Assembly: GCA_947072905.1 (NCBI GenBank) | Contig: CAMTKF010000023.1 | Location: 1 to 39,945 of the forward strand | Source: an uncultured Bacteroidales bacterium | GTDB lineage: Bacteria; Bacteroidota; Bacteroidia; Bacteroidales; Muribaculaceae | DNA: 39,945 nt | Direction: 5' to 3' | Program-made: the position numbers and the translations under genes | In this document: piece after piece, positions 1-39,945 of the stretch | Layout of the letters: the number at the start of each line of letters is the position of its first letter | Position numbering within the stretch: the first letter of the stretch is position 1 | Notes under the pieces: model-generated | Told to the model about the DNA's origin: nothing | The model's database searches: none | Seen by the model: the letters and a program-made list of their open reading frames with translations, nothing else

Positions 1-154
1 GTATAACGTTTTTGCACAACCAAAAGTGCGTTGAATTAAATTCCTATGGATTTATTAACATTCAAAATAGTTGTAATACACTGATTTTCATTGACAATCA
101 TATTCAAATTCGTTTACAGCCGTATATAATTCTGAATCCTTCCAAGGCAACTCA

Positions 155-190
155 AAGAAAGAGCTTAATCAAATGATTAAGCTCTTTCTT
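155..190. terminator. Perfect 16-bp inverted repeat, terminator-like
   Basis: Arms at 155-170 and 175-190 are perfectly complementary around the loop AAAT. A T-rich stretch follows on the + strand and an A-rich one lies on the other side, so it could end transcription from either direction. It separates the first 150 bases, in which I see no gene, from the promoter of the first small gene. It might mark the edge of an inserted element, but no attachment site was identified. Confidence 0.6.
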
Positions 191-267
191 CATTTCCACC
201 CCTCCGCCACCCGAGGGTTTTTACATTGACCCGAAATTTTATGGCGCATGGTAAATCACTGTTAATG

Positions 268-299
268 TTTGTAGTATAAAGATAAAACTATATATTTGC
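268..299 (+). promoter_or_regulatory. Bacteroidetes-type promoter for the first small gene
   Basis: TTTG at 268-271, a 19-base spacer, then TATATTTG at 291-298. This fits the -33/-7 pattern of the Bacteroidetes primary sigma factor. The start codon at 329 lies about 25 bases after the expected transcription start. Confidence 0.6.
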
Positions 300-328
300 A
301 GTATGTTTGATAATTAAGCAAATGAAAT

Positions 329-517
329 ATGGGCTTTCTGATTTTTTTGGGCATAGTGGTGCTTATCTTAAGTAATATAAAGGTACCGAACAATCCGTCT
401 TCTGCCCCTGCAAAGAAACGGCATAAATCTCGCTCCAACGGGAAACCCATTGTCGGGTTGCCTTGGATGGGCGGGACCCCTCCCAACAAGATAAAGAAAA
501 AGTCTTTCCGGTACTGA
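329..517 (+). CDS. Small basic single-pass membrane protein (copy 1)
   Basis: A 62-residue protein with no recognised family. Residues 1-17 form one hydrophobic segment, followed by an I-K-V-P motif and a tail rich in Lys, Arg, Ser and Pro that would lie in the cytoplasm by the positive-inside rule. It resembles the next small gene at 675: both begin M-G-x-L-x-F, carry I-K-V-P right after the membrane segment and end in a basic tail. It has its own promoter. Function is unknown; it could be a phage cargo protein acting at the host membrane or a host gene next to the element. Confidence 0.55.
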   Translation: MGFLIFLGIVVLILSNIKVPNNPSSAPAKKRHKSRSNGKPIVGLPWMGGTPPNKIKKKSFRY

Positions 518-626
518 CAATTATATTAACGTCATGTTTTATCAGCGTTACGTTTTTTTCTTTACATTCATTAATGTCGGGACCTTATTAACTTTGCGCA
601 AAATCCCTCTATTATACCGTTATCGT

Positions 627-658
627 TTTGTGGTTTGGATTGATTTTTGTATCTTCGC
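627..658 (+). promoter_or_regulatory. Bacteroidetes-type promoter for the second small gene
   Basis: TTTG at 627-630, a 19-base spacer and TATCTTCG at 650-657. The start codon at 675 follows by 17 bases. A second -7-like element, TAACTTTG, lies at 589-596, so there may be tandem starts. Confidence 0.5.
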
Positions 659-674
659 ATAAAGAATAATTCTT

Positions 675-872
675 ATGGGTGCTTTATTATTTACAATTGC
701 CATTGTGGCCTTACTTTGTTTTATCAAAGTTCCGTCCTCTACTGCATCGTTCCCAAAGGCAACGCGGCGCCGCTCTTCATTGCGCCAATCTGATATAATG
801 CCGATGTTCAATAGCATCAAACGTAAAAAAGCCAAGAAACGCCGATATTTCCGCAAATTCGGCTCTTTCTAA
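675..872 (+). CDS. Small basic single-pass membrane protein (copy 2)
   Basis: A 65-residue relative of the gene at 329. It has an N-terminal hydrophobic helix at residues 2-17, the same I-K-V-P motif straight after it, and a very Arg/Lys-rich C-terminus that includes K-R-K-K-A-K-K-R-R. The shared layout suggests an old duplication. No catalytic motif is visible. The basic tail could bind nucleic acid or acidic lipid head groups, but that is a guess. Confidence 0.55.
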   Translation: MGALLFTIAIVALLCFIKVPSSTASFPKATRRRSSLRQSDIMPMFNSIKRKKAKKRRYFRKFGSF

Positions 873-914
873 CTCATTTTTTCTTACAAAATTTTCCACT
901 AATCACCTTCAATA

Positions 915-1580
915 ATGAAACGTTTTTTGATAATCACGCTAATAGCCTGTTTAGCCGGTATTTTTAATGCAAGTGCTGAATCTGACGCAAACAATACTGC
1001 TCCAATGTTTGGAGTGCGCGCTGCTTTTGATGTCAATATACCCGGTGATTGGCATAATGACAACGGCGCGACAAGAATGTACCGTAATGGATACGGTGTG
1101 ACGCTTGGGGGTGTGTATAATATCTATCTTGGCAAAGGCTTTTACTTTGAGCCCGGTGTTTCATTCTTTTATGATTCCTATTCTTACGACAACCTAAAAA
1201 TAACGGATGATAATGGTTATTTGAAAAGTGAAAATCCGTCGCTTTATAAACTTGGTTTGAGAATTCCACTAACAGTCGGATATTCTTTCAATATCTCGGA
1301 CAGATTCTCAATGAGTGTATTTACCGGTCCGGAGCTGAGTTGGGCACTTGATGGTAAAATCAAAGTGAAAAACAGAGAGCTTATCGGTACTTTTCCGGAT
1401 AAATTGTTCGGAGATTTCCAACGCAGACTTGATTGTGCCTGGAAAATTGGTTTTGGAGTACCTTACAACAGTTTTCTGATCAGTATTGATGCTGCCATAG
1501 GCATGACTGATTTATTGAAAAACAAGAATGTCTCATTTCGCGAAAACAGAGTATCGGTCGGCATGACCTACTATTTTTAA
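915..1580 (+). CDS. Outer-membrane beta-barrel protein
   Basis: A 221-residue protein with a clear signal peptide (basic start, hydrophobic core, likely cleavage after A-S-A near residue 21). The mature part alternates hydrophobic and polar residues in strand-like blocks, with aromatic girdles and a C-terminal strand ending in Tyr-Tyr-Phe, the usual signature of a barrel delivered to the outer membrane. It most resembles the porin-family/OmpW-like barrels common in Bacteroidetes. In a prophage it could be a conversion factor that changes the surface; it could equally be host DNA outside the element. No ligand can be assigned. Confidence 0.75.
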   Translation: MKRFLIITLIACLAGIFNASAESDANNTAPMFGVRAAFDVNIPGDWHNDNGATRMYRNGYGVTLGGVYNIYLGKGFYFEPGVSFFYDSYSYDNLKITDDNGYLKSENPSLYKLGLRIPLTVGYSFNISDRFSMSVFTGPELSWALDGKIKVKNRELIGTFPDKLFGDFQRRLDCAWKIGFGVPYNSFLISIDAAIGMTDLLKNKNVSFRENRVSVGMTYYF

Positions 1581-1637
1581 AAATTCAATCATTACAGCAT
1601 TACTATATCCGCTGATATATTTTTGTTGTATTGATTA

Positions 1638-1841
1638 ATGTTCAAATCTCTCAAGACTAACGCCATGTACTACGCTCCGATGCCTTTCCCGGTAATGGTC
1701 TTACTTATAATAGCATTCATTTGCTATATGCACAAGAAAAGACCGAAACCGAAACCGAAATCCAAATCAAATCCATGCGATGATTTGATGAAGAGTGATC
1801 CTCGCGATTTGACCCCTCAGGAACGTGAAATAATTCTGTAA
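1638..1841 (+). CDS. Small membrane protein with Lys-Pro-rich tail
   Basis: A 67-residue protein. A hydrophobic segment at about residues 14-30 is followed by H-K-K-R and alternating Lys-Pro pairs, then an acidic C-terminus. Met10 could be the true start. It is the third tiny membrane protein with a basic tail in this cluster. Its last base overlaps the first base of the next gene (TAATG), so the two are probably translated together. No family is recognised. Confidence 0.5.
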   Translation: MFKSLKTNAMYYAPMPFPVMVLLIIAFICYMHKKRPKPKPKSKSNPCDDLMKSDPRDLTPQEREIIL

Positions 1842-2038
1842 TGAAAAAGCTCGTAGCGCAATATGAAAGCTATTCTGCTGAGGTATTTGATATCACTGTA
1901 TTCGGTCGTAGGAACGTGGAGACGTTCAGAATCTTTTCTCCCGGGAGAAAGTTGGAACTTAAAAAGTATACCAACGTTATTTATAGGGTTCTTGCGTATG
2001 GAAAACCGGTCGCCGATATAATTACGCCTGCATCTTAA
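1841..2038 (+). CDS. Hypothetical protein
   Basis: A 65-residue soluble protein, predicted mostly beta, with no motif I recognise. It starts on the last base of the upstream stop codon, which argues for real translational coupling with the small membrane protein before it. It is the last rightward gene before the operator region and leftward repressor. It could be part of a cargo module. Confidence 0.45.
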   Translation: MKKLVAQYESYSAEVFDITVFGRRNVETFRIFSPGRKLELKKYTNVIYRVLAYGKPVADIITPAS

Positions 2039-2206
2039 AACTTCCTAAATTATTCGATTAGAATATCCCGTTTGAAGCTTATCTTGGTGGCCGAGACTTG
2101 GATTATATTTATAATGATGAGATAGACTTTGCCTCAATAATCATATTTTACAAAATTGGGGAAGTTCCTCCAACCAAAGTTATCCTGCAATAATGCGGGT
2201 CGGAAA

Positions 2207-2331
2207 CGTTTGTGTTCCGATTTTGTTCCGTTTATTTCCTTTCTAAATCGGCTTCAAACCACTGATTCAAACCTATTTATAAAAAGAAAACATGCAAAGT
2301 CGGAATCCGTTTGTGTTCCGTTTGTGTTCCG
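2207..2331. repeat. Three copies of a 13-bp operator-like repeat
   Basis: CGTTTGTGTTCCG occurs at 2207-2219, 2308-2320 and 2319-2331, the last two overlapping head to tail. Each cluster is preceded by CGGAA, forming dyads of the type CGGAA-n9/10-TTCCG. Related TTCCG steps continue into the 3' end of the repressor gene at about 2470-2505. The position beside a Cro/CI-type repressor suggests operators or recombinase-binding sites. The rest of the 2039-2461 gap holds no gene that I can support. Confidence 0.55.
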
Positions 2332-2343
2332 GTAAAAACCGCG

Positions 2344-2376
2344 AAATGGGCTTAACTCACTGAGTTAGACCCATTT
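2344..2376. promoter_or_regulatory. 33-bp near-perfect palindrome
   Basis: Two 16-base arms around one central base are complementary except at two positions in each arm; the outer seven (AAATGGG/CCCATTT) and inner seven (TAACTCA/TGAGTTA) pairs are perfect. No T-run follows, so a protein-binding operator or a transcript-stabilising hairpin is more likely than a terminator. It lies between the 13-bp repeats and the repressor gene. Confidence 0.55.
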
Positions 2377-2461
2377 ACACAAAATCAGTCGGGGTGACAG
2401 GAATAACGACCCCCGTCAGTAGCTCAGTTGACACTGATATTTCGCCGTTTTTTGGGGTAAT

Positions 2462-2839
2462 TTATTGTTGTTCCTGTTCCGTTTTTGTTCCGATTTTTAT
2501 TCCGCTCGCGGAAAGCAAAACCTGAATCAATCTTTCTTTTTCGGCCAACAAATCTTGAAGGGCTTTGGTCTCTCCGATGGTGACTGATGCCGGGCCAATT
2601 ACTGTCTTCGCATATATATCCGAAAGAACTTTTGATGCCGGAACCGGCTCGTCAAAACCTACAGCAGGGTGTAGCCCTATGGCGTGACATATCTTCTCAA
2701 AGAGCTGACAATCCATTGACTCCTGATTAAACAGAGTCGAAAGGTAGGTCGGTGAGACACCGACTTCTTCAGCCACAGTTTTCTTTACTAACTTGTTGAC
2801 TTCTATGTGGTTTTTAATAAGGCTGCCCAAATGCTTCAT
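2462..2839 (-). CDS. Cro/CI-type phage repressor (HTH_XRE-like)
   Basis: A 125-residue protein. Residues 5-60 contain a helix-turn-helix with the typical order V-A-E-E-V-G-V-S-x-T-Y-L-S-x-L-F, the class used by lambda-like repressors. The C-terminal half has a charged helix that may allow self-association; there is no LexA/CI protease domain. It is the only clear leftward gene in the window and is divergent from the Cro-like gene at 2965, the classic arrangement of a lysogeny switch. I infer that it silences the early operon and is counteracted by the antirepressor encoded at 11038. Host regulators of this class also exist, so certainty is moderate. Confidence 0.75.
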   Translation of the reverse strand: MKHLGSLIKNHIEVNKLVKKTVAEEVGVSPTYLSTLFNQESMDCQLFEKICHAIGLHPAVGFDEPVPASKVLSDIYAKTVIGPASVTIGETKALQDLLAEKERLIQVLLSASGIKIGTKTEQEQQ

Positions 2840-2964
2840 ATTCGGCTATTGTTAAAATATACTAAATCTATAACAGTAGTGCTTCTGATATAGCTAAAGT
2901 TTGAAATATTTTGTGTTACTTTGCTGTCGTAAAGATACAACTTATTTTTCAAAATCGAAAATTT

Positions 2965-3174
2965 ATGACCGCAAACGAAGCTCTTGACAACTATTTACGC
3001 TCATTGCCAAACCGCGAACGAATTGCTAAGTCTCGCGATATCCGTGAAATATGCAAGAAATCGCGTTTCGTTCTCAGTGATTGGCGACGTGGGCGAACTT
3101 GTATCGACCTCGCTTGGCGTGACAAAATTAGCGAGGCTTTAGGCAAAAACATATTCATTAACTGCGAAAGTTGA
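2965..3174 (+). CDS. Small Cro-like DNA-binding protein
   Basis: A 69-residue basic protein. The ATG at 2965 is preferred over an upstream TTG at 2911 because the upstream stretch overlaps the divergent promoter region. A possible helix-turn-helix spans residues 20-62, ending in a segment (I-S-E-A-L-G-K-N) common in small phage regulators. It is the first gene of the rightward operon, opposite the repressor, so a Cro-like or early activator role is the natural inference. The family match is weak. Confidence 0.6.
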   Translation: MTANEALDNYLRSLPNRERIAKSRDIREICKKSRFVLSDWRRGRTCIDLAWRDKISEALGKNIFINCES

Positions 3175-3184
3175 ATAAAATGAC

Positions 3185-3742
3185 ATGGAAAGGCCATTAA
3201 CTAATATAGAATTCTTCAACTACGAGAATGAGGTTTGGTATCGTCATGACGGTGATTTTTGCCGATTGTCCGAATCATGCACCGAAATTATCGACGGCAT
3301 GACCGAGATTATATCTACTTTCTACCCGAAGGCTTACGCCGCTCTATGTGAGCAGTACAAAGGATGTTCCCCTAACAAGAGGTATTTCCGCTACCGCATC
3401 GTCTTGCGTTTCGTACGCTGCAACTTCGCGCAGCTCGACAATATTCCGGACGTTTCAGATACGGCCGAATGTACATTTGAGTTCGTCCCCTGCCCTCTTC
3501 GCGGCGAATGCAAGCTCGAATGTGTTGTTTGTCGTCCGGAATTCGATCACAAGCTTTCATCGGCCGAATTGCCGGTTATGCGCCTTTGGTTCCAGGGCAA
3601 AGATGTAAAGTATATCGCGGACAAATTATGTCTATCTCCTCACACCATTCACAATCACATACGCCATGCTTATCAGCGAACCGACACTCACACCAGGAGT
3701 GAGTTCGTCAAGTATGCCGCCCAACACAACCTTTTCTCATGA
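3185..3742 (+). CDS. LuxR/GerE-type HTH transcriptional regulator
   Basis: A 185-residue protein. Residues 122-180 form a LuxR-type helix-turn-helix: an initial acidic Leu-rich helix, then the conserved K-x-I-A-D-x-L-x-x-S-x-x-T-I-x-N-H-I pattern. The N-terminal 120 residues contain four or more Cys (including C-P-L-R-G-E-C-K-L-E-C) that might bind metal; no receiver domain is present. It overlaps the start of the primase-helicase by 4 bases. It probably regulates phage transcription in the early operon, and could be the activator needed at the late promoters, although nothing here proves that. Confidence 0.75.
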   Translation: MERPLTNIEFFNYENEVWYRHDGDFCRLSESCTEIIDGMTEIISTFYPKAYAALCEQYKGCSPNKRYFRYRIVLRFVRCNFAQLDNIPDVSDTAECTFEFVPCPLRGECKLECVVCRPEFDHKLSSAELPVMRLWFQGKDVKYIADKLCLSPHTIHNHIRHAYQRTDTHTRSEFVKYAAQHNLFS

Positions 3743-6700
3743 ATACCAATCTTAAATATGATCGATGGGAGGTTGACCGGGTTAAAGCTCTTGATATCCG
3801 CCTTCTCATTCCGGGCTGTAATCAACATAAGGCAACAGTCGAAATGGAGTGCCCGGCTTGTGGTAAGAAGAAATTCAATGTTATCCACAAGGGCGACAAA
3901 AATTTCGCATACTGCCACGCATGTCAATTCCGGCTTGGCGGACCAATAGAGGCAGTCGCTCATTACGCGGGCATAGATCTTAAAAACAACTGGCTCGATG
4001 CCCTTGAAGAAACTGCCCGTCAGGGTGGCATAATCCTCACCCCTAACGAGCGTAAAAAAGAAGAAGCGGTGCAGACTGCGGTCAAGACCACCCGCTCATC
4101 GTTCTGCGGCTCACAGCTCGAGGGAAGCGGCCTGTCCGTCGAGGACGTAATGGCCACAACCCTCGAGGGCTCTCAGGAAACTCTTCGCTCGCCATTCCGC
4201 CCCGGTCGCGTGGATGAGAAATTCACTCCGGACGAAAGCGGGAGTGACATGCTCATCTACTACTACGACCTGCATGGCCGCCCCATGACTTATATAGGCA
4301 AAGGATCTGGCCGCCCTCGTCCTTATGTGAGAGTACGATGGGCAAATCCTGCGCTTCATAAGTCTCCGGACGGTAAGGAAATGAAATATCAGACCCCTGC
4401 CGGAGCTTCATGCCGTGTATACATCCCGGAGAAGATCCGCAGGCTGTTCAAAAATAAAGCCCATATCAACACACTGTTTTTGCAGGAAGGCGAGAAGAAA
4501 GCCGAGAAAGCCTGCAAGCATGGTATGTTGTCAATAGGCATTCAGGGTATCAACAACTTCGGCTCTCAGGAATCCGGTCTACTGCAGGATATCCAGGAGA
4601 TTGTTGTGGCTTGCTCAATTTCAAACATTGTCCTTATAATGGACTCTGATTGGAACGACCTCCACCGCAATATCATCGTCGGCGACCGTGCCGACAAACG
4701 CCCCAATTCGTTCTCGCGAGCTGTCATCAAGTACCGCCAGTACATGAAGACATTCGCCAACATGGGGCTGAATATGAATATTTGGTGGGGGCACGTCAAC
4801 GTCAACGAGCACGGCGACAAAGGCGTCGACGACTTGCTTTGTGGTTCACTCCTTGGTCGCGAACCGGAGCTGATGGAGGACATCGAACACACGATGAACT
4901 CGCACGATGGCCGTGGTAAATGGCTGAATATCCACAAGATTACCGAAGAATCGGACACCAAAATCCGTGACTTTTGGTTGCTTAACGACGTGCAGGCCTT
5001 CTACGAGCTGCACAAGGAACGTCTATCGGCTGTCGATACATTCAAAATCGGGCCAATCCGATACAAGATTGAAAACGGCAAGATAGTGCCGATGAGTCGT
5101 TACTCATCTACCACCGACATCTATACCATCACCCAGAATTCCAAGGGTGAAGATAAAGTTGAATTCAACGATGTTGAAGCCTTCCGTTTCCTCGGTGCAA
5201 GCGGTTTCTACCGCCTGCGCAATAGTGATGAGGAAGCCTCCGGCTTTGAGTTTATCCGCATGGATAACGGTATTATCGACCGCATTGCGCCCTACGAAGT
5301 ACGCGACTTTATCCGCGAATATATCAATGCCAACTGTAAGAGCGACATCGTACTGCAGTTCTTTGCCAAACGCCTGGCCACGATTATGGCTGACAAGCAG
5401 CTTGAGAACCTGGCCATCATGTCGGACGACTTCAACAACTTCTCCTCCGGAGTGCAGCGCACCTACTACAATAACGGGCAGGTGGAGATTACCGCAAACT
5501 CTATAACTCCTGACCAGCCCATAAATCAAGTGTGGCGCAGTCGTATCGTGCCGCGCAAGTTCAAGCGTGTGCCTATAATCAAAGACATACGCATGGAGGA
5601 CGGACGCTTCTACATCGAATATACCGATGCCGCCAACAGTTGCGAATTCCTGCACTTCCTGATTAACACATCCAACAACTTCTTCCCGGCGGGTGGTGAA
5701 CGCACCCTGTCTGATGATGAAACCTTTGAATGGATTCACCACATAGTCAATAAGATTACAACCCTTGGCTATCTGCTTTGCGACTACAAATATGCTTCAG
5801 AACGCAAGGCCGTGGTAATTCAAGACCACCTCATGAGTGAGGTCGGCCAGAGCCACGGTGGTGCCGGTAAGTCTATAGTCGGCAACGCCATCGGCCGAAT
5901 CTGCAACCAGTTTTTCATTGACGGGAAGCAAATGAAGCGCGACGATGAATTCCTGCTATCCGGCGTAACCAAGGCTACGAGAAATATCTTTATCGACGAC
6001 GTCAAGACTAATTTCTCGTTCGAGAACCTTTTTGCCATGGTCACAGGCCCCATGTATGTCAACCCGAAGGGCAAAGACCGCTACTGCATCCCCCTCGAAG
6101 ACTCTCCGAAGATACTGATTACAACAAACCACGCCATAAACAAGGCCAACGAGGCCGCCACGAAACGCCGTATCTCTTACATGGAGTTTTCAACCTGGTA
6201 TAATCCCGAGCATACCATTGTAGATGACTTCCACCACATGTTCTTCGATGACTGGAGCCCGGAACAATGGAATCTCTTCGACAACCTTATGGCCGAATGC
6301 GTGATGTATTACTTACGCTCATTTGAGAACTGCTGGGCGCGCGAAGGTCAGGGCGCGGTTCAACCACCGATGCGTAATATCGAGTTGCGCACACTCCGAC
6401 AAGAAATGTCAGAGGTGCTTTATCAATGGGCTGAAGAATACTTCGACCCTTCAGGCTCCAATCTCAACGATCGGAAAAAGCGCGCCGACCTCGTTGCAAG
6501 CTTCTTTGAATACGCCGGCGGCCCTGCGGGACACGGTGTTACCCGCACTAACTTCAAGGGCAAAATACAAGCCTACTGTAAATTCAAGGGCTACGATTTC
6601 AATACTAACCGGCCTAATGCTGATAAAATGTATTACAGCGACTGGAAGCCGCTTCATCCCGATGAATCTTTCATCGGCGAGGATGACAAGAGCGGTGGCG

Positions 6701-6756
6701 CCGAGTATTTTACAGTATTCTCCCCCACTAAAGAAAAAGAACTAAAACCATTCTAA
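3739..6756 (+). CDS. Phage primase-helicase (zinc finger, Toprim, SF3-like ATPase)
   Basis: A 1,005-residue replication protein. C38-x2-C41 and C59-x2-C62 form a CHC2-like zinc finger. A Toprim domain follows, with the acidic E-G-E-K-K-A motif near residue 249 and D-S-D near 299 (DUF3854-like). The C-terminal third is a superfamily-3-type helicase: Walker A ending G-A-G-K-S near 705-711 (its first Gly replaced by Ser), Walker B I-F-I-D-D near 748, sensor L-I-T-T-N near 793 and an Arg-rich K-R-R near 806. It would make primers and unwind DNA at the replication fork. It lies in the early operon between the LuxR-type regulator and a DnaA-like protein. The end of the gene carries the AACCATTCTA decamer. 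Confidence 0.92.
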   Translation: MNTNLKYDRWEVDRVKALDIRLLIPGCNQHKATVEMECPACGKKKFNVIHKGDKNFAYCHACQFRLGGPIEAVAHYAGIDLKNNWLDALEETARQGGIILTPNERKKEEAVQTAVKTTRSSFCGSQLEGSGLSVEDVMATTLEGSQETLRSPFRPGRVDEKFTPDESGSDMLIYYYDLHGRPMTYIGKGSGRPRPYVRVRWANPALHKSPDGKEMKYQTPAGASCRVYIPEKIRRLFKNKAHINTLFLQEGEKKAEKACKHGMLSIGIQGINNFGSQESGLLQDIQEIVVACSISNIVLIMDSDWNDLHRNIIVGDRADKRPNSFSRAVIKYRQYMKTFANMGLNMNIWWGHVNVNEHGDKGVDDLLCGSLLGREPELMEDIEHTMNSHDGRGKWLNIHKITEESDTKIRDFWLLNDVQAFYELHKERLSAVDTFKIGPIRYKIENGKIVPMSRYSSTTDIYTITQNSKGEDKVEFNDVEAFRFLGASGFYRLRNSDEEASGFEFIRMDNGIIDRIAPYEVRDFIREYINANCKSDIVLQFFAKRLATIMADKQLENLAIMSDDFNNFSSGVQRTYYNNGQVEITANSITPDQPINQVWRSRIVPRKFKRVPIIKDIRMEDGRFYIEYTDAANSCEFLHFLINTSNNFFPAGGERTLSDDETFEWIHHIVNKITTLGYLLCDYKYASERKAVVIQDHLMSEVGQSHGGAGKSIVGNAIGRICNQFFIDGKQMKRDDEFLLSGVTKATRNIFIDDVKTNFSFENLFAMVTGPMYVNPKGKDRYCIPLEDSPKILITTNHAINKANEAATKRRISYMEFSTWYNPEHTIVDDFHHMFFDDWSPEQWNLFDNLMAECVMYYLRSFENCWAREGQGAVQPPMRNIELRTLRQEMSEVLYQWAEEYFDPSGSNLNDRKKRADLVASFFEYAGGPAGHGVTRTNFKGKIQAYCKFKGYDFNTNRPNADKMYYSDWKPLHPDESFIGEDDKSGGAEYFTVFSPTKEKELKPF

Positions 6757-6758
6757 TC

Positions 6759-7061
6759 ATGTATAATAACGAACTCGCTATCTCGGTGGTCAGTAGCGTC
6801 ACCGGAATCTCCAAGTCAACTATCCTCTCGCCAAGCCGCAAATGGCCTGCTGTAGAGGCCCGGATGCTTATCACGCTGCTGTTGTCGCATGACGGCGCCA
6901 CAGATGAAGCAACCTCCTTGGTGTTGAATCGCTCCCGCGTATCCACTCTTAAATCACGTCATAATGCCATAGACATGATGGATATATCAAAAGTGTTCCG
7001 CGACAAGTTTAACCGCATAAAACAGTTGTACGATGAGCAAAAATCCTTACGAATATCTTAA
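6759..7061 (+). CDS. DnaA domain IV-like DNA-binding protein
   Basis: A 100-residue protein resembling only the C-terminal DNA-binding domain of DnaA: residues 8-40 match the V-x-x-x-x-G-I-S-x-x-x-I-L-x-x-S-R-K-x-x-x-V-E-A-R block, and residues 50-75 parallel the helix that contains D-H-S-T-V in DnaA, here N-R-S-R-V-S-T. There is no AAA+ ATPase. Directly after the primase-helicase, it may bind the phage origin and recruit the replisome, or compete with host DnaA. It starts 2 bases after the primase stop and overlaps the next gene by 29 bases. A general HTH regulator is the alternative. Confidence 0.7.
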   Translation: MYNNELAISVVSSVTGISKSTILSPSRKWPAVEARMLITLLLSHDGATDEATSLVLNRSRVSTLKSRHNAIDMMDISKVFRDKFNRIKQLYDEQKSLRIS

Positions 7062-7380
7062 AACCGACTGCCTTGAGGATGTTGCCCCGGTAGAGTCTCA
7101 GTCCACCTGGCAGGTTACAGACAGCAACGACGAATCCATTTTTATACACACCTCTCAACTTCCTGACGGACACTGGGTGTATGGCTATATGGTATACTGG
7201 AAAAACGGGCGGCAATCTATGCTGCGCACCTCGGCCGAAAACGGGCTGTTCAATTCTCAACGCGAATCACAACTCTACGCCATAGGCTTCATGCGGCTGT
7301 ACCTCTCGTATTTCCAAGCGGAAACCCGCGACGCAATCACCCGGGCAGAATCCCGTCTTATCCAAGCAGAACTATTCTAA
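7033..7380 (+). CDS. Hypothetical early protein
   Basis: A 115-residue protein with no recognised family. The middle section is beta-rich with several aromatics, and the C-terminus is one long amphipathic helix. It overlaps the DnaA-like gene in another frame and precedes a lipoprotein gene. Replication-operon context suggests an accessory replication or takeover role, but nothing specific can be seen. Confidence 0.6.
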   Translation: MSKNPYEYLKTDCLEDVAPVESQSTWQVTDSNDESIFIHTSQLPDGHWVYGYMVYWKNGRQSMLRTSAENGLFNSQRESQLYAIGFMRLYLSYFQAETRDAITRAESRLIQAELF

Positions 7381-7391
7381 AAAATATCACT

Positions 7392-7745
7392 ATGCTACAC
7401 AAACTAACCATTCTGATCGCTGTTGCCCTTGCCGGCTGCACTCAGTCAGTCGAGTACATCTCAGCACAGCCAATGCCGGCCACCGAGGCCGTTGTTGACC
7501 AAGCCACAATCCCGGCCGAATTCTCAATCATCGAACAGCATCCCAAGGGGTATTTTATCCGTGTCGCCAGTTCGGGCCGTGCATCTATCGGCTCTATCCA
7601 GGACGTAGCGACCGCCCTTGGCTGCAAGTTCGACCGCGTAGACCTCTGCACCTTCACCGCCCATGAGCGCGGCGACGAGTACGCATCGATTATCGACGGC
7701 AAACTATACGACTATGTCAACGACAAAATAACTACACTCAATTAA
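7392..7745 (+). CDS. Small lipoprotein
   Basis: A 117-residue protein with a lipoprotein signal: basic-hydrophobic start and lipobox L-A-G-C with Cys16. The mature part has no known domain. Its C-terminus, E-R-G-D-E-Y-A-S-I-I-D-G-K, is nearly copied in the tiny gene at 8786. The decamer-like AACCATTCTG lies 14 bases into the gene. A phage lipoprotein in the early region may act in superinfection exclusion, as several known phage lipoproteins do; that is inference. Confidence 0.65.
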   Translation: MLHKLTILIAVALAGCTQSVEYISAQPMPATEAVVDQATIPAEFSIIEQHPKGYFIRVASSGRASIGSIQDVATALGCKFDRVDLCTFTAHERGDEYASIIDGKLYDYVNDKITTLN

Positions 7746-7758
7746 TCCCTTTCAACAA

Positions 7759-8586
7759 ATGAACAACCATTCTATTGCAGCTCGTTTCCACTTTCAAAAC
7801 TGCTCAGTGACAATCAAGGTCGACGGCGAGATGATAATATCTCGTTCGGCATCCAATGCCCCGGGAGATGTTGCACTCGACCGCAACTTCACTCCCGAAG
7901 ACGACCCAACAACATTCATCGGTCAACACAACGAATTTTACAAATTCCTTAGCCTGACCAGCACAACCAATACTTCGATGATTCTCAAATGTACAGCCAT
8001 CGGCTACATGCTGTGCAACAGCCTCCCGCGCGGCGGCATGCGCTCTCGTAGCTTTGTTTGCTGTAACGAAGACGAAGGAGCATGCGCAAACGGGAAAAGT
8101 CTTTTCTGCCGTGCTATAGCGGAATTAAGCAATCCAGCATTTCTGGACGGCAAAATTAATCGAACTTCCGGCAATTTTATCCTCAGCGCTGTTGATGAAC
8201 ACACTACCGTAGCCGTGTTTGATGACATTAAGCTGAGTCAGGCTAAATTAGACCGCTTCTATCCCATTTGTCCCGGAGAGTGGAGAATCGCCAGAGTAGG
8301 CCGTCCTGAATTGATTCTTGAAAGGGAAATAGCTCCTTATGTCTTAATAACCACTAACACTCCGGCTTATCAATTCTTGCACTTTGCCTCTGCTGTTCGC
8401 CGTTTCGTTCCGCTGGAGTTCTCATCATTCTTCTCCGTCGATAATCCAGTGGTTTCTCACTTTGGCCATGCGCTATTCGGCGATTGGGATGCCGCGCAGT
8501 GGCACTTATTCGACAACTTCATGTTCTACTGCGTCCGGGAGTATCTTCACGTTTACCGCAACATGATTGACCCGTTCCGAGTATGA
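7759..8586 (+). CDS. Stand-alone SF3-type ATPase, paralog of the primase-helicase C-terminus
   Basis: A 275-residue protein that follows the helicase part of the large primase in order: I-G-Y-x-L-C near residue 75, a textbook Walker A (G-A-C-A-N-G-K-S, about 107-114), Walker B V-F-D-D near 152-156, L-I-T-T-N near 196 and R-R-F near 212, then F-G-D-W-D-A-A-Q-W-x-L-F-D-N-F near 237 paralleling F-D-D-W-S-P-E-Q-W-N-L-F-D-N-L. The zinc finger and Toprim are absent. It may form mixed rings with the large helicase or act alone. The decamer AACCATTCTA falls in codons 3-6. Confidence 0.8.
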   Translation: MNNHSIAARFHFQNCSVTIKVDGEMIISRSASNAPGDVALDRNFTPEDDPTTFIGQHNEFYKFLSLTSTTNTSMILKCTAIGYMLCNSLPRGGMRSRSFVCCNEDEGACANGKSLFCRAIAELSNPAFLDGKINRTSGNFILSAVDEHTTVAVFDDIKLSQAKLDRFYPICPGEWRIARVGRPELILEREIAPYVLITTNTPAYQFLHFASAVRRFVPLEFSSFFSVDNPVVSHFGHALFGDWDAAQWHLFDNFMFYCVREYLHVYRNMIDPFRV

Positions 8587-8789
8587 GCGCCCCAATTTTT
8601 AACATCGGTGACCGTGTTGTCGTGTCGGCAACTCTAACGGGTTGGGGCGAAGACCTCACTGGTACTGTCACAGACACAGAAATGTGGCAAGGCCTCCAAC
8701 TTCTCACAGTAACTTACGATAAAACCCTCCCCGATGGCAGAAATGGCATTGTGGTATACAGTTATCAACAAATAAAATTAATCAAATGA
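8583..8789 (+). CDS. Hypothetical protein, possible SH3-like fold
   Basis: A 68-residue protein beginning F-x-x-G-D-R-V-V-V, with a later G-x-V-T-D and a C-terminal Y-x-Y-Q-Q-I-K-L-I-K strand. This order is typical of small SH3-like beta barrels (KOW or similar). It overlaps the ATPase gene by 4 bases and the next tiny gene by 4 bases, so it is probably part of a translationally coupled chain. Function unknown. Confidence 0.6.
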   Translation: MSAPIFNIGDRVVVSATLTGWGEDLTGTVTDTEMWQGLQLLTVTYDKTLPDGRNGIVVYSYQQIKLIK

Positions 8790-8923
8790 ACAAAAAAAGT
8801 ATCTTCATGCTTACCGTAACCGAATTGACCCGTTCCGAGTATGAGCGCGGCGACGAGTACGCCTTGATCATCGACGGCAAACAATACGATTATGAAAAAG
8901 ATATGATAACACCAATAAACTAA
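8786..8923 (+). CDS. 45-residue chimeric mini-protein
   Basis: Starts at the ATGA overlap with the preceding gene and ends TAA at 8921. Its DNA is a patchwork of two nearby genes: 8824-8848 is identical to 8566-8590 (end of the ATPase gene and start of the next), and 8841-8894 matches 7663-7716 (lipoprotein C-terminus) at 49 of 54 positions. The encoded part R-G-D-E-Y-A-L-I-I-D-G-K keeps the reading frame of the lipoprotein. It may be a duplication relic rather than a working gene, although the frame is open and coupled. Confidence 0.55.
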   Translation: MNKKSIFMLTVTELTRSEYERGDEYALIIDGKQYDYEKDMITPIN

Positions 8924-8933
8924 ATCAGAAACA

Positions 8934-9200
8934 ATGCAAATTAAAGGAAAAATCATTGTCGCACTCCCCGAGGTAAGCGGCACAAGCCAAGCCGGTAAGG
9001 CATGGCGCAAACGTGAATATGTTCTTGAGACCCAAGAACACTACCCCAAGAAAATAGCCTTCACGGTTATGAATGAACGTGTCTACGAATTCAATCTACA
9101 GGTGGGAGCCACCTATACCGTGGACGTAGATGCAGAAAGCCGTGAGTATAACGGCAAATGGTATACAACACTAACGGCGTGGAAAACTACGCCGGCATAA
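8934..9200 (+). CDS. DUF3127 family protein, OB-fold-like
   Basis: An 88-residue protein beginning M-x-I-x-G-K-I-I-x-x-L-P-E-x-S-G-T-S-x-A-G-K-x-W-x-K-x-E-Y-V-L-E-T, followed by Y-P-K-K-I-A-F. This is the signature of DUF3127, a small Bacteroidetes domain with an apparent OB-fold pattern. Among replication genes, a single-stranded-DNA-binding role is plausible. Ten bases separate it from the upstream mini-gene. Confidence 0.8.
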   Translation: MQIKGKIIVALPEVSGTSQAGKAWRKREYVLETQEHYPKKIAFTVMNERVYEFNLQVGATYTVDVDAESREYNGKWYTTLTAWKTTPA

Positions 9201-9217
9201 ACACTAAATAAACTCAA

Positions 9218-9442
9218 ATGAACGAAAAACAAACATCAACCGCAACGGTAATAATCCTCATAGTGGCCGTTGCCACCTTCCTGGCCTTTCTGGTTCTAAA
9301 ACTCTGCGGTCTCCTTGCCTGGTCTTGGTGGTGGATAACCGCCCCGGCGTGGATCCCGGTGCTGCTCGTCCTGCTTGCACTTGGCTTTCTGGGCTTATGT
9401 CTGATGATACTGTCATACGTAGCTAAACGTCGTATCAAGTAA
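9218..9442 (+). CDS. Two-helix membrane protein
   Basis: A 74-residue protein that is nearly all membrane: hydrophobic helices at about 9-31 and 39-66, separated by a Trp-rich loop with S-W-W-W, and a basic end (A-K-R-R-I-K). This layout fits a small inner-membrane protein such as an exclusion factor or an early holin-like protein, but the holin candidate in the lysis cassette is at 26570. The family is not recognised. Confidence 0.6.
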   Translation: MNEKQTSTATVIILIVAVATFLAFLVLKLCGLLAWSWWWITAPAWIPVLLVLLALGFLGLCLMILSYVAKRRIK

Positions 9443-9444
9443 CT

Positions 9445-9675
9445 ATGGACTTCTCAGAACTGTTTGCTGACCAGCTCACAAGAATGGCAGTGGCCTATGA
9501 GAAAGATGCTGAAGCCCAAGGCAAGAAGCACATGGGCGGAGCATTTCTCAACGGTTATCAAACCGCAGTTTATCACATGCTGCAACAATTGGGACAAACT
9601 CCACAAGTAGCTTACATGCTTCATCAATATCTTAACGATTTAATGAAGGGATTTGAGATACTGGCTCGTAGATGA
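9445..9675 (+). CDS. Hypothetical alpha-helical protein
   Basis: A 76-residue protein, probably fully helical, with no membrane segment and no known motif. It follows the membrane protein by 2 bases, so it is likely in the same operon. Nothing further can be supported. Confidence 0.55.
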   Translation: MDFSELFADQLTRMAVAYEKDAEAQGKKHMGGAFLNGYQTAVYHMLQQLGQTPQVAYMLHQYLNDLMKGFEILARR

Positions 9676-9704
9676 GGAGTTCAACCTAATCTAAAAATAG
9701 ATAT

Positions 9705-9902
9705 ATGATTTTCAAAGTATTTTTCTCTATGGCACGTAAGTCCGAATTCAATATTCGTGAGTGCCGGATCTTCGCCGTCGAAAACGGTCAAGCTCTCGAA
9801 CGTCGAATCGAAAACACAATCTCAAATCTGAAAGCTGACGGCTTTTCGGAGGTGCATGTCGAGGACTGCTTCAACATCTCAGAACCGGACCGCATCCCAT
9901 AA
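9705..9902 (+). CDS. Hypothetical small protein
   Basis: A 65-residue protein; a second Met at residue 9 (9729) could be the true start, since the first eight residues are hydrophobic and unlike the rest. The remainder has alternating helices and strands without a known motif. Its stop overlaps the ATG of the zinc-ribbon gene by one base (TAATG), indicating coupling. Confidence 0.5.
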   Translation: MIFKVFFSMARKSEFNIRECRIFAVENGQALERRIENTISNLKADGFSEVHVEDCFNISEPDRIP

Positions 9903-10063
9903 TGAAGCCGATAAAGCGTAGCAACGGAGTAGAATGGTATGCCGACGGCACCATTCTACTCTTCCGTTGCCCCGAGTGCAAGCGCGAGAACTATGCTCCG
10001 GCAGTCGCCGATGGCGTGTGCTGCTGGTGTGGTTATAAACCTAAACCAATAAAAAAACAATGA
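9902..10063 (+). CDS. 53-residue zinc-ribbon protein
   Basis: The start overlaps the previous stop by one base and the end overlaps the next start by four. Cys23-x2-Cys26 and Cys40-x2-Cys43 (with an extra Cys41) form a treble-clef or ribbon-type zinc site, and the C-terminus is basic. Small zinc ribbons like this often bind nucleic acid or RNA polymerase. The mRNA contains a long hairpin inside the gene, listed separately. Confidence 0.7.
   Translation: MKPIKRSNGVEWYADGTILLFRCPECKRENYAPAVADGVCCWCGYKPKPIKKQ
9921..9970 (+). promoter_or_regulatory. Long hairpin inside the zinc-ribbon gene, carrying the decamer and its complement
   Basis: Arms 9921-9938 and 9950-9970 pair over 18 bases, interrupted only by a 3-base bulge at 9961-9963; the loop is 11 bases. 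The inner arms are AGTAGAATGGT and ACCATTCTACT, which contain the complement of, and a 9/10 match to, the AACCATTCTA decamer found at several gene starts. The hairpin may shape translation or mRNA stability, or present a pairing arm. Confidence 0.6.
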
Positions 10064-10416
10064 ACACAGAAGCTTCAATACTATTATCAAAAATCGAGGC
10101 ATGGTCTCAGGCCGACCTCGAGAACCGAGCCGCTGCAGTAGCACTGTCAGACGATAAAACCGGCAATTATTATATTCACTATGCAGGCCCTGTCAACAAG
10201 ATCGCAAAATGTGTGAGTGCAATCATGGAGGACGATCTCCAAACAGCAGCCGCTATCTACGGAGCTATGACACTGTTTGCTCACAAGACTTTCTCGCAGT
10301 CGTTTATCGACTACACTAATGCGAATTGCGCACGCGTGGCAGAGCTGAGAAAAAAAGGCAAAAACGGTGACGAAATACGCAAAATCCTGACTGAATACTA
10401 TGAAAGTAACAATTGA
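10060..10416 (+). CDS. Hypothetical early protein
   Basis: A 118-residue, mainly helical protein with no recognised family. It is linked by ATGA overlap to the zinc-ribbon gene and overlaps the next gene by 17 bases. No membrane segments or catalytic motifs are seen. Confidence 0.6.
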   Translation: MNTEASILLSKIEAWSQADLENRAAAVALSDDKTGNYYIHYAGPVNKIAKCVSAIMEDDLQTAAAIYGAMTLFAHKTFSQSFIDYTNANCARVAELRKKGKNGDEIRKILTEYYESNN

Positions 10417-10618
10417 AATTTCAAAAACCGCAGTCCTTCAGGCCGCTTCTCTATCCGGAATGAATGAAACTGTTTATGAGAAGCTTCTTGATGTCGTTAA
10501 CGAAGTCGAAGATGTAGATATTACAGAATCTGTTAACAACAGCCAAGAACTCGCTTCTATGCCGCTGCTCGTTTCATTGGGCGTTCTTATAGCTTTATCT
10601 GACAAACTTGATAACTGA
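10400..10618 (+). CDS. Hypothetical acidic protein
   Basis: A 72-residue acidic protein (many Glu and Asp between residues 28 and 48). An initial strand is followed by helices. Small acidic early phage proteins are often inhibitors or DNA mimics, but no such match can be demonstrated here. Overlap with the upstream gene argues that it is expressed. Confidence 0.5.
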   Translation: MKVTIEISKTAVLQAASLSGMNETVYEKLLDVVNEVEDVDITESVNNSQELASMPLLVSLGVLIALSDKLDN

Positions 10619-10621
10619 ACA

Positions 10622-11032
10622 ATGATCCTTCACCGCTTTTGCTCGCAAGCCGAGTATGACAAATATATGGCAGGGGAAACTCTCGTCAATTATAAAGACC
10701 ACGGTGCATATCGCGGCTATGCGGCAAGCTCGGCTGTTGGCTTCTGCTTCTTTGTGGAATCCCCGGAGAAGCGGAAGCATCAACTGAGCGGCATTGTCGA
10801 TTTCGACGTGTGCCTTACAGTCGAAGTCGACCCTTCAAAAGTCAATCTGTGCCACGGCCGTTATACTCTAAGAATAAACGGCCGATACGTGGGCGCAGAA
10901 AATGTAATGGAATACTGCACCACCACCTACAACAACAGGGAATTCAAGCTGATTAAAGCCGATAAGTCTTTCAATGGCTACGCCCCGAATGGTAGCCTGT
11001 TTCGACAAATATTCCCTAATTTATTCTTATAA
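10622..11032 (+). CDS. Hypothetical protein
   Basis: A 136-residue protein. It opens with L-H-R-F-C-S, includes Y-R-G-Y near residue 38 and a central beta-rich part. The early His and the R-G-Y/S-S-A layout faintly recall phage ADP-ribosyltransferase-like proteins, but the catalytic set is not clear, so I assign no function. It lies 3 bases after the preceding gene and just upstream of the antirepressor. Confidence 0.55.
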   Translation: MILHRFCSQAEYDKYMAGETLVNYKDHGAYRGYAASSAVGFCFFVESPEKRKHQLSGIVDFDVCLTVEVDPSKVNLCHGRYTLRINGRYVGAENVMEYCTTTYNNREFKLIKADKSFNGYAPNGSLFRQIFPNLFL

Positions 11033-11037
11033 CAAAA

Positions 11038-11550
11038 ATGACAAATGCAATCACAAAAATCAACGGTGTAGAAATCGTGGCCGTTGATCATGATGGGGAA
11101 ATTTACGTTCCTATCAAGCCAATCTGCGATGCAATAGGCATCGATTACAAGACGCAACATGAAAAAATCTCAGATGATGATTTTCTTGCTCCAACTATGG
11201 GGATTATCCCCACAGTTGCCGCCGATGGGAAGATCCGAGAAATGTGCTGTCTGCAGCTTCGCTACGTCTATGGATGGCTGGCCACCATCAACCCAGGCAA
11301 AGTTGCCGAGTCGGCTCGCGATGCAGTTATCCTTTACCGCCGCGAGTGCTACGAGGTGCTTTATGAGCATTTCACGGGGTCGATGCGGCGCACCATCGAA
11401 ACAAACAATGCCGAAATTGAACTCCTGAAGAAGATCAACAGCGCCATTGCCGACGAGAAGGAAGCCAAGAACCGAAAGAAGAAAGCCGAGGAATCGTTGG
11501 CCAAGCTTCGCTCTGAACGGCTGAATCCTCAGCCGTCTTTATTCCTCTAA
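11038..11550 (+). CDS. Phage antirepressor (P22_AR_N-type)
   Basis: A 170-residue protein. Residues 1-110 match the P22 antirepressor N-terminal pattern: strand-rich start with V-P-I-K-P-I-C-D-A-I-G-I-D, then the Q-L-R-Y-V-Y-G-W-L-A-T-I-N-P-G-K-V block and R-x-E-C-Y-E-V-L. A charged coiled-coil tail runs from 120 to 160. Proteins of this family bind and inactivate phage repressors. Here the obvious target is the repressor at 2462. It sits late in the early operon. Confidence 0.87.
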   Translation: MTNAITKINGVEIVAVDHDGEIYVPIKPICDAIGIDYKTQHEKISDDDFLAPTMGIIPTVAADGKIREMCCLQLRYVYGWLATINPGKVAESARDAVILYRRECYEVLYEHFTGSMRRTIETNNAEIELLKKINSAIADEKEAKNRKKKAEESLAKLRSERLNPQPSLFL

Positions 11551-11553
11551 GTC

Positions 11554-11838
11554 ATGGGAGAGCTTCCAGAAATCAGGCTATCACAACCGCCACCCCCACC
11601 GCGAAAGATGGCGACACCTTCGCCCTGGCATAAGGTTGGCGAGGCAGAGCCGGAGGACTGCACGCCGGTGCTTATCAGGGTTTATTATAAATCCGCCAAG
11701 ACAGGCAGGTTTACAGCCGAATTCGGGGTGTTTTACTACATGGCTGAGTTTGGTGGTTTTTCCTTTTATGAAAAGATAAAACGACGTTTGGGCTTGAAAG
11801 TCACCCATTGGATGCCAATTCCACCGGTTCCAAAGTAA
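11554..11838 (+). CDS. DUF551 domain protein
   Basis: A 94-residue protein. After a Pro-rich start (five Pro in a row), residues 25-94 show the DUF551 order: W-H-x-V-x-E-x-x-P-E-D, a strand ending V-L-I-R-V-Y, and the C-terminal V-T-H-W-M-P-I-P-P-V-P. DUF551 proteins are common in phages and have no settled function. It is the last gene of the long early operon. Confidence 0.8.
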   Translation: MGELPEIRLSQPPPPPRKMATPSPWHKVGEAEPEDCTPVLIRVYYKSAKTGRFTAEFGVFYYMAEFGGFSFYEKIKRRLGLKVTHWMPIPPVPK

Positions 11839-11877
11839 AAATATGCCCTGCAATGAATATTTTTTTTACAAAATAAT

Positions 11878-11908
11878 TTTGATATTAGAAATAATATCAT
11901 TAACTTTG
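11878..11908 (+). promoter_or_regulatory. hicAB promoter with dyad operator
   Basis: TTTG at 11878-11881, a 19-base spacer and TAACTTTG at 11901-11908 form a canonical Bacteroidetes promoter. Inside the spacer, GATATT-n6-AATATC (11881-11898) is an inverted repeat, placed where the HTH of HicB could bind and repress. HicB autoregulation is well known; the site itself is inference. Confidence 0.6.
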
Positions 11909-11934
11909 TATTGTTAATTAATCAGAGACCGAAA

Positions 11935-12132
11935 ATGAAATACAAAGAACTCCACAGAATCCTCCGCAAAGCCGGGATGATTGAGCTGAGCGAGCAACGA
12001 GCCGGACATAGGCTCTGGCTCAATCCTCAGACAGGCGAAAAGTTCACAACGAGCAATCACTTAATGCACGAAGTTGCATCAGGAACACTAAAATCAATCC
12101 TCCGCTCGGCAGGACTCGAAAAGAAAAAGTAA
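11935..12132 (+). CDS. hicA: HicA-type mRNA interferase toxin
   Basis: A 65-residue protein. The ATG at 11935 is chosen over an upstream TTG because it gives the standard HicA start (M-K-x-x-E-L-x-x-I-L-R-K-A-G). The G-H-R-L-W segment keeps the catalytic His of HicA, and the C-terminal half has the usual V-A-S-G-T-L-K-S-I-L-R-x-A-G-L. HicA cleaves mRNA and stops translation. It is paired with HicB downstream, the toxin-first order of hicAB. Confidence 0.88.
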   Translation: MKYKELHRILRKAGMIELSEQRAGHRLWLNPQTGEKFTTSNHLMHEVASGTLKSILRSAGLEKKK

Positions 12133-12138
12133 AAACGA

Positions 12139-12168
12139 AGAGAGGGGCTGGCACCCCGGTCCCTCTCT
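12139..12168 (+). promoter_or_regulatory. Intergenic hairpin between hicA and hicB
   Basis: AGAGAGGG (12139-12146) pairs with CCCTCTCT (12161-12168) around a 14-base GC-rich loop. It is not followed by a T-run on the + strand. It may protect or process the mRNA so that toxin and antitoxin are made in different amounts. Confidence 0.5.
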
Positions 12169-12185
12169 CTTAAAAAACAAGAGAT

Positions 12186-12584
12186 ATGAAGACAATAAGA
12201 GTATTTATAGAACGCGCTAAGGACGGTATATATAGCGCATATATGCCCGATGATAACAAGCTCTCATTTAACGCTATCGGCGAGGGTGCTACTGCAAAAG
12301 AGGCACATGACGATTTTATGGCCGTGGTTGAAGCTTTCCGTGTTGACTTCCCCGAGGAAGTGGCCGAGCTTCAATTTGAGTTCTCCTACGACCTCGCCTC
12401 ATTTCTTGCCTACTATAGCGGCAAACTCACCCTTGCCGGATTGTCACGTATTACAGGCGTGGCCCAGGGGCAGCTCTCGCACTACATCACCGGTCATCGC
12501 AACCCATCTCCACGTACCGTTGAGAAAATCAACCAAGCACTCCACTCGTTTGGAACAGAATTAAGTCAAGTTCATTTCGTCTGA
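12186..12584 (+). CDS. hicB: HicB-type antitoxin with C-terminal HTH
   Basis: A 132-residue protein. Residues 1-60 have the partially degraded RNase-H-like HicB fold (E-R-A-K-D-G-I-Y-S-A-Y, then G-E-G-A-T-A-K-E-A-H-D-D-F). Residues 68-125 form an XRE-type helix-turn-helix with L-A-G-L-S-R-I-T-G-V-A-Q-G-Q-L-S-H-Y. It would neutralise HicA and repress its own promoter. The stop codon falls inside one of the two 13-bp inverted repeats that bracket the cassette. Confidence 0.87.
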   Translation: MKTIRVFIERAKDGIYSAYMPDDNKLSFNAIGEGATAKEAHDDFMAVVEAFRVDFPEEVAELQFEFSYDLASFLAYYSGKLTLAGLSRITGVAQGQLSHYITGHRNPSPRTVEKINQALHSFGTELSQVHFV

Positions 12585-12625
12585 TTAATTAACACCTTTC
12601 GACTTTTTGGTCTTGACACGCCCTC

Positions 12626-12649
12626 GCCCACCCCGGCGGGGGCTTTTTT
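12626..12649 (+). terminator. Rho-independent terminator after hicB
   Basis: A GC-rich stem (GCCC at 12626-12629 with GGGC at 12640-12643, plus inner C-G pairs) followed at once by six T. It ends the hicAB transcript. The start of the next promoter lies immediately downstream. Confidence 0.6.
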
Positions 12650-12666
12650 ATACCGAAAATAATAGC

Positions 12667-12675
12667 TAAATTTGC
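12667..12675 (+). promoter_or_regulatory. -7 element directly before a small gene
   Basis: TAAATTTGC at 12667-12675, five bases before an ATG. Transcription would start almost at the start codon, giving a nearly leaderless mRNA. The -33 region overlaps the T-run of the terminator and is weak. Confidence 0.45.
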
Positions 12676-12679
12676 GACT

Positions 12680-12859
12680 ATGAGTAAAAAAATAGTTACA
12701 TCTGAGGAACGTGAAATGTGCCGAATCGCTCCTAATTCTTTTACAGCTGAATCTGTTCGGTTCCGGTTGGCCATGCTACAACTTGCAAAGGCAGTAAACA
12801 AGGACGTGATTACTGCTAAAACGTTAATCAAACGGCTTAAATTTCTGGCAAAGGGTTAG
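12680..12859 (+). CDS. Small basic protein
   Basis: A 59-residue protein: M-S-K-K-I-V-T-S-E-E start, a helical middle, and a Lys-rich end. No family is recognised. It has its own promoter-like element, sits between the hicB terminator and the promoter of the BRCT gene, and is therefore likely a single-gene unit. It could be a small DNA-binding protein. Confidence 0.5.
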   Translation: MSKKIVTSEEREMCRIAPNSFTAESVRFRLAMLQLAKAVNKDVITAKTLIKRLKFLAKG

Positions 12860-12894
12860 CGATAACATTTTACCTTTACCGTCATGTTTTTTTG

Positions 12895-12926
12895 TTTGGC
12901 GTTGTAACATATTTGTCGTATATTTG
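12895..12926 (+). promoter_or_regulatory. Canonical promoter for the BRCT gene
   Basis: TTTG at 12895-12898, exactly 20 bases, then TATATTTG at 12919-12926. The decamer AACCATTCTA (12937-12946) lies in the short leader before the ATG at 12952. Confidence 0.7.
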
Positions 12927-12951
12927 CGGCAAAACAAACCATTCTAATCTT

Positions 12952-13872
12952 ATGAATCCATCATTCATATTCTTTCATGCTGAAAACGTTAACGAGACGC
13001 AGAACAGCATCTGCCATCTCGTTATAATACCTGTTGTTGATGGGCAAGCTGAGTCACCCCAAGAGTTCTTTCTGAACCCTGAAGCACCTTTCGTGATGGT
13101 GATGTCGGGCATCACATCCTCACAAGTAGAATCCTTCGAGCCATTCAGCTCACAATGGCCACGGATTCAGACAATCTTCAGTAAGTTTGATATAGCCGTG
13201 TCTTCAGCCGAGGGGAGCTCAGCCCGTTCACTTTATGGCACCCTCACCCGCCTGGGTATCAACTTTGCTCCAATTACTTACTGTAACGCCAAAGCTATTT
13301 GCCGCCGAACTATAGATGCTGTTTCATACAGTTTAGACTACCTCAGCTACAAGTTTTACAACTACTGCATCTATAGCGAAGACCCGGTTGGTATAGCCAA
13401 ACGCTGGTGCGAACTTGCGCTGCGCAGTCTCTCAGATGTTCAAGAAGAAAACATCGTTGAGTTCTTGAACAGTCATAAGATAAAGCCAGGCCTCATAGCC
13501 CAGGAAGCTTTCACCCCCTCACTCTGTATCCGCGACTATTCAGCCCGGAAGAAACAAGTCTTCGACCCATCGGGTGTGGCCATAGCTGCACAACCCGACA
13601 ATCCTTTGTTCGGTATGGATGTAGTCTTTACCGGGAAGATGGAGGCCATGACGCGCAACGATGCGAGAGCAGCAGTTGTGAAGATAGGCGGAAACGCTCC
13701 GGAACGCCTTACAAAAGACACAGACTTCCTTGTTGTCGGAGTTCAAGATTTGCGCGTTGTGGGCGAAAAAGGGCTTAGCGGTAAGATGAAAACCGCAGAG
13801 AAATATCGTGCAGCTGGCTGTCCGATAGAAATTATAGATGAAAGCGAATTTATAGAGATGCTAAATACTTAA
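12952..13872 (+). CDS. Degenerate DnaQ-like exonuclease domain fused to BRCT
   Basis: A 306-residue protein; ATG 12952 is preferred because the longer reading starts at a TTG inside the promoter. Residues 1-170 follow the DEDD exonuclease layout of DnaQ-like proteins of the D-x-E-T-A-N type, but the first catalytic Asp reads His (H-A-E-N-V-N) and the second-motif Asp in the S-F-D position appears lost (S-S-A-R-S-L), so nuclease activity is doubtful. Residues 222-300 form a BRCT domain (F-T-G-K-M, G-G-N, T-D-F-L-V-V-G, E-F) as in the C-terminus of bacterial DNA ligase. It could bind DNA ends or nicks. Confidence 0.7.
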   Translation: MNPSFIFFHAENVNETQNSICHLVIIPVVDGQAESPQEFFLNPEAPFVMVMSGITSSQVESFEPFSSQWPRIQTIFSKFDIAVSSAEGSSARSLYGTLTRLGINFAPITYCNAKAICRRTIDAVSYSLDYLSYKFYNYCIYSEDPVGIAKRWCELALRSLSDVQEENIVEFLNSHKIKPGLIAQEAFTPSLCIRDYSARKKQVFDPSGVAIAAQPDNPLFGMDVVFTGKMEAMTRNDARAAVVKIGGNAPERLTKDTDFLVVGVQDLRVVGEKGLSGKMKTAEKYRAAGCPIEIIDESEFIEMLNT

Positions 13873-13877
13873 ATAAT

Positions 13878-14108
13878 ATGGAAAAAGAACCACGTAAAAG
13901 ATCGAGTATTGGGCTAGTAGGGATGATAGTTATTCTTTTATCCATTGTCCTCGGCTCATTCCTTGATAATCCATTCATCTTGATATCTGGCATAGTCTTA
14001 GGAGTATTCATACTCTTAACAGCTGTCATTGTTGACCGTCTTGACAACATCATCTATTTGCTACGGCAGATAGAGGAATATTCAAAATCCAACACTCAAG
14101 AAAAATAG
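13878..14108 (+). CDS. Two-helix membrane protein
   Basis: A 76-residue protein with hydrophobic helices at about 11-27 and 31-50 and a charged C-terminal helix that may form a coiled coil. The start lies 5 bases after the BRCT gene, suggesting a shared transcript. No family is recognised. Confidence 0.6.
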   Translation: MEKEPRKRSSIGLVGMIVILLSIVLGSFLDNPFILISGIVLGVFILLTAVIVDRLDNIIYLLRQIEEYSKSNTQEK

Positions 14109-14181
14109 ATTTTCCTGTAAATTATTTTTTATTTCAACATCTTTACCGTAAATTCGGCAAATAAACTTAATCCTATATTCA

Positions 14182-14640
14182 ATGAAAAAATCAATATTTT
14201 TCACTATCGTTTCACTTCTCGTGATGATGACCAGCTGCCTCCCAAAGCATGCTGTGTATGTTGGGCTGTTAGACTATCGCCCGGCCGCCGAATTGTATGG
14301 CGTACAGATGACAGAATCGGATGCCGTCAACTTTGACTATGAGCCAATTGGCTCGCTTATTGTTATTGAACAAAGCGGACAAGTTGAGGTTAAGAAAATT
14401 TCTGTCAATAACGACTATACTCCTAAAAAACAAGTAGATGATGACCTCTATGGCAGCCCATCGTCAACAAGTAAGAAATCTTACGCTAATGCAACAAGCG
14501 AATCTATAATAAAATATATGGCACAAGCCGCAAAAGCTGCCGGCGGTGATTATGTGTTAAATCTCAATATTCAACGAGATCCAACAAGCAAAAAAGGTTA
14601 TACACTAATCGCAACAGGTATGGTGGTAAAAAGAAAATAA
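14182..14640 (+). CDS. Lipoprotein, YbjQ-like flavour
   Basis: A 152-residue protein with a lipoprotein signal ending M-T-S-C (Cys19). The mature part contains Y-E-P-I-G-S-L-I-V and a C-terminal A-A-K-A-A-G-G-D-Y-V-L-N-L-N-I segment, which recalls the YbjQ/heavy-metal-binding or DUF4156 type of small periplasmic domain. That similarity is weak. It could be a lysogenic-conversion or exclusion factor. Confidence 0.65.
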   Translation: MKKSIFFTIVSLLVMMTSCLPKHAVYVGLLDYRPAAELYGVQMTESDAVNFDYEPIGSLIVIEQSGQVEVKKISVNNDYTPKKQVDDDLYGSPSSTSKKSYANATSESIIKYMAQAAKAAGGDYVLNLNIQRDPTSKKGYTLIATGMVVKRK

Positions 14641-14658
14641 TTTTTTTATGCAAAAATA

Positions 14659-14690
14659 TTTGGCAATGTCCCTTACTTGTCGTATCTTTG
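14659..14690 (+). promoter_or_regulatory. Canonical promoter of the structured RNA region
   Basis: TTTG at 14659-14662, 20 bases, TATCTTTG at 14683-14690. It fits the Bacteroidetes consensus closely. No gene begins until 14943, so the first 250 bases of the transcript would be non-coding. Confidence 0.65.
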
Positions 14691-14694
14691 TGGT

Positions 14695-14942
14695 GCTATA
14701 ACCCACGACAGTAAGTCTGTCACCATGAGCGGAGGTTTAGACGCTCGACATTGCCGGGCATTTTTTATGCCATTTTGCTCCCGACATTCGTGTCGTGACC
14801 AAGACATACAGTAGCCCTCTACGGCTACCTTTCCGAACTTCATAATACCTCCCTTAGGGGCAGACTATCATGGGTTATAGCAACGGAAAGGTAGCCGTTT
14901 TTATGTCTGCCTAAATGCTATAACCCATGATAGTCAAACATC
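14695..14942 (+). ncRNA. Highly structured leader or non-coding RNA with pseudoknot topology
   Basis: Small hairpins occur at 14707-14721, 14727-14746, 14757-14771 (with a T-run in the loop) and 14782-14795 (TTCG loop). Downstream, 14821-14835 pairs perfectly with 14884-14898 (15 bp), and 14863-14882 pairs perfectly with 14916-14935 (20 bp). The second helix starts inside the loop of the first, giving either an H-type pseudoknot or two alternative folds. AGACATA/TATGTCT (14802-14808, 14902-14908) extends the first helix. A relative of the 20-base element occurs at 14695-14712. The region ends just before an ATG at 14943, so it may control that gene. Confidence 0.6.
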
Positions 14943-15317
14943 ATGTATCAAACCATTCTATTCAAAGCGCCCGGGCGCCGCTCTAACTCGCCCGTAGTGA
15001 TTCTCAACGCGCTATCTCTGCGCAAGTCATTAACCATTGGCCGCCGCCTCTCCCACGCCCTCTCGATGGCATGGAGCCGGGCAAAGTGCATCTGTACGCC
15101 CCGGAACATCCTCCGCGCCCTGTTCTGCGAAAAAGCGGCTATGGCCGTGGCTGCAGTTCTTATCTGCGCTGTATGGTGGCACAATCTTACAATCACCGAC
15201 AGCACCGCCGCCGGCAAAGCTGTTGCCACGGACTGCCTTTGGGCACTCCCCTGGGGTATAGTGTGGGCTATCCGCGCCACTCTCATGCCCATGCCAAAGG
15301 AAGGAGGTGAGCTATGA
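14943..15317 (+). CDS. Hypothetical membrane protein
   Basis: A 124-residue protein. A basic N-terminal half (many Arg and Lys between residues 11 and 48) precedes one hydrophobic helix at about 66-82 and a second weaker one at 96-115. The decamer AACCATTCTA lies in codons 3-6, inside a 14-base match to the candidate small RNA. It overlaps the HNH-like gene by 4 bases. Family unknown. Confidence 0.55.
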   Translation: MYQTILFKAPGRRSNSPVVILNALSLRKSLTIGRRLSHALSMAWSRAKCICTPRNILRALFCEKAAMAVAAVLICAVWWHNLTITDSTAAGKAVATDCLWALPWGIVWAIRATLMPMPKEGGEL

Positions 15318-15640
15318 ATCCCGTACCTCAGAACTACCGCGTTTTCAACTTCTTCGGCTGGCGCATTTACATCACACGTCACCGACTGCATAAACGCTCT
15401 GCAGGTCGCTCAAAGAAGCGCCACCTTTGCAAAAGCGAACGCCTGCGCATCGCTGACTATAATTGCGAAATGTGCGGTGCCCCAATTGACATCCGTTGCT
15501 CACTACATCACCTCCTGCCGGTAGGCGCGCCTGAACGAAACACCGTTCATTATTGCCGGGTCGTGTGCCCCGTTTGCTCTGAACGCATACAGCATGCAGG
15601 TGGCATCCGCCATATACTCGAGAAAGGAGGTGATAAATGA
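15314..15640 (+). CDS. HNH-like zinc-finger protein
   Basis: A 108-residue protein with a basic start. C-E-M-C-G near residue 54, H-H-L-L-P-V-G near 69-75 and C-P-V-C-S near 91 follow the HNH endonuclease order of zinc Cys pairs around a His-His motif. The usual terminal His after the last Cys is Ser, so nuclease activity is uncertain. Such genes often lie near packaging genes of phages; this one instead precedes the control region. It overlaps both neighbours by 4 bases. Confidence 0.65.
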   Translation: MNPVPQNYRVFNFFGWRIYITRHRLHKRSAGRSKKRHLCKSERLRIADYNCEMCGAPIDIRCSLHHLLPVGAPERNTVHYCRVVCPVCSERIQHAGGIRHILEKGGDK

Positions 15641-16110
15641 GCCGCCTTACTCCTATCCCCGTCATCACTATCGATATAGACGCTTTTGATGACGATGATT
15701 CCGGACGCGTAATTCTGCATCCTGTTATCCGGGCCGAAGCCGGCGGTTATTCTCTGGGCACTCTCGCCCTTAACGAAATGCCGGATCTCCATCGCCTCCG
15801 CGCTCGCATCGACGAATTCATTTTTAATAACAATATCCCTATGGACGAACAAGAATCACTCAATTTAAAACCGCCCTATACCGACATCATAGCGGGGTAT
15901 CTGGCAGGCTACCGCCCGATGAACCGGGACAACTTCAATGTCAAGGGCATGGAAGTGCGCACATCGCAGGAAATCATCCTTGATCTGGCCGACATGGTAG
16001 ACATAGAACTGAACGAAGTAGCGGCAGCCATGAGCTGGCTTGGCTACAAGACTTGTGTGATTGACCACAAGGTGGGGTGGCTGCTGGGCCGGAGCGAAGC
16101 GAGCGAATAA
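15637..16110 (+). CDS. Hypothetical protein
   Basis: A 157-residue protein with an acidic N-terminus (D-D-D-D near residues 18-21) and a helical C-terminal half. The end (W-L-L-G-R-S-E-A-S-E) is short of the terminator by about 50 bases. No family is recognised. It is the last gene of the three-gene unit led by the structured RNA. Confidence 0.6.
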   Translation: MSRLTPIPVITIDIDAFDDDDSGRVILHPVIRAEAGGYSLGTLALNEMPDLHRLRARIDEFIFNNNIPMDEQESLNLKPPYTDIIAGYLAGYRPMNRDNFNVKGMEVRTSQEIILDLADMVDIELNEVAAAMSWLGYKTCVIDHKVGWLLGRSEASE

Positions 16111-16159
16111 CAGTCGCAAGTCTCCGTTGAACAAATCGGAGTCGACGGTATCTAAAAGC

Positions 16160-16197
16160 AAGCGGCGCATCGTTATCACAACGGTGCGCCGCTTTTG
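16160..16197. terminator. Strong bidirectional terminator
   Basis: A 15-pair stem (16160-16174 with 16180-16194, one G-T pair) closes a 5-base loop. TTTT follows on the + strand and a T-rich tract follows on the - strand. It can end the unit at 14.9-16.1 kb and also a leftward transcript from 16.35 kb. Confidence 0.75.
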
Positions 16198-16350
16198 GTT
16201 GCTTCTTTTCGGAGTAGCAAACCATTCTATTTCCTTTCAGTCAATAGCGCCTGAAGGCGATGACTATCAAATATCTTGTATTGAACCTATGTGGATTGCC
16301 TTATATATATACGTTTTCATGTATGTGTATGCACAAAAACGCGGTATTAT
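16160..16350 (-). ncRNA. Candidate leftward small RNA carrying the decamer complement
   Basis: A leftward promoter (next entry) would start an RNA at about 16349 that ends in the terminator hairpin at 16160-16197, about 190 bases. On the - strand it contains a small CGCC-TTCA-GGCG hairpin, then an apparently unpaired region with TAGAATGGTTTG (16229-16218), then the terminator. No convincing protein is encoded. The TAGAATGGTT segment complements AACCATTCTA near the starts of at least five phage genes. Confidence 0.5.
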
Positions 16351-16354
16351 ACAT

Positions 16355-16387
16355 GCAAAGTTAGGCAATGTCAAGAGTATATGCAAG
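16355..16387 (-). promoter_or_regulatory. Leftward Bacteroidetes-type promoter
   Basis: Read on the - strand: CTTG at 16387-16384, a 20-base spacer and TAACTTTG at 16363-16356, the same -7 sequence as the hicAB promoter. It points away from the late genes and toward the bidirectional terminator. Confidence 0.55.
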
Positions 16388-16601
16388 TATTTAACCTTTG
16401 AGTTAGTTACACTACTGTAGTGGCTGAAGTCTCAACCCCCTTGCACCCCCGGAAGAAAGCAATCGGGAACAGGGTGCAACCGTGCAAAAGTACCCGGGCA
16501 CGGAGTCCGAAACCTGCAGGAGGGGGCGCGGGGGAGAACGCAGCCGTCCCCACCCCTGTGCGTTGATTGTATGGGATAATGCGTTGAAACATAGAGATTT
16601 A

Positions 16602-16617
16602 TGTTTCACGTGAAACA
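16602..16617. promoter_or_regulatory. Exact canonical parS (ParB-binding) site
   Basis: TGTTTCACGTGAAACA, the 16-base palindrome bound by chromosomal ParB proteins across bacteria. All 16 positions match. It lies in the 16.4-17.0 kb non-coding control region. No ParA or ParB gene is visible in the window, so the host ParB would be the likely partner. Confidence 0.85.
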
Positions 16618-16665
16618 ATTTCTATAATTTATTTTTTTCTTGTGTGTAATGAAGTAGAAAAAAGA

Positions 16666-16863
16666 GTACATTCGTGCAGAATGGCTGTTTACAATTGTAA
16701 ATCAGCGAATTAAGTACCGTACTTTTTTTGCACTTTTGCGCACGAATGTACGGATGTACAAATTTGGGAAAAGGGCGCACACTGCGGCGCACTTTTTTAA
16801 TGAAAAAAGTACGGTTGTAAATAGCTGATATATTGCGAGTAGTGCAAAAGCGCACGAATGCAC
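16666..16863. repeat. Iteron-like inverted and direct repeats, possible origin
   Basis: GTACATTCGTGC (16666-16677) is inverted at 16740-16751. GCGCACGAATG recurs directly at 16738-16748 and 16850-16860. ACCGTACTTTTTT (16716-16728) is inverted at 16803-16815. TTTACAATTGTAAA (16688-16701) is a perfect palindrome. The stretch is A/T-rich around the repeats and lies beside parS. It resembles an iteron-type replication or regulatory locus. The wider gap 16388-17001 contains no gene I can support, only further short hairpins near 16442-16510. Confidence 0.55.
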
Positions 16864-16930
16864 AGTAAAAATGCACCTACCCGGACAAAAATTCAGAAAT
16901 ATTTTATGAATCATCAATCAATTTATGAAT

Positions 16931-16968
16931 GTAAACTCAAACGTTTACAGAATTTTTTGTAACTTCGC
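16931..16968 (+). promoter_or_regulatory. Probable promoter of the first late operon
   Basis: A -7-like TAACTTCGC lies at 16960-16968, with no good -33. At the expected -33 position there is an inverted repeat, GTAAAC-n6-GTTTAC (16931-16948), suggesting that an activator takes the place of the -33 contact. The first late gene starts at 17002. Confidence 0.5.
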
Positions 16969-17001
16969 AGTGGCTAATCGACTCATATTTCACACATTGA
17001 C

Positions 17002-17463
17002 ATGTCGCAATACACGATCTACATACAGGCCCCGGCCTACCTTGACCAATGGCTGCGTCATCACTATTGGGATGAGGACAGCAAGCGAGTAGTATTTCAA
17101 CGCGGCTCGGCACCACAGGCCGTGCTGTACAGTCTGTTGCGTCAGCCGCCACGAGGCTACGTGGAGAAGCCCGAGCCGGGTATGCTGCCGGTGGAAGTGC
17201 CGAGCTTCAAGGGCATCAATCCGGCGTCGAGGAATTACCTGAGCGAATCAGGCCGTGCAGCACTTGTGTCGGCCTGCAAAAGGCTGTTCCGGTCGCAGAT
17301 GTACATGGAGCTTGGCGAGCTCTTCGGGCATGACGTGCAGATTACCGACATCATATATGACTTTATGGACAAGCACGGGATAGAACGCAGCGAAACAAAC
17401 TGGGAGACTCTGCGGCAAATGTATCTGCGGATGCGCAAAAAAAGTCAAGGGAAATTGAGTTAA
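17002..17463 (+). CDS. Hypothetical late-operon protein
   Basis: A 153-residue protein with no recognised family. The N-terminal third is beta/aromatic-rich, and the C-terminal 60 residues are helical with a very basic end. It is the first gene after the control region, so it could be a late regulator or a DNA-binding protein acting at the adjacent repeats. That is inferred only from position. Confidence 0.6.
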   Translation: MSQYTIYIQAPAYLDQWLRHHYWDEDSKRVVFQRGSAPQAVLYSLLRQPPRGYVEKPEPGMLPVEVPSFKGINPASRNYLSESGRAALVSACKRLFRSQMYMELGELFGHDVQITDIIYDFMDKHGIERSETNWETLRQMYLRMRKKSQGKLS

Positions 17464-17539
17464 ATATCGTTAAATATCGTTTACTTCAGACGGCAAAATT
17501 ACCAAAGCGCACAAAGCGCACAAACCGTACAAAGCACAC
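17461..17539. repeat. Two short tandem repeats between late genes
   Basis: TAAATATCGT is repeated back to back at 17461-17480. Further on, a 9-base unit (AAAGCGCAC) is repeated four times at 17504-17539, the first two copies exact and the last two with one to two changes. The array ends 3 bases before a start codon. It may be a binding site or simply slippage-prone DNA. Confidence 0.5.
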
Positions 17540-17542
17540 ACC

Positions 17543-17962
17543 ATGAGCTGTAGAACACTGCCGGGCATCCGGAAAATAGAAATCGTAAGATGTGCCGACC
17601 TTCAGGCCGGAGTAATGCTGCACTCGATATGCGGGTGCGTGGTAGCCGTTACGGCACCAAGCGAAAAGATAGAGTACAGCGGTCGCGCTACGCTGCAATG
17701 GGAGGGAACAAAGGTAAACGGGGTGCGACAGGAAAAGTCGACACTCGAATTCACCACCATACATCACCTGCCCGAAGGTGTGAACCTGGCCTTTGTGGTG
17801 ACAACAGCTGACGGGTTACAATATCTGATAGGCTCGCGAGAAGGACGATTCCCCAAAATTGAATACAACGAATCGGCAGGCGAGCCGGGAAGGACAGCTG
17901 CAGCCCGCACCTACAAAATAAGCCACATAGCCCAAAAATCGGTACTCCCCTGCGTTTTATGA
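17543..17962 (+). CDS. Hypothetical protein
   Basis: A 139-residue, mostly beta-strand protein with several Cys at residues 3, 17, 30 and 32. No known family. It overlaps the HsdS-like gene by 4 bases, so it belongs with the methylation pair. Confidence 0.55.
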   Translation: MSCRTLPGIRKIEIVRCADLQAGVMLHSICGCVVAVTAPSEKIEYSGRATLQWEGTKVNGVRQEKSTLEFTTIHHLPEGVNLAFVVTTADGLQYLIGSREGRFPKIEYNESAGEPGRTAAARTYKISHIAQKSVLPCVL

Positions 17963-18678
17963 ACCCACAAAATATTATAGTCAGATTAGGAGATTGCTGC
18001 GATATAATCGCAGGCAAAAATATAGACAAGAAAAAAACCAACAATGAAGGCCTGGGCTATCCGCTGATCGTAGGAGCATCGGATTTGCAAGCAGGCCGGT
18101 TTGTTCCCTCAAGATGGTGCGATGCTGAATTGAAAGAACCGGTGTTCTCTCAACCGGGAGATATACTTATATCCATAGTAGGAACACTTGGCAAAATGGG
18201 ATTGAATACCCATCCTAACGCTTTATTGTCAGGCCATGTATGTGCAATCCGCCCCAAGAAAGATGTCTCGCGGCAATATCTTATGGCTATGGTCTCGCGG
18301 CTTATCCTTGAGGCAATCCCTGATAAAGGAGACGATGTGCAGTTAGGGTTTCAATGTAAACTCAAACCGGATGTACTTAAGGAGATCCGATTTACATTGC
18401 CCGACCTCTATATGCAAGAATGGCTGGTGAGCAGGCTCACATCTATTGCAAGCATTATATTAGCCTATAAAGGGAAAAAAGAAGATTGCCTCTCATGGAG
18501 GCGTCTTATAGAAGTGATTGACCAAGAGCGTAAAGACCGGAGAGCTTACATGCGAGAAACCGCAGAATCACTAAAGAAACTTAAAGAAATGCTTGAGAAT
18601 CTGCCTCAAGATTCTGAAACAATCTCCATGATTGACGATATAACAAGTACAATACGAAGACTCTTAAAAATCCAATAA
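17959..18678 (+). CDS. Half-size type I restriction specificity (HsdS-like) protein
   Basis: A 239-residue protein containing one target-recognition domain: R-L-G-D-C-C-D-I-I-A-G-K near residues 9-20, then Q-P-G-D-I-L-I-S near 74-81, and the closing I-R-F-T-L-P-D-L-x-x-Q-E-W-L-V-S-R-L. A helical, charged tail (about 180-239) resembles the HsdS spacer and dimer arm. Full HsdS proteins have two such domains (about 400 residues), so this would dimerise. No HsdR is present. With the methyltransferase next door it may set the sequence that is methylated. Confidence 0.75.
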   Translation: MNPQNIIVRLGDCCDIIAGKNIDKKKTNNEGLGYPLIVGASDLQAGRFVPSRWCDAELKEPVFSQPGDILISIVGTLGKMGLNTHPNALLSGHVCAIRPKKDVSRQYLMAMVSRLILEAIPDKGDDVQLGFQCKLKPDVLKEIRFTLPDLYMQEWLVSRLTSIASIILAYKGKKEDCLSWRRLIEVIDQERKDRRAYMRETAESLKKLKEMLENLPQDSETISMIDDITSTIRRLLKIQ

Positions 18679-18679
18679 T

Positions 18680-19399
18680 ATGAAAATCGAATCCTCTGTA
18701 ATAACTGTTCTGCAAAACTGTACTATCAATGGCAGCAGTCTTCAACTTCCGGCGCAACTCGACCGCAAATTATATGAAAAAGTATCAAAGCTCTTGAAAT
18801 CCATCGGAGGGAAATGGACCTCATCAAAAAAAGCATTTGTATTCAAAGAGGATGTGGGTGACATTATCTCAGAGATTATCGCATCCGGAGAATACGTGGC
18901 CGACAAAGTCCTATACCAATTTTTTCCAACCCCGGACAATCTCGCTAAAAAGATTGTAGCCATCGCAGACATCCGCCCGGACGAAACATGTCTTGAGCCG
19001 AGCGCCGGTCGTGGTGCGATTGCCAAGTATATGCCAGCCCCTGACTGTGTGGAGCTAAATCCTGAAAATGCCGCATATCTCACTGAAAATGGTTTCAATG
19101 TGGTAGGATCCGACTTTATGGAGTTTACTCCGACAAAAGAATATGATGTAATAGTCATGAACCCGCCGTTCTGCAAGTCTCAGGACGCTCGACACATAAG
19201 GCATGCTATCAATATAGCTCGCAGAAAGGTGGTAGCCATTGCATCCTCGGCCGCTATGTTTCGGAAAGATAAACCTTATACAGAACTCAGAGCTTTGGTA
19301 GAAAAGTATGGCGGTTCTATGTCGCCCATCGCTGACGGCTCATTTAAAGACTCAGGAACAATGGTTAAAACCTGCCTGATAGTTGTGGACAAACAATAA
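18680..19399 (+). CDS. Orphan adenine-N6 DNA methyltransferase
   Basis: A 239-residue protein. Motif I (SAM binding) is L-E-P-S-A-G-R-G-A-I-A near residues 104-114, and the catalytic motif IV is N-P-P-F near 160, the form used by adenine and other amino methyltransferases. The first 75 residues are a small unknown domain with W-T-S-S-K-K-A-F-V-F. It follows the HsdS-like gene by 1 base. Without a restriction nuclease, the likely role is to mark phage DNA against host restriction or to regulate it. Confidence 0.85.
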   Translation: MKIESSVITVLQNCTINGSSLQLPAQLDRKLYEKVSKLLKSIGGKWTSSKKAFVFKEDVGDIISEIIASGEYVADKVLYQFFPTPDNLAKKIVAIADIRPDETCLEPSAGRGAIAKYMPAPDCVELNPENAAYLTENGFNVVGSDFMEFTPTKEYDVIVMNPPFCKSQDARHIRHAINIARRKVVAIASSAAMFRKDKPYTELRALVEKYGGSMSPIADGSFKDSGTMVKTCLIVVDKQ

Positions 19400-19414
19400 T
19401 CAGAACCGCGGGAT

Positions 19415-19450
19415 GTCTTTTAACTCACCGATTTAGGGGCGTAAATTTGC
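19415..19450 (+). promoter_or_regulatory. Late promoter A (before the head protease)
   Basis: GTCTTTT at 19415-19421, exactly 20 bases, then TAAATTTGC at 19442-19450. The same arrangement occurs at three other late positions. Confidence 0.7.
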
Positions 19451-19469
19451 GGCATAGACAACGACAGCT

Positions 19470-20486
19470 ATGCCAAAAAATTACAATCTCTTCCTCAAAG
19501 GCCGTGTCGGATATTGGGATTTCAATGCCGACATGGTTAACTATGTCCTTGACAAGCACAAGGACAGCGAGGTACACGTGTTGATAGACTCATTGGGGGG
19601 CGATGTAGCGACGGCACTCTCTATTTCATCACTCTTCGGACTCCACGGCAATGTACATTGCCACTATGTGGGCATGAACGCCTCGGCAGCCACGATAGCG
19701 GCCATGGGCGCCAAGCACATCAGCATAGATGCGGATGCGCTGTTCCTGGTGCATAAGTGCATGTCGCTGGTGCTGGAGTGGGACTATATGAACGCCGATG
19801 AACTGGCGGCCCATATAGCCGAGCTCGAGAAGCAGAAAAAGGATAATGACACCATCGACGGCTGCATCGCCGGCATGTATGCCAAGCGCTGCAAGAAGCC
19901 CAAGGACGAACTGCTGCAGCTGATGCAGGAGGGCGCATGGCTTACAGCCAAAGAAGCCAAAGAATGGGGCTTCGTTGATGAAATCACCAACGATCCTGAA
20001 GACGAGAAGCCCGAGCTTACCGACACTATGGCCACAGTGCTGGCCGATGCCGGAATTCCACTGCCGCCCATTAATGTGAAGAAAGGCACGATCCTCGAAC
20101 GACTATTCAACTTATTTTCAACAAAACCCGCAGCCAAGGTAGCCGAAAACAGCACCGAGGCCGCACAACCCCAGAAGACAATGGCAAAAACACTAACCAA
20201 GCTCGCGGCGCTGCTCGGAGCAGCGGTTGCCGTGGCCGATGGTAGCCTGACCCTTACCGAGGACCAGGCCGACAAGATTGAAGGCAAACTTGCCGAGCAA
20301 GAAACAGCCTTCGCCGACCTCGAAGCCAAGATTGCCGAAAAAGACAGCAAGATAGCTGAGCTCGAAGGCAAAATCAATGATCTTGCGAAAGAACCGGCAG
20401 ACAAGACCACCGAAGTACAGCAAAAGGCCGAGGACGAAGTCGACGCAGACAAGGTGGCCGAAGCCCTGCTGAAAATGATTCCGTAA
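19470..20486 (+). CDS. ClpP-like head maturation protease with fused scaffold region
   Basis: A 338-residue protein. Residues 1-180 are a ClpP/S14-type protease: S41-L-G-G-D oxyanion region, nucleophile Ser72 in N-A-S-A-A-T, and His95 in L-V-H-K. The region from about 230 onward is Ala/Glu/Lys-rich with a coiled coil (E-K-D-S-K-I-A-E-L-E), like phage scaffolds. It sits directly before the major capsid gene, the usual order. It would cut the scaffold and itself during capsid maturation. A possible inner start at 20181 is listed separately. Confidence 0.85.
   Translation: MPKNYNLFLKGRVGYWDFNADMVNYVLDKHKDSEVHVLIDSLGGDVATALSISSLFGLHGNVHCHYVGMNASAATIAAMGAKHISIDADALFLVHKCMSLVLEWDYMNADELAAHIAELEKQKKDNDTIDGCIAGMYAKRCKKPKDELLQLMQEGAWLTAKEAKEWGFVDEITNDPEDEKPELTDTMATVLADAGIPLPPINVKKGTILERLFNLFSTKPAAKVAENSTEAAQPQKTMAKTLTKLAALLGAAVAVADGSLTLTEDQADKIEGKLAEQETAFADLEAKIAEKDSKIAELEGKINDLAKEPADKTTEVQQKAEDEVDADKVAEALLKMIP
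20181..20486 (+). other. Possible nested scaffold gene inside the protease gene
   Basis: An in-frame ATG (Met238 of the protease) preceded by AGAAGA would yield a 101-residue protein that is exactly the coiled-coil scaffold part. Lambda makes its scaffold Nu3 in the same way inside the protease gene C. Sequence supports the layout, not the translation itself. Confidence 0.4.
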
Positions 20487-20511
20487 CAACCAACAACACA
20501 CTCTCTCTCCT

Positions 20512-21489
20512 ATGGCAGACGTACAAATCAAAATTACCGAAGCAATGCTCGAGGACTACAAAAAGACCTGCATCAAGTGGGCCAAAGTCCTTGCGCAACT
20601 CCCCATCCGCGCAGCCCAGGACGTACTGAAGTACTTCCAGACCGTTAACGGCCTGCGCGGCAAACGCCGATTCGGCTCAATAAGCGGTCAAAGCCAGTTT
20701 GCTCCGTTCAAGAAAGACCGCAGCTCAGCGGCCACAGTAGACATAGACTTCCGCGAGATAGAGACCTTCCCCGGCAACGTGGTAGAAACCTTCTCGCCCG
20801 TAGACTACATAGACATTCCTCTGGGCTATGACGACCCCGTAATTACCGAGGCCATAAAGAAAGCCGGCACCACGCTGCTTGTGCTTGCCCAGATTGTCAA
20901 GGCACGCGGCCAGCACATAGCACAGGCCGCATTTACCGGCAAGCGCAACGCCGCGGGCGATACCACCCTGGACCTGTGCGACGGCCTGCTGACCATTGCC
21001 GATAAGGAAATCGAAGCCGGCAACATCACAGAAGCTAAGGGCAACCTTTTCAAGTTTACCGATGAAGTAACCAATGCCAACGCCGTAGATGTGGCCAAGG
21101 AAATACTGTTCTCGATGAACCACTTCATGCGCCGCGAGAACAACGTGATGCTGTGCTCGATCGACTTTGCCGACAAGTACAACGAATCGTACCTGCTGAC
21201 CCACAACGGCATCAGCTACAACACCCAGTACGATCAACCCTTCGTAGAAGGCAGCGGTCGCAAGCTTACACTTGTAGGGCTGCCCGAACTTGACGGCACC
21301 AACAAGGCCATCATCACCCAGACAAGCAACCTGCTTGCAGGCTGCTACAACCAGGGCGATGCCACCAGCACCGACATCATGCGCAAGAACCACTACGAGC
21401 TGAGCATGGCCTCGGATATGTGGCTTGGCTTCCAGTTCCGCACCATTGACCCGCGCCGTCTGCGCATTGTCGACTTTACCGCAGCCTAA
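20512..21489 (+). CDS. Major capsid protein
   Basis: A 325-residue protein directly after the protease/scaffold. It has no cleavable basic N-terminus, a long helical segment at residues 95-130, and a C-terminal P-R-R-L-R-I-V-D-F strand, in agreement with an HK97-type capsid fold of Bacteroidetes phages. Length and position are right for a shell subunit. The assignment rests on order and general composition more than on a diagnostic motif. Confidence 0.75.
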   Translation: MADVQIKITEAMLEDYKKTCIKWAKVLAQLPIRAAQDVLKYFQTVNGLRGKRRFGSISGQSQFAPFKKDRSSAATVDIDFREIETFPGNVVETFSPVDYIDIPLGYDDPVITEAIKKAGTTLLVLAQIVKARGQHIAQAAFTGKRNAAGDTTLDLCDGLLTIADKEIEAGNITEAKGNLFKFTDEVTNANAVDVAKEILFSMNHFMRRENNVMLCSIDFADKYNESYLLTHNGISYNTQYDQPFVEGSGRKLTLVGLPELDGTNKAIITQTSNLLAGCYNQGDATSTDIMRKNHYELSMASDMWLGFQFRTIDPRRLRIVDFTAA

Positions 21490-21509
21490 CCCTCAAAACG
21501 CAAAAAAAT

Positions 21510-22100
21510 ATGGCAAAAGATCCAAAATCATGCTTCGCCACCCTACTGGAGCTGAGACGCTGCGAGGGTGTGCCAGTAACCCCCGGTATCAAGCGCAGCG
21601 CGTACCTGATACCCGTATCGTCAATTCTGGGCTGGCCCAAGCTGCCCGTTGACGAATATGGCCGTCCCACCTCAGCCACCTACGAAGGAGCCTTTACCCT
21701 GGCCGAGGGCGAAAAATTCAAGCGCTATGACCACCTGCCCAGCAAAGCCGAATTCAAATCGGAATCGCAGGGCGAGGAGCCGTCGAAAACCTTCAAGGTA
21801 ACCACCACCATTGTGCATCCCGGCATAGGCCCCGAAGCTGCCGCCGCGGCCACCACCCTGATCAACAGCCGCGTAATCGCTATTGTTGAAGATATGGAAG
21901 GCCGCTACCGCGTTGTAGGCTGCGAGAAGTACAACGGCGCCACTGTATCGCCCTCGCGCGACAACGGCCAGGGTGCTACGGGCAGTGCCGGCACCACCTT
22001 TGCCCTTGAAGCCGACGACGCCGCCGACGCTCCCTTCTACAACGGCCCCATCCCCACCGAAGATGGCATCATCAACGAAGGCGCCGCTACGGAACCCTGA
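21510..22100 (+). CDS. Virion protein, possibly major tail tube
   Basis: A 196-residue protein rich in beta strands. The Gly/Thr/Ser-rich C-terminal part (S-R-D-N-G-Q-G-A-T-G-S-A-G-T-T-F) and a final Y-N-G-P-I-P-T-E-D-G resemble tail tube proteins in Bacteroidetes phages. A decoration or minor head protein is the alternative. It follows the capsid gene by 20 bases. Its 3' end overlaps the next gene in another frame. Confidence 0.55.
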   Translation: MAKDPKSCFATLLELRRCEGVPVTPGIKRSAYLIPVSSILGWPKLPVDEYGRPTSATYEGAFTLAEGEKFKRYDHLPSKAEFKSESQGEEPSKTFKVTTTIVHPGIGPEAAAAATTLINSRVIAIVEDMEGRYRVVGCEKYNGATVSPSRDNGQGATGSAGTTFALEADDAADAPFYNGPIPTEDGIINEGAATEP

Positions 22101-22740
22101 TGTACAGAACACCGAGAGCCTGCCGGCGCTGGTCACCTCGCTCCTGACCGATTATGAGGTAGCCGACGGCAGCGCGGCTCTCGGAGATCTGCCCGGGGGA
22201 AAAGACATCTTTGCGTTAGCAAGCCGCAAGAGCTGGGACAAAAGCACCGAGGCACGATGCAATTTTGACTACCGGCCACGCCTGAACCCAAGAGCCGGGC
22301 TGTGGTTCCTCTCGCTATGGCAAAAGTCACTGATGGGCAGAACCCTCACCGAAATAAAGTCCGATCCGGCCGAGATACCGCATTTTGCGGAAGCCGTATC
22401 GGACTTTTTGGTTAAACTGCTCGGACCATCATTAAGCTCCGGACACTGGTGTATATGTACATCGCCCAAGCGACGTCATAAGGAGCGGAATTTTGCATCG
22501 CTTATTTGCGAGGAAATTCATGAGCGATTGCAAATACCTTTTTATGAGGACGTTGCCCTGTGTCACTCACGTCAGCGCATCAACGCGGTATTCTCATTGA
22601 ATGTGCTGCCGCAGGAGCCGAATGTGATAGTATTTGATGACTTCGTCACCACGGGTTCAACGCTTAAAGGAATGAACGAACTGCTAAGGCCACTTGGGAA
22701 AACCCTGCTGTTTGTGGCCGGAATAAACAATAAGCTATGA
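22063..22740 (+). CDS. ComF-like phosphoribosyltransferase
   Basis: A 225-residue protein. The PRPP-binding signature V-I-V-F-D-D-F-V-T-T-G-S-T-L near residues 188-201 is clear, preceded by the C-x-S-P-K-R-R-H-K-E-R-N-F and S-R-Q-R-I-N blocks of ComF-type proteins. The start is uncertain: ATG 22063 overlaps the previous gene by 38 bases, and another in-frame ATG lies at 21973. ComF-like proteins are linked to DNA uptake in free-living bacteria; in a phage structural operon the substrate is unknown. Confidence 0.75.
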   Translation: MASSTKAPLRNPDVQNTESLPALVTSLLTDYEVADGSAALGDLPGGKDIFALASRKSWDKSTEARCNFDYRPRLNPRAGLWFLSLWQKSLMGRTLTEIKSDPAEIPHFAEAVSDFLVKLLGPSLSSGHWCICTSPKRRHKERNFASLICEEIHERLQIPFYEDVALCHSRQRINAVFSLNVLPQEPNVIVFDDFVTTGSTLKGMNELLRPLGKTLLFVAGINNKL

Positions 22741-23474
22741 TAGAACTGGAACTGACACCCAAAATAAAAGAATGGCTTGACACTGAGCCGGCTCAGCGCG
22801 ACCTGATGGCCGGCGCCACGCTGCTGCTGCAGGTGAGCCGCAACAAAATACTCCATGCCAACATAATGCGGAATCTGCCGAAGAATGCCGCCGTAATAGA
22901 GTACCACCTGCAAAAAATCTACAAGCAGCGGCTTGTTGACATTACCCATGAGGAAGTGAGGGCGCTGATGACTCAGGTGAAGGGAATAGTAAAGAGCCAC
23001 GGCCTTGAAAATCCGGAGCCGTCAAAACGCTCGGAATATCAACGAGGCAAGCGAGCCGACCATGATGAGCTGCCGCCGGAGGTACAACAGCTGTATGTGG
23101 AAAATGCGGAAGTGCTGCGGCGCATGCGCGACGCCCACACAAGGCTGCGTATGATAACCCCGGAAACATCCACCTGCCCGGACAGCGACCGATATCCCTG
23201 GGCAAAATATCTTGTTGCACAGGATAGATTGTACCGCTCTAACTGGGATAAATATGACCACTACATAAAAGGTACACCTGTCGCCGCCTTAGCACCGAGT
23301 GTGGACGCCCGCACCGAGAGTGCCAATGCCGCCAAGCTGTGCAACCTGCTGCTGGGGCAGTATGCCAAAGCACCCAAGGACGAGCTTGCCGACAGAATTA
23401 GCGATATTTACTCCAGGATAATCAACCCGTCAGAGCGGCTGCGCGCCAAGATGCGCGAGGCCAAATTGCTGTAA
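22737..23474 (+). CDS. Hypothetical protein
   Basis: A 245-residue, mainly helical and charged protein, with a basic centre (K-R-S-E-Y-Q-R-G-K-R) near residues 97-106. It overlaps both neighbours (ATGA and TAATG style). It lies between the phosphoribosyltransferase and terminase genes and may be a head or DNA-packaging protein. No family recognised. Confidence 0.6.
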   Translation: MIELELTPKIKEWLDTEPAQRDLMAGATLLLQVSRNKILHANIMRNLPKNAAVIEYHLQKIYKQRLVDITHEEVRALMTQVKGIVKSHGLENPEPSKRSEYQRGKRADHDELPPEVQQLYVENAEVLRRMRDAHTRLRMITPETSTCPDSDRYPWAKYLVAQDRLYRSNWDKYDHYIKGTPVAALAPSVDARTESANAAKLCNLLLGQYAKAPKDELADRISDIYSRIINPSERLRAKMREAKLL

Positions 23475-23989
23475 TGGTAAACAATAAGAACACTGAGGTG
23501 CTGAAGCCCCTGGCCGATACGCCCTATCAGGCCTATCTGAGCAATGTGCTGCAAGTGGCCGACGTACTCAAATGGATTCTTGAGCAAACCGGCCCGGCTG
23601 ATGTGCAGATGACATCATTCTCGATCTCTGAAGAATTTCTGAGGAGAATATTCTTCATAGAAAAAGAAGGCCTGGTGCGCACGCTCGACATAGTGCTTGA
23701 CTTCAAGGCCACGAACAAAACGCTTATCTTGTGGCCATTCATCGCGCAGACAGTAGAGAACTGCTATCTGGCCGACAACCACTCGAAGCTGCTGCTGGTG
23801 TCAAACGAGAGGTGGAAAGTGGCCGTGGTGATGAGCCAGAACCTTACCCGCGGCAACCGCTACGAAACAGGCTCTATCTCGACAGACAGCAGCGTATTTG
23901 ACTCACTGCACAAACAACTTGAATATGTAATAACCCGTCAATCAGTACCGTTCCATGAAGTATTCAGAAACCGAATTGCAAACCATTGA
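23474..23989 (+). CDS. Hypothetical protein
   Basis: A 171-residue mixed alpha/beta protein without a known motif. It overlaps its upstream neighbour by one base and the next gene by 35 bases. Packaging-gene context is the only clue. Confidence 0.6.
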   Translation: MVNNKNTEVLKPLADTPYQAYLSNVLQVADVLKWILEQTGPADVQMTSFSISEEFLRRIFFIEKEGLVRTLDIVLDFKATNKTLILWPFIAQTVENCYLADNHSKLLLVSNERWKVAVVMSQNLTRGNRYETGSISTDSSVFDSLHKQLEYVITRQSVPFHEVFRNRIANH

Positions 23990-24230
23990 GCAGCTTGCCT
24001 CGCTGTATATGCCGGCCACGGAAATAGCCATATCGCTGGGCGTGCCGGAGATGGAGCTTAAAGCCGACATCAACAGTGTTGACCACCCGGCCCGCATAGC
24101 CTATCTGAAAGGCAAAATCTCGCAGAAGATAGAGATACGCAAGCAGATGGCCATGCTTGCCCGTGTAGGCTCACCCGCGGCGCTGGAAATGTCGGAGAAG
24201 GCATTGCTTGACATGGAGGACGACGAATAA
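23955..24230 (+). CDS. Small HTH-like protein before the terminase
   Basis: A 91-residue protein. Residues 5-35 read like a helix-turn-helix (L-A-S-L-Y-M-P-A-T-E-I-A-I-S-L-G-V), followed by basic and acidic helices. This is the size and position of a DNA-binding packaging protein, or of a partner of the larger small-terminase candidate just downstream. Confidence 0.55.
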   Translation: MKYSETELQTIEQLASLYMPATEIAISLGVPEMELKADINSVDHPARIAYLKGKISQKIEIRKQMAMLARVGSPAALEMSEKALLDMEDDE

Positions 24231-24232
24231 GT

Positions 24233-24853
24233 ATGGCTGTTATAATCTCTCCCCTTGAAGCCTGCAAGGTTGATTTGTTTGCCTCGGAGGACGAACTCCG
24301 CGACAAATATCCTGTGCCGCTGGCCGAGCGAGTGATGAGGCTGCGCGACATGTATAATTACTGGCTTGCCAATCCGTCGATGAAGGACAGGCAGCTGCGC
24401 GATCAGATCATGAGCCGCTACGGCGTGTCGCAATCAACGGCCTACGCCGACATCAACCTCATCCATCAACTTGTGCCCCTGCTGTCGTGTCACTCAAAAG
24501 AATACTACCGCGCCAAGGCCAACGAAATGCTTGCGGAAACATACGCCATGGCCAAGGCCCGCAAGGACACGAAAACGATGGAACGTGTAATTGCCACAAT
24601 GTCGAAAGTCAACGGCCTCGACAAGCCCGATGACTTCATGCCGGAATACGATCAGATACCGGTGCAGCCATGGTGTGCCACCACTGACCCCACAGTGCTC
24701 GGCCTTACTCCAATACCCGACCTCTACAACCATATCTCCAAACTCACCAAGGAACTTCTGCGCGACCACCCCGATATTCAAGATGTAGAATTCGAGGAGG
24801 CCGACCTTGAAGAAGCTCATTTATTCAATTCAGATGGCACAAGTCAACCCTAA
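24233..24853 (+). CDS. Terminase small subunit, likely
   Basis: A 206-residue protein. A helix-turn-helix-like stretch at about 55-75 (I-M-S-R-Y-G-V-S-Q-S-T-A-Y-A-D-I) is followed by long helices suited to ring assembly and an acidic C-terminus. It immediately precedes and overlaps the large terminase gene. It would recognise the packaging site and hand DNA to the motor. Confidence 0.7.
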   Translation: MAVIISPLEACKVDLFASEDELRDKYPVPLAERVMRLRDMYNYWLANPSMKDRQLRDQIMSRYGVSQSTAYADINLIHQLVPLLSCHSKEYYRAKANEMLAETYAMAKARKDTKTMERVIATMSKVNGLDKPDDFMPEYDQIPVQPWCATTDPTVLGLTPIPDLYNHISKLTKELLRDHPDIQDVEFEEADLEEAHLFNSDGTSQP

Positions 24854-26492
24854 AGCAAAACAGGTGTATTTCAACCGCCCGCAGCTGATGGCACAGCTTA
24901 TAGCCGCTCGCACAACTGTAATCGTAGCCGGGCGCCGCACGGGAAAAACCGACTCAATTGCAGCTCCATACGGGCTGAAAATGATGCAACGAATGCAGGG
25001 CTCAACCGGCGGCATTGTCGTGCCAACGTTCAAGCACGGCCTGACAAACACCCTGCCGGGGCTGTTTGCGGCATGGGAGAGATGGGGTTTCAAGAAAGGC
25101 ATACACTATGTAGTGGGCAGGCGTCCTCCCAAAACCTTTGCCAAGCCCATAACCGAGCCGGAGGACTGGGAACAATGCATATCATTCTACAACGGCTCGG
25201 TGGCGGTCATACTGTCGCAGGACCGCAAAGGGGCTGCCAACTCGCTTACATTGTCGTGGCTGCTGGTCGATGAAGCAAAATTCATTGACCCCGTTAAGCT
25301 GCACCAGGAAACCCTGCCCGCCAACGGTGGCATAAAGAGCCATTTTTCAAAGCATTCGTTCAATCATGCCATGCTGATACTGAGCGATATGCCCCAAAGT
25401 AAAAAGGGCTCATGGTTTCTGGAATACGAGAAAGAGATGAAAACCGAGCGCAATATGGAGATAATACGAGCCATAGAGGCCGGAGTGGTGGAACAATGGC
25501 GCTTGAAACAGAAGATCCTGGAGCTGCGTCAAAAAGGAGTCGACCCGCCCTCATACCTGCGCGGTCACCTGCGTCGTCTTGATGCCAATATCAACAAACT
25601 GCGCTCGATAGCCACCTACTACCGCGAATACTCCTCGGTGGAAAATGTGCAGCTGCTGGGCGAGCAATATCTGCGCGATATGAAGCGCGACCTTACACCC
25701 CTGACATTCCAGACCTCGATAATGTGCCGGAAGATAGGCATAGCGCGCGACGGCTTCTACAGCTCCATGAAGGAAGACCACAAGTATAACGACAGTGATT
25801 TTGAATACCTTGACACGATAGGCTATGACTTCCAACCCGAAGCCATGGACTGCCGAGCCGACCGCGACCTTGACCGCTACCGTCCCATCTGCATAGGTAT
25901 GGACTACAATGCCAATATCAACTGGATAGTGTCAGGACAACCCGATGAACGGTTGGGCCGCCTTAATGTGCTCAAATCATTCTTCGTTAAGTATGAGCGC
26001 AAGATACCGGCACTTGTGGCCGACTTTTGCCAATACTATGCCCATCACCAATGCAAAACCGTGGTGTTCTATTATGACACAACGGCGCTGGGATCGAACT
26101 ATGCGGTCAACTCGGTGGATTTTCGCTACACTATAATCAACGAGTTTGAGAAACACGGATGGCATGTGGTGGCCATACCATTGGGCAACCCCATGCGCCA
26201 CGATGAAAAATACAACCTGATAAACCGCGGCTTTGCCGGGCTTAACCGCCTTACCCCATACTTCAACCGTCAGAATAATGACGACCTGATACTGGCCATA
26301 CAATCGGCCGGAGTGAGCCGCGGCCGCAACGGATTCCAGAAAGACAAATCGGGCGAGAAACTGGCCGAGACGGAAGACGACCGCCTGGAACTGCGCACAG
26401 ACGGCACCGACGCATTCGACACCCTGTATATAGGATGCGAAAACCGTCCCTACTCGGGAGCCTCATTTATCGACCCCACCGGAGTGATGTAG
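24834..26492 (+). CDS. terL: Terminase large subunit
   Basis: A 552-residue packaging motor. I prefer ATG 24834; a TTG at 24807 with an upstream AGGAGG is possible. Walker A is G33-R-R-T-G-K-T39 (the variant form of terminases), Walker B is L-L-V-D-E-A near 142-147, and the nuclease carboxylates appear as G-M-D-Y-N near 355, Y-Y-D-T-T near 413 and T-D-A-F-D near 524. It cuts and pumps DNA into the prohead. It ends just before late promoter B. Confidence 0.92.
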   Translation: MAQVNPKAKQVYFNRPQLMAQLIAARTTVIVAGRRTGKTDSIAAPYGLKMMQRMQGSTGGIVVPTFKHGLTNTLPGLFAAWERWGFKKGIHYVVGRRPPKTFAKPITEPEDWEQCISFYNGSVAVILSQDRKGAANSLTLSWLLVDEAKFIDPVKLHQETLPANGGIKSHFSKHSFNHAMLILSDMPQSKKGSWFLEYEKEMKTERNMEIIRAIEAGVVEQWRLKQKILELRQKGVDPPSYLRGHLRRLDANINKLRSIATYYREYSSVENVQLLGEQYLRDMKRDLTPLTFQTSIMCRKIGIARDGFYSSMKEDHKYNDSDFEYLDTIGYDFQPEAMDCRADRDLDRYRPICIGMDYNANINWIVSGQPDERLGRLNVLKSFFVKYERKIPALVADFCQYYAHHQCKTVVFYYDTTALGSNYAVNSVDFRYTIINEFEKHGWHVVAIPLGNPMRHDEKYNLINRGFAGLNRLTPYFNRQNNDDLILAIQSAGVSRGRNGFQKDKSGEKLAETEDDRLELRTDGTDAFDTLYIGCENRPYSGASFIDPTGVM

Positions 26493-26500
26493 CCCGAACC

Positions 26501-26536
26501 GTCTTTTGCACAGCTAATCTGCAGCCGTAAATTTGC
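26501..26536 (+). promoter_or_regulatory. Late promoter B (before the lysis cassette)
   Basis: GTCTTTT at 26501-26507, exactly 20 bases, then TAAATTTGC at 26528-26536. The holin-like gene begins at 26570, so lysis timing may be set here. Confidence 0.7.
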
Positions 26537-26569
26537 ATCGAATACAAACCTCTTAACTCTCTCCCCGAA

Positions 26570-26851
26570 ATGCCACAGACAATCACAACATTCAAACGAA
26601 AGCTCACGGCCCACTCGCTGATGGCCTTCCTGCTTATAGTGTTTGGAATGGTCGTGGTCATGTTCGCACTCTATATGCCACCGCAGGGCGAAATTCACCC
26701 CTCGGTAATCACAGTATTCGGCATGGTGCTTGTCGCCGCCGGCGCGTTCATGGGCATTGACCTCAATTTCCAATTCAAACACTTTGCCGAGCTGTTGCGC
26801 GACAAAGAAAAGTCAAAACCAGATAAAGCACCTGACAATGAAACCCTTTGA
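26570..26851 (+). CDS. Probable holin
   Basis: A 93-residue protein with two membrane helices (about 15-34 and 43-62), a short loop, and a charged, Lys/Asp-rich C-terminal tail: the class II holin layout. It directly precedes the endolysin region. It would form membrane lesions that release the amidase. Confidence 0.7.
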   Translation: MPQTITTFKRKLTAHSLMAFLLIVFGMVVVMFALYMPPQGEIHPSVITVFGMVLVAAGAFMGIDLNFQFKHFAELLRDKEKSKPDKAPDNETL

Positions 26852-27044
26852 ACTGCGTCTTGCCGGCCATCATGCCCGCAATGCCACACACCTTAAGAAC
26901 TTGCGCTCGTTTGTCGAAAACGAAGCCCGATTTAACAGGCTCTCTGCGAAAGAACAATCCCTTATACTATTACAGATTGAGCACATGGCTCAGTTGGATA
27001 AAGTACTAACCGAGCGTATGAAGCTCCATAATTTACCGATATGA
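26838..27044 (+). CDS. Small helical protein, crAss001_48-like pattern
   Basis: A 68-residue protein. ATG 26838 is chosen because it overlaps the holin end; the longer reading is an unlikely composition. The pattern F-x-x-L-S-x-x-E-Q-x-L-x-L-x-Q-x-x-x-M-x-x-x-x-x-V-L-x-x-R resembles crAss001_48-related small phage proteins, a group of short helical hairpins; the match is by eye. Function in the lysis cassette is unknown; overlap with holin and endolysin suggests a linked role. Confidence 0.5.
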   Translation: MKPFELRLAGHHARNATHLKNLRSFVENEARFNRLSAKEQSLILLQIEHMAQLDKVLTERMKLHNLPI

Positions 27045-27628
27045 TGAATACACTTAAACGCGGCTCTCGCGGCGACGATGTGAAAACGCTGCAAGCGATG
27101 CTGAGCCTGGCCGAGGACGGCATCTTCGGCGAAATCACCGAAGAAGCCGTAAAGACATACCAAAAGGACTGGGGCTTGATTGCCGATGGCATAGTCGGCC
27201 CCAAGACATGGGCAAAGCTTGTGCCATGCAGCCGAACAATCAACAAGATCATACTGCACTGCACGGCCACGCCCGAAGGCAAAGACTACACTGTGGCACA
27301 AATAAGGCAGTGGCACCTGGCACGAGGGTTCAACGATATCGGTTACCATTTAGTCGTATATCGCGACGGCACGGTACATGAAGGCCGTGCGCTGCGTATA
27401 ATAGGCGCGCACTGCAAGGGACAGAACGCCAACTCTATAGGCGTGAGCTATGTGGGCGGCTGTGCCTCAGACGGTAAAACGCCCAAGGATACCCGAACCC
27501 CGGAGCAACGCAAAGCCCTGCGCGAGTTGGTTGCCAAACTGCAAAAGCAGTTCCCCGGAGCCACCGTCCACGGGCACTATGAATTTGCGAACAAAGCATG
27601 TCCCTCGTTCAAAATATGCGATCTCTGA
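27041..27628 (+). CDS. Endolysin: N-acetylmuramoyl-L-alanine amidase
   Basis: A 195-residue enzyme. Residues 5-60 are a peptidoglycan-binding domain (L-K-R-G-S-R-G-D-D-V, D-G-I-F-G, G-I-V-G-P-K-T-W). Residues 67-190 are an amidase_2/T7-lysozyme domain with zinc ligands His73 (L-H-C-T-A-T), His179 and Cys187 spaced as in T7 lysozyme. It cuts the bond between sugar and peptide in the cell wall. No signal peptide, so it needs a holin. Confidence 0.9.
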   Translation: MMNTLKRGSRGDDVKTLQAMLSLAEDGIFGEITEEAVKTYQKDWGLIADGIVGPKTWAKLVPCSRTINKIILHCTATPEGKDYTVAQIRQWHLARGFNDIGYHLVVYRDGTVHEGRALRIIGAHCKGQNANSIGVSYVGGCASDGKTPKDTRTPEQRKALRELVAKLQKQFPGATVHGHYEFANKACPSFKICDL

Positions 27629-28110
27629 TTATAATCCTTACCATTTTCCTGATATCGGGAATATGGTCTTGCCAATCGTCGCGGCATACTACGGCTCAGA
27701 CAAGGGACTCAAGCACGGTGAAAATCGCCAAGGTCAAGGCTTCCATGACGGCAGAAGATGTGCTGACGTGGCTCACTACCTCAACCGACATTGACCTGAG
27801 CGGCATCACCGTTGAGTTCTACGCTCCCGACACGGCGAACCCGGGAGCAAGAGCCTCGCCCAAGTCGCTGACGATAGCGGAGGCCAAAGCCCGCAGAGAC
27901 ACCCAAGCCGCCACATACGAGCACCGCACTGAAGCCTGTAAAGACACTGTAAATGTCGAAGCCCGGGCAACTCATGATGCGGCCACAGACACCGTCGTCG
28001 ATAAAACCGCCTTTACAATGCCAAGGTGGATATCGTGGCTCGCAATAACTGCCGTCGCAGTCATTGCCATATTGAGCCTGCTGAAAATCTTCAGATCCAA
28101 AAAATCTTGA
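27616..28110 (+). CDS. Candidate unimolecular spanin
   Basis: A 164-residue protein (ATG 27616). The N-terminus has a lipoprotein-type signal ending I-W-S-C (Cys19), and the C-terminus has a single membrane helix at about 137-157 followed by a basic end. A lipid-anchored start with a C-terminal inner-membrane helix is the layout of u-spanins such as T1 gp11, which join the two membranes and fuse them at lysis. The lipobox Trp at -2 is unusual. It overlaps the endolysin gene by 13 bases. Confidence 0.65.
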   Translation: MRSLIIILTIFLISGIWSCQSSRHTTAQTRDSSTVKIAKVKASMTAEDVLTWLTTSTDIDLSGITVEFYAPDTANPGARASPKSLTIAEAKARRDTQAATYEHRTEACKDTVNVEARATHDAATDTVVDKTAFTMPRWISWLAITAVAVIAILSLLKIFRSKKS

Positions 28111-28198
28111 AGCCCATTCTCTTCTCTCACTCTGAACAGGTCGTCCCAATACACGGGGCGGCCTTTTGTTTTGTAGAAAACCTACAGGAAACGAGGAA

Positions 28199-28280
28199 TT
28201 AAGGGTAAATTTTTACGCTAAAACCGCAAAAAGTGTAGTTTTAAGAGTAAATTTTTACGCTGAAACCGCTAAAAGTGTAG
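28199..28280. repeat. Tandem duplication of a 40-bp unit
   Basis: 28199-28238 and 28241-28280 match at 37 of 40 positions with a period of 42. Each unit contains GTAAATTTTTAC, a near-palindrome. The two units lie in the 28111-28657 gap, which holds no protein gene I can support. A weak hairpin (CGTCCC/GGGGCGG, about 28143-28163) near 28150 may end the lysis transcript. Confidence 0.65.
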
Positions 28281-28468
28281 ATTTTGGGTTGATTCAGGCA
28301 TGAAATGCCGTGGAAAACAGGGATTTTAACAGATAAATAACTCTTGGGAAATCTTGCTGTCTGCAGAGCACCGGCTGCTGTGTGTGGGTGTGCTGTCATT
28401 GTCTAACATTTTTTCGGTTCATTTTCCGAGTCCATGTCACCGAGCTATGATTTGGACGCTATTCCATC

Positions 28469-28500
28469 GCAAAGTTAGGGCGGGCTGCGCACCTGCCAAA
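28469..28500 (-). promoter_or_regulatory. Leftward Bacteroidetes-type promoter after the lysis genes
   Basis: On the - strand: TTTG at 28500-28497, a 19-base spacer and TAACTTTG at 28477-28470. It would drive RNA through the 40-bp repeats toward the 3' end of the spanin gene. No leftward gene is present, so the product would be a non-coding or antisense RNA. Confidence 0.5.
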
Positions 28501-28657
28501 TTGAGATGCACTTTGTTCAAAAAATCTTCCTCACCGGGGTGAGCGTATTTTTTTACAAAAATTTGTCGGTGGTGCTACGTCCGCCCTCATTTGGCAATGT
28601 AAAAGCTAAATCAAACTCGATAACAAGGACGAAAAATGAATCAAAAAAAATAAGAAC

Positions 28658-28828
28658 ATGGAACAGCCCACCAACACAAAGAATCCTGACAGCAAGAAAT
28701 CCCAAGAGGATGTAAAAGCTTCTCACCTCTCCTCCAATCCGATAAATGAGCTTGCCGAATACAAGGCCATGCACTTTGAATCGGAAGTAAGAAAAGCATT
28801 CTTCCGCGTATTCAATCTTAATTACTAA
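28658..28828 (+). CDS. Small hypothetical protein
   Basis: A 56-residue protein: a charged, Asn/Lys/Ser-rich first half and a helical second half ending V-F-N-L-N-Y. It precedes the MutS-domain gene by 20 bases and is probably on the same transcript. An overlapping frame (28506-28715) is also open but less protein-like. Confidence 0.45.
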   Translation: MEQPTNTKNPDSKKSQEDVKASHLSSNPINELAEYKAMHFESEVRKAFFRVFNLNY

Positions 28829-28848
28829 TCATCTAAAGCCATACAATC

Positions 28849-29580
28849 ATGCAAACAACAGTCAACACCTCAGCCGCCGCCAATCTTTTCACCAAAGCCG
28901 CCGCCAACATGCCTACCCCCGTGTGTGTAACAGCGTTCATCGCTCCGCAGTCACTCGTCACCCTCGATTATTATGCTGATGGCACGGCCACCATCACCGA
29001 GCCTAAAGAAATTATCATCAGCGTAGGTACATATATGTCGGACCGCTCTATCTGGCACATCTGCAATTTCACCAATGCGGCCAATGCCCTTAACTATGCC
29101 TTTATGCTCAAAGAGGAAAATTGCCCCATATCAAAAAATGCCTTCTCATTCCTGCAAGCCGAGATAAAGCGCACGGGTGCAGTAAGCACACGCGCACAGA
29201 AAGCCGCAGAAGCAAAGGCCAAAGAAGCCACTCCCGAGATAATCACCACCACGGTGAAAACAGGTTCGGTAGCCATCACCCCGATGATGAAGCAGTACGA
29301 AGAAATGAAGCAAAAACACCCCGATGCAATCTTACTTTTCCGTATTGGCGATTTTTATGAAACATTTGCCGAGGATGCAGTAGCCGCAGCCGAAATACTG
29401 GGAATCACGCTAACACGTCGCGCCAACGGTAAAAACAAAAGCATAGAGCTTGCAGGATTCCCCCACCACGCACTCGACACCTACCTGCCCAAACTTGTAA
29501 GAGCCGGCAAGCGCGTGGCGATATGCGAACAGCTCAAAGAGCCTGCGAAGCAAAAGAAAGTAGCCAAGAAAGCCGAATAG
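28849..29580 (+). CDS. Phage protein with MutS mismatch-recognition domain I
   Basis: A 243-residue protein. Residues 143-235 match MutS domain [53 protein letters not shown]. The mismatch-reading Phe-x-Glu (F169, E171) is kept. The clamp, lever and ATPase domains are absent. Residues 1-120 are an unknown, mostly beta domain, joined by an Ala/Lys-rich linker. It could bind lesions or compete with host mismatch repair. Confidence 0.85.
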
Positions 29581-29589
29581 CCCCACAAA

Positions 29590-29619
29590 GCAGCTCGCCT
29601 CAGCGATGAGGTGAGCTGC
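29590..29619. terminator. Strong hairpin with GNRA-type loop after the MutS-domain gene
   Basis: Arms 29590-29602 and 29607-29619 pair over 13 bases (one G-T) around the tetraloop GCGA. No T-run follows, so it may be a processing or stabilising structure rather than a simple terminator. A second inverted repeat, GCCGCAGGG/CCCTGCGGC (29618-29626, 29656-29664), overlaps the spacer of late promoter C. Confidence 0.55.
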
Positions 29620-29644
29620 CGCAGGGCAACCGCGCTGTGTGTTT

Positions 29645-29680
29645 GTCTTTTACCTCCCTGCGGCAAAGCCATAAATTTGC
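29645..29680 (+). promoter_or_regulatory. Late promoter C (leaderless start)
   Basis: GTCTTTT at 29645-29651, exactly 20 bases, then TAAATTTGC at 29672-29680. The gene's ATG is at 29684, where transcription itself is expected to begin, so the mRNA may be leaderless. Confidence 0.7.
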
Positions 29681-29683
29681 GGC

Positions 29684-30724
29684 ATGACAACGAAAATCCT
29701 AAGCAATATATCAGGCGTAATCCTAACCTCGAGCTTGGAAGATGTGACCGCGCAGACCGACCGGGAACATGTGGAGGTGACCGTGACCCGCGACCCCGGA
29801 GGAGCTAACGAGAAGTTCTTCAGTACCACTCTCTATGCCTACGGCGGTCGGGTGACCCTACACGACTTGGATGCGCTGATTGAAGAGCATTGGCGCTCGC
29901 TGGGTATAATAAGCCAAGATGTAAGAGTGGCATTTGATGAATCTACAATCACCTTCCATGCAATACACTGCAACCACGTGCTGCCACGAGGTTTTGACTT
30001 CAGGACGAACTTCTGGTTGGTTTCGTCGTCAACTATATTGCACCGCAACTCGGCCGTAGCGCTGGCGCACCTCGATAACGGAACACCGGAGTACCGCGTA
30101 AGAGTGTATCTGCGCAGCGGCGGCGTGGTGGAATCCACATTCAGCCGACAGGTCGACTCGCACTGGGTGTCATTCTCCGTAGCCGTATTGCTTGAGCATG
30201 TATTGTCAAACTCAGATGCCACTATCGAGGACGCAGCTTATTTCACAATATACCACGGAGCTGCTGAAAAAACTTTCTACATAGCCGAAGACCCGTATTT
30301 TCTGACTTTCCGCTTCCGCAACCTCTTTAACGCTCCCGAATATCTGGACCTGCCGTGCAAACTTAAGCGCAAAACCGCCGTTGACAGCAACGAGACCCTG
30401 TGCGGCCGCCGATATATACAATACGACAAGGTAATAAACAAAATATACGAGGTGGAAACCGGGCCGCTAACCGCTGACCAGGCGCAGTGTGTAGAGCAGC
30501 TGGTATCATCGTACAATGTGAACCTGATAGGCGCTTCGGGCGACACGGAAATCATAATCACAGACCACAGCTGCGAATGTGATAATGACAACGACTCACT
30601 GACAACGATGCGATTCACGTTCCGGACGGTGGATGCCCGCCCGAACTTCCTCGATGACGAAATGGATGTACCACCCATAAGCCTAAGAATTTTTTCCAAT
30701 GAGTTCAGCGCTGAGTTCTCCTAA
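29684..30724 (+). CDS. Virion protein, unassigned
   Basis: A 346-residue, strongly beta-rich protein without a recognised family. It contains C-E-C near residue 298 and ends N-E-F-S-A-E-F-S. It lies under late promoter C and just before the portal gene, overlapping the next small gene by 26 bases. Baseplate, distal tail or connector roles are possible. Confidence 0.6.
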   Translation: MTTKILSNISGVILTSSLEDVTAQTDREHVEVTVTRDPGGANEKFFSTTLYAYGGRVTLHDLDALIEEHWRSLGIISQDVRVAFDESTITFHAIHCNHVLPRGFDFRTNFWLVSSSTILHRNSAVALAHLDNGTPEYRVRVYLRSGGVVESTFSRQVDSHWVSFSVAVLLEHVLSNSDATIEDAAYFTIYHGAAEKTFYIAEDPYFLTFRFRNLFNAPEYLDLPCKLKRKTAVDSNETLCGRRYIQYDKVINKIYEVETGPLTADQAQCVEQLVSSYNVNLIGASGDTEIIITDHSCECDNDNDSLTTMRFTFRTVDARPNFLDDEMDVPPISLRIFSNEFSAEFS

Positions 30725-30956
30725 GAAGGGTCTGCACATATCGCAGGCCCGCAAGATGCTCGAGCATGGCCAACCGGTGGATCTGACGGTGGTGCGCCTG
30801 AAAAACGGAGCTTTGATCCGATATGATAACGCCGTGTCGCTGCGCTATGATTACTACAAGGGCACACGAACCATAAAGCTGCTGAAGAGCGGTGAAATAC
30901 GCACCGTGCATGATGTATGCATCATAGGCATCGACGATTTTGAAGTTTTCCTATAA
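30699..30956 (+). CDS. Small hypothetical protein
   Basis: An 85-residue basic protein. Residues 13-45 resemble a compact alpha/beta domain (I-S-Q-A-R-K-M-L-E-H-G), the rest is beta-rich. It overlaps the preceding virion gene and precedes the portal gene by 21 bases. Confidence 0.55.
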   Translation: MSSALSSPKKGLHISQARKMLEHGQPVDLTVVRLKNGALIRYDNAVSLRYDYYKGTRTIKLLKSGEIRTVHDVCIIGIDDFEVFL

Positions 30957-30977
30957 CGAAAATACCCACCACCCACG

Positions 30978-32330
30978 ATGAAAAATTATATTGATACCCT
31001 CTCAATCCACGACATACCGCTGCTGAATGCCCGGGCGGCTATTGTTACCAAAACCTCCTCAGTATTCCGCGAGAACGACAATCTGACAACACGTTGCATC
31101 AACGGCAAGGAATACGTGGCTTGGGGCGAAGATGACCAAATGCCATACGATATCCTTGACCTTATCGAAGCTGATGAAACCCTTGCCACATGCCAGGTGT
31201 TCAACGCCGAGGTTTGCTACGGCAGCGGACTGCGTTACTGCACTGCAGCCGCCACCAAAGCCGTACAGGCCGAGGTAGAGGATTTTGTGTTTGACAATCC
31301 ATTGGCTGACTACTTCTTGGGGGTGTGCCAGGATCTGATGTACTTCAACTTTGCCGTGTCGGTCATCATCCTGAATGACGACGGCACCAAAATAGTGGAG
31401 CTACACCGCAAACCGGCCTGCTATTGCCGCTTTTGCCCCGCTGATGCGAAAACAGGCAAAATCACCAAGGTGCTTTTCGGTCCCTTCCGCAATATGATGC
31501 AGCCGGGCGAATATATAGAGGAAATTGAGCTGCTTGACCCACGCTCACCATGGAAAGACCTGCAGCAGCGCATGGGGCTGCGAAGCACTCGCAGCAACCC
31601 AAACGGCGAGCGCTCTAAAACACGAAAGTTTGCCATCTTGTCGCGCTTCCCGGGTGTTGACTCCATGTATTATCCAATACCGCACTATGCCGCTCTGTTC
31701 CGCGGCAACTGGTATAACATCAAACGCCTGATTGGGGCTGCCAAAGAGTCTAAGCTGAAAAATGCCGCCCCAATCAAATACATCATAGAGGTATCGAGCC
31801 GCTATTGGGACGACCTGTTTGCCAAGCAGCACATCGTGAGTAAAGACGAGCAGGTGAAGCTGATGAACGAGAAGAAACGCGAGATGCTTGAGTTCCTGAC
31901 CAACGTGGAAAACACCGGCTCGGTGCTGTTCACCGGCAAAAGCATATCTCTCGACGGCAAAGGCGAATCTCCGGACATAACCGTTACTCCCGTCGACTCC
32001 AAAACCAAAGAGGGCGGCGACTGGGAAAGTGACATCGCCGAAGCTGTAAACATGCTGTGCTTCACGATGCGCGTACACTCCAACCTGGTAGGCTCTGTAC
32101 CGGGCAAGTCGCAAACCAACAACTCGGGCTCAGACAAGCGCGAGCTGTACACTATAGCCCAAGCCCTGAAAAAACCTTACAGGGATGTCCTCTTTCCGGT
32201 GCACGAAATCATAATACGATACAACGGATGGAAAGGTGTGCACCCGGATTGCCCGTTCATCCAGCTGACCACGCTCGATGAACATGCCGATGCAAAAGAA
32301 GTAAGCACTCAAAAAATTGATGAACAATGA
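30978..32330 (+). CDS. Portal protein
   Basis: A 450-residue protein. An early W-G-E-D-D-Q-M-P-Y-D-I-L-D-L-I motif followed by A-E-V-C-Y-G-S-G-L-R-Y, central helices, and a C-terminal region with G-S-V-P-G-K-S-Q-T-N-N-S-G-S-D-K match Bacteroidetes phage portals. It forms the ring through which DNA passes. Its position after the terminase and lysis genes, not beside the terminase, is unusual. Confidence 0.78.
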   Translation: MKNYIDTLSIHDIPLLNARAAIVTKTSSVFRENDNLTTRCINGKEYVAWGEDDQMPYDILDLIEADETLATCQVFNAEVCYGSGLRYCTAAATKAVQAEVEDFVFDNPLADYFLGVCQDLMYFNFAVSVIILNDDGTKIVELHRKPACYCRFCPADAKTGKITKVLFGPFRNMMQPGEYIEEIELLDPRSPWKDLQQRMGLRSTRSNPNGERSKTRKFAILSRFPGVDSMYYPIPHYAALFRGNWYNIKRLIGAAKESKLKNAAPIKYIIEVSSRYWDDLFAKQHIVSKDEQVKLMNEKKREMLEFLTNVENTGSVLFTGKSISLDGKGESPDITVTPVDSKTKEGGDWESDIAEAVNMLCFTMRVHSNLVGSVPGKSQTNNSGSDKRELYTIAQALKKPYRDVLFPVHEIIIRYNGWKGVHPDCPFIQLTTLDEHADAKEVSTQKIDEQ

Positions 32331-33154
32331 TACTGATGTTAGACAATGAACGCCTGCAGGAGCTGATTCCAAACGTAATCCATGAAGTTAAGGGCGAAAC
32401 CCTGCTCTACAACAAGCTGCGCCCGTGGCTGGAACAGGCGAAGGCGTGGCTTGAGCAGCATTTTTTGGGCGACCTCGAACCTGAAGGGCAGATACTCTGC
32501 GATGCCGAGAAAATCATTGTGTACAAAGCCTTTGCTATGGCAGTGCCGTCGCTCGACCTCTCTCTCAGCCCTTCAGGCTTTACGGTTATCAACACCGATG
32601 GCCGCGCTCCGGCATCAAAAGAGCGCGTTGAACGCCTTATCGCGTCAATCAACTCGTTTGTTGACCAAAACCTCGATGCCTTCGTGTTCAGGTTATACAG
32701 CGTCCCAGCGTGGCGCACCTCGAATATGGGGCAATGGTGGCTGGCTACGTTTATTCCAAACCTGAATGAGGTATGGCGCTACCGTGGCATGTCGTCTGAC
32801 ACAATGACCACCTACCGCATAATGCGCTCGCACGCACTGCGTTTTGAGCAGGAGGTGGAAGAGAATTACCTTGGCTCGGTGCTTGACGAGCTACGCGCTC
32901 AACAATATTATCTCTCGGAATTTACACCTTTGGTATCTAAGATCCGCGAGGCGGAACTGCGATACATCGGCTTCCACATGCGTGATCAAAAGGCAAAGTG
33001 CCCCGACGAACACGAAGTATGGCATCTTATACGCCCGGTTCTTGAACAAATGAAGTCATATCCCGATATTTATACACGATGGCAAGCTGAAATTGGCCAC
33101 CGTATGAAGCCGGAGCCATTCAAAAACGATGTGAAGGGAGGTTATTATTTCTGA
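32327..33154 (+). CDS. DUF6712-like connector protein
   Basis: A 275-residue protein. The opening L-Q-E-L-I-P-N-V, then L-L-Y-N-K-L-R-P-W-L and A-K-A-W-L-E-Q-H-F, matches a helical family next to phage portals in Bacteroidetes (DUF6712-like, by eye). It may be a head-tail connector. It overlaps the portal gene by 4 bases and the next gene by one. Confidence 0.65.
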   Translation: MILMLDNERLQELIPNVIHEVKGETLLYNKLRPWLEQAKAWLEQHFLGDLEPEGQILCDAEKIIVYKAFAMAVPSLDLSLSPSGFTVINTDGRAPASKERVERLIASINSFVDQNLDAFVFRLYSVPAWRTSNMGQWWLATFIPNLNEVWRYRGMSSDTMTTYRIMRSHALRFEQEVEENYLGSVLDELRAQQYYLSEFTPLVSKIREAELRYIGFHMRDQKAKCPDEHEVWHLIRPVLEQMKSYPDIYTRWQAEIGHRMKPEPFKNDVKGGYYF

Positions 33155-33933
33155 TGGCCACGACAATCAACCTGACAGTGCCGAAATCGTGGGCTGAACT
33201 CTCGCAAGATCAGCTCCGATTTCTGCTGCAAACCATAATTGAGGTGCAGGCGGCCAACCGCAATGTGAGCTTCAGAACCATGGATGACTACTCTGCTCAG
33301 TCAGCCGCTCAAGTAGCAACTTTATGCCTGCTGAAATGGTGCGGGCTGAAGATTGTCTGTGCATACGCTGACGGTTGGCTCGTGGCTCATGACGGCGTAG
33401 AGTTCAAGCTCACCGCCGGCCAAATAGCATCGGCAATCAAACATTTGGAGTGGACTAAGGATTTACCCGAAGCACCGGTGAGGCTTGACGAAGTGGACGG
33501 AGCCACGGCTGTGGCTGCCGACCTCTCAAGTGGCTTCTCGTTTGACAACTGGCTCTCCTGCGAGGCTCTGTGGCAAGTATATCAACTGACATCTAATGAG
33601 GATATGCTGCGCCAAATGGCCGAAATACTGTACCGCAAGCCTGATATAAAGCCGGATGCAGACGCCCTGCTGGGAATATTTTATTGGTGGGCTGCAGTAA
33701 AGTCTATGGTAAGTGACATGTTCCCGAACTTTTTCAAGCCGGGAGATGACGGCGAAGCGCCATCGGCAGACTCCATGCGCCGAAATATGGACGCGCAGAT
33801 TCGCGCCCTTACCAAAGGCGATATAACCAAGGAGCGTGAAATCCTGGCCATGGACGCCATAAGGGCTTTGACCGAGCTCGACGCCCAAGCCCGGGAGTAT
33901 GACGAACTTAACAAAAAGTATCCTTCAAAATGA
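33154..33933 (+). CDS. Hypothetical structural protein
   Basis: A 259-residue, mostly helical protein with a C-terminal charged coiled-coil-like region. It starts inside the stop of the DUF6712-like gene and overlaps the next gene by 4 bases. The place between connector and tail-completion genes suggests a tail-assembly chaperone-like or completion role. Confidence 0.6.
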   Translation: MATTINLTVPKSWAELSQDQLRFLLQTIIEVQAANRNVSFRTMDDYSAQSAAQVATLCLLKWCGLKIVCAYADGWLVAHDGVEFKLTAGQIASAIKHLEWTKDLPEAPVRLDEVDGATAVAADLSSGFSFDNWLSCEALWQVYQLTSNEDMLRQMAEILYRKPDIKPDADALLGIFYWWAAVKSMVSDMFPNFFKPGDDGEAPSADSMRRNMDAQIRALTKGDITKEREILAMDAIRALTELDAQAREYDELNKKYPSK

Positions 33934-34430
33934 AACAGAATTTCAACTGGGACGCGGCAGCCTTCTTCGAGCGACTGACCGAAAACAACCGACACGCCAA
34001 AATTAACGGCTATGTCTTTGCCCGGGTATCATCGCTCGAAGGCTTCCAGGGATCACTTGACAAGATGTACTCCTCAGCCGCCTTTGTTGCCGTTGATGAT
34101 ACCTCGCAGGGCTACATAACCATTGACAACTCGCCCCACACCCGGCGTGTGAAAACCGTGTTTCTGGCCATGCGCCATGCCGAGGATGATATGGACGCAC
34201 GCGAAGAGTGCATGAATAACATGCGGGAACTCTTTCGCCAATTCATGTCGGTGCTGCTGATGGAGCGTACCCGTCTGGCCGAGAACTGCATTTTTCTCGA
34301 CGAAAATATCAACTTCAACGAGATTGACCGCTACTTCTTCACGGGCTGCGCCTGCGCTTATTTCCAGATTGCGGTGGATACATATACCAACCTTGCTTAT
34401 AATCCGGATGAATGGCTGACGAAAGTGTAG
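33930..34430 (+). CDS. Hypothetical head-tail protein
   Basis: A 166-residue protein with a long helical middle and strand-rich start. No family recognised. The overlap with neighbours on both sides (ATGA; 19 bases) suggests one co-translated cluster for the head-tail interface. Confidence 0.6.
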   Translation: MKQNFNWDAAAFFERLTENNRHAKINGYVFARVSSLEGFQGSLDKMYSSAAFVAVDDTSQGYITIDNSPHTRRVKTVFLAMRHAEDDMDAREECMNNMRELFRQFMSVLLMERTRLAENCIFLDENINFNEIDRYFFTGCACAYFQIAVDTYTNLAYNPDEWLTKV

Positions 34431-34855
34431 AATCCCGAAAAAAATATGTCGAGGCTTGGAACAAAACCATGATCGACATCTGGCAGGAACGAATCTTCAA
34501 GCTTAAGGTGATGAATACCGGGGCGCTGTGGCGCTCGCCATTGCAATTGCCTGTCAGAGCCGACGGCCGTTTCTACGACATCACCCTGTCGCAGAATTTT
34601 CTCGAATACGGTCTATGGCAAGACCTTGGCGTAGGACGAGAAGTGCCACACGGCAACCCCGGCGACATAGGCCGCGACAAGAAGCGAGAACGCCGCCGCT
34701 GGTTCTCTGTGAAATACTACTCATCGGTTATGGCTCTGCGCGACTTTATGGCCGAATCGCTGGGCGATGAGTTCAAATCAATGTTCTGTGCCGCGCTTGA
34801 CTCGGACGTGGCTAAACGCAGAACCGGTTTTTACCGTCGCAAGGGCTATAAATAA
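34412..34855 (+). CDS. HK97 gp10-like tail-completion protein
   Basis: A 147-residue basic protein. The Y-D-I-T-L-S-Q-N-F-L-E-Y-G-L-W-Q-D-L-G-V-G-R-E segment followed by W-F-S-V-K-Y-Y-S-S fits the gp10-like or tail-completion type, by eye. It is the last gene before late promoter D and the tail fibre. Confidence 0.55.
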   Translation: MADESVESRKKYVEAWNKTMIDIWQERIFKLKVMNTGALWRSPLQLPVRADGRFYDITLSQNFLEYGLWQDLGVGREVPHGNPGDIGRDKKRERRRWFSVKYYSSVMALRDFMAESLGDEFKSMFCAALDSDVAKRRTGFYRRKGYK

Positions 34856-34857
34856 GT

Positions 34858-34893
34858 GTCTTTTACCCACTGATGATATTAAGCTAATTTCGC
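34858..34893 (+). promoter_or_regulatory. Late promoter D (before the tail fibre)
   Basis: GTCTTTT at 34858-34864, exactly 20 bases, then TAATTTCGC at 34885-34893. It differs from A-C in two bases of the -7 box only. The fibre gene begins at 34910. Confidence 0.65.
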
Positions 34894-34909
34894 CCTAAAA
34901 TTATTGACT

Positions 34910-37900
34910 ATGCCAATTGATAAATCCATATTGCTTGAAGCTGCAAATCTGATACGCAATGCCACACGTAACGGAGAGAATACCCCGGAACGTGTGGGTA
35001 AACTCTTTGTCGACATCATCGAGGCTCTGTATGGTGGCTCGGGGAGCGACCAGTATCTGAGTCGGACGCGTGATGACCGCAGTATCGGCCAAGTGTCGTC
35101 TGACAAGGCTTTTGAGGTGGGACATTTTGTGGCCGGAAGTGCCGGCGGCATACTTATGCAGCGCGAGGATGGCAAGAGCTATGCTGAGGTTGATGACCTC
35201 TTTGTGCGCCGCAACGCTGTTTTTGAGTCGCTCCTGGTTAAGGAAGCTAAGGCCGTGGGCGGTTGTCTGTACATTACTGACGGCGACGGAATCAAGTGTA
35301 CATCGGTGGAGGAAACCCCCGACTCTTACCTGTGCTATTTCATCTCGCAGAACAGCGAGGGTGAGGAGTCGGAGTCGCTTATGATTACTGACGACCTCGC
35401 CCTGTGCCGCCGCGGGCTCAAAGCGCATGTTGGCCAGAATGGGCGCGTGGAAACAAAGTATTATTGGCGCCGTGTGCTCAGTGTGGTGCAGAATGCCTAT
35501 ACCAACCAAGTCTCGGGCTGCAAATACGGCTACGTGGAGCTGAGCAAAACGGACTGCGACACGGGCAGCGGAATACCCTCGGCCGGCGATGAAATTGTAC
35601 ATCTCGGCTACAAGGGTATGGACGACGCCAACGCCTACCGCCAAACGGCAATTGTTATATCGGCCGTAGGTGTCAATGCTCCGTACATAATAAGCTATGA
35701 CGGCATTGACGATTACTCGCTCGCCGGAAAGGAGGTCACCATACAGGAGCGCGATGCACAGACCGGCAAGATACATGTGCGGCTGGGCGCGTATGGCGCT
35801 GCCCACTATCTGGATTACAGCCAGGCTACAGGTCTTGATGTCGCAGGACGCATTCATATCAAATCGACTCTGGGCGACAGCGGTGCCACCATAGGCGACA
35901 CCGTGCTGATGAGCGACGTGCTGTTTTGCTCCCACACCAGCGCTTCTGAAACCCCGACGCTGCCCGTTATCAACGAGCAGGGCGAGATTGCTGATTACAA
36001 GGGCTGGACTACAAATGCCCCGGCGCAAGAAAACGGTAAGTTTATTTGGCAATGCTCTTACGAACGCAAGGCTGACTGCTCGGCCCGTATATCCACGCCT
36101 ATCTGTATCAGTGGCGCTGACGGTCGCGGTATTGCTTCGGTGGAGGAACAGTACACCAAATATCCCTCGCGCACATCGCTGCCGGGAACGATAGAGTGGT
36201 ACAGCAAACCTGATGCTTTGTACCCCGTGGAAAGCGGTTGGTATGTATGGACGCGCACGGTTGTGCACTACACAAGCGGCGAACCATTGCACCAGTACAT
36301 GCCGCCCGTATGTGTGCAGGGCGAAAAGGGCGAGCCAGGCGAACCCGGTGCACCCGGAGTCGGCACGTACCGAATCGACCTCTCTAACGAAATGGCCATG
36401 ATTGCCTGTAACGCCGACGGCGAGGTTACCGGTGTTTATCCCACCTGCATAGTTACGGTATGGCAAGGTGCTGAAAAGATTAAGCCCGCAGGCATAAGCC
36501 TGCGAGGCAACGATATAGCCACCGCATGGCTTGATAAGGAAAGCGGTGAGTTCCGGACATCGGAAATCACAGCCGACAGTGCCACTGTGGATGTGATTGC
36601 AGAACTCGCTGACGGCAACATCCTCATGGCTACCATGAGCATTGCCAAAGCCAAGCCCGGCAAACCCGGTGACAAGGGCGATAAAGGCGACCGTGGCGAG
36701 GACGGCTCTAACGGTATAGATGGCGCGAACGGTGAGGACGCTGTTATCTATGAGCTTATACCGAGTGTCAACGCCGTTACCCGCAACAGCGAGGGCGAGC
36801 TGTCGGCAAGCACGGTGAGCTGCACGGTCTACAAGATTGTAGGCTCCCTGCGCTCACTCTCGCACGATCATAAGGTGCGTTACCGCCGCATGCCCTCTAC
36901 TCAGTGGCTCACGCTCTCGAAATCGAGCGTCACCGGTGCATACGCTTCGGTGGCCGTTACATCGGACACCGGCAGTTTGCAGTTTGAATTGTATGACACC
37001 ATAAACGGCGCCGAGATAGTGTATGACCGCGAAACTGTGCCTGTGCTGCTGGATGCATCCGGCTTTATGGGCGGTGAGAACTTGCTACTCGGCACCAACC
37101 GCGGCACTTATGGTTGGTCTACCGATGTTTACACCGGCACATCGACCGACCCCACCCCGATGCTGCTGTCAGCCATGAAGTCGGCTCCATTCGGCGTAAT
37201 TTGCAACAATGATAATCAGTATCCATACGGTGCTGACCTTACAGCGACTCCGGCTGAAACAGTGCCGTCTCAGGTGCTGTACCGCATGCTCTTCAATCTT
37301 GATGCTGACTTTGAGTTGAAAGCCAATCAAGCATATACACTTTCGTTTGATATGACGGTCAACTCCAAGGGCTTAATCGCAATGCAAGTTTTGGCCTTAA
37401 CCAAACTTGGAGAAACTTCTACCAACTTAAGCGGCGGATGGGCATGGACCAGTTCTGACGCTGGAGTTAAGACCGTGCGCATGGAGATTCCAGTAAAACT
37501 GAGTTCAAGGCTCGCAGGGGAAAAGTATTTGATGTTTGAATTTATCCAACAGGAAACAAATGTCGCTCAGGGTTCGGGTTACAAAGGCGCATTCTATCAG
37601 GCTCAGATATCCAACCTCAAGCTTGAGAAAGGGTCGTTGGCAACACCGTGGACTGCTGCTCCTTGCGAGTCCAACTACCTGATGGATGCGCTCGGGCAGG
37701 ACACCACCATTGAGGGCGGTCTTATACTGTCAACGCTCATACGTCTGGGATTTGTCGACTCTAACGGTGTGTGGAGAGTGGGTGCCGGTATCAACGGTAT
37801 GCTCGCACCGAATGTCGATGAATCGGTACGCAGCGGCTTGATTATGCTATGGAGCGGCGGCGACCAAATAGACGCATCGATCAGCGAGAGCGATGATGCT

Positions 37901-38806
37901 GCTACATTCCTGGTGCGCCGCGACGGCTCGGCTTACTTCTGCAAAAATCTCATCCGATTCCTGCAAGGACGCATGGAAATGGGCGACCACCTGTTTGTCG
38001 ACAAGGACGGTCTTTTCCTTCGCAACTCTGAGGGCGAACTTTATTTCAAACTCACCAATCAGAGCGTGGGTGACGAAGCTTCGCTGCTGGAATATAGCAG
38101 TTCTTCGTTTGATACCAAAACCAGTAATGAACGTTTCTCAGTCAACATTCATGAGGCTGAAATCAACTCGTCTGCGTTCCAAGTCTCTCTTGACCCGGGC
38201 CTGTATCTGTGCGATGTTAATAATAAGACATTCAAAACCATCAGTCTTAATGGAGGCAGTGCAATATCCGCTCATGGGGCTAATCTTCAGGCTATAGTGT
38301 CGGTGTCTGTAGATATTAGTGAATATGCTGACCAGGCTGTAAAAATAAAATTTGTATTGTGGCTCGAAAAGCAGATTGGTACAAACTGGGTGTCTCAAAA
38401 GTCTTGGAACTTCTATCTAACTCGTTCAGGTTTTGACACCAATACTATAACAGCATCGCTTGATGGTGGTTATAAATATCGGCTCGTCCTCAAACCTTTA
38501 GATCATTTGTTAAAAACGAGTTACTCGTTCAAAAGTACACACGGCACCTTTAAAATCACCAACAGCAAGTTGGTGCAGGGTAGCAACACCACCACCCTTA
38601 TGGGTAATGACGGTTTTGCTTCGGCTTGGCCCAAAGCAACTCTGCTCATGGCCAAGGAAGGCAAGATTGTTGCCGAGGTCAACGGTGTGGGCATACGCAT
38701 CGTGAACGATGGCGACACCAACGCCCGTCTGCAGCTGCGCAATGGCAGCAACTACTATAACTTTAATTTCGCTGCGGCTGTGAGCGCAGGCATATTGACT
38801 ACATGA
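34910..38806 (+). CDS. Large tail fibre with collagen-like repeats
   Basis: A 1,298-residue protein; ATG 34910 is chosen over a TTG six bases earlier. The first 45 residues form a helical baseplate-anchor-like start. Gly-x-Tyr repeats occur near 469-481 and 582-606, the collagen-like triple-helix blocks of phage fibres. Between and after them lie beta domains, including G-G-E-N-L-L-L-G-T-N near 720, typical of carbohydrate-binding regions. It probably binds surface polysaccharide and sets host range. No reverse transcriptase or variable repeat pair was seen. Confidence 0.85.
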   Translation: MPIDKSILLEAANLIRNATRNGENTPERVGKLFVDIIEALYGGSGSDQYLSRTRDDRSIGQVSSDKAFEVGHFVAGSAGGILMQREDGKSYAEVDDLFVRRNAVFESLLVKEAKAVGGCLYITDGDGIKCTSVEETPDSYLCYFISQNSEGEESESLMITDDLALCRRGLKAHVGQNGRVETKYYWRRVLSVVQNAYTNQVSGCKYGYVELSKTDCDTGSGIPSAGDEIVHLGYKGMDDANAYRQTAIVISAVGVNAPYIISYDGIDDYSLAGKEVTIQERDAQTGKIHVRLGAYGAAHYLDYSQATGLDVAGRIHIKSTLGDSGATIGDTVLMSDVLFCSHTSASETPTLPVINEQGEIADYKGWTTNAPAQENGKFIWQCSYERKADCSARISTPICISGADGRGIASVEEQYTKYPSRTSLPGTIEWYSKPDALYPVESGWYVWTRTVVHYTSGEPLHQYMPPVCVQGEKGEPGEPGAPGVGTYRIDLSNEMAMIACNADGEVTGVYPTCIVTVWQGAEKIKPAGISLRGNDIATAWLDKESGEFRTSEITADSATVDVIAELADGNILMATMSIAKAKPGKPGDKGDKGDRGEDGSNGIDGANGEDAVIYELIPSVNAVTRNSEGELSASTVSCTVYKIVGSLRSLSHDHKVRYRRMPSTQWLTLSKSSVTGAYASVAVTSDTGSLQFELYDTINGAEIVYDRETVPVLLDASGFMGGENLLLGTNRGTYGWSTDVYTGTSTDPTPMLLSAMKSAPFGVICNNDNQYPYGADLTATPAETVPSQVLYRMLFNLDADFELKANQAYTLSFDMTVNSKGLIAMQVLALTKLGETSTNLSGGWAWTSSDAGVKTVRMEIPVKLSSRLAGEKYLMFEFIQQETNVAQGSGYKGAFYQAQISNLKLEKGSLATPWTAAPCESNYLMDALGQDTTIEGGLILSTLIRLGFVDSNGVWRVGAGINGMLAPNVDESVRSGLIMLWSGGDQIDASISESDDAATFLVRRDGSAYFCKNLIRFLQGRMEMGDHLFVDKDGLFLRNSEGELYFKLTNQSVGDEASLLEYSSSSFDTKTSNERFSVNIHEAEINSSAFQVSLDPGLYLCDVNNKTFKTISLNGGSAISAHGANLQAIVSVSVDISEYADQAVKIKFVLWLEKQIGTNWVSQKSWNFYLTRSGFDTNTITASLDGGYKYRLVLKPLDHLLKTSYSFKSTHGTFKITNSKLVQGSNTTTLMGNDGFASAWPKATLLMAKEGKIVAEVNGVGIRIVNDGDTNARLQLRNGSNYYNFNFAAAVSAGILTT

Positions 38807-38807
38807 T

Positions 38808-39314
38808 ATGGAACATCGCAATTACAAATCTGACTTATCGGCCATTGTGCACCTTGTGCCTGCTGTAGGTTCTGCAGCCGAATTGGGTTGGCCACAGATG
38901 CCTTGGCAAATCACCATGTGGACGTGTACGCGCCGCAATGCCTATGTGGCATCGTATGACGGCACAACCGCCACCAATTGCTATAATGACAATGGCAAGA
39001 TACATGTGCTGCTCGACAATCATGGACTCGGCCCGGGCGTGCTGCACGTGGAGTTTACGGCCTACGAGCCCAATCCTGCATTTGCCGACGGCAGCCGCAA
39101 GAGCGTAGTCACATGCGGCCCGCAGGTGGAGCTTACCGCGTGCTCTGACGACAGCTCTCTGCCCGTCAATCTGTTTATTCAGCTCCCCTTAGGATTTCCC
39201 GGCACAACTCTGCCCGGCAGCGGCTGCGACTGCGGATGCACATGCGACGAGGTAGCATCGGTGGATGAGGTATTACAGATAATCGACGGCTTATTCGACC
39301 CCGACAAGGAATAA
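38808..39314 (+). CDS. Fibre-associated protein with Cys-rich tail
   Basis: A 168-residue, beta-rich protein directly after the fibre. It ends with a C-D-C-G-C-T-C cluster and V-D-E-V-L-Q-I-I-D-G-L-F. The same C-terminal block recurs in the next gene, so it is probably a shared attachment tag. Such proteins sit between fibre genes in Bacteroidetes phages and may be adaptors or chaperones. Confidence 0.65.
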   Translation: MEHRNYKSDLSAIVHLVPAVGSAAELGWPQMPWQITMWTCTRRNAYVASYDGTTATNCYNDNGKIHVLLDNHGLGPGVLHVEFTAYEPNPAFADGSRKSVVTCGPQVELTACSDDSSLPVNLFIQLPLGFPGTTLPGSGCDCGCTCDEVASVDEVLQIIDGLFDPDKE

Positions 39315-39348
39315 CATATGTATCAACCAATTAAAACCACAAACAACT

Positions 39349-39585
39349 ATGGCAGACACCAAACAAGTCACCGATCCCGGTGAGAAACGGCTCACGGTTA
39401 ACGCATTCCAAAAAGGCATGGAATCATACCACGCCAAGGCGCAGCAGGAATGGAAAGCCGAAATCGAACAAAAGATTACCGAGGCCGGCGTTGGTTGCAG
39501 CTGCGAATCTGCAACCGTAGAAGAAGTTCTCAAAATCGTTGAGGACATCTTTGCCACAGAACCCGACACCGGCACTGAACCTTAA
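39349..39585 (+). CDS. Small fibre-associated protein
   Basis: A 78-residue protein: a charged helix, then C-S-C-E and V-E-E-V-L-K-I-V-E-D-I-F, which repeats the tail of the previous gene. It may be a minimal version of the attachment module. Confidence 0.65.
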   Translation: MADTKQVTDPGEKRLTVNAFQKGMESYHAKAQQEWKAEIEQKITEAGVGCSCESATVEEVLKIVEDIFATEPDTGTEP

Positions 39586-39634
39586 ACACTCAAATTATCA
39601 ACCAACCAATTATTAACCATTAACAAACAACAAC

Positions 39635-39945
39635 ATGGCAAACAAAATCCAAACTGTTACTGTAGCTGCGTTTACCGCAGTCCTTACCTGGCTCAGGTCT
39701 AAAATCTACACCAAGACCGAGACCGATGCCAAGATCACAGAAGAAATCGGCAAAATCAAGCCCTACGAGCTGCCCGTTGCCGACGCCAAGACCCTCGGTG
39801 GTGTCAAGGCCGGCGGTACCGGTATCTCAATCTCTGCTGACGGCGTAATCAGCGCCACCGGCGACGCATCGCCCAACAGCGTTGAGTGGGGCGTAATTAA
39901 AAACGTGCCCGACGCCGCTGCCACCGTCAAGGGTGTAATCACCGA
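39635..39945 (+). CDS. Second tail-fibre-like protein, cut by the window end
   Basis: An open frame of 103 codons without a stop. After a short hydrophobic start, the sequence Y-E-L-P-V-A-D-A-K-T-L-G-G-V-K-A-G-G-T-G is the repeat style of phage fibre and baseplate proteins (L-G-G-V-K-x-G), and a second V-K-G-V-I-T begins near the edge. The full length cannot be known here. Confidence 0.7.
   Translation, partial: MANKIQTVTVAAFTAVLTWLRSKIYTKTETDAKITEEIGKIKPYELPVADAKTLGGVKAGGTGISISADGVISATGDASPNSVEWGVIKNVPDAAATVKGVIT

Follow-up and report, generated by a model that had tools for sequence, protein, structure and literature searches.

The 39,945-nt contig analysed here (the window, or W, with which loci carrying L numbers were compared) probably encodes a trans-acting phage RNA that pairs at the starts of several genes of the same phage and represses their translation. 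The window contains a leftward promoter sequence followed by a predicted hairpin. In several phages, matches at gene starts are strand-specific and the sequences of the RNA and of the gene starts have changed jointly; from these features we infer the production of the RNA, its pairing, its repressive effect and its timing in the phage cycle. Specifically, a Bacteroidales-type promoter would drive leftward synthesis of a small RNA, about 190 nt long, that ends at the hairpin, and the complement of 16218-16231 carried by this RNA would base-pair with several of the phage's own mRNAs near their start codons. Predicted targets in the window are g14943, the leader of g12952, g7759 and, less strongly, g7392; in relatives they are g7392, g14943 or whichever gene occupies the slot of g12952. 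Pairing would most likely stop ribosome binding and so lower translation. Coordinates are collected in Table 1.

Table 1. Features of the leftward RNA unit, its candidate target sites and the g14943 leader.
Feature	Position	Strand	Basis
Leftward promoter TTG-N20-TAACTTTG, Bacteroidales type	16356..16386	-	pattern match
Proposed small RNA, about 190 nt, both ends inferred	16155..16350	-	promoter; fold z -3.2
Pairing stretch; RNA would carry complement of CAAACCATTCTATT	16218..16231	-	sequence match
Hairpin between g15637 operon end and leftward RNA; likely terminator	16162..16192	.	predicted fold and covariation
Best candidate target, g14943, +6 to +19 from ATG, 14 nt exact	14949..14962	+	rank 1/64 start windows
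Candidate target, exact 12-nt match in the 5' leader of the BRCT gene g12952	12935..12946	+	sequence match
Candidate target, g7759 codons 3-6, 12 nt exact	7765..7776	+	rank 3/64 start windows
Weaker candidate target with one change, at +14 of g7392 (lipoprotein-like signal peptide)	7406..7415	+	rank 11/64
11-nt match, 14 bases upstream of g6759; primase C-terminus Lys-Pro-Phe-stop	6745..6755	+	coding
One-mismatch copy, Glu-Leu-Phe-stop (ELF-stop) of g7033	7370..7379	+	coding
g14943 operon promoter TTG-N20-TATCTTTG	14660..14690	+	pattern match
Arm A, 5' end of leader, complementary to arm B	14694..14712	+	sequence complementarity
Arm C, perfect 15-nt complement of D	14821..14835	+	sequence complementarity
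Arm B, perfect 20-nt complement of A', also complementary to A	14863..14882	+	sequence complementarity
Arm D	14884..14898	+	sequence complementarity to C
Arm A', ending 7 nt 5' of g14943 ATG	14916..14935	+	sequence complementarity

The leftward promoter, which the sequence-only reading had placed at 16387-16356, is present at 16386-16356 (the -7 consensus of this Bacteroidales type is given as TAnnTTTG in PMC7366714). It overlaps a TTGACA-N17-TATAAT match at 16374-16346 and is conserved in related phages, as is the covarying hairpin. This hairpin, predicted within the terminator proposed at 16160-16197, has 14 consensus pairs, 10 of them with two-sided changes among 10 sequences, but it is unlisted by a simple terminator scan and its leftward T-run is short. 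Beyond this hairpin no consensus structure of the leftward RNA was found. Judging from its reading frames the unit is non-coding. Specifically, no frame is maintained across eight phages, which speaks against a protein-coding unit, and the frame at the ATG of the anti-motif, open in W, has 22 codons in L007 but only 2 in L002 and 3 in L039 before a stop. We also considered a real leftward RNA with another role, as a decoy or sponge, as an activator of its targets, or in an antisense role against read-through of the g14943-g15637 operon. The RNA does face the end of this operon and the hairpin is common to both, but read-through antisense leaves the co-changing matches at separate gene starts unexplained, and we regard such a role as very unlikely.

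The starting observation was a decamer recurring at gene starts, and its five exact copies, like the one-change copy at 7406, are found at the stated places and all on the + strand. Apart from the one at 16220, the copies lie near start codons as had been claimed, at -13/-14 (6759), +14 (7392), +6 (7759), -15/-17 (12952) and +8/+6 (14943), measured from the first base of the decamer or of the extended match, and the 14-base match to g14943 is exact. When up to one mismatch is allowed on both strands, the window holds 9 matches, whereas 100 shuffles averaged 2.15 and never reached 9; the additional one-mismatch matches are at 7370 (+), 9930 (-) and 9949 (+). The whole 2.69 Mb assembly has eight exact copies, five of them on the 40 kb contig, and none of the three host copies in this exact search is convincing as a host gene-start target: two are within longer same-strand ORFs, and the third (L140) is 18 bases inside a 137-codon ORF that is overlapped by a longer opposite open frame.

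The expectation of 0.04 copies per strand given by the sequence-only reading overstates the surprise because the motif was chosen after inspection. A top 10-mer with five one-strand copies occurs in 1 of 100 simulated sequences at each of Markov orders 1, 2 and 3 and in 10 of 100 at order 4, and when both strands are counted one further 10-mer, CATTGCCAAA, also reaches five copies in the window. The chance count, reached in 1-10% of simulated sequences, is thus too weak as sole proof; copy number by itself is only modestly unusual, and the weight comes from related phages.

Among the candidate sites, g14943, g12952, g7759 and g7392 appear likelier targets than the replication genes, which the earlier reading had named along with middle genes. 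The match at 6745-6755 is explained by coding because it encodes the primase C-terminus, where Pro-Phe-stop is conserved, and this leaves replication genes weak as targets. The decamer sites are the top 4 of 64 start windows in W. The g12952 leader site lies directly 3' of that gene's own promoter (TTG at 12896, TATATTTG at 12919-12926) and is retained in L002, while in L039 the gene in the same slot is preceded by a co-changed sequence. The g7759 site is not kept in the homologs of L038, L039, L041 and L066, and g7392 is a main match in L007, L041 and L056.

Related phages were sampled as 14 loci, nine of which entered the tests (W, L002, L003, L004, L007, L039, L041, L056 and L090) together with L066; L047 and L067, where the RNA ends are only guessed, were tested separately, and L044, L048 and L057, which have the promoter pattern and no target homolog, were dropped. 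A search of a phage collection with this region gave no match. The promoter pattern detected six loci in viral contigs (L127-L132), of which L128-L130 have none of the query genes, L131 is on a contig already in the comparison set, and L127 and L132 have the RNA unit with the early genes absent; in 397 family genomes it gave two matches, both already in the set. Targets were partly picked after matches had been seen. W and L002 are not fully independent, because a 71-bp block that covers the start of g14943 is 96% alike in the two.

Exact matches of at least 11 nt that the RNA body has within its own phage are mostly antisense, with 17 such matches versus 3 in the other orientation across ten phages. 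ORF starts, whose windows make up 11.5% of sequence, account for 11 of the 17 antisense matches and none of the other 3. W and L002 supply 9 of these antisense matches, 7 of them at starts, and the other eight phages supply 8, of which 4 are at starts; two of the six antisense matches off ORF starts sit at homology-set starts (L007 g7392 at +14 and L056 g14943 at +5). The pairing stretch itself matches the start of a conserved gene exactly over at least 11 nt in 6 of 10 phages (W, L002, L007, L039, L041 and L056). L003 has an 11-nt match outside this stretch, and L066 has matches of 9 and 10 nt, one of the two outside it.

Ranking of start windows, which covered the nine phages other than L090, placed the top three of 35 in L002, the slot gene first of 39 in L039, g7392 first of 36 in L041, g7392 first and g14943 third of 25 in L056, and sites at 2, 3 and 5 of 22 in L007; the top-ranked window of L066 is the RNA's own place. 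Relative to same-length stretches of the same phage, the fit gave p values of 0.0019 (W), 0.0021 (L002), 0.016 (L007), 0.0019 (L039), 0.004 (L056), 0.009 (L066), 0.045 (L003) and 0.08 (L041), and is absent in L004 (0.60) and L090 (0.47) and, with guessed RNA ends, in L067 (0.20, one target) and L047 (0.71, two targets). The predicted complementarity of the leftward RNA to mRNAs encoded elsewhere goes beyond chance, with L004, L090, L047 and L067 as negatives.

These four phages without fit among the 12 tested also bear on the possibility that there is no regulator, and that codon-level constraints (ILFK, PF-stop, signal peptides) act together with chance similarity in a fast-evolving intergenic region. 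Such an explanation would fit the 6746 and 7370 copies, which are protein C-termini, the g14943 starts, which encode an invariant ILFK in five sequences, and the simulated frequency of five-copy 10-mers. We nonetheless consider it unlikely, as the RNA copy is non-coding and yet retains the motif amid diverged flanks in W, L002 and L039, the g12952 copy sits in a leader, and both the strand bias and the swap test below speak against it.

The core of the pairing stretch is identical in L002 and L039 and variant in L007, L041, L056 and L066, and in L007, L039, L041 and L056 gene starts differ to match the differing RNA. Specifically, RNA and gene start have in common GTATCGCAAAC in L041 (g7392), ACAAACTATCT and GCACAAACTAT in L056 (g14943 and g7392, respectively), AACTAACCATT in L039 (slot gene) and ATCCATTCTATT in L007 (g7392). 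When RNAs were reassigned among phages, the observed score was reached in 1 of 50,000 shuffles, and in 30 of 40,320 without W and L002. Column by column, the swaps leave the own RNA best in 4 of 10 cases, with L041 fifth and L004 seventh, and own pairs could not be told apart from swapped or other pairs by RNAduplex energies computed over long windows. L004 has AATCCATTCTT at gene starts and its RNA matches at most 8 bases, the very combination of a kept motif and a missing complement that the sequence-only reading had named as refuting it. The proposal that the leftward RNA pairs with gene starts is partly supported: it has the conserved promoter and hairpin, the strand-specific matches and the co-change on its side, and L004 and the weak replication targets against it.

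L004, where the common motif stands at two gene starts with no matching RNA, would be more readily accommodated if the motif were a site bound by a phage protein, either a DNA operator or the site of an mRNA-binding repressor, with the 16220 copy as another such site. A short sequence repeated within one phage, its exact copies all on one strand, is also in keeping with this. But the copies are near start codons, not promoters, and occur both in leaders and within coding sequence, the copy at 16220 follows the leftward promoter at a distance of about 125 bases, and in L007, L039, L041 and L056 the sequences vary in step with the RNA unit, even outside the core (ATCGC in L041, GCAC in L056). 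A protein site is thus an improbable account, and a pairing RNA remains the preferred one.

A separate element, the g14943 leader, adjoins the leftward RNA. Its arms suggest an antisense layout like that of P1 C4 and P4 CI, with two stretches complementary to sites at the gene start. B/A' complementarity is perfect over 17-21 nt in 10 of 11 leaders and spans 9 nt in L047, C/D complementarity spans 6-15 nt in all 11, and the arm sequences vary between most phages. Taken by itself, the segment 14815-14884 folds no better than its shuffled versions (z +1.15). No Rfam match at gathering score was obtained in the window, L004, L007 or L056, and none of five weak hits belongs to the C4/CI family. 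In P1 and P7, C4 RNA is described as having two stretches complementary to sites just 5' of a start codon that differ between phages (PMC12197685), a layout that resembles this leader, which is without an Rfam match, and not the leftward RNA.

Searches of one paper library gave nothing similar among the titles and abstracts listed. One of the closest known likenesses is GibS of Bacteroides thetaiotaomicron, described as a chromosomal small RNA of about 145 nt with a long pairing region and metabolic targets. For two of these, pairing is predicted at the start codon and binding has been demonstrated in vitro, in a genus with no obvious Hfq or ProQ homolog known (PMC7366714). The proposed leftward RNA would have in common with GibS the long pairing region, start-codon pairing and bacteria without obvious Hfq or ProQ; it would differ in being phage-encoded with phage targets and in having its pairing stretch nearer the 3' hairpin, whereas the GibS seed is in the 5' part. 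The P22 sar RNA is phage-encoded, pairs with a phage mRNA and blocks translation initiation, and the review that describes it names one target, ant (PMC12197685), in contrast to the several separate targets predicted here. VpdS of phage VP882 and PreS of lambda are likewise trans-acting phage RNAs, which bind Hfq, and PreS acts on host dnaN (PMC12197685), whereas the exact decamer search gave no host target for the leftward RNA. The svsR RNA of an E. coli lambdoid prophage is also prophage-encoded but is described as repressing host maltodextrin genes (PMC12803456), not phage genes.

A two-RNA circuit can be tentatively envisaged, in which the cis-acting C4-like leader would set the immunity type at g14943 and the trans-acting leftward RNA, with its fast-drifting seed, would repress g14943 and other early genes, so that lineages re-match RNA and targets while diverging, in hosts without obvious Hfq or ProQ. 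If the pairing reading is true, this would be a small RNA with which a phage of gut Bacteroidales controls several of its own genes, and the way RNA and gene starts drift jointly would document in nature how antisense RNAs and their targets co-evolve. Together with the C4-like leader, it would offer a testable RNA-based control system in phages of abundant gut bacteria.

The window (bases 1-39945 of contig 23 in a 94-contig assembly totalling 2.69 Mb) encodes a head maturation protease, tail proteins and, at 11038, an Ant-type anti-repressor, with weak matches to a large terminase and a DNA primase, and we read it as a temperate phage (W). Beside the anti-repressor, 11911-12584 is by eye presumably a HicA-like plus HicB-like pair. 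Among 397 genomes sampled from the same family, 51 encode a relative of the primase-like protein. Related phage loci (L-numbers) carry the labels Muribaculaceae, Bacteroidales, Barnesiella and Prevotella among others; L090 is labelled Clostridiales and another locus Merdimonas. L043 lies inside a 3.6 Mb contig.

The five exact copies of the decamer AACCATTCTA described in the sequence-only reading are all in place on the + strand, out of eight in the whole assembly. Because the motif was picked after reading the sequence, the yardstick was the most frequent simulated 10-mer, which reached five copies on one strand in 1 of 100 simulations at each of Markov orders 1, 2 and 3 and in 10 of 100 at order 4. 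With both strands pooled, one further 10-mer in the window has five copies; copy number alone is therefore modest evidence. An inverted near-copy pair lies inside g9902 (genes are named by start coordinate) at 9930-9958, TACCATTCTA (-) and CACCATTCTA (+); L002 is within one mismatch for the + near-copy only.

Two copies have an ordinary reason as protein C-termini. The 6746 copy encodes the Lys-Pro-Phe-stop end of the primase-like protein, and Pro-Phe-stop is common to many homologs down to ~42% identity (L050 and L051 end in Pro-Leu-stop, L045 and L046 otherwise). L048 and L054 also carry the exact decamer at the primase end, and no matching RNA unit was found in either. The 7370 near-copy encodes Glu-Leu-Phe-stop. 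We take both ends (6745-6758, 7365-7380), and the C-terminus Gln-Pro-Ser-Leu-Phe-Leu-stop at 11520-11550, to resemble SSB-tail and sliding-clamp binding motifs.

The 16220 copy lies within a leftward unit whose promoter and RNA matches are listed in the table. The Bacteroides -7 consensus is TAnnTTTG, with TTTG near -33 (PMC7366714). A search of 37 de-duplicated loci (spacer 18-22, covering at most the 1,150 bases ahead of the g17002 homolog) placed this pattern 626-802 bases upstream of that homolog in 19, a raw count that includes near-identical sets (L004, L043, L059; L003, L065); 17 of the 19 positions fall at 626-722. Matches in L072 and L073 look like chance, L101 has the pattern at 59 only, and L066 keeps the -7 part with the -33 TTG absent. 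Within 16346-16386 the promoter overlaps a perfect TTGACA-N17-TATAAT; judged by eye, L056 retains both promoter types, and L007 and L090 nearly do.

The 16162-16192 hairpin is conserved: of its 14 consensus pairs, 10 show two-sided changes across 10 sequences. It could also act for the rightward g15637 operon; a simple terminator scan of the window did not list it. The proposed window RNA has a better fold than its shuffled versions (z -3.2), and no consensus fold was found outside the hairpin. The leftward units of L004, L048 and L057 repeat AATACC-containing blocks, at least two copies lying in the leftward RNA, and no matching pairing stretch was found in them. The long intergenic region preceding g17002 contains TGTTTCACGTGAAACA (16602-16617), which we take to be the chromosomal parS consensus; a parS-like core occurs in 7 of 20 loci scanned, window included.

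Leftward promoter and matches between each phage's proposed leftward RNA and its gene starts
Phage	Feature	Position	Strand	Length or sequence	Basis
W	leftward promoter	16386-16356	-	TTG-N20-TAACTTTG	pattern match
W	g14943	+6 from start		14 nt	RNA body match
W	g7759	+6 from start		12 nt	RNA body match
W	g12952 leader	-17		12 nt	RNA body match
W	g6759 leader	-14		11 nt	RNA body match
L002	g14943			15 nt	match to L002 RNA
L002	g6759 leader			13 nt	match to L002 RNA
L002	g12952 leader			12 nt	match to L002 RNA
L007	g7392			12 nt, ATCCATTCTATT	match to L007 RNA
L041	g7392			11 nt, GTATCGCAAAC	match to L041 RNA
L056	g14943			ACAAACTATCT	match to L056 RNA
L056	g7392			GCACAAACTAT	match to L056 RNA
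L039	slot gene (g12952 position)	-18		AACTAACCATT	match to L039 RNA

The pairing stretch varies among the W, L002, L007, L041, L056 and L039 lineages, and the gene starts vary too. The L039 slot gene, exonuclease-like in our reading of its start, has a leader that matches the L039 RNA although the gene itself differs from g12952. Were the decamer a protein-binding motif, one would expect it neither to change together with the RNA unit nor to be tied to start codons instead of promoters, and we consider this explanation improbable.

Across ten phages, matches of at least 11 nt were antisense in 17 cases (11 at ORF starts) vs 3 on the opposite strand (0 at starts); W and L002 account for 9 of those 17 and for 7 of those 11. 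Lowering the cut-off to 10 nt gave 34 (15) vs 15 (1). This test of strand and place is independent of target-gene choice. Compared with pseudo-RNAs of equal length taken from its own phage, the RNA had p <0.05 in 7 of 10 (W, L002, L003, L007, L039, L056, L066) and 0.08 in L041, with no fit in L004 (0.60) or L090 (0.47); the combined p was 4e-9 (3.7e-6 without W and L002). The choice of target genes, made in part with the matches in view, inflates this test to some degree. When RNAs were swapped between phages, a test inflated likewise, the observed total was reached in 1 of 50,000 shuffles (13 of 50,000 without L002; 30 of 40,320 without W and L002; 4 of 20,000 in an earlier nine-phage form), and the own RNA was best in 4 of 10 columns. 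Later tests on two further phages, L067 (p 0.20) and L047 (p 0.71), were negative. In a ranking of start windows covering nine phages, a tested conserved gene came first in W, L002, L003, L041 and L056, as did the slot gene in L039; ranks were 2, 3 and 5 in L007 and 3 and 7 in L066, and L004 gave nothing notable. Two of these matches, the one in L003 and the one at rank 3 in L066, fall outside the pairing stretch.

The observation is real, and its best-supported reading, which we hold to be probable, is a putative phage small RNA that would pair across translation starts; the primase-end copy has to be set aside. In 6 of 10 phages this reading agrees with place, strand and co-change; it leaves L004 and L090 unexplained.

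The g14943 leader (14660-14943) holds a second RNA element, with arms in the order A (directly after the promoter), C, B, D and A', the last of which stops 7 nt short of the ATG. Three of the arms are complementary to one another and the other two form a further complementary pair; these co-change between phages. In 10 of 11 leaders B and A' are perfect complements for 17-21 nt, mostly with differing sequences. Compared with shuffles, the window leader has a far better fold (z -6.6; L002, z -4.3), the C-B segment alone no better one. Its layout is that of the P1 C4 immunity RNA, and we take it to be also that of P4 CI; the likeness is one of layout, and Rfam matched no family. We read these leaders as putative antisense arrangements of the P1 C4/P4 CI kind in phages of Bacteroidales; with the leftward RNA match added, two RNA controls may act on g14943.

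The nearest well-studied case is GibS of B. thetaiotaomicron, whose pairing region is long and lies at start codons and which has no known chaperone (PMC7366714). The leftward RNA would pair across translation starts of phage mRNAs and lower their expression, repression being suggested by the place of the matches. Candidate targets are the lipoprotein-like g7392, g14943 and the BRCT protein, and the likely role is to keep early or costly genes in check, either in the lysogen or at a late stage of infection.
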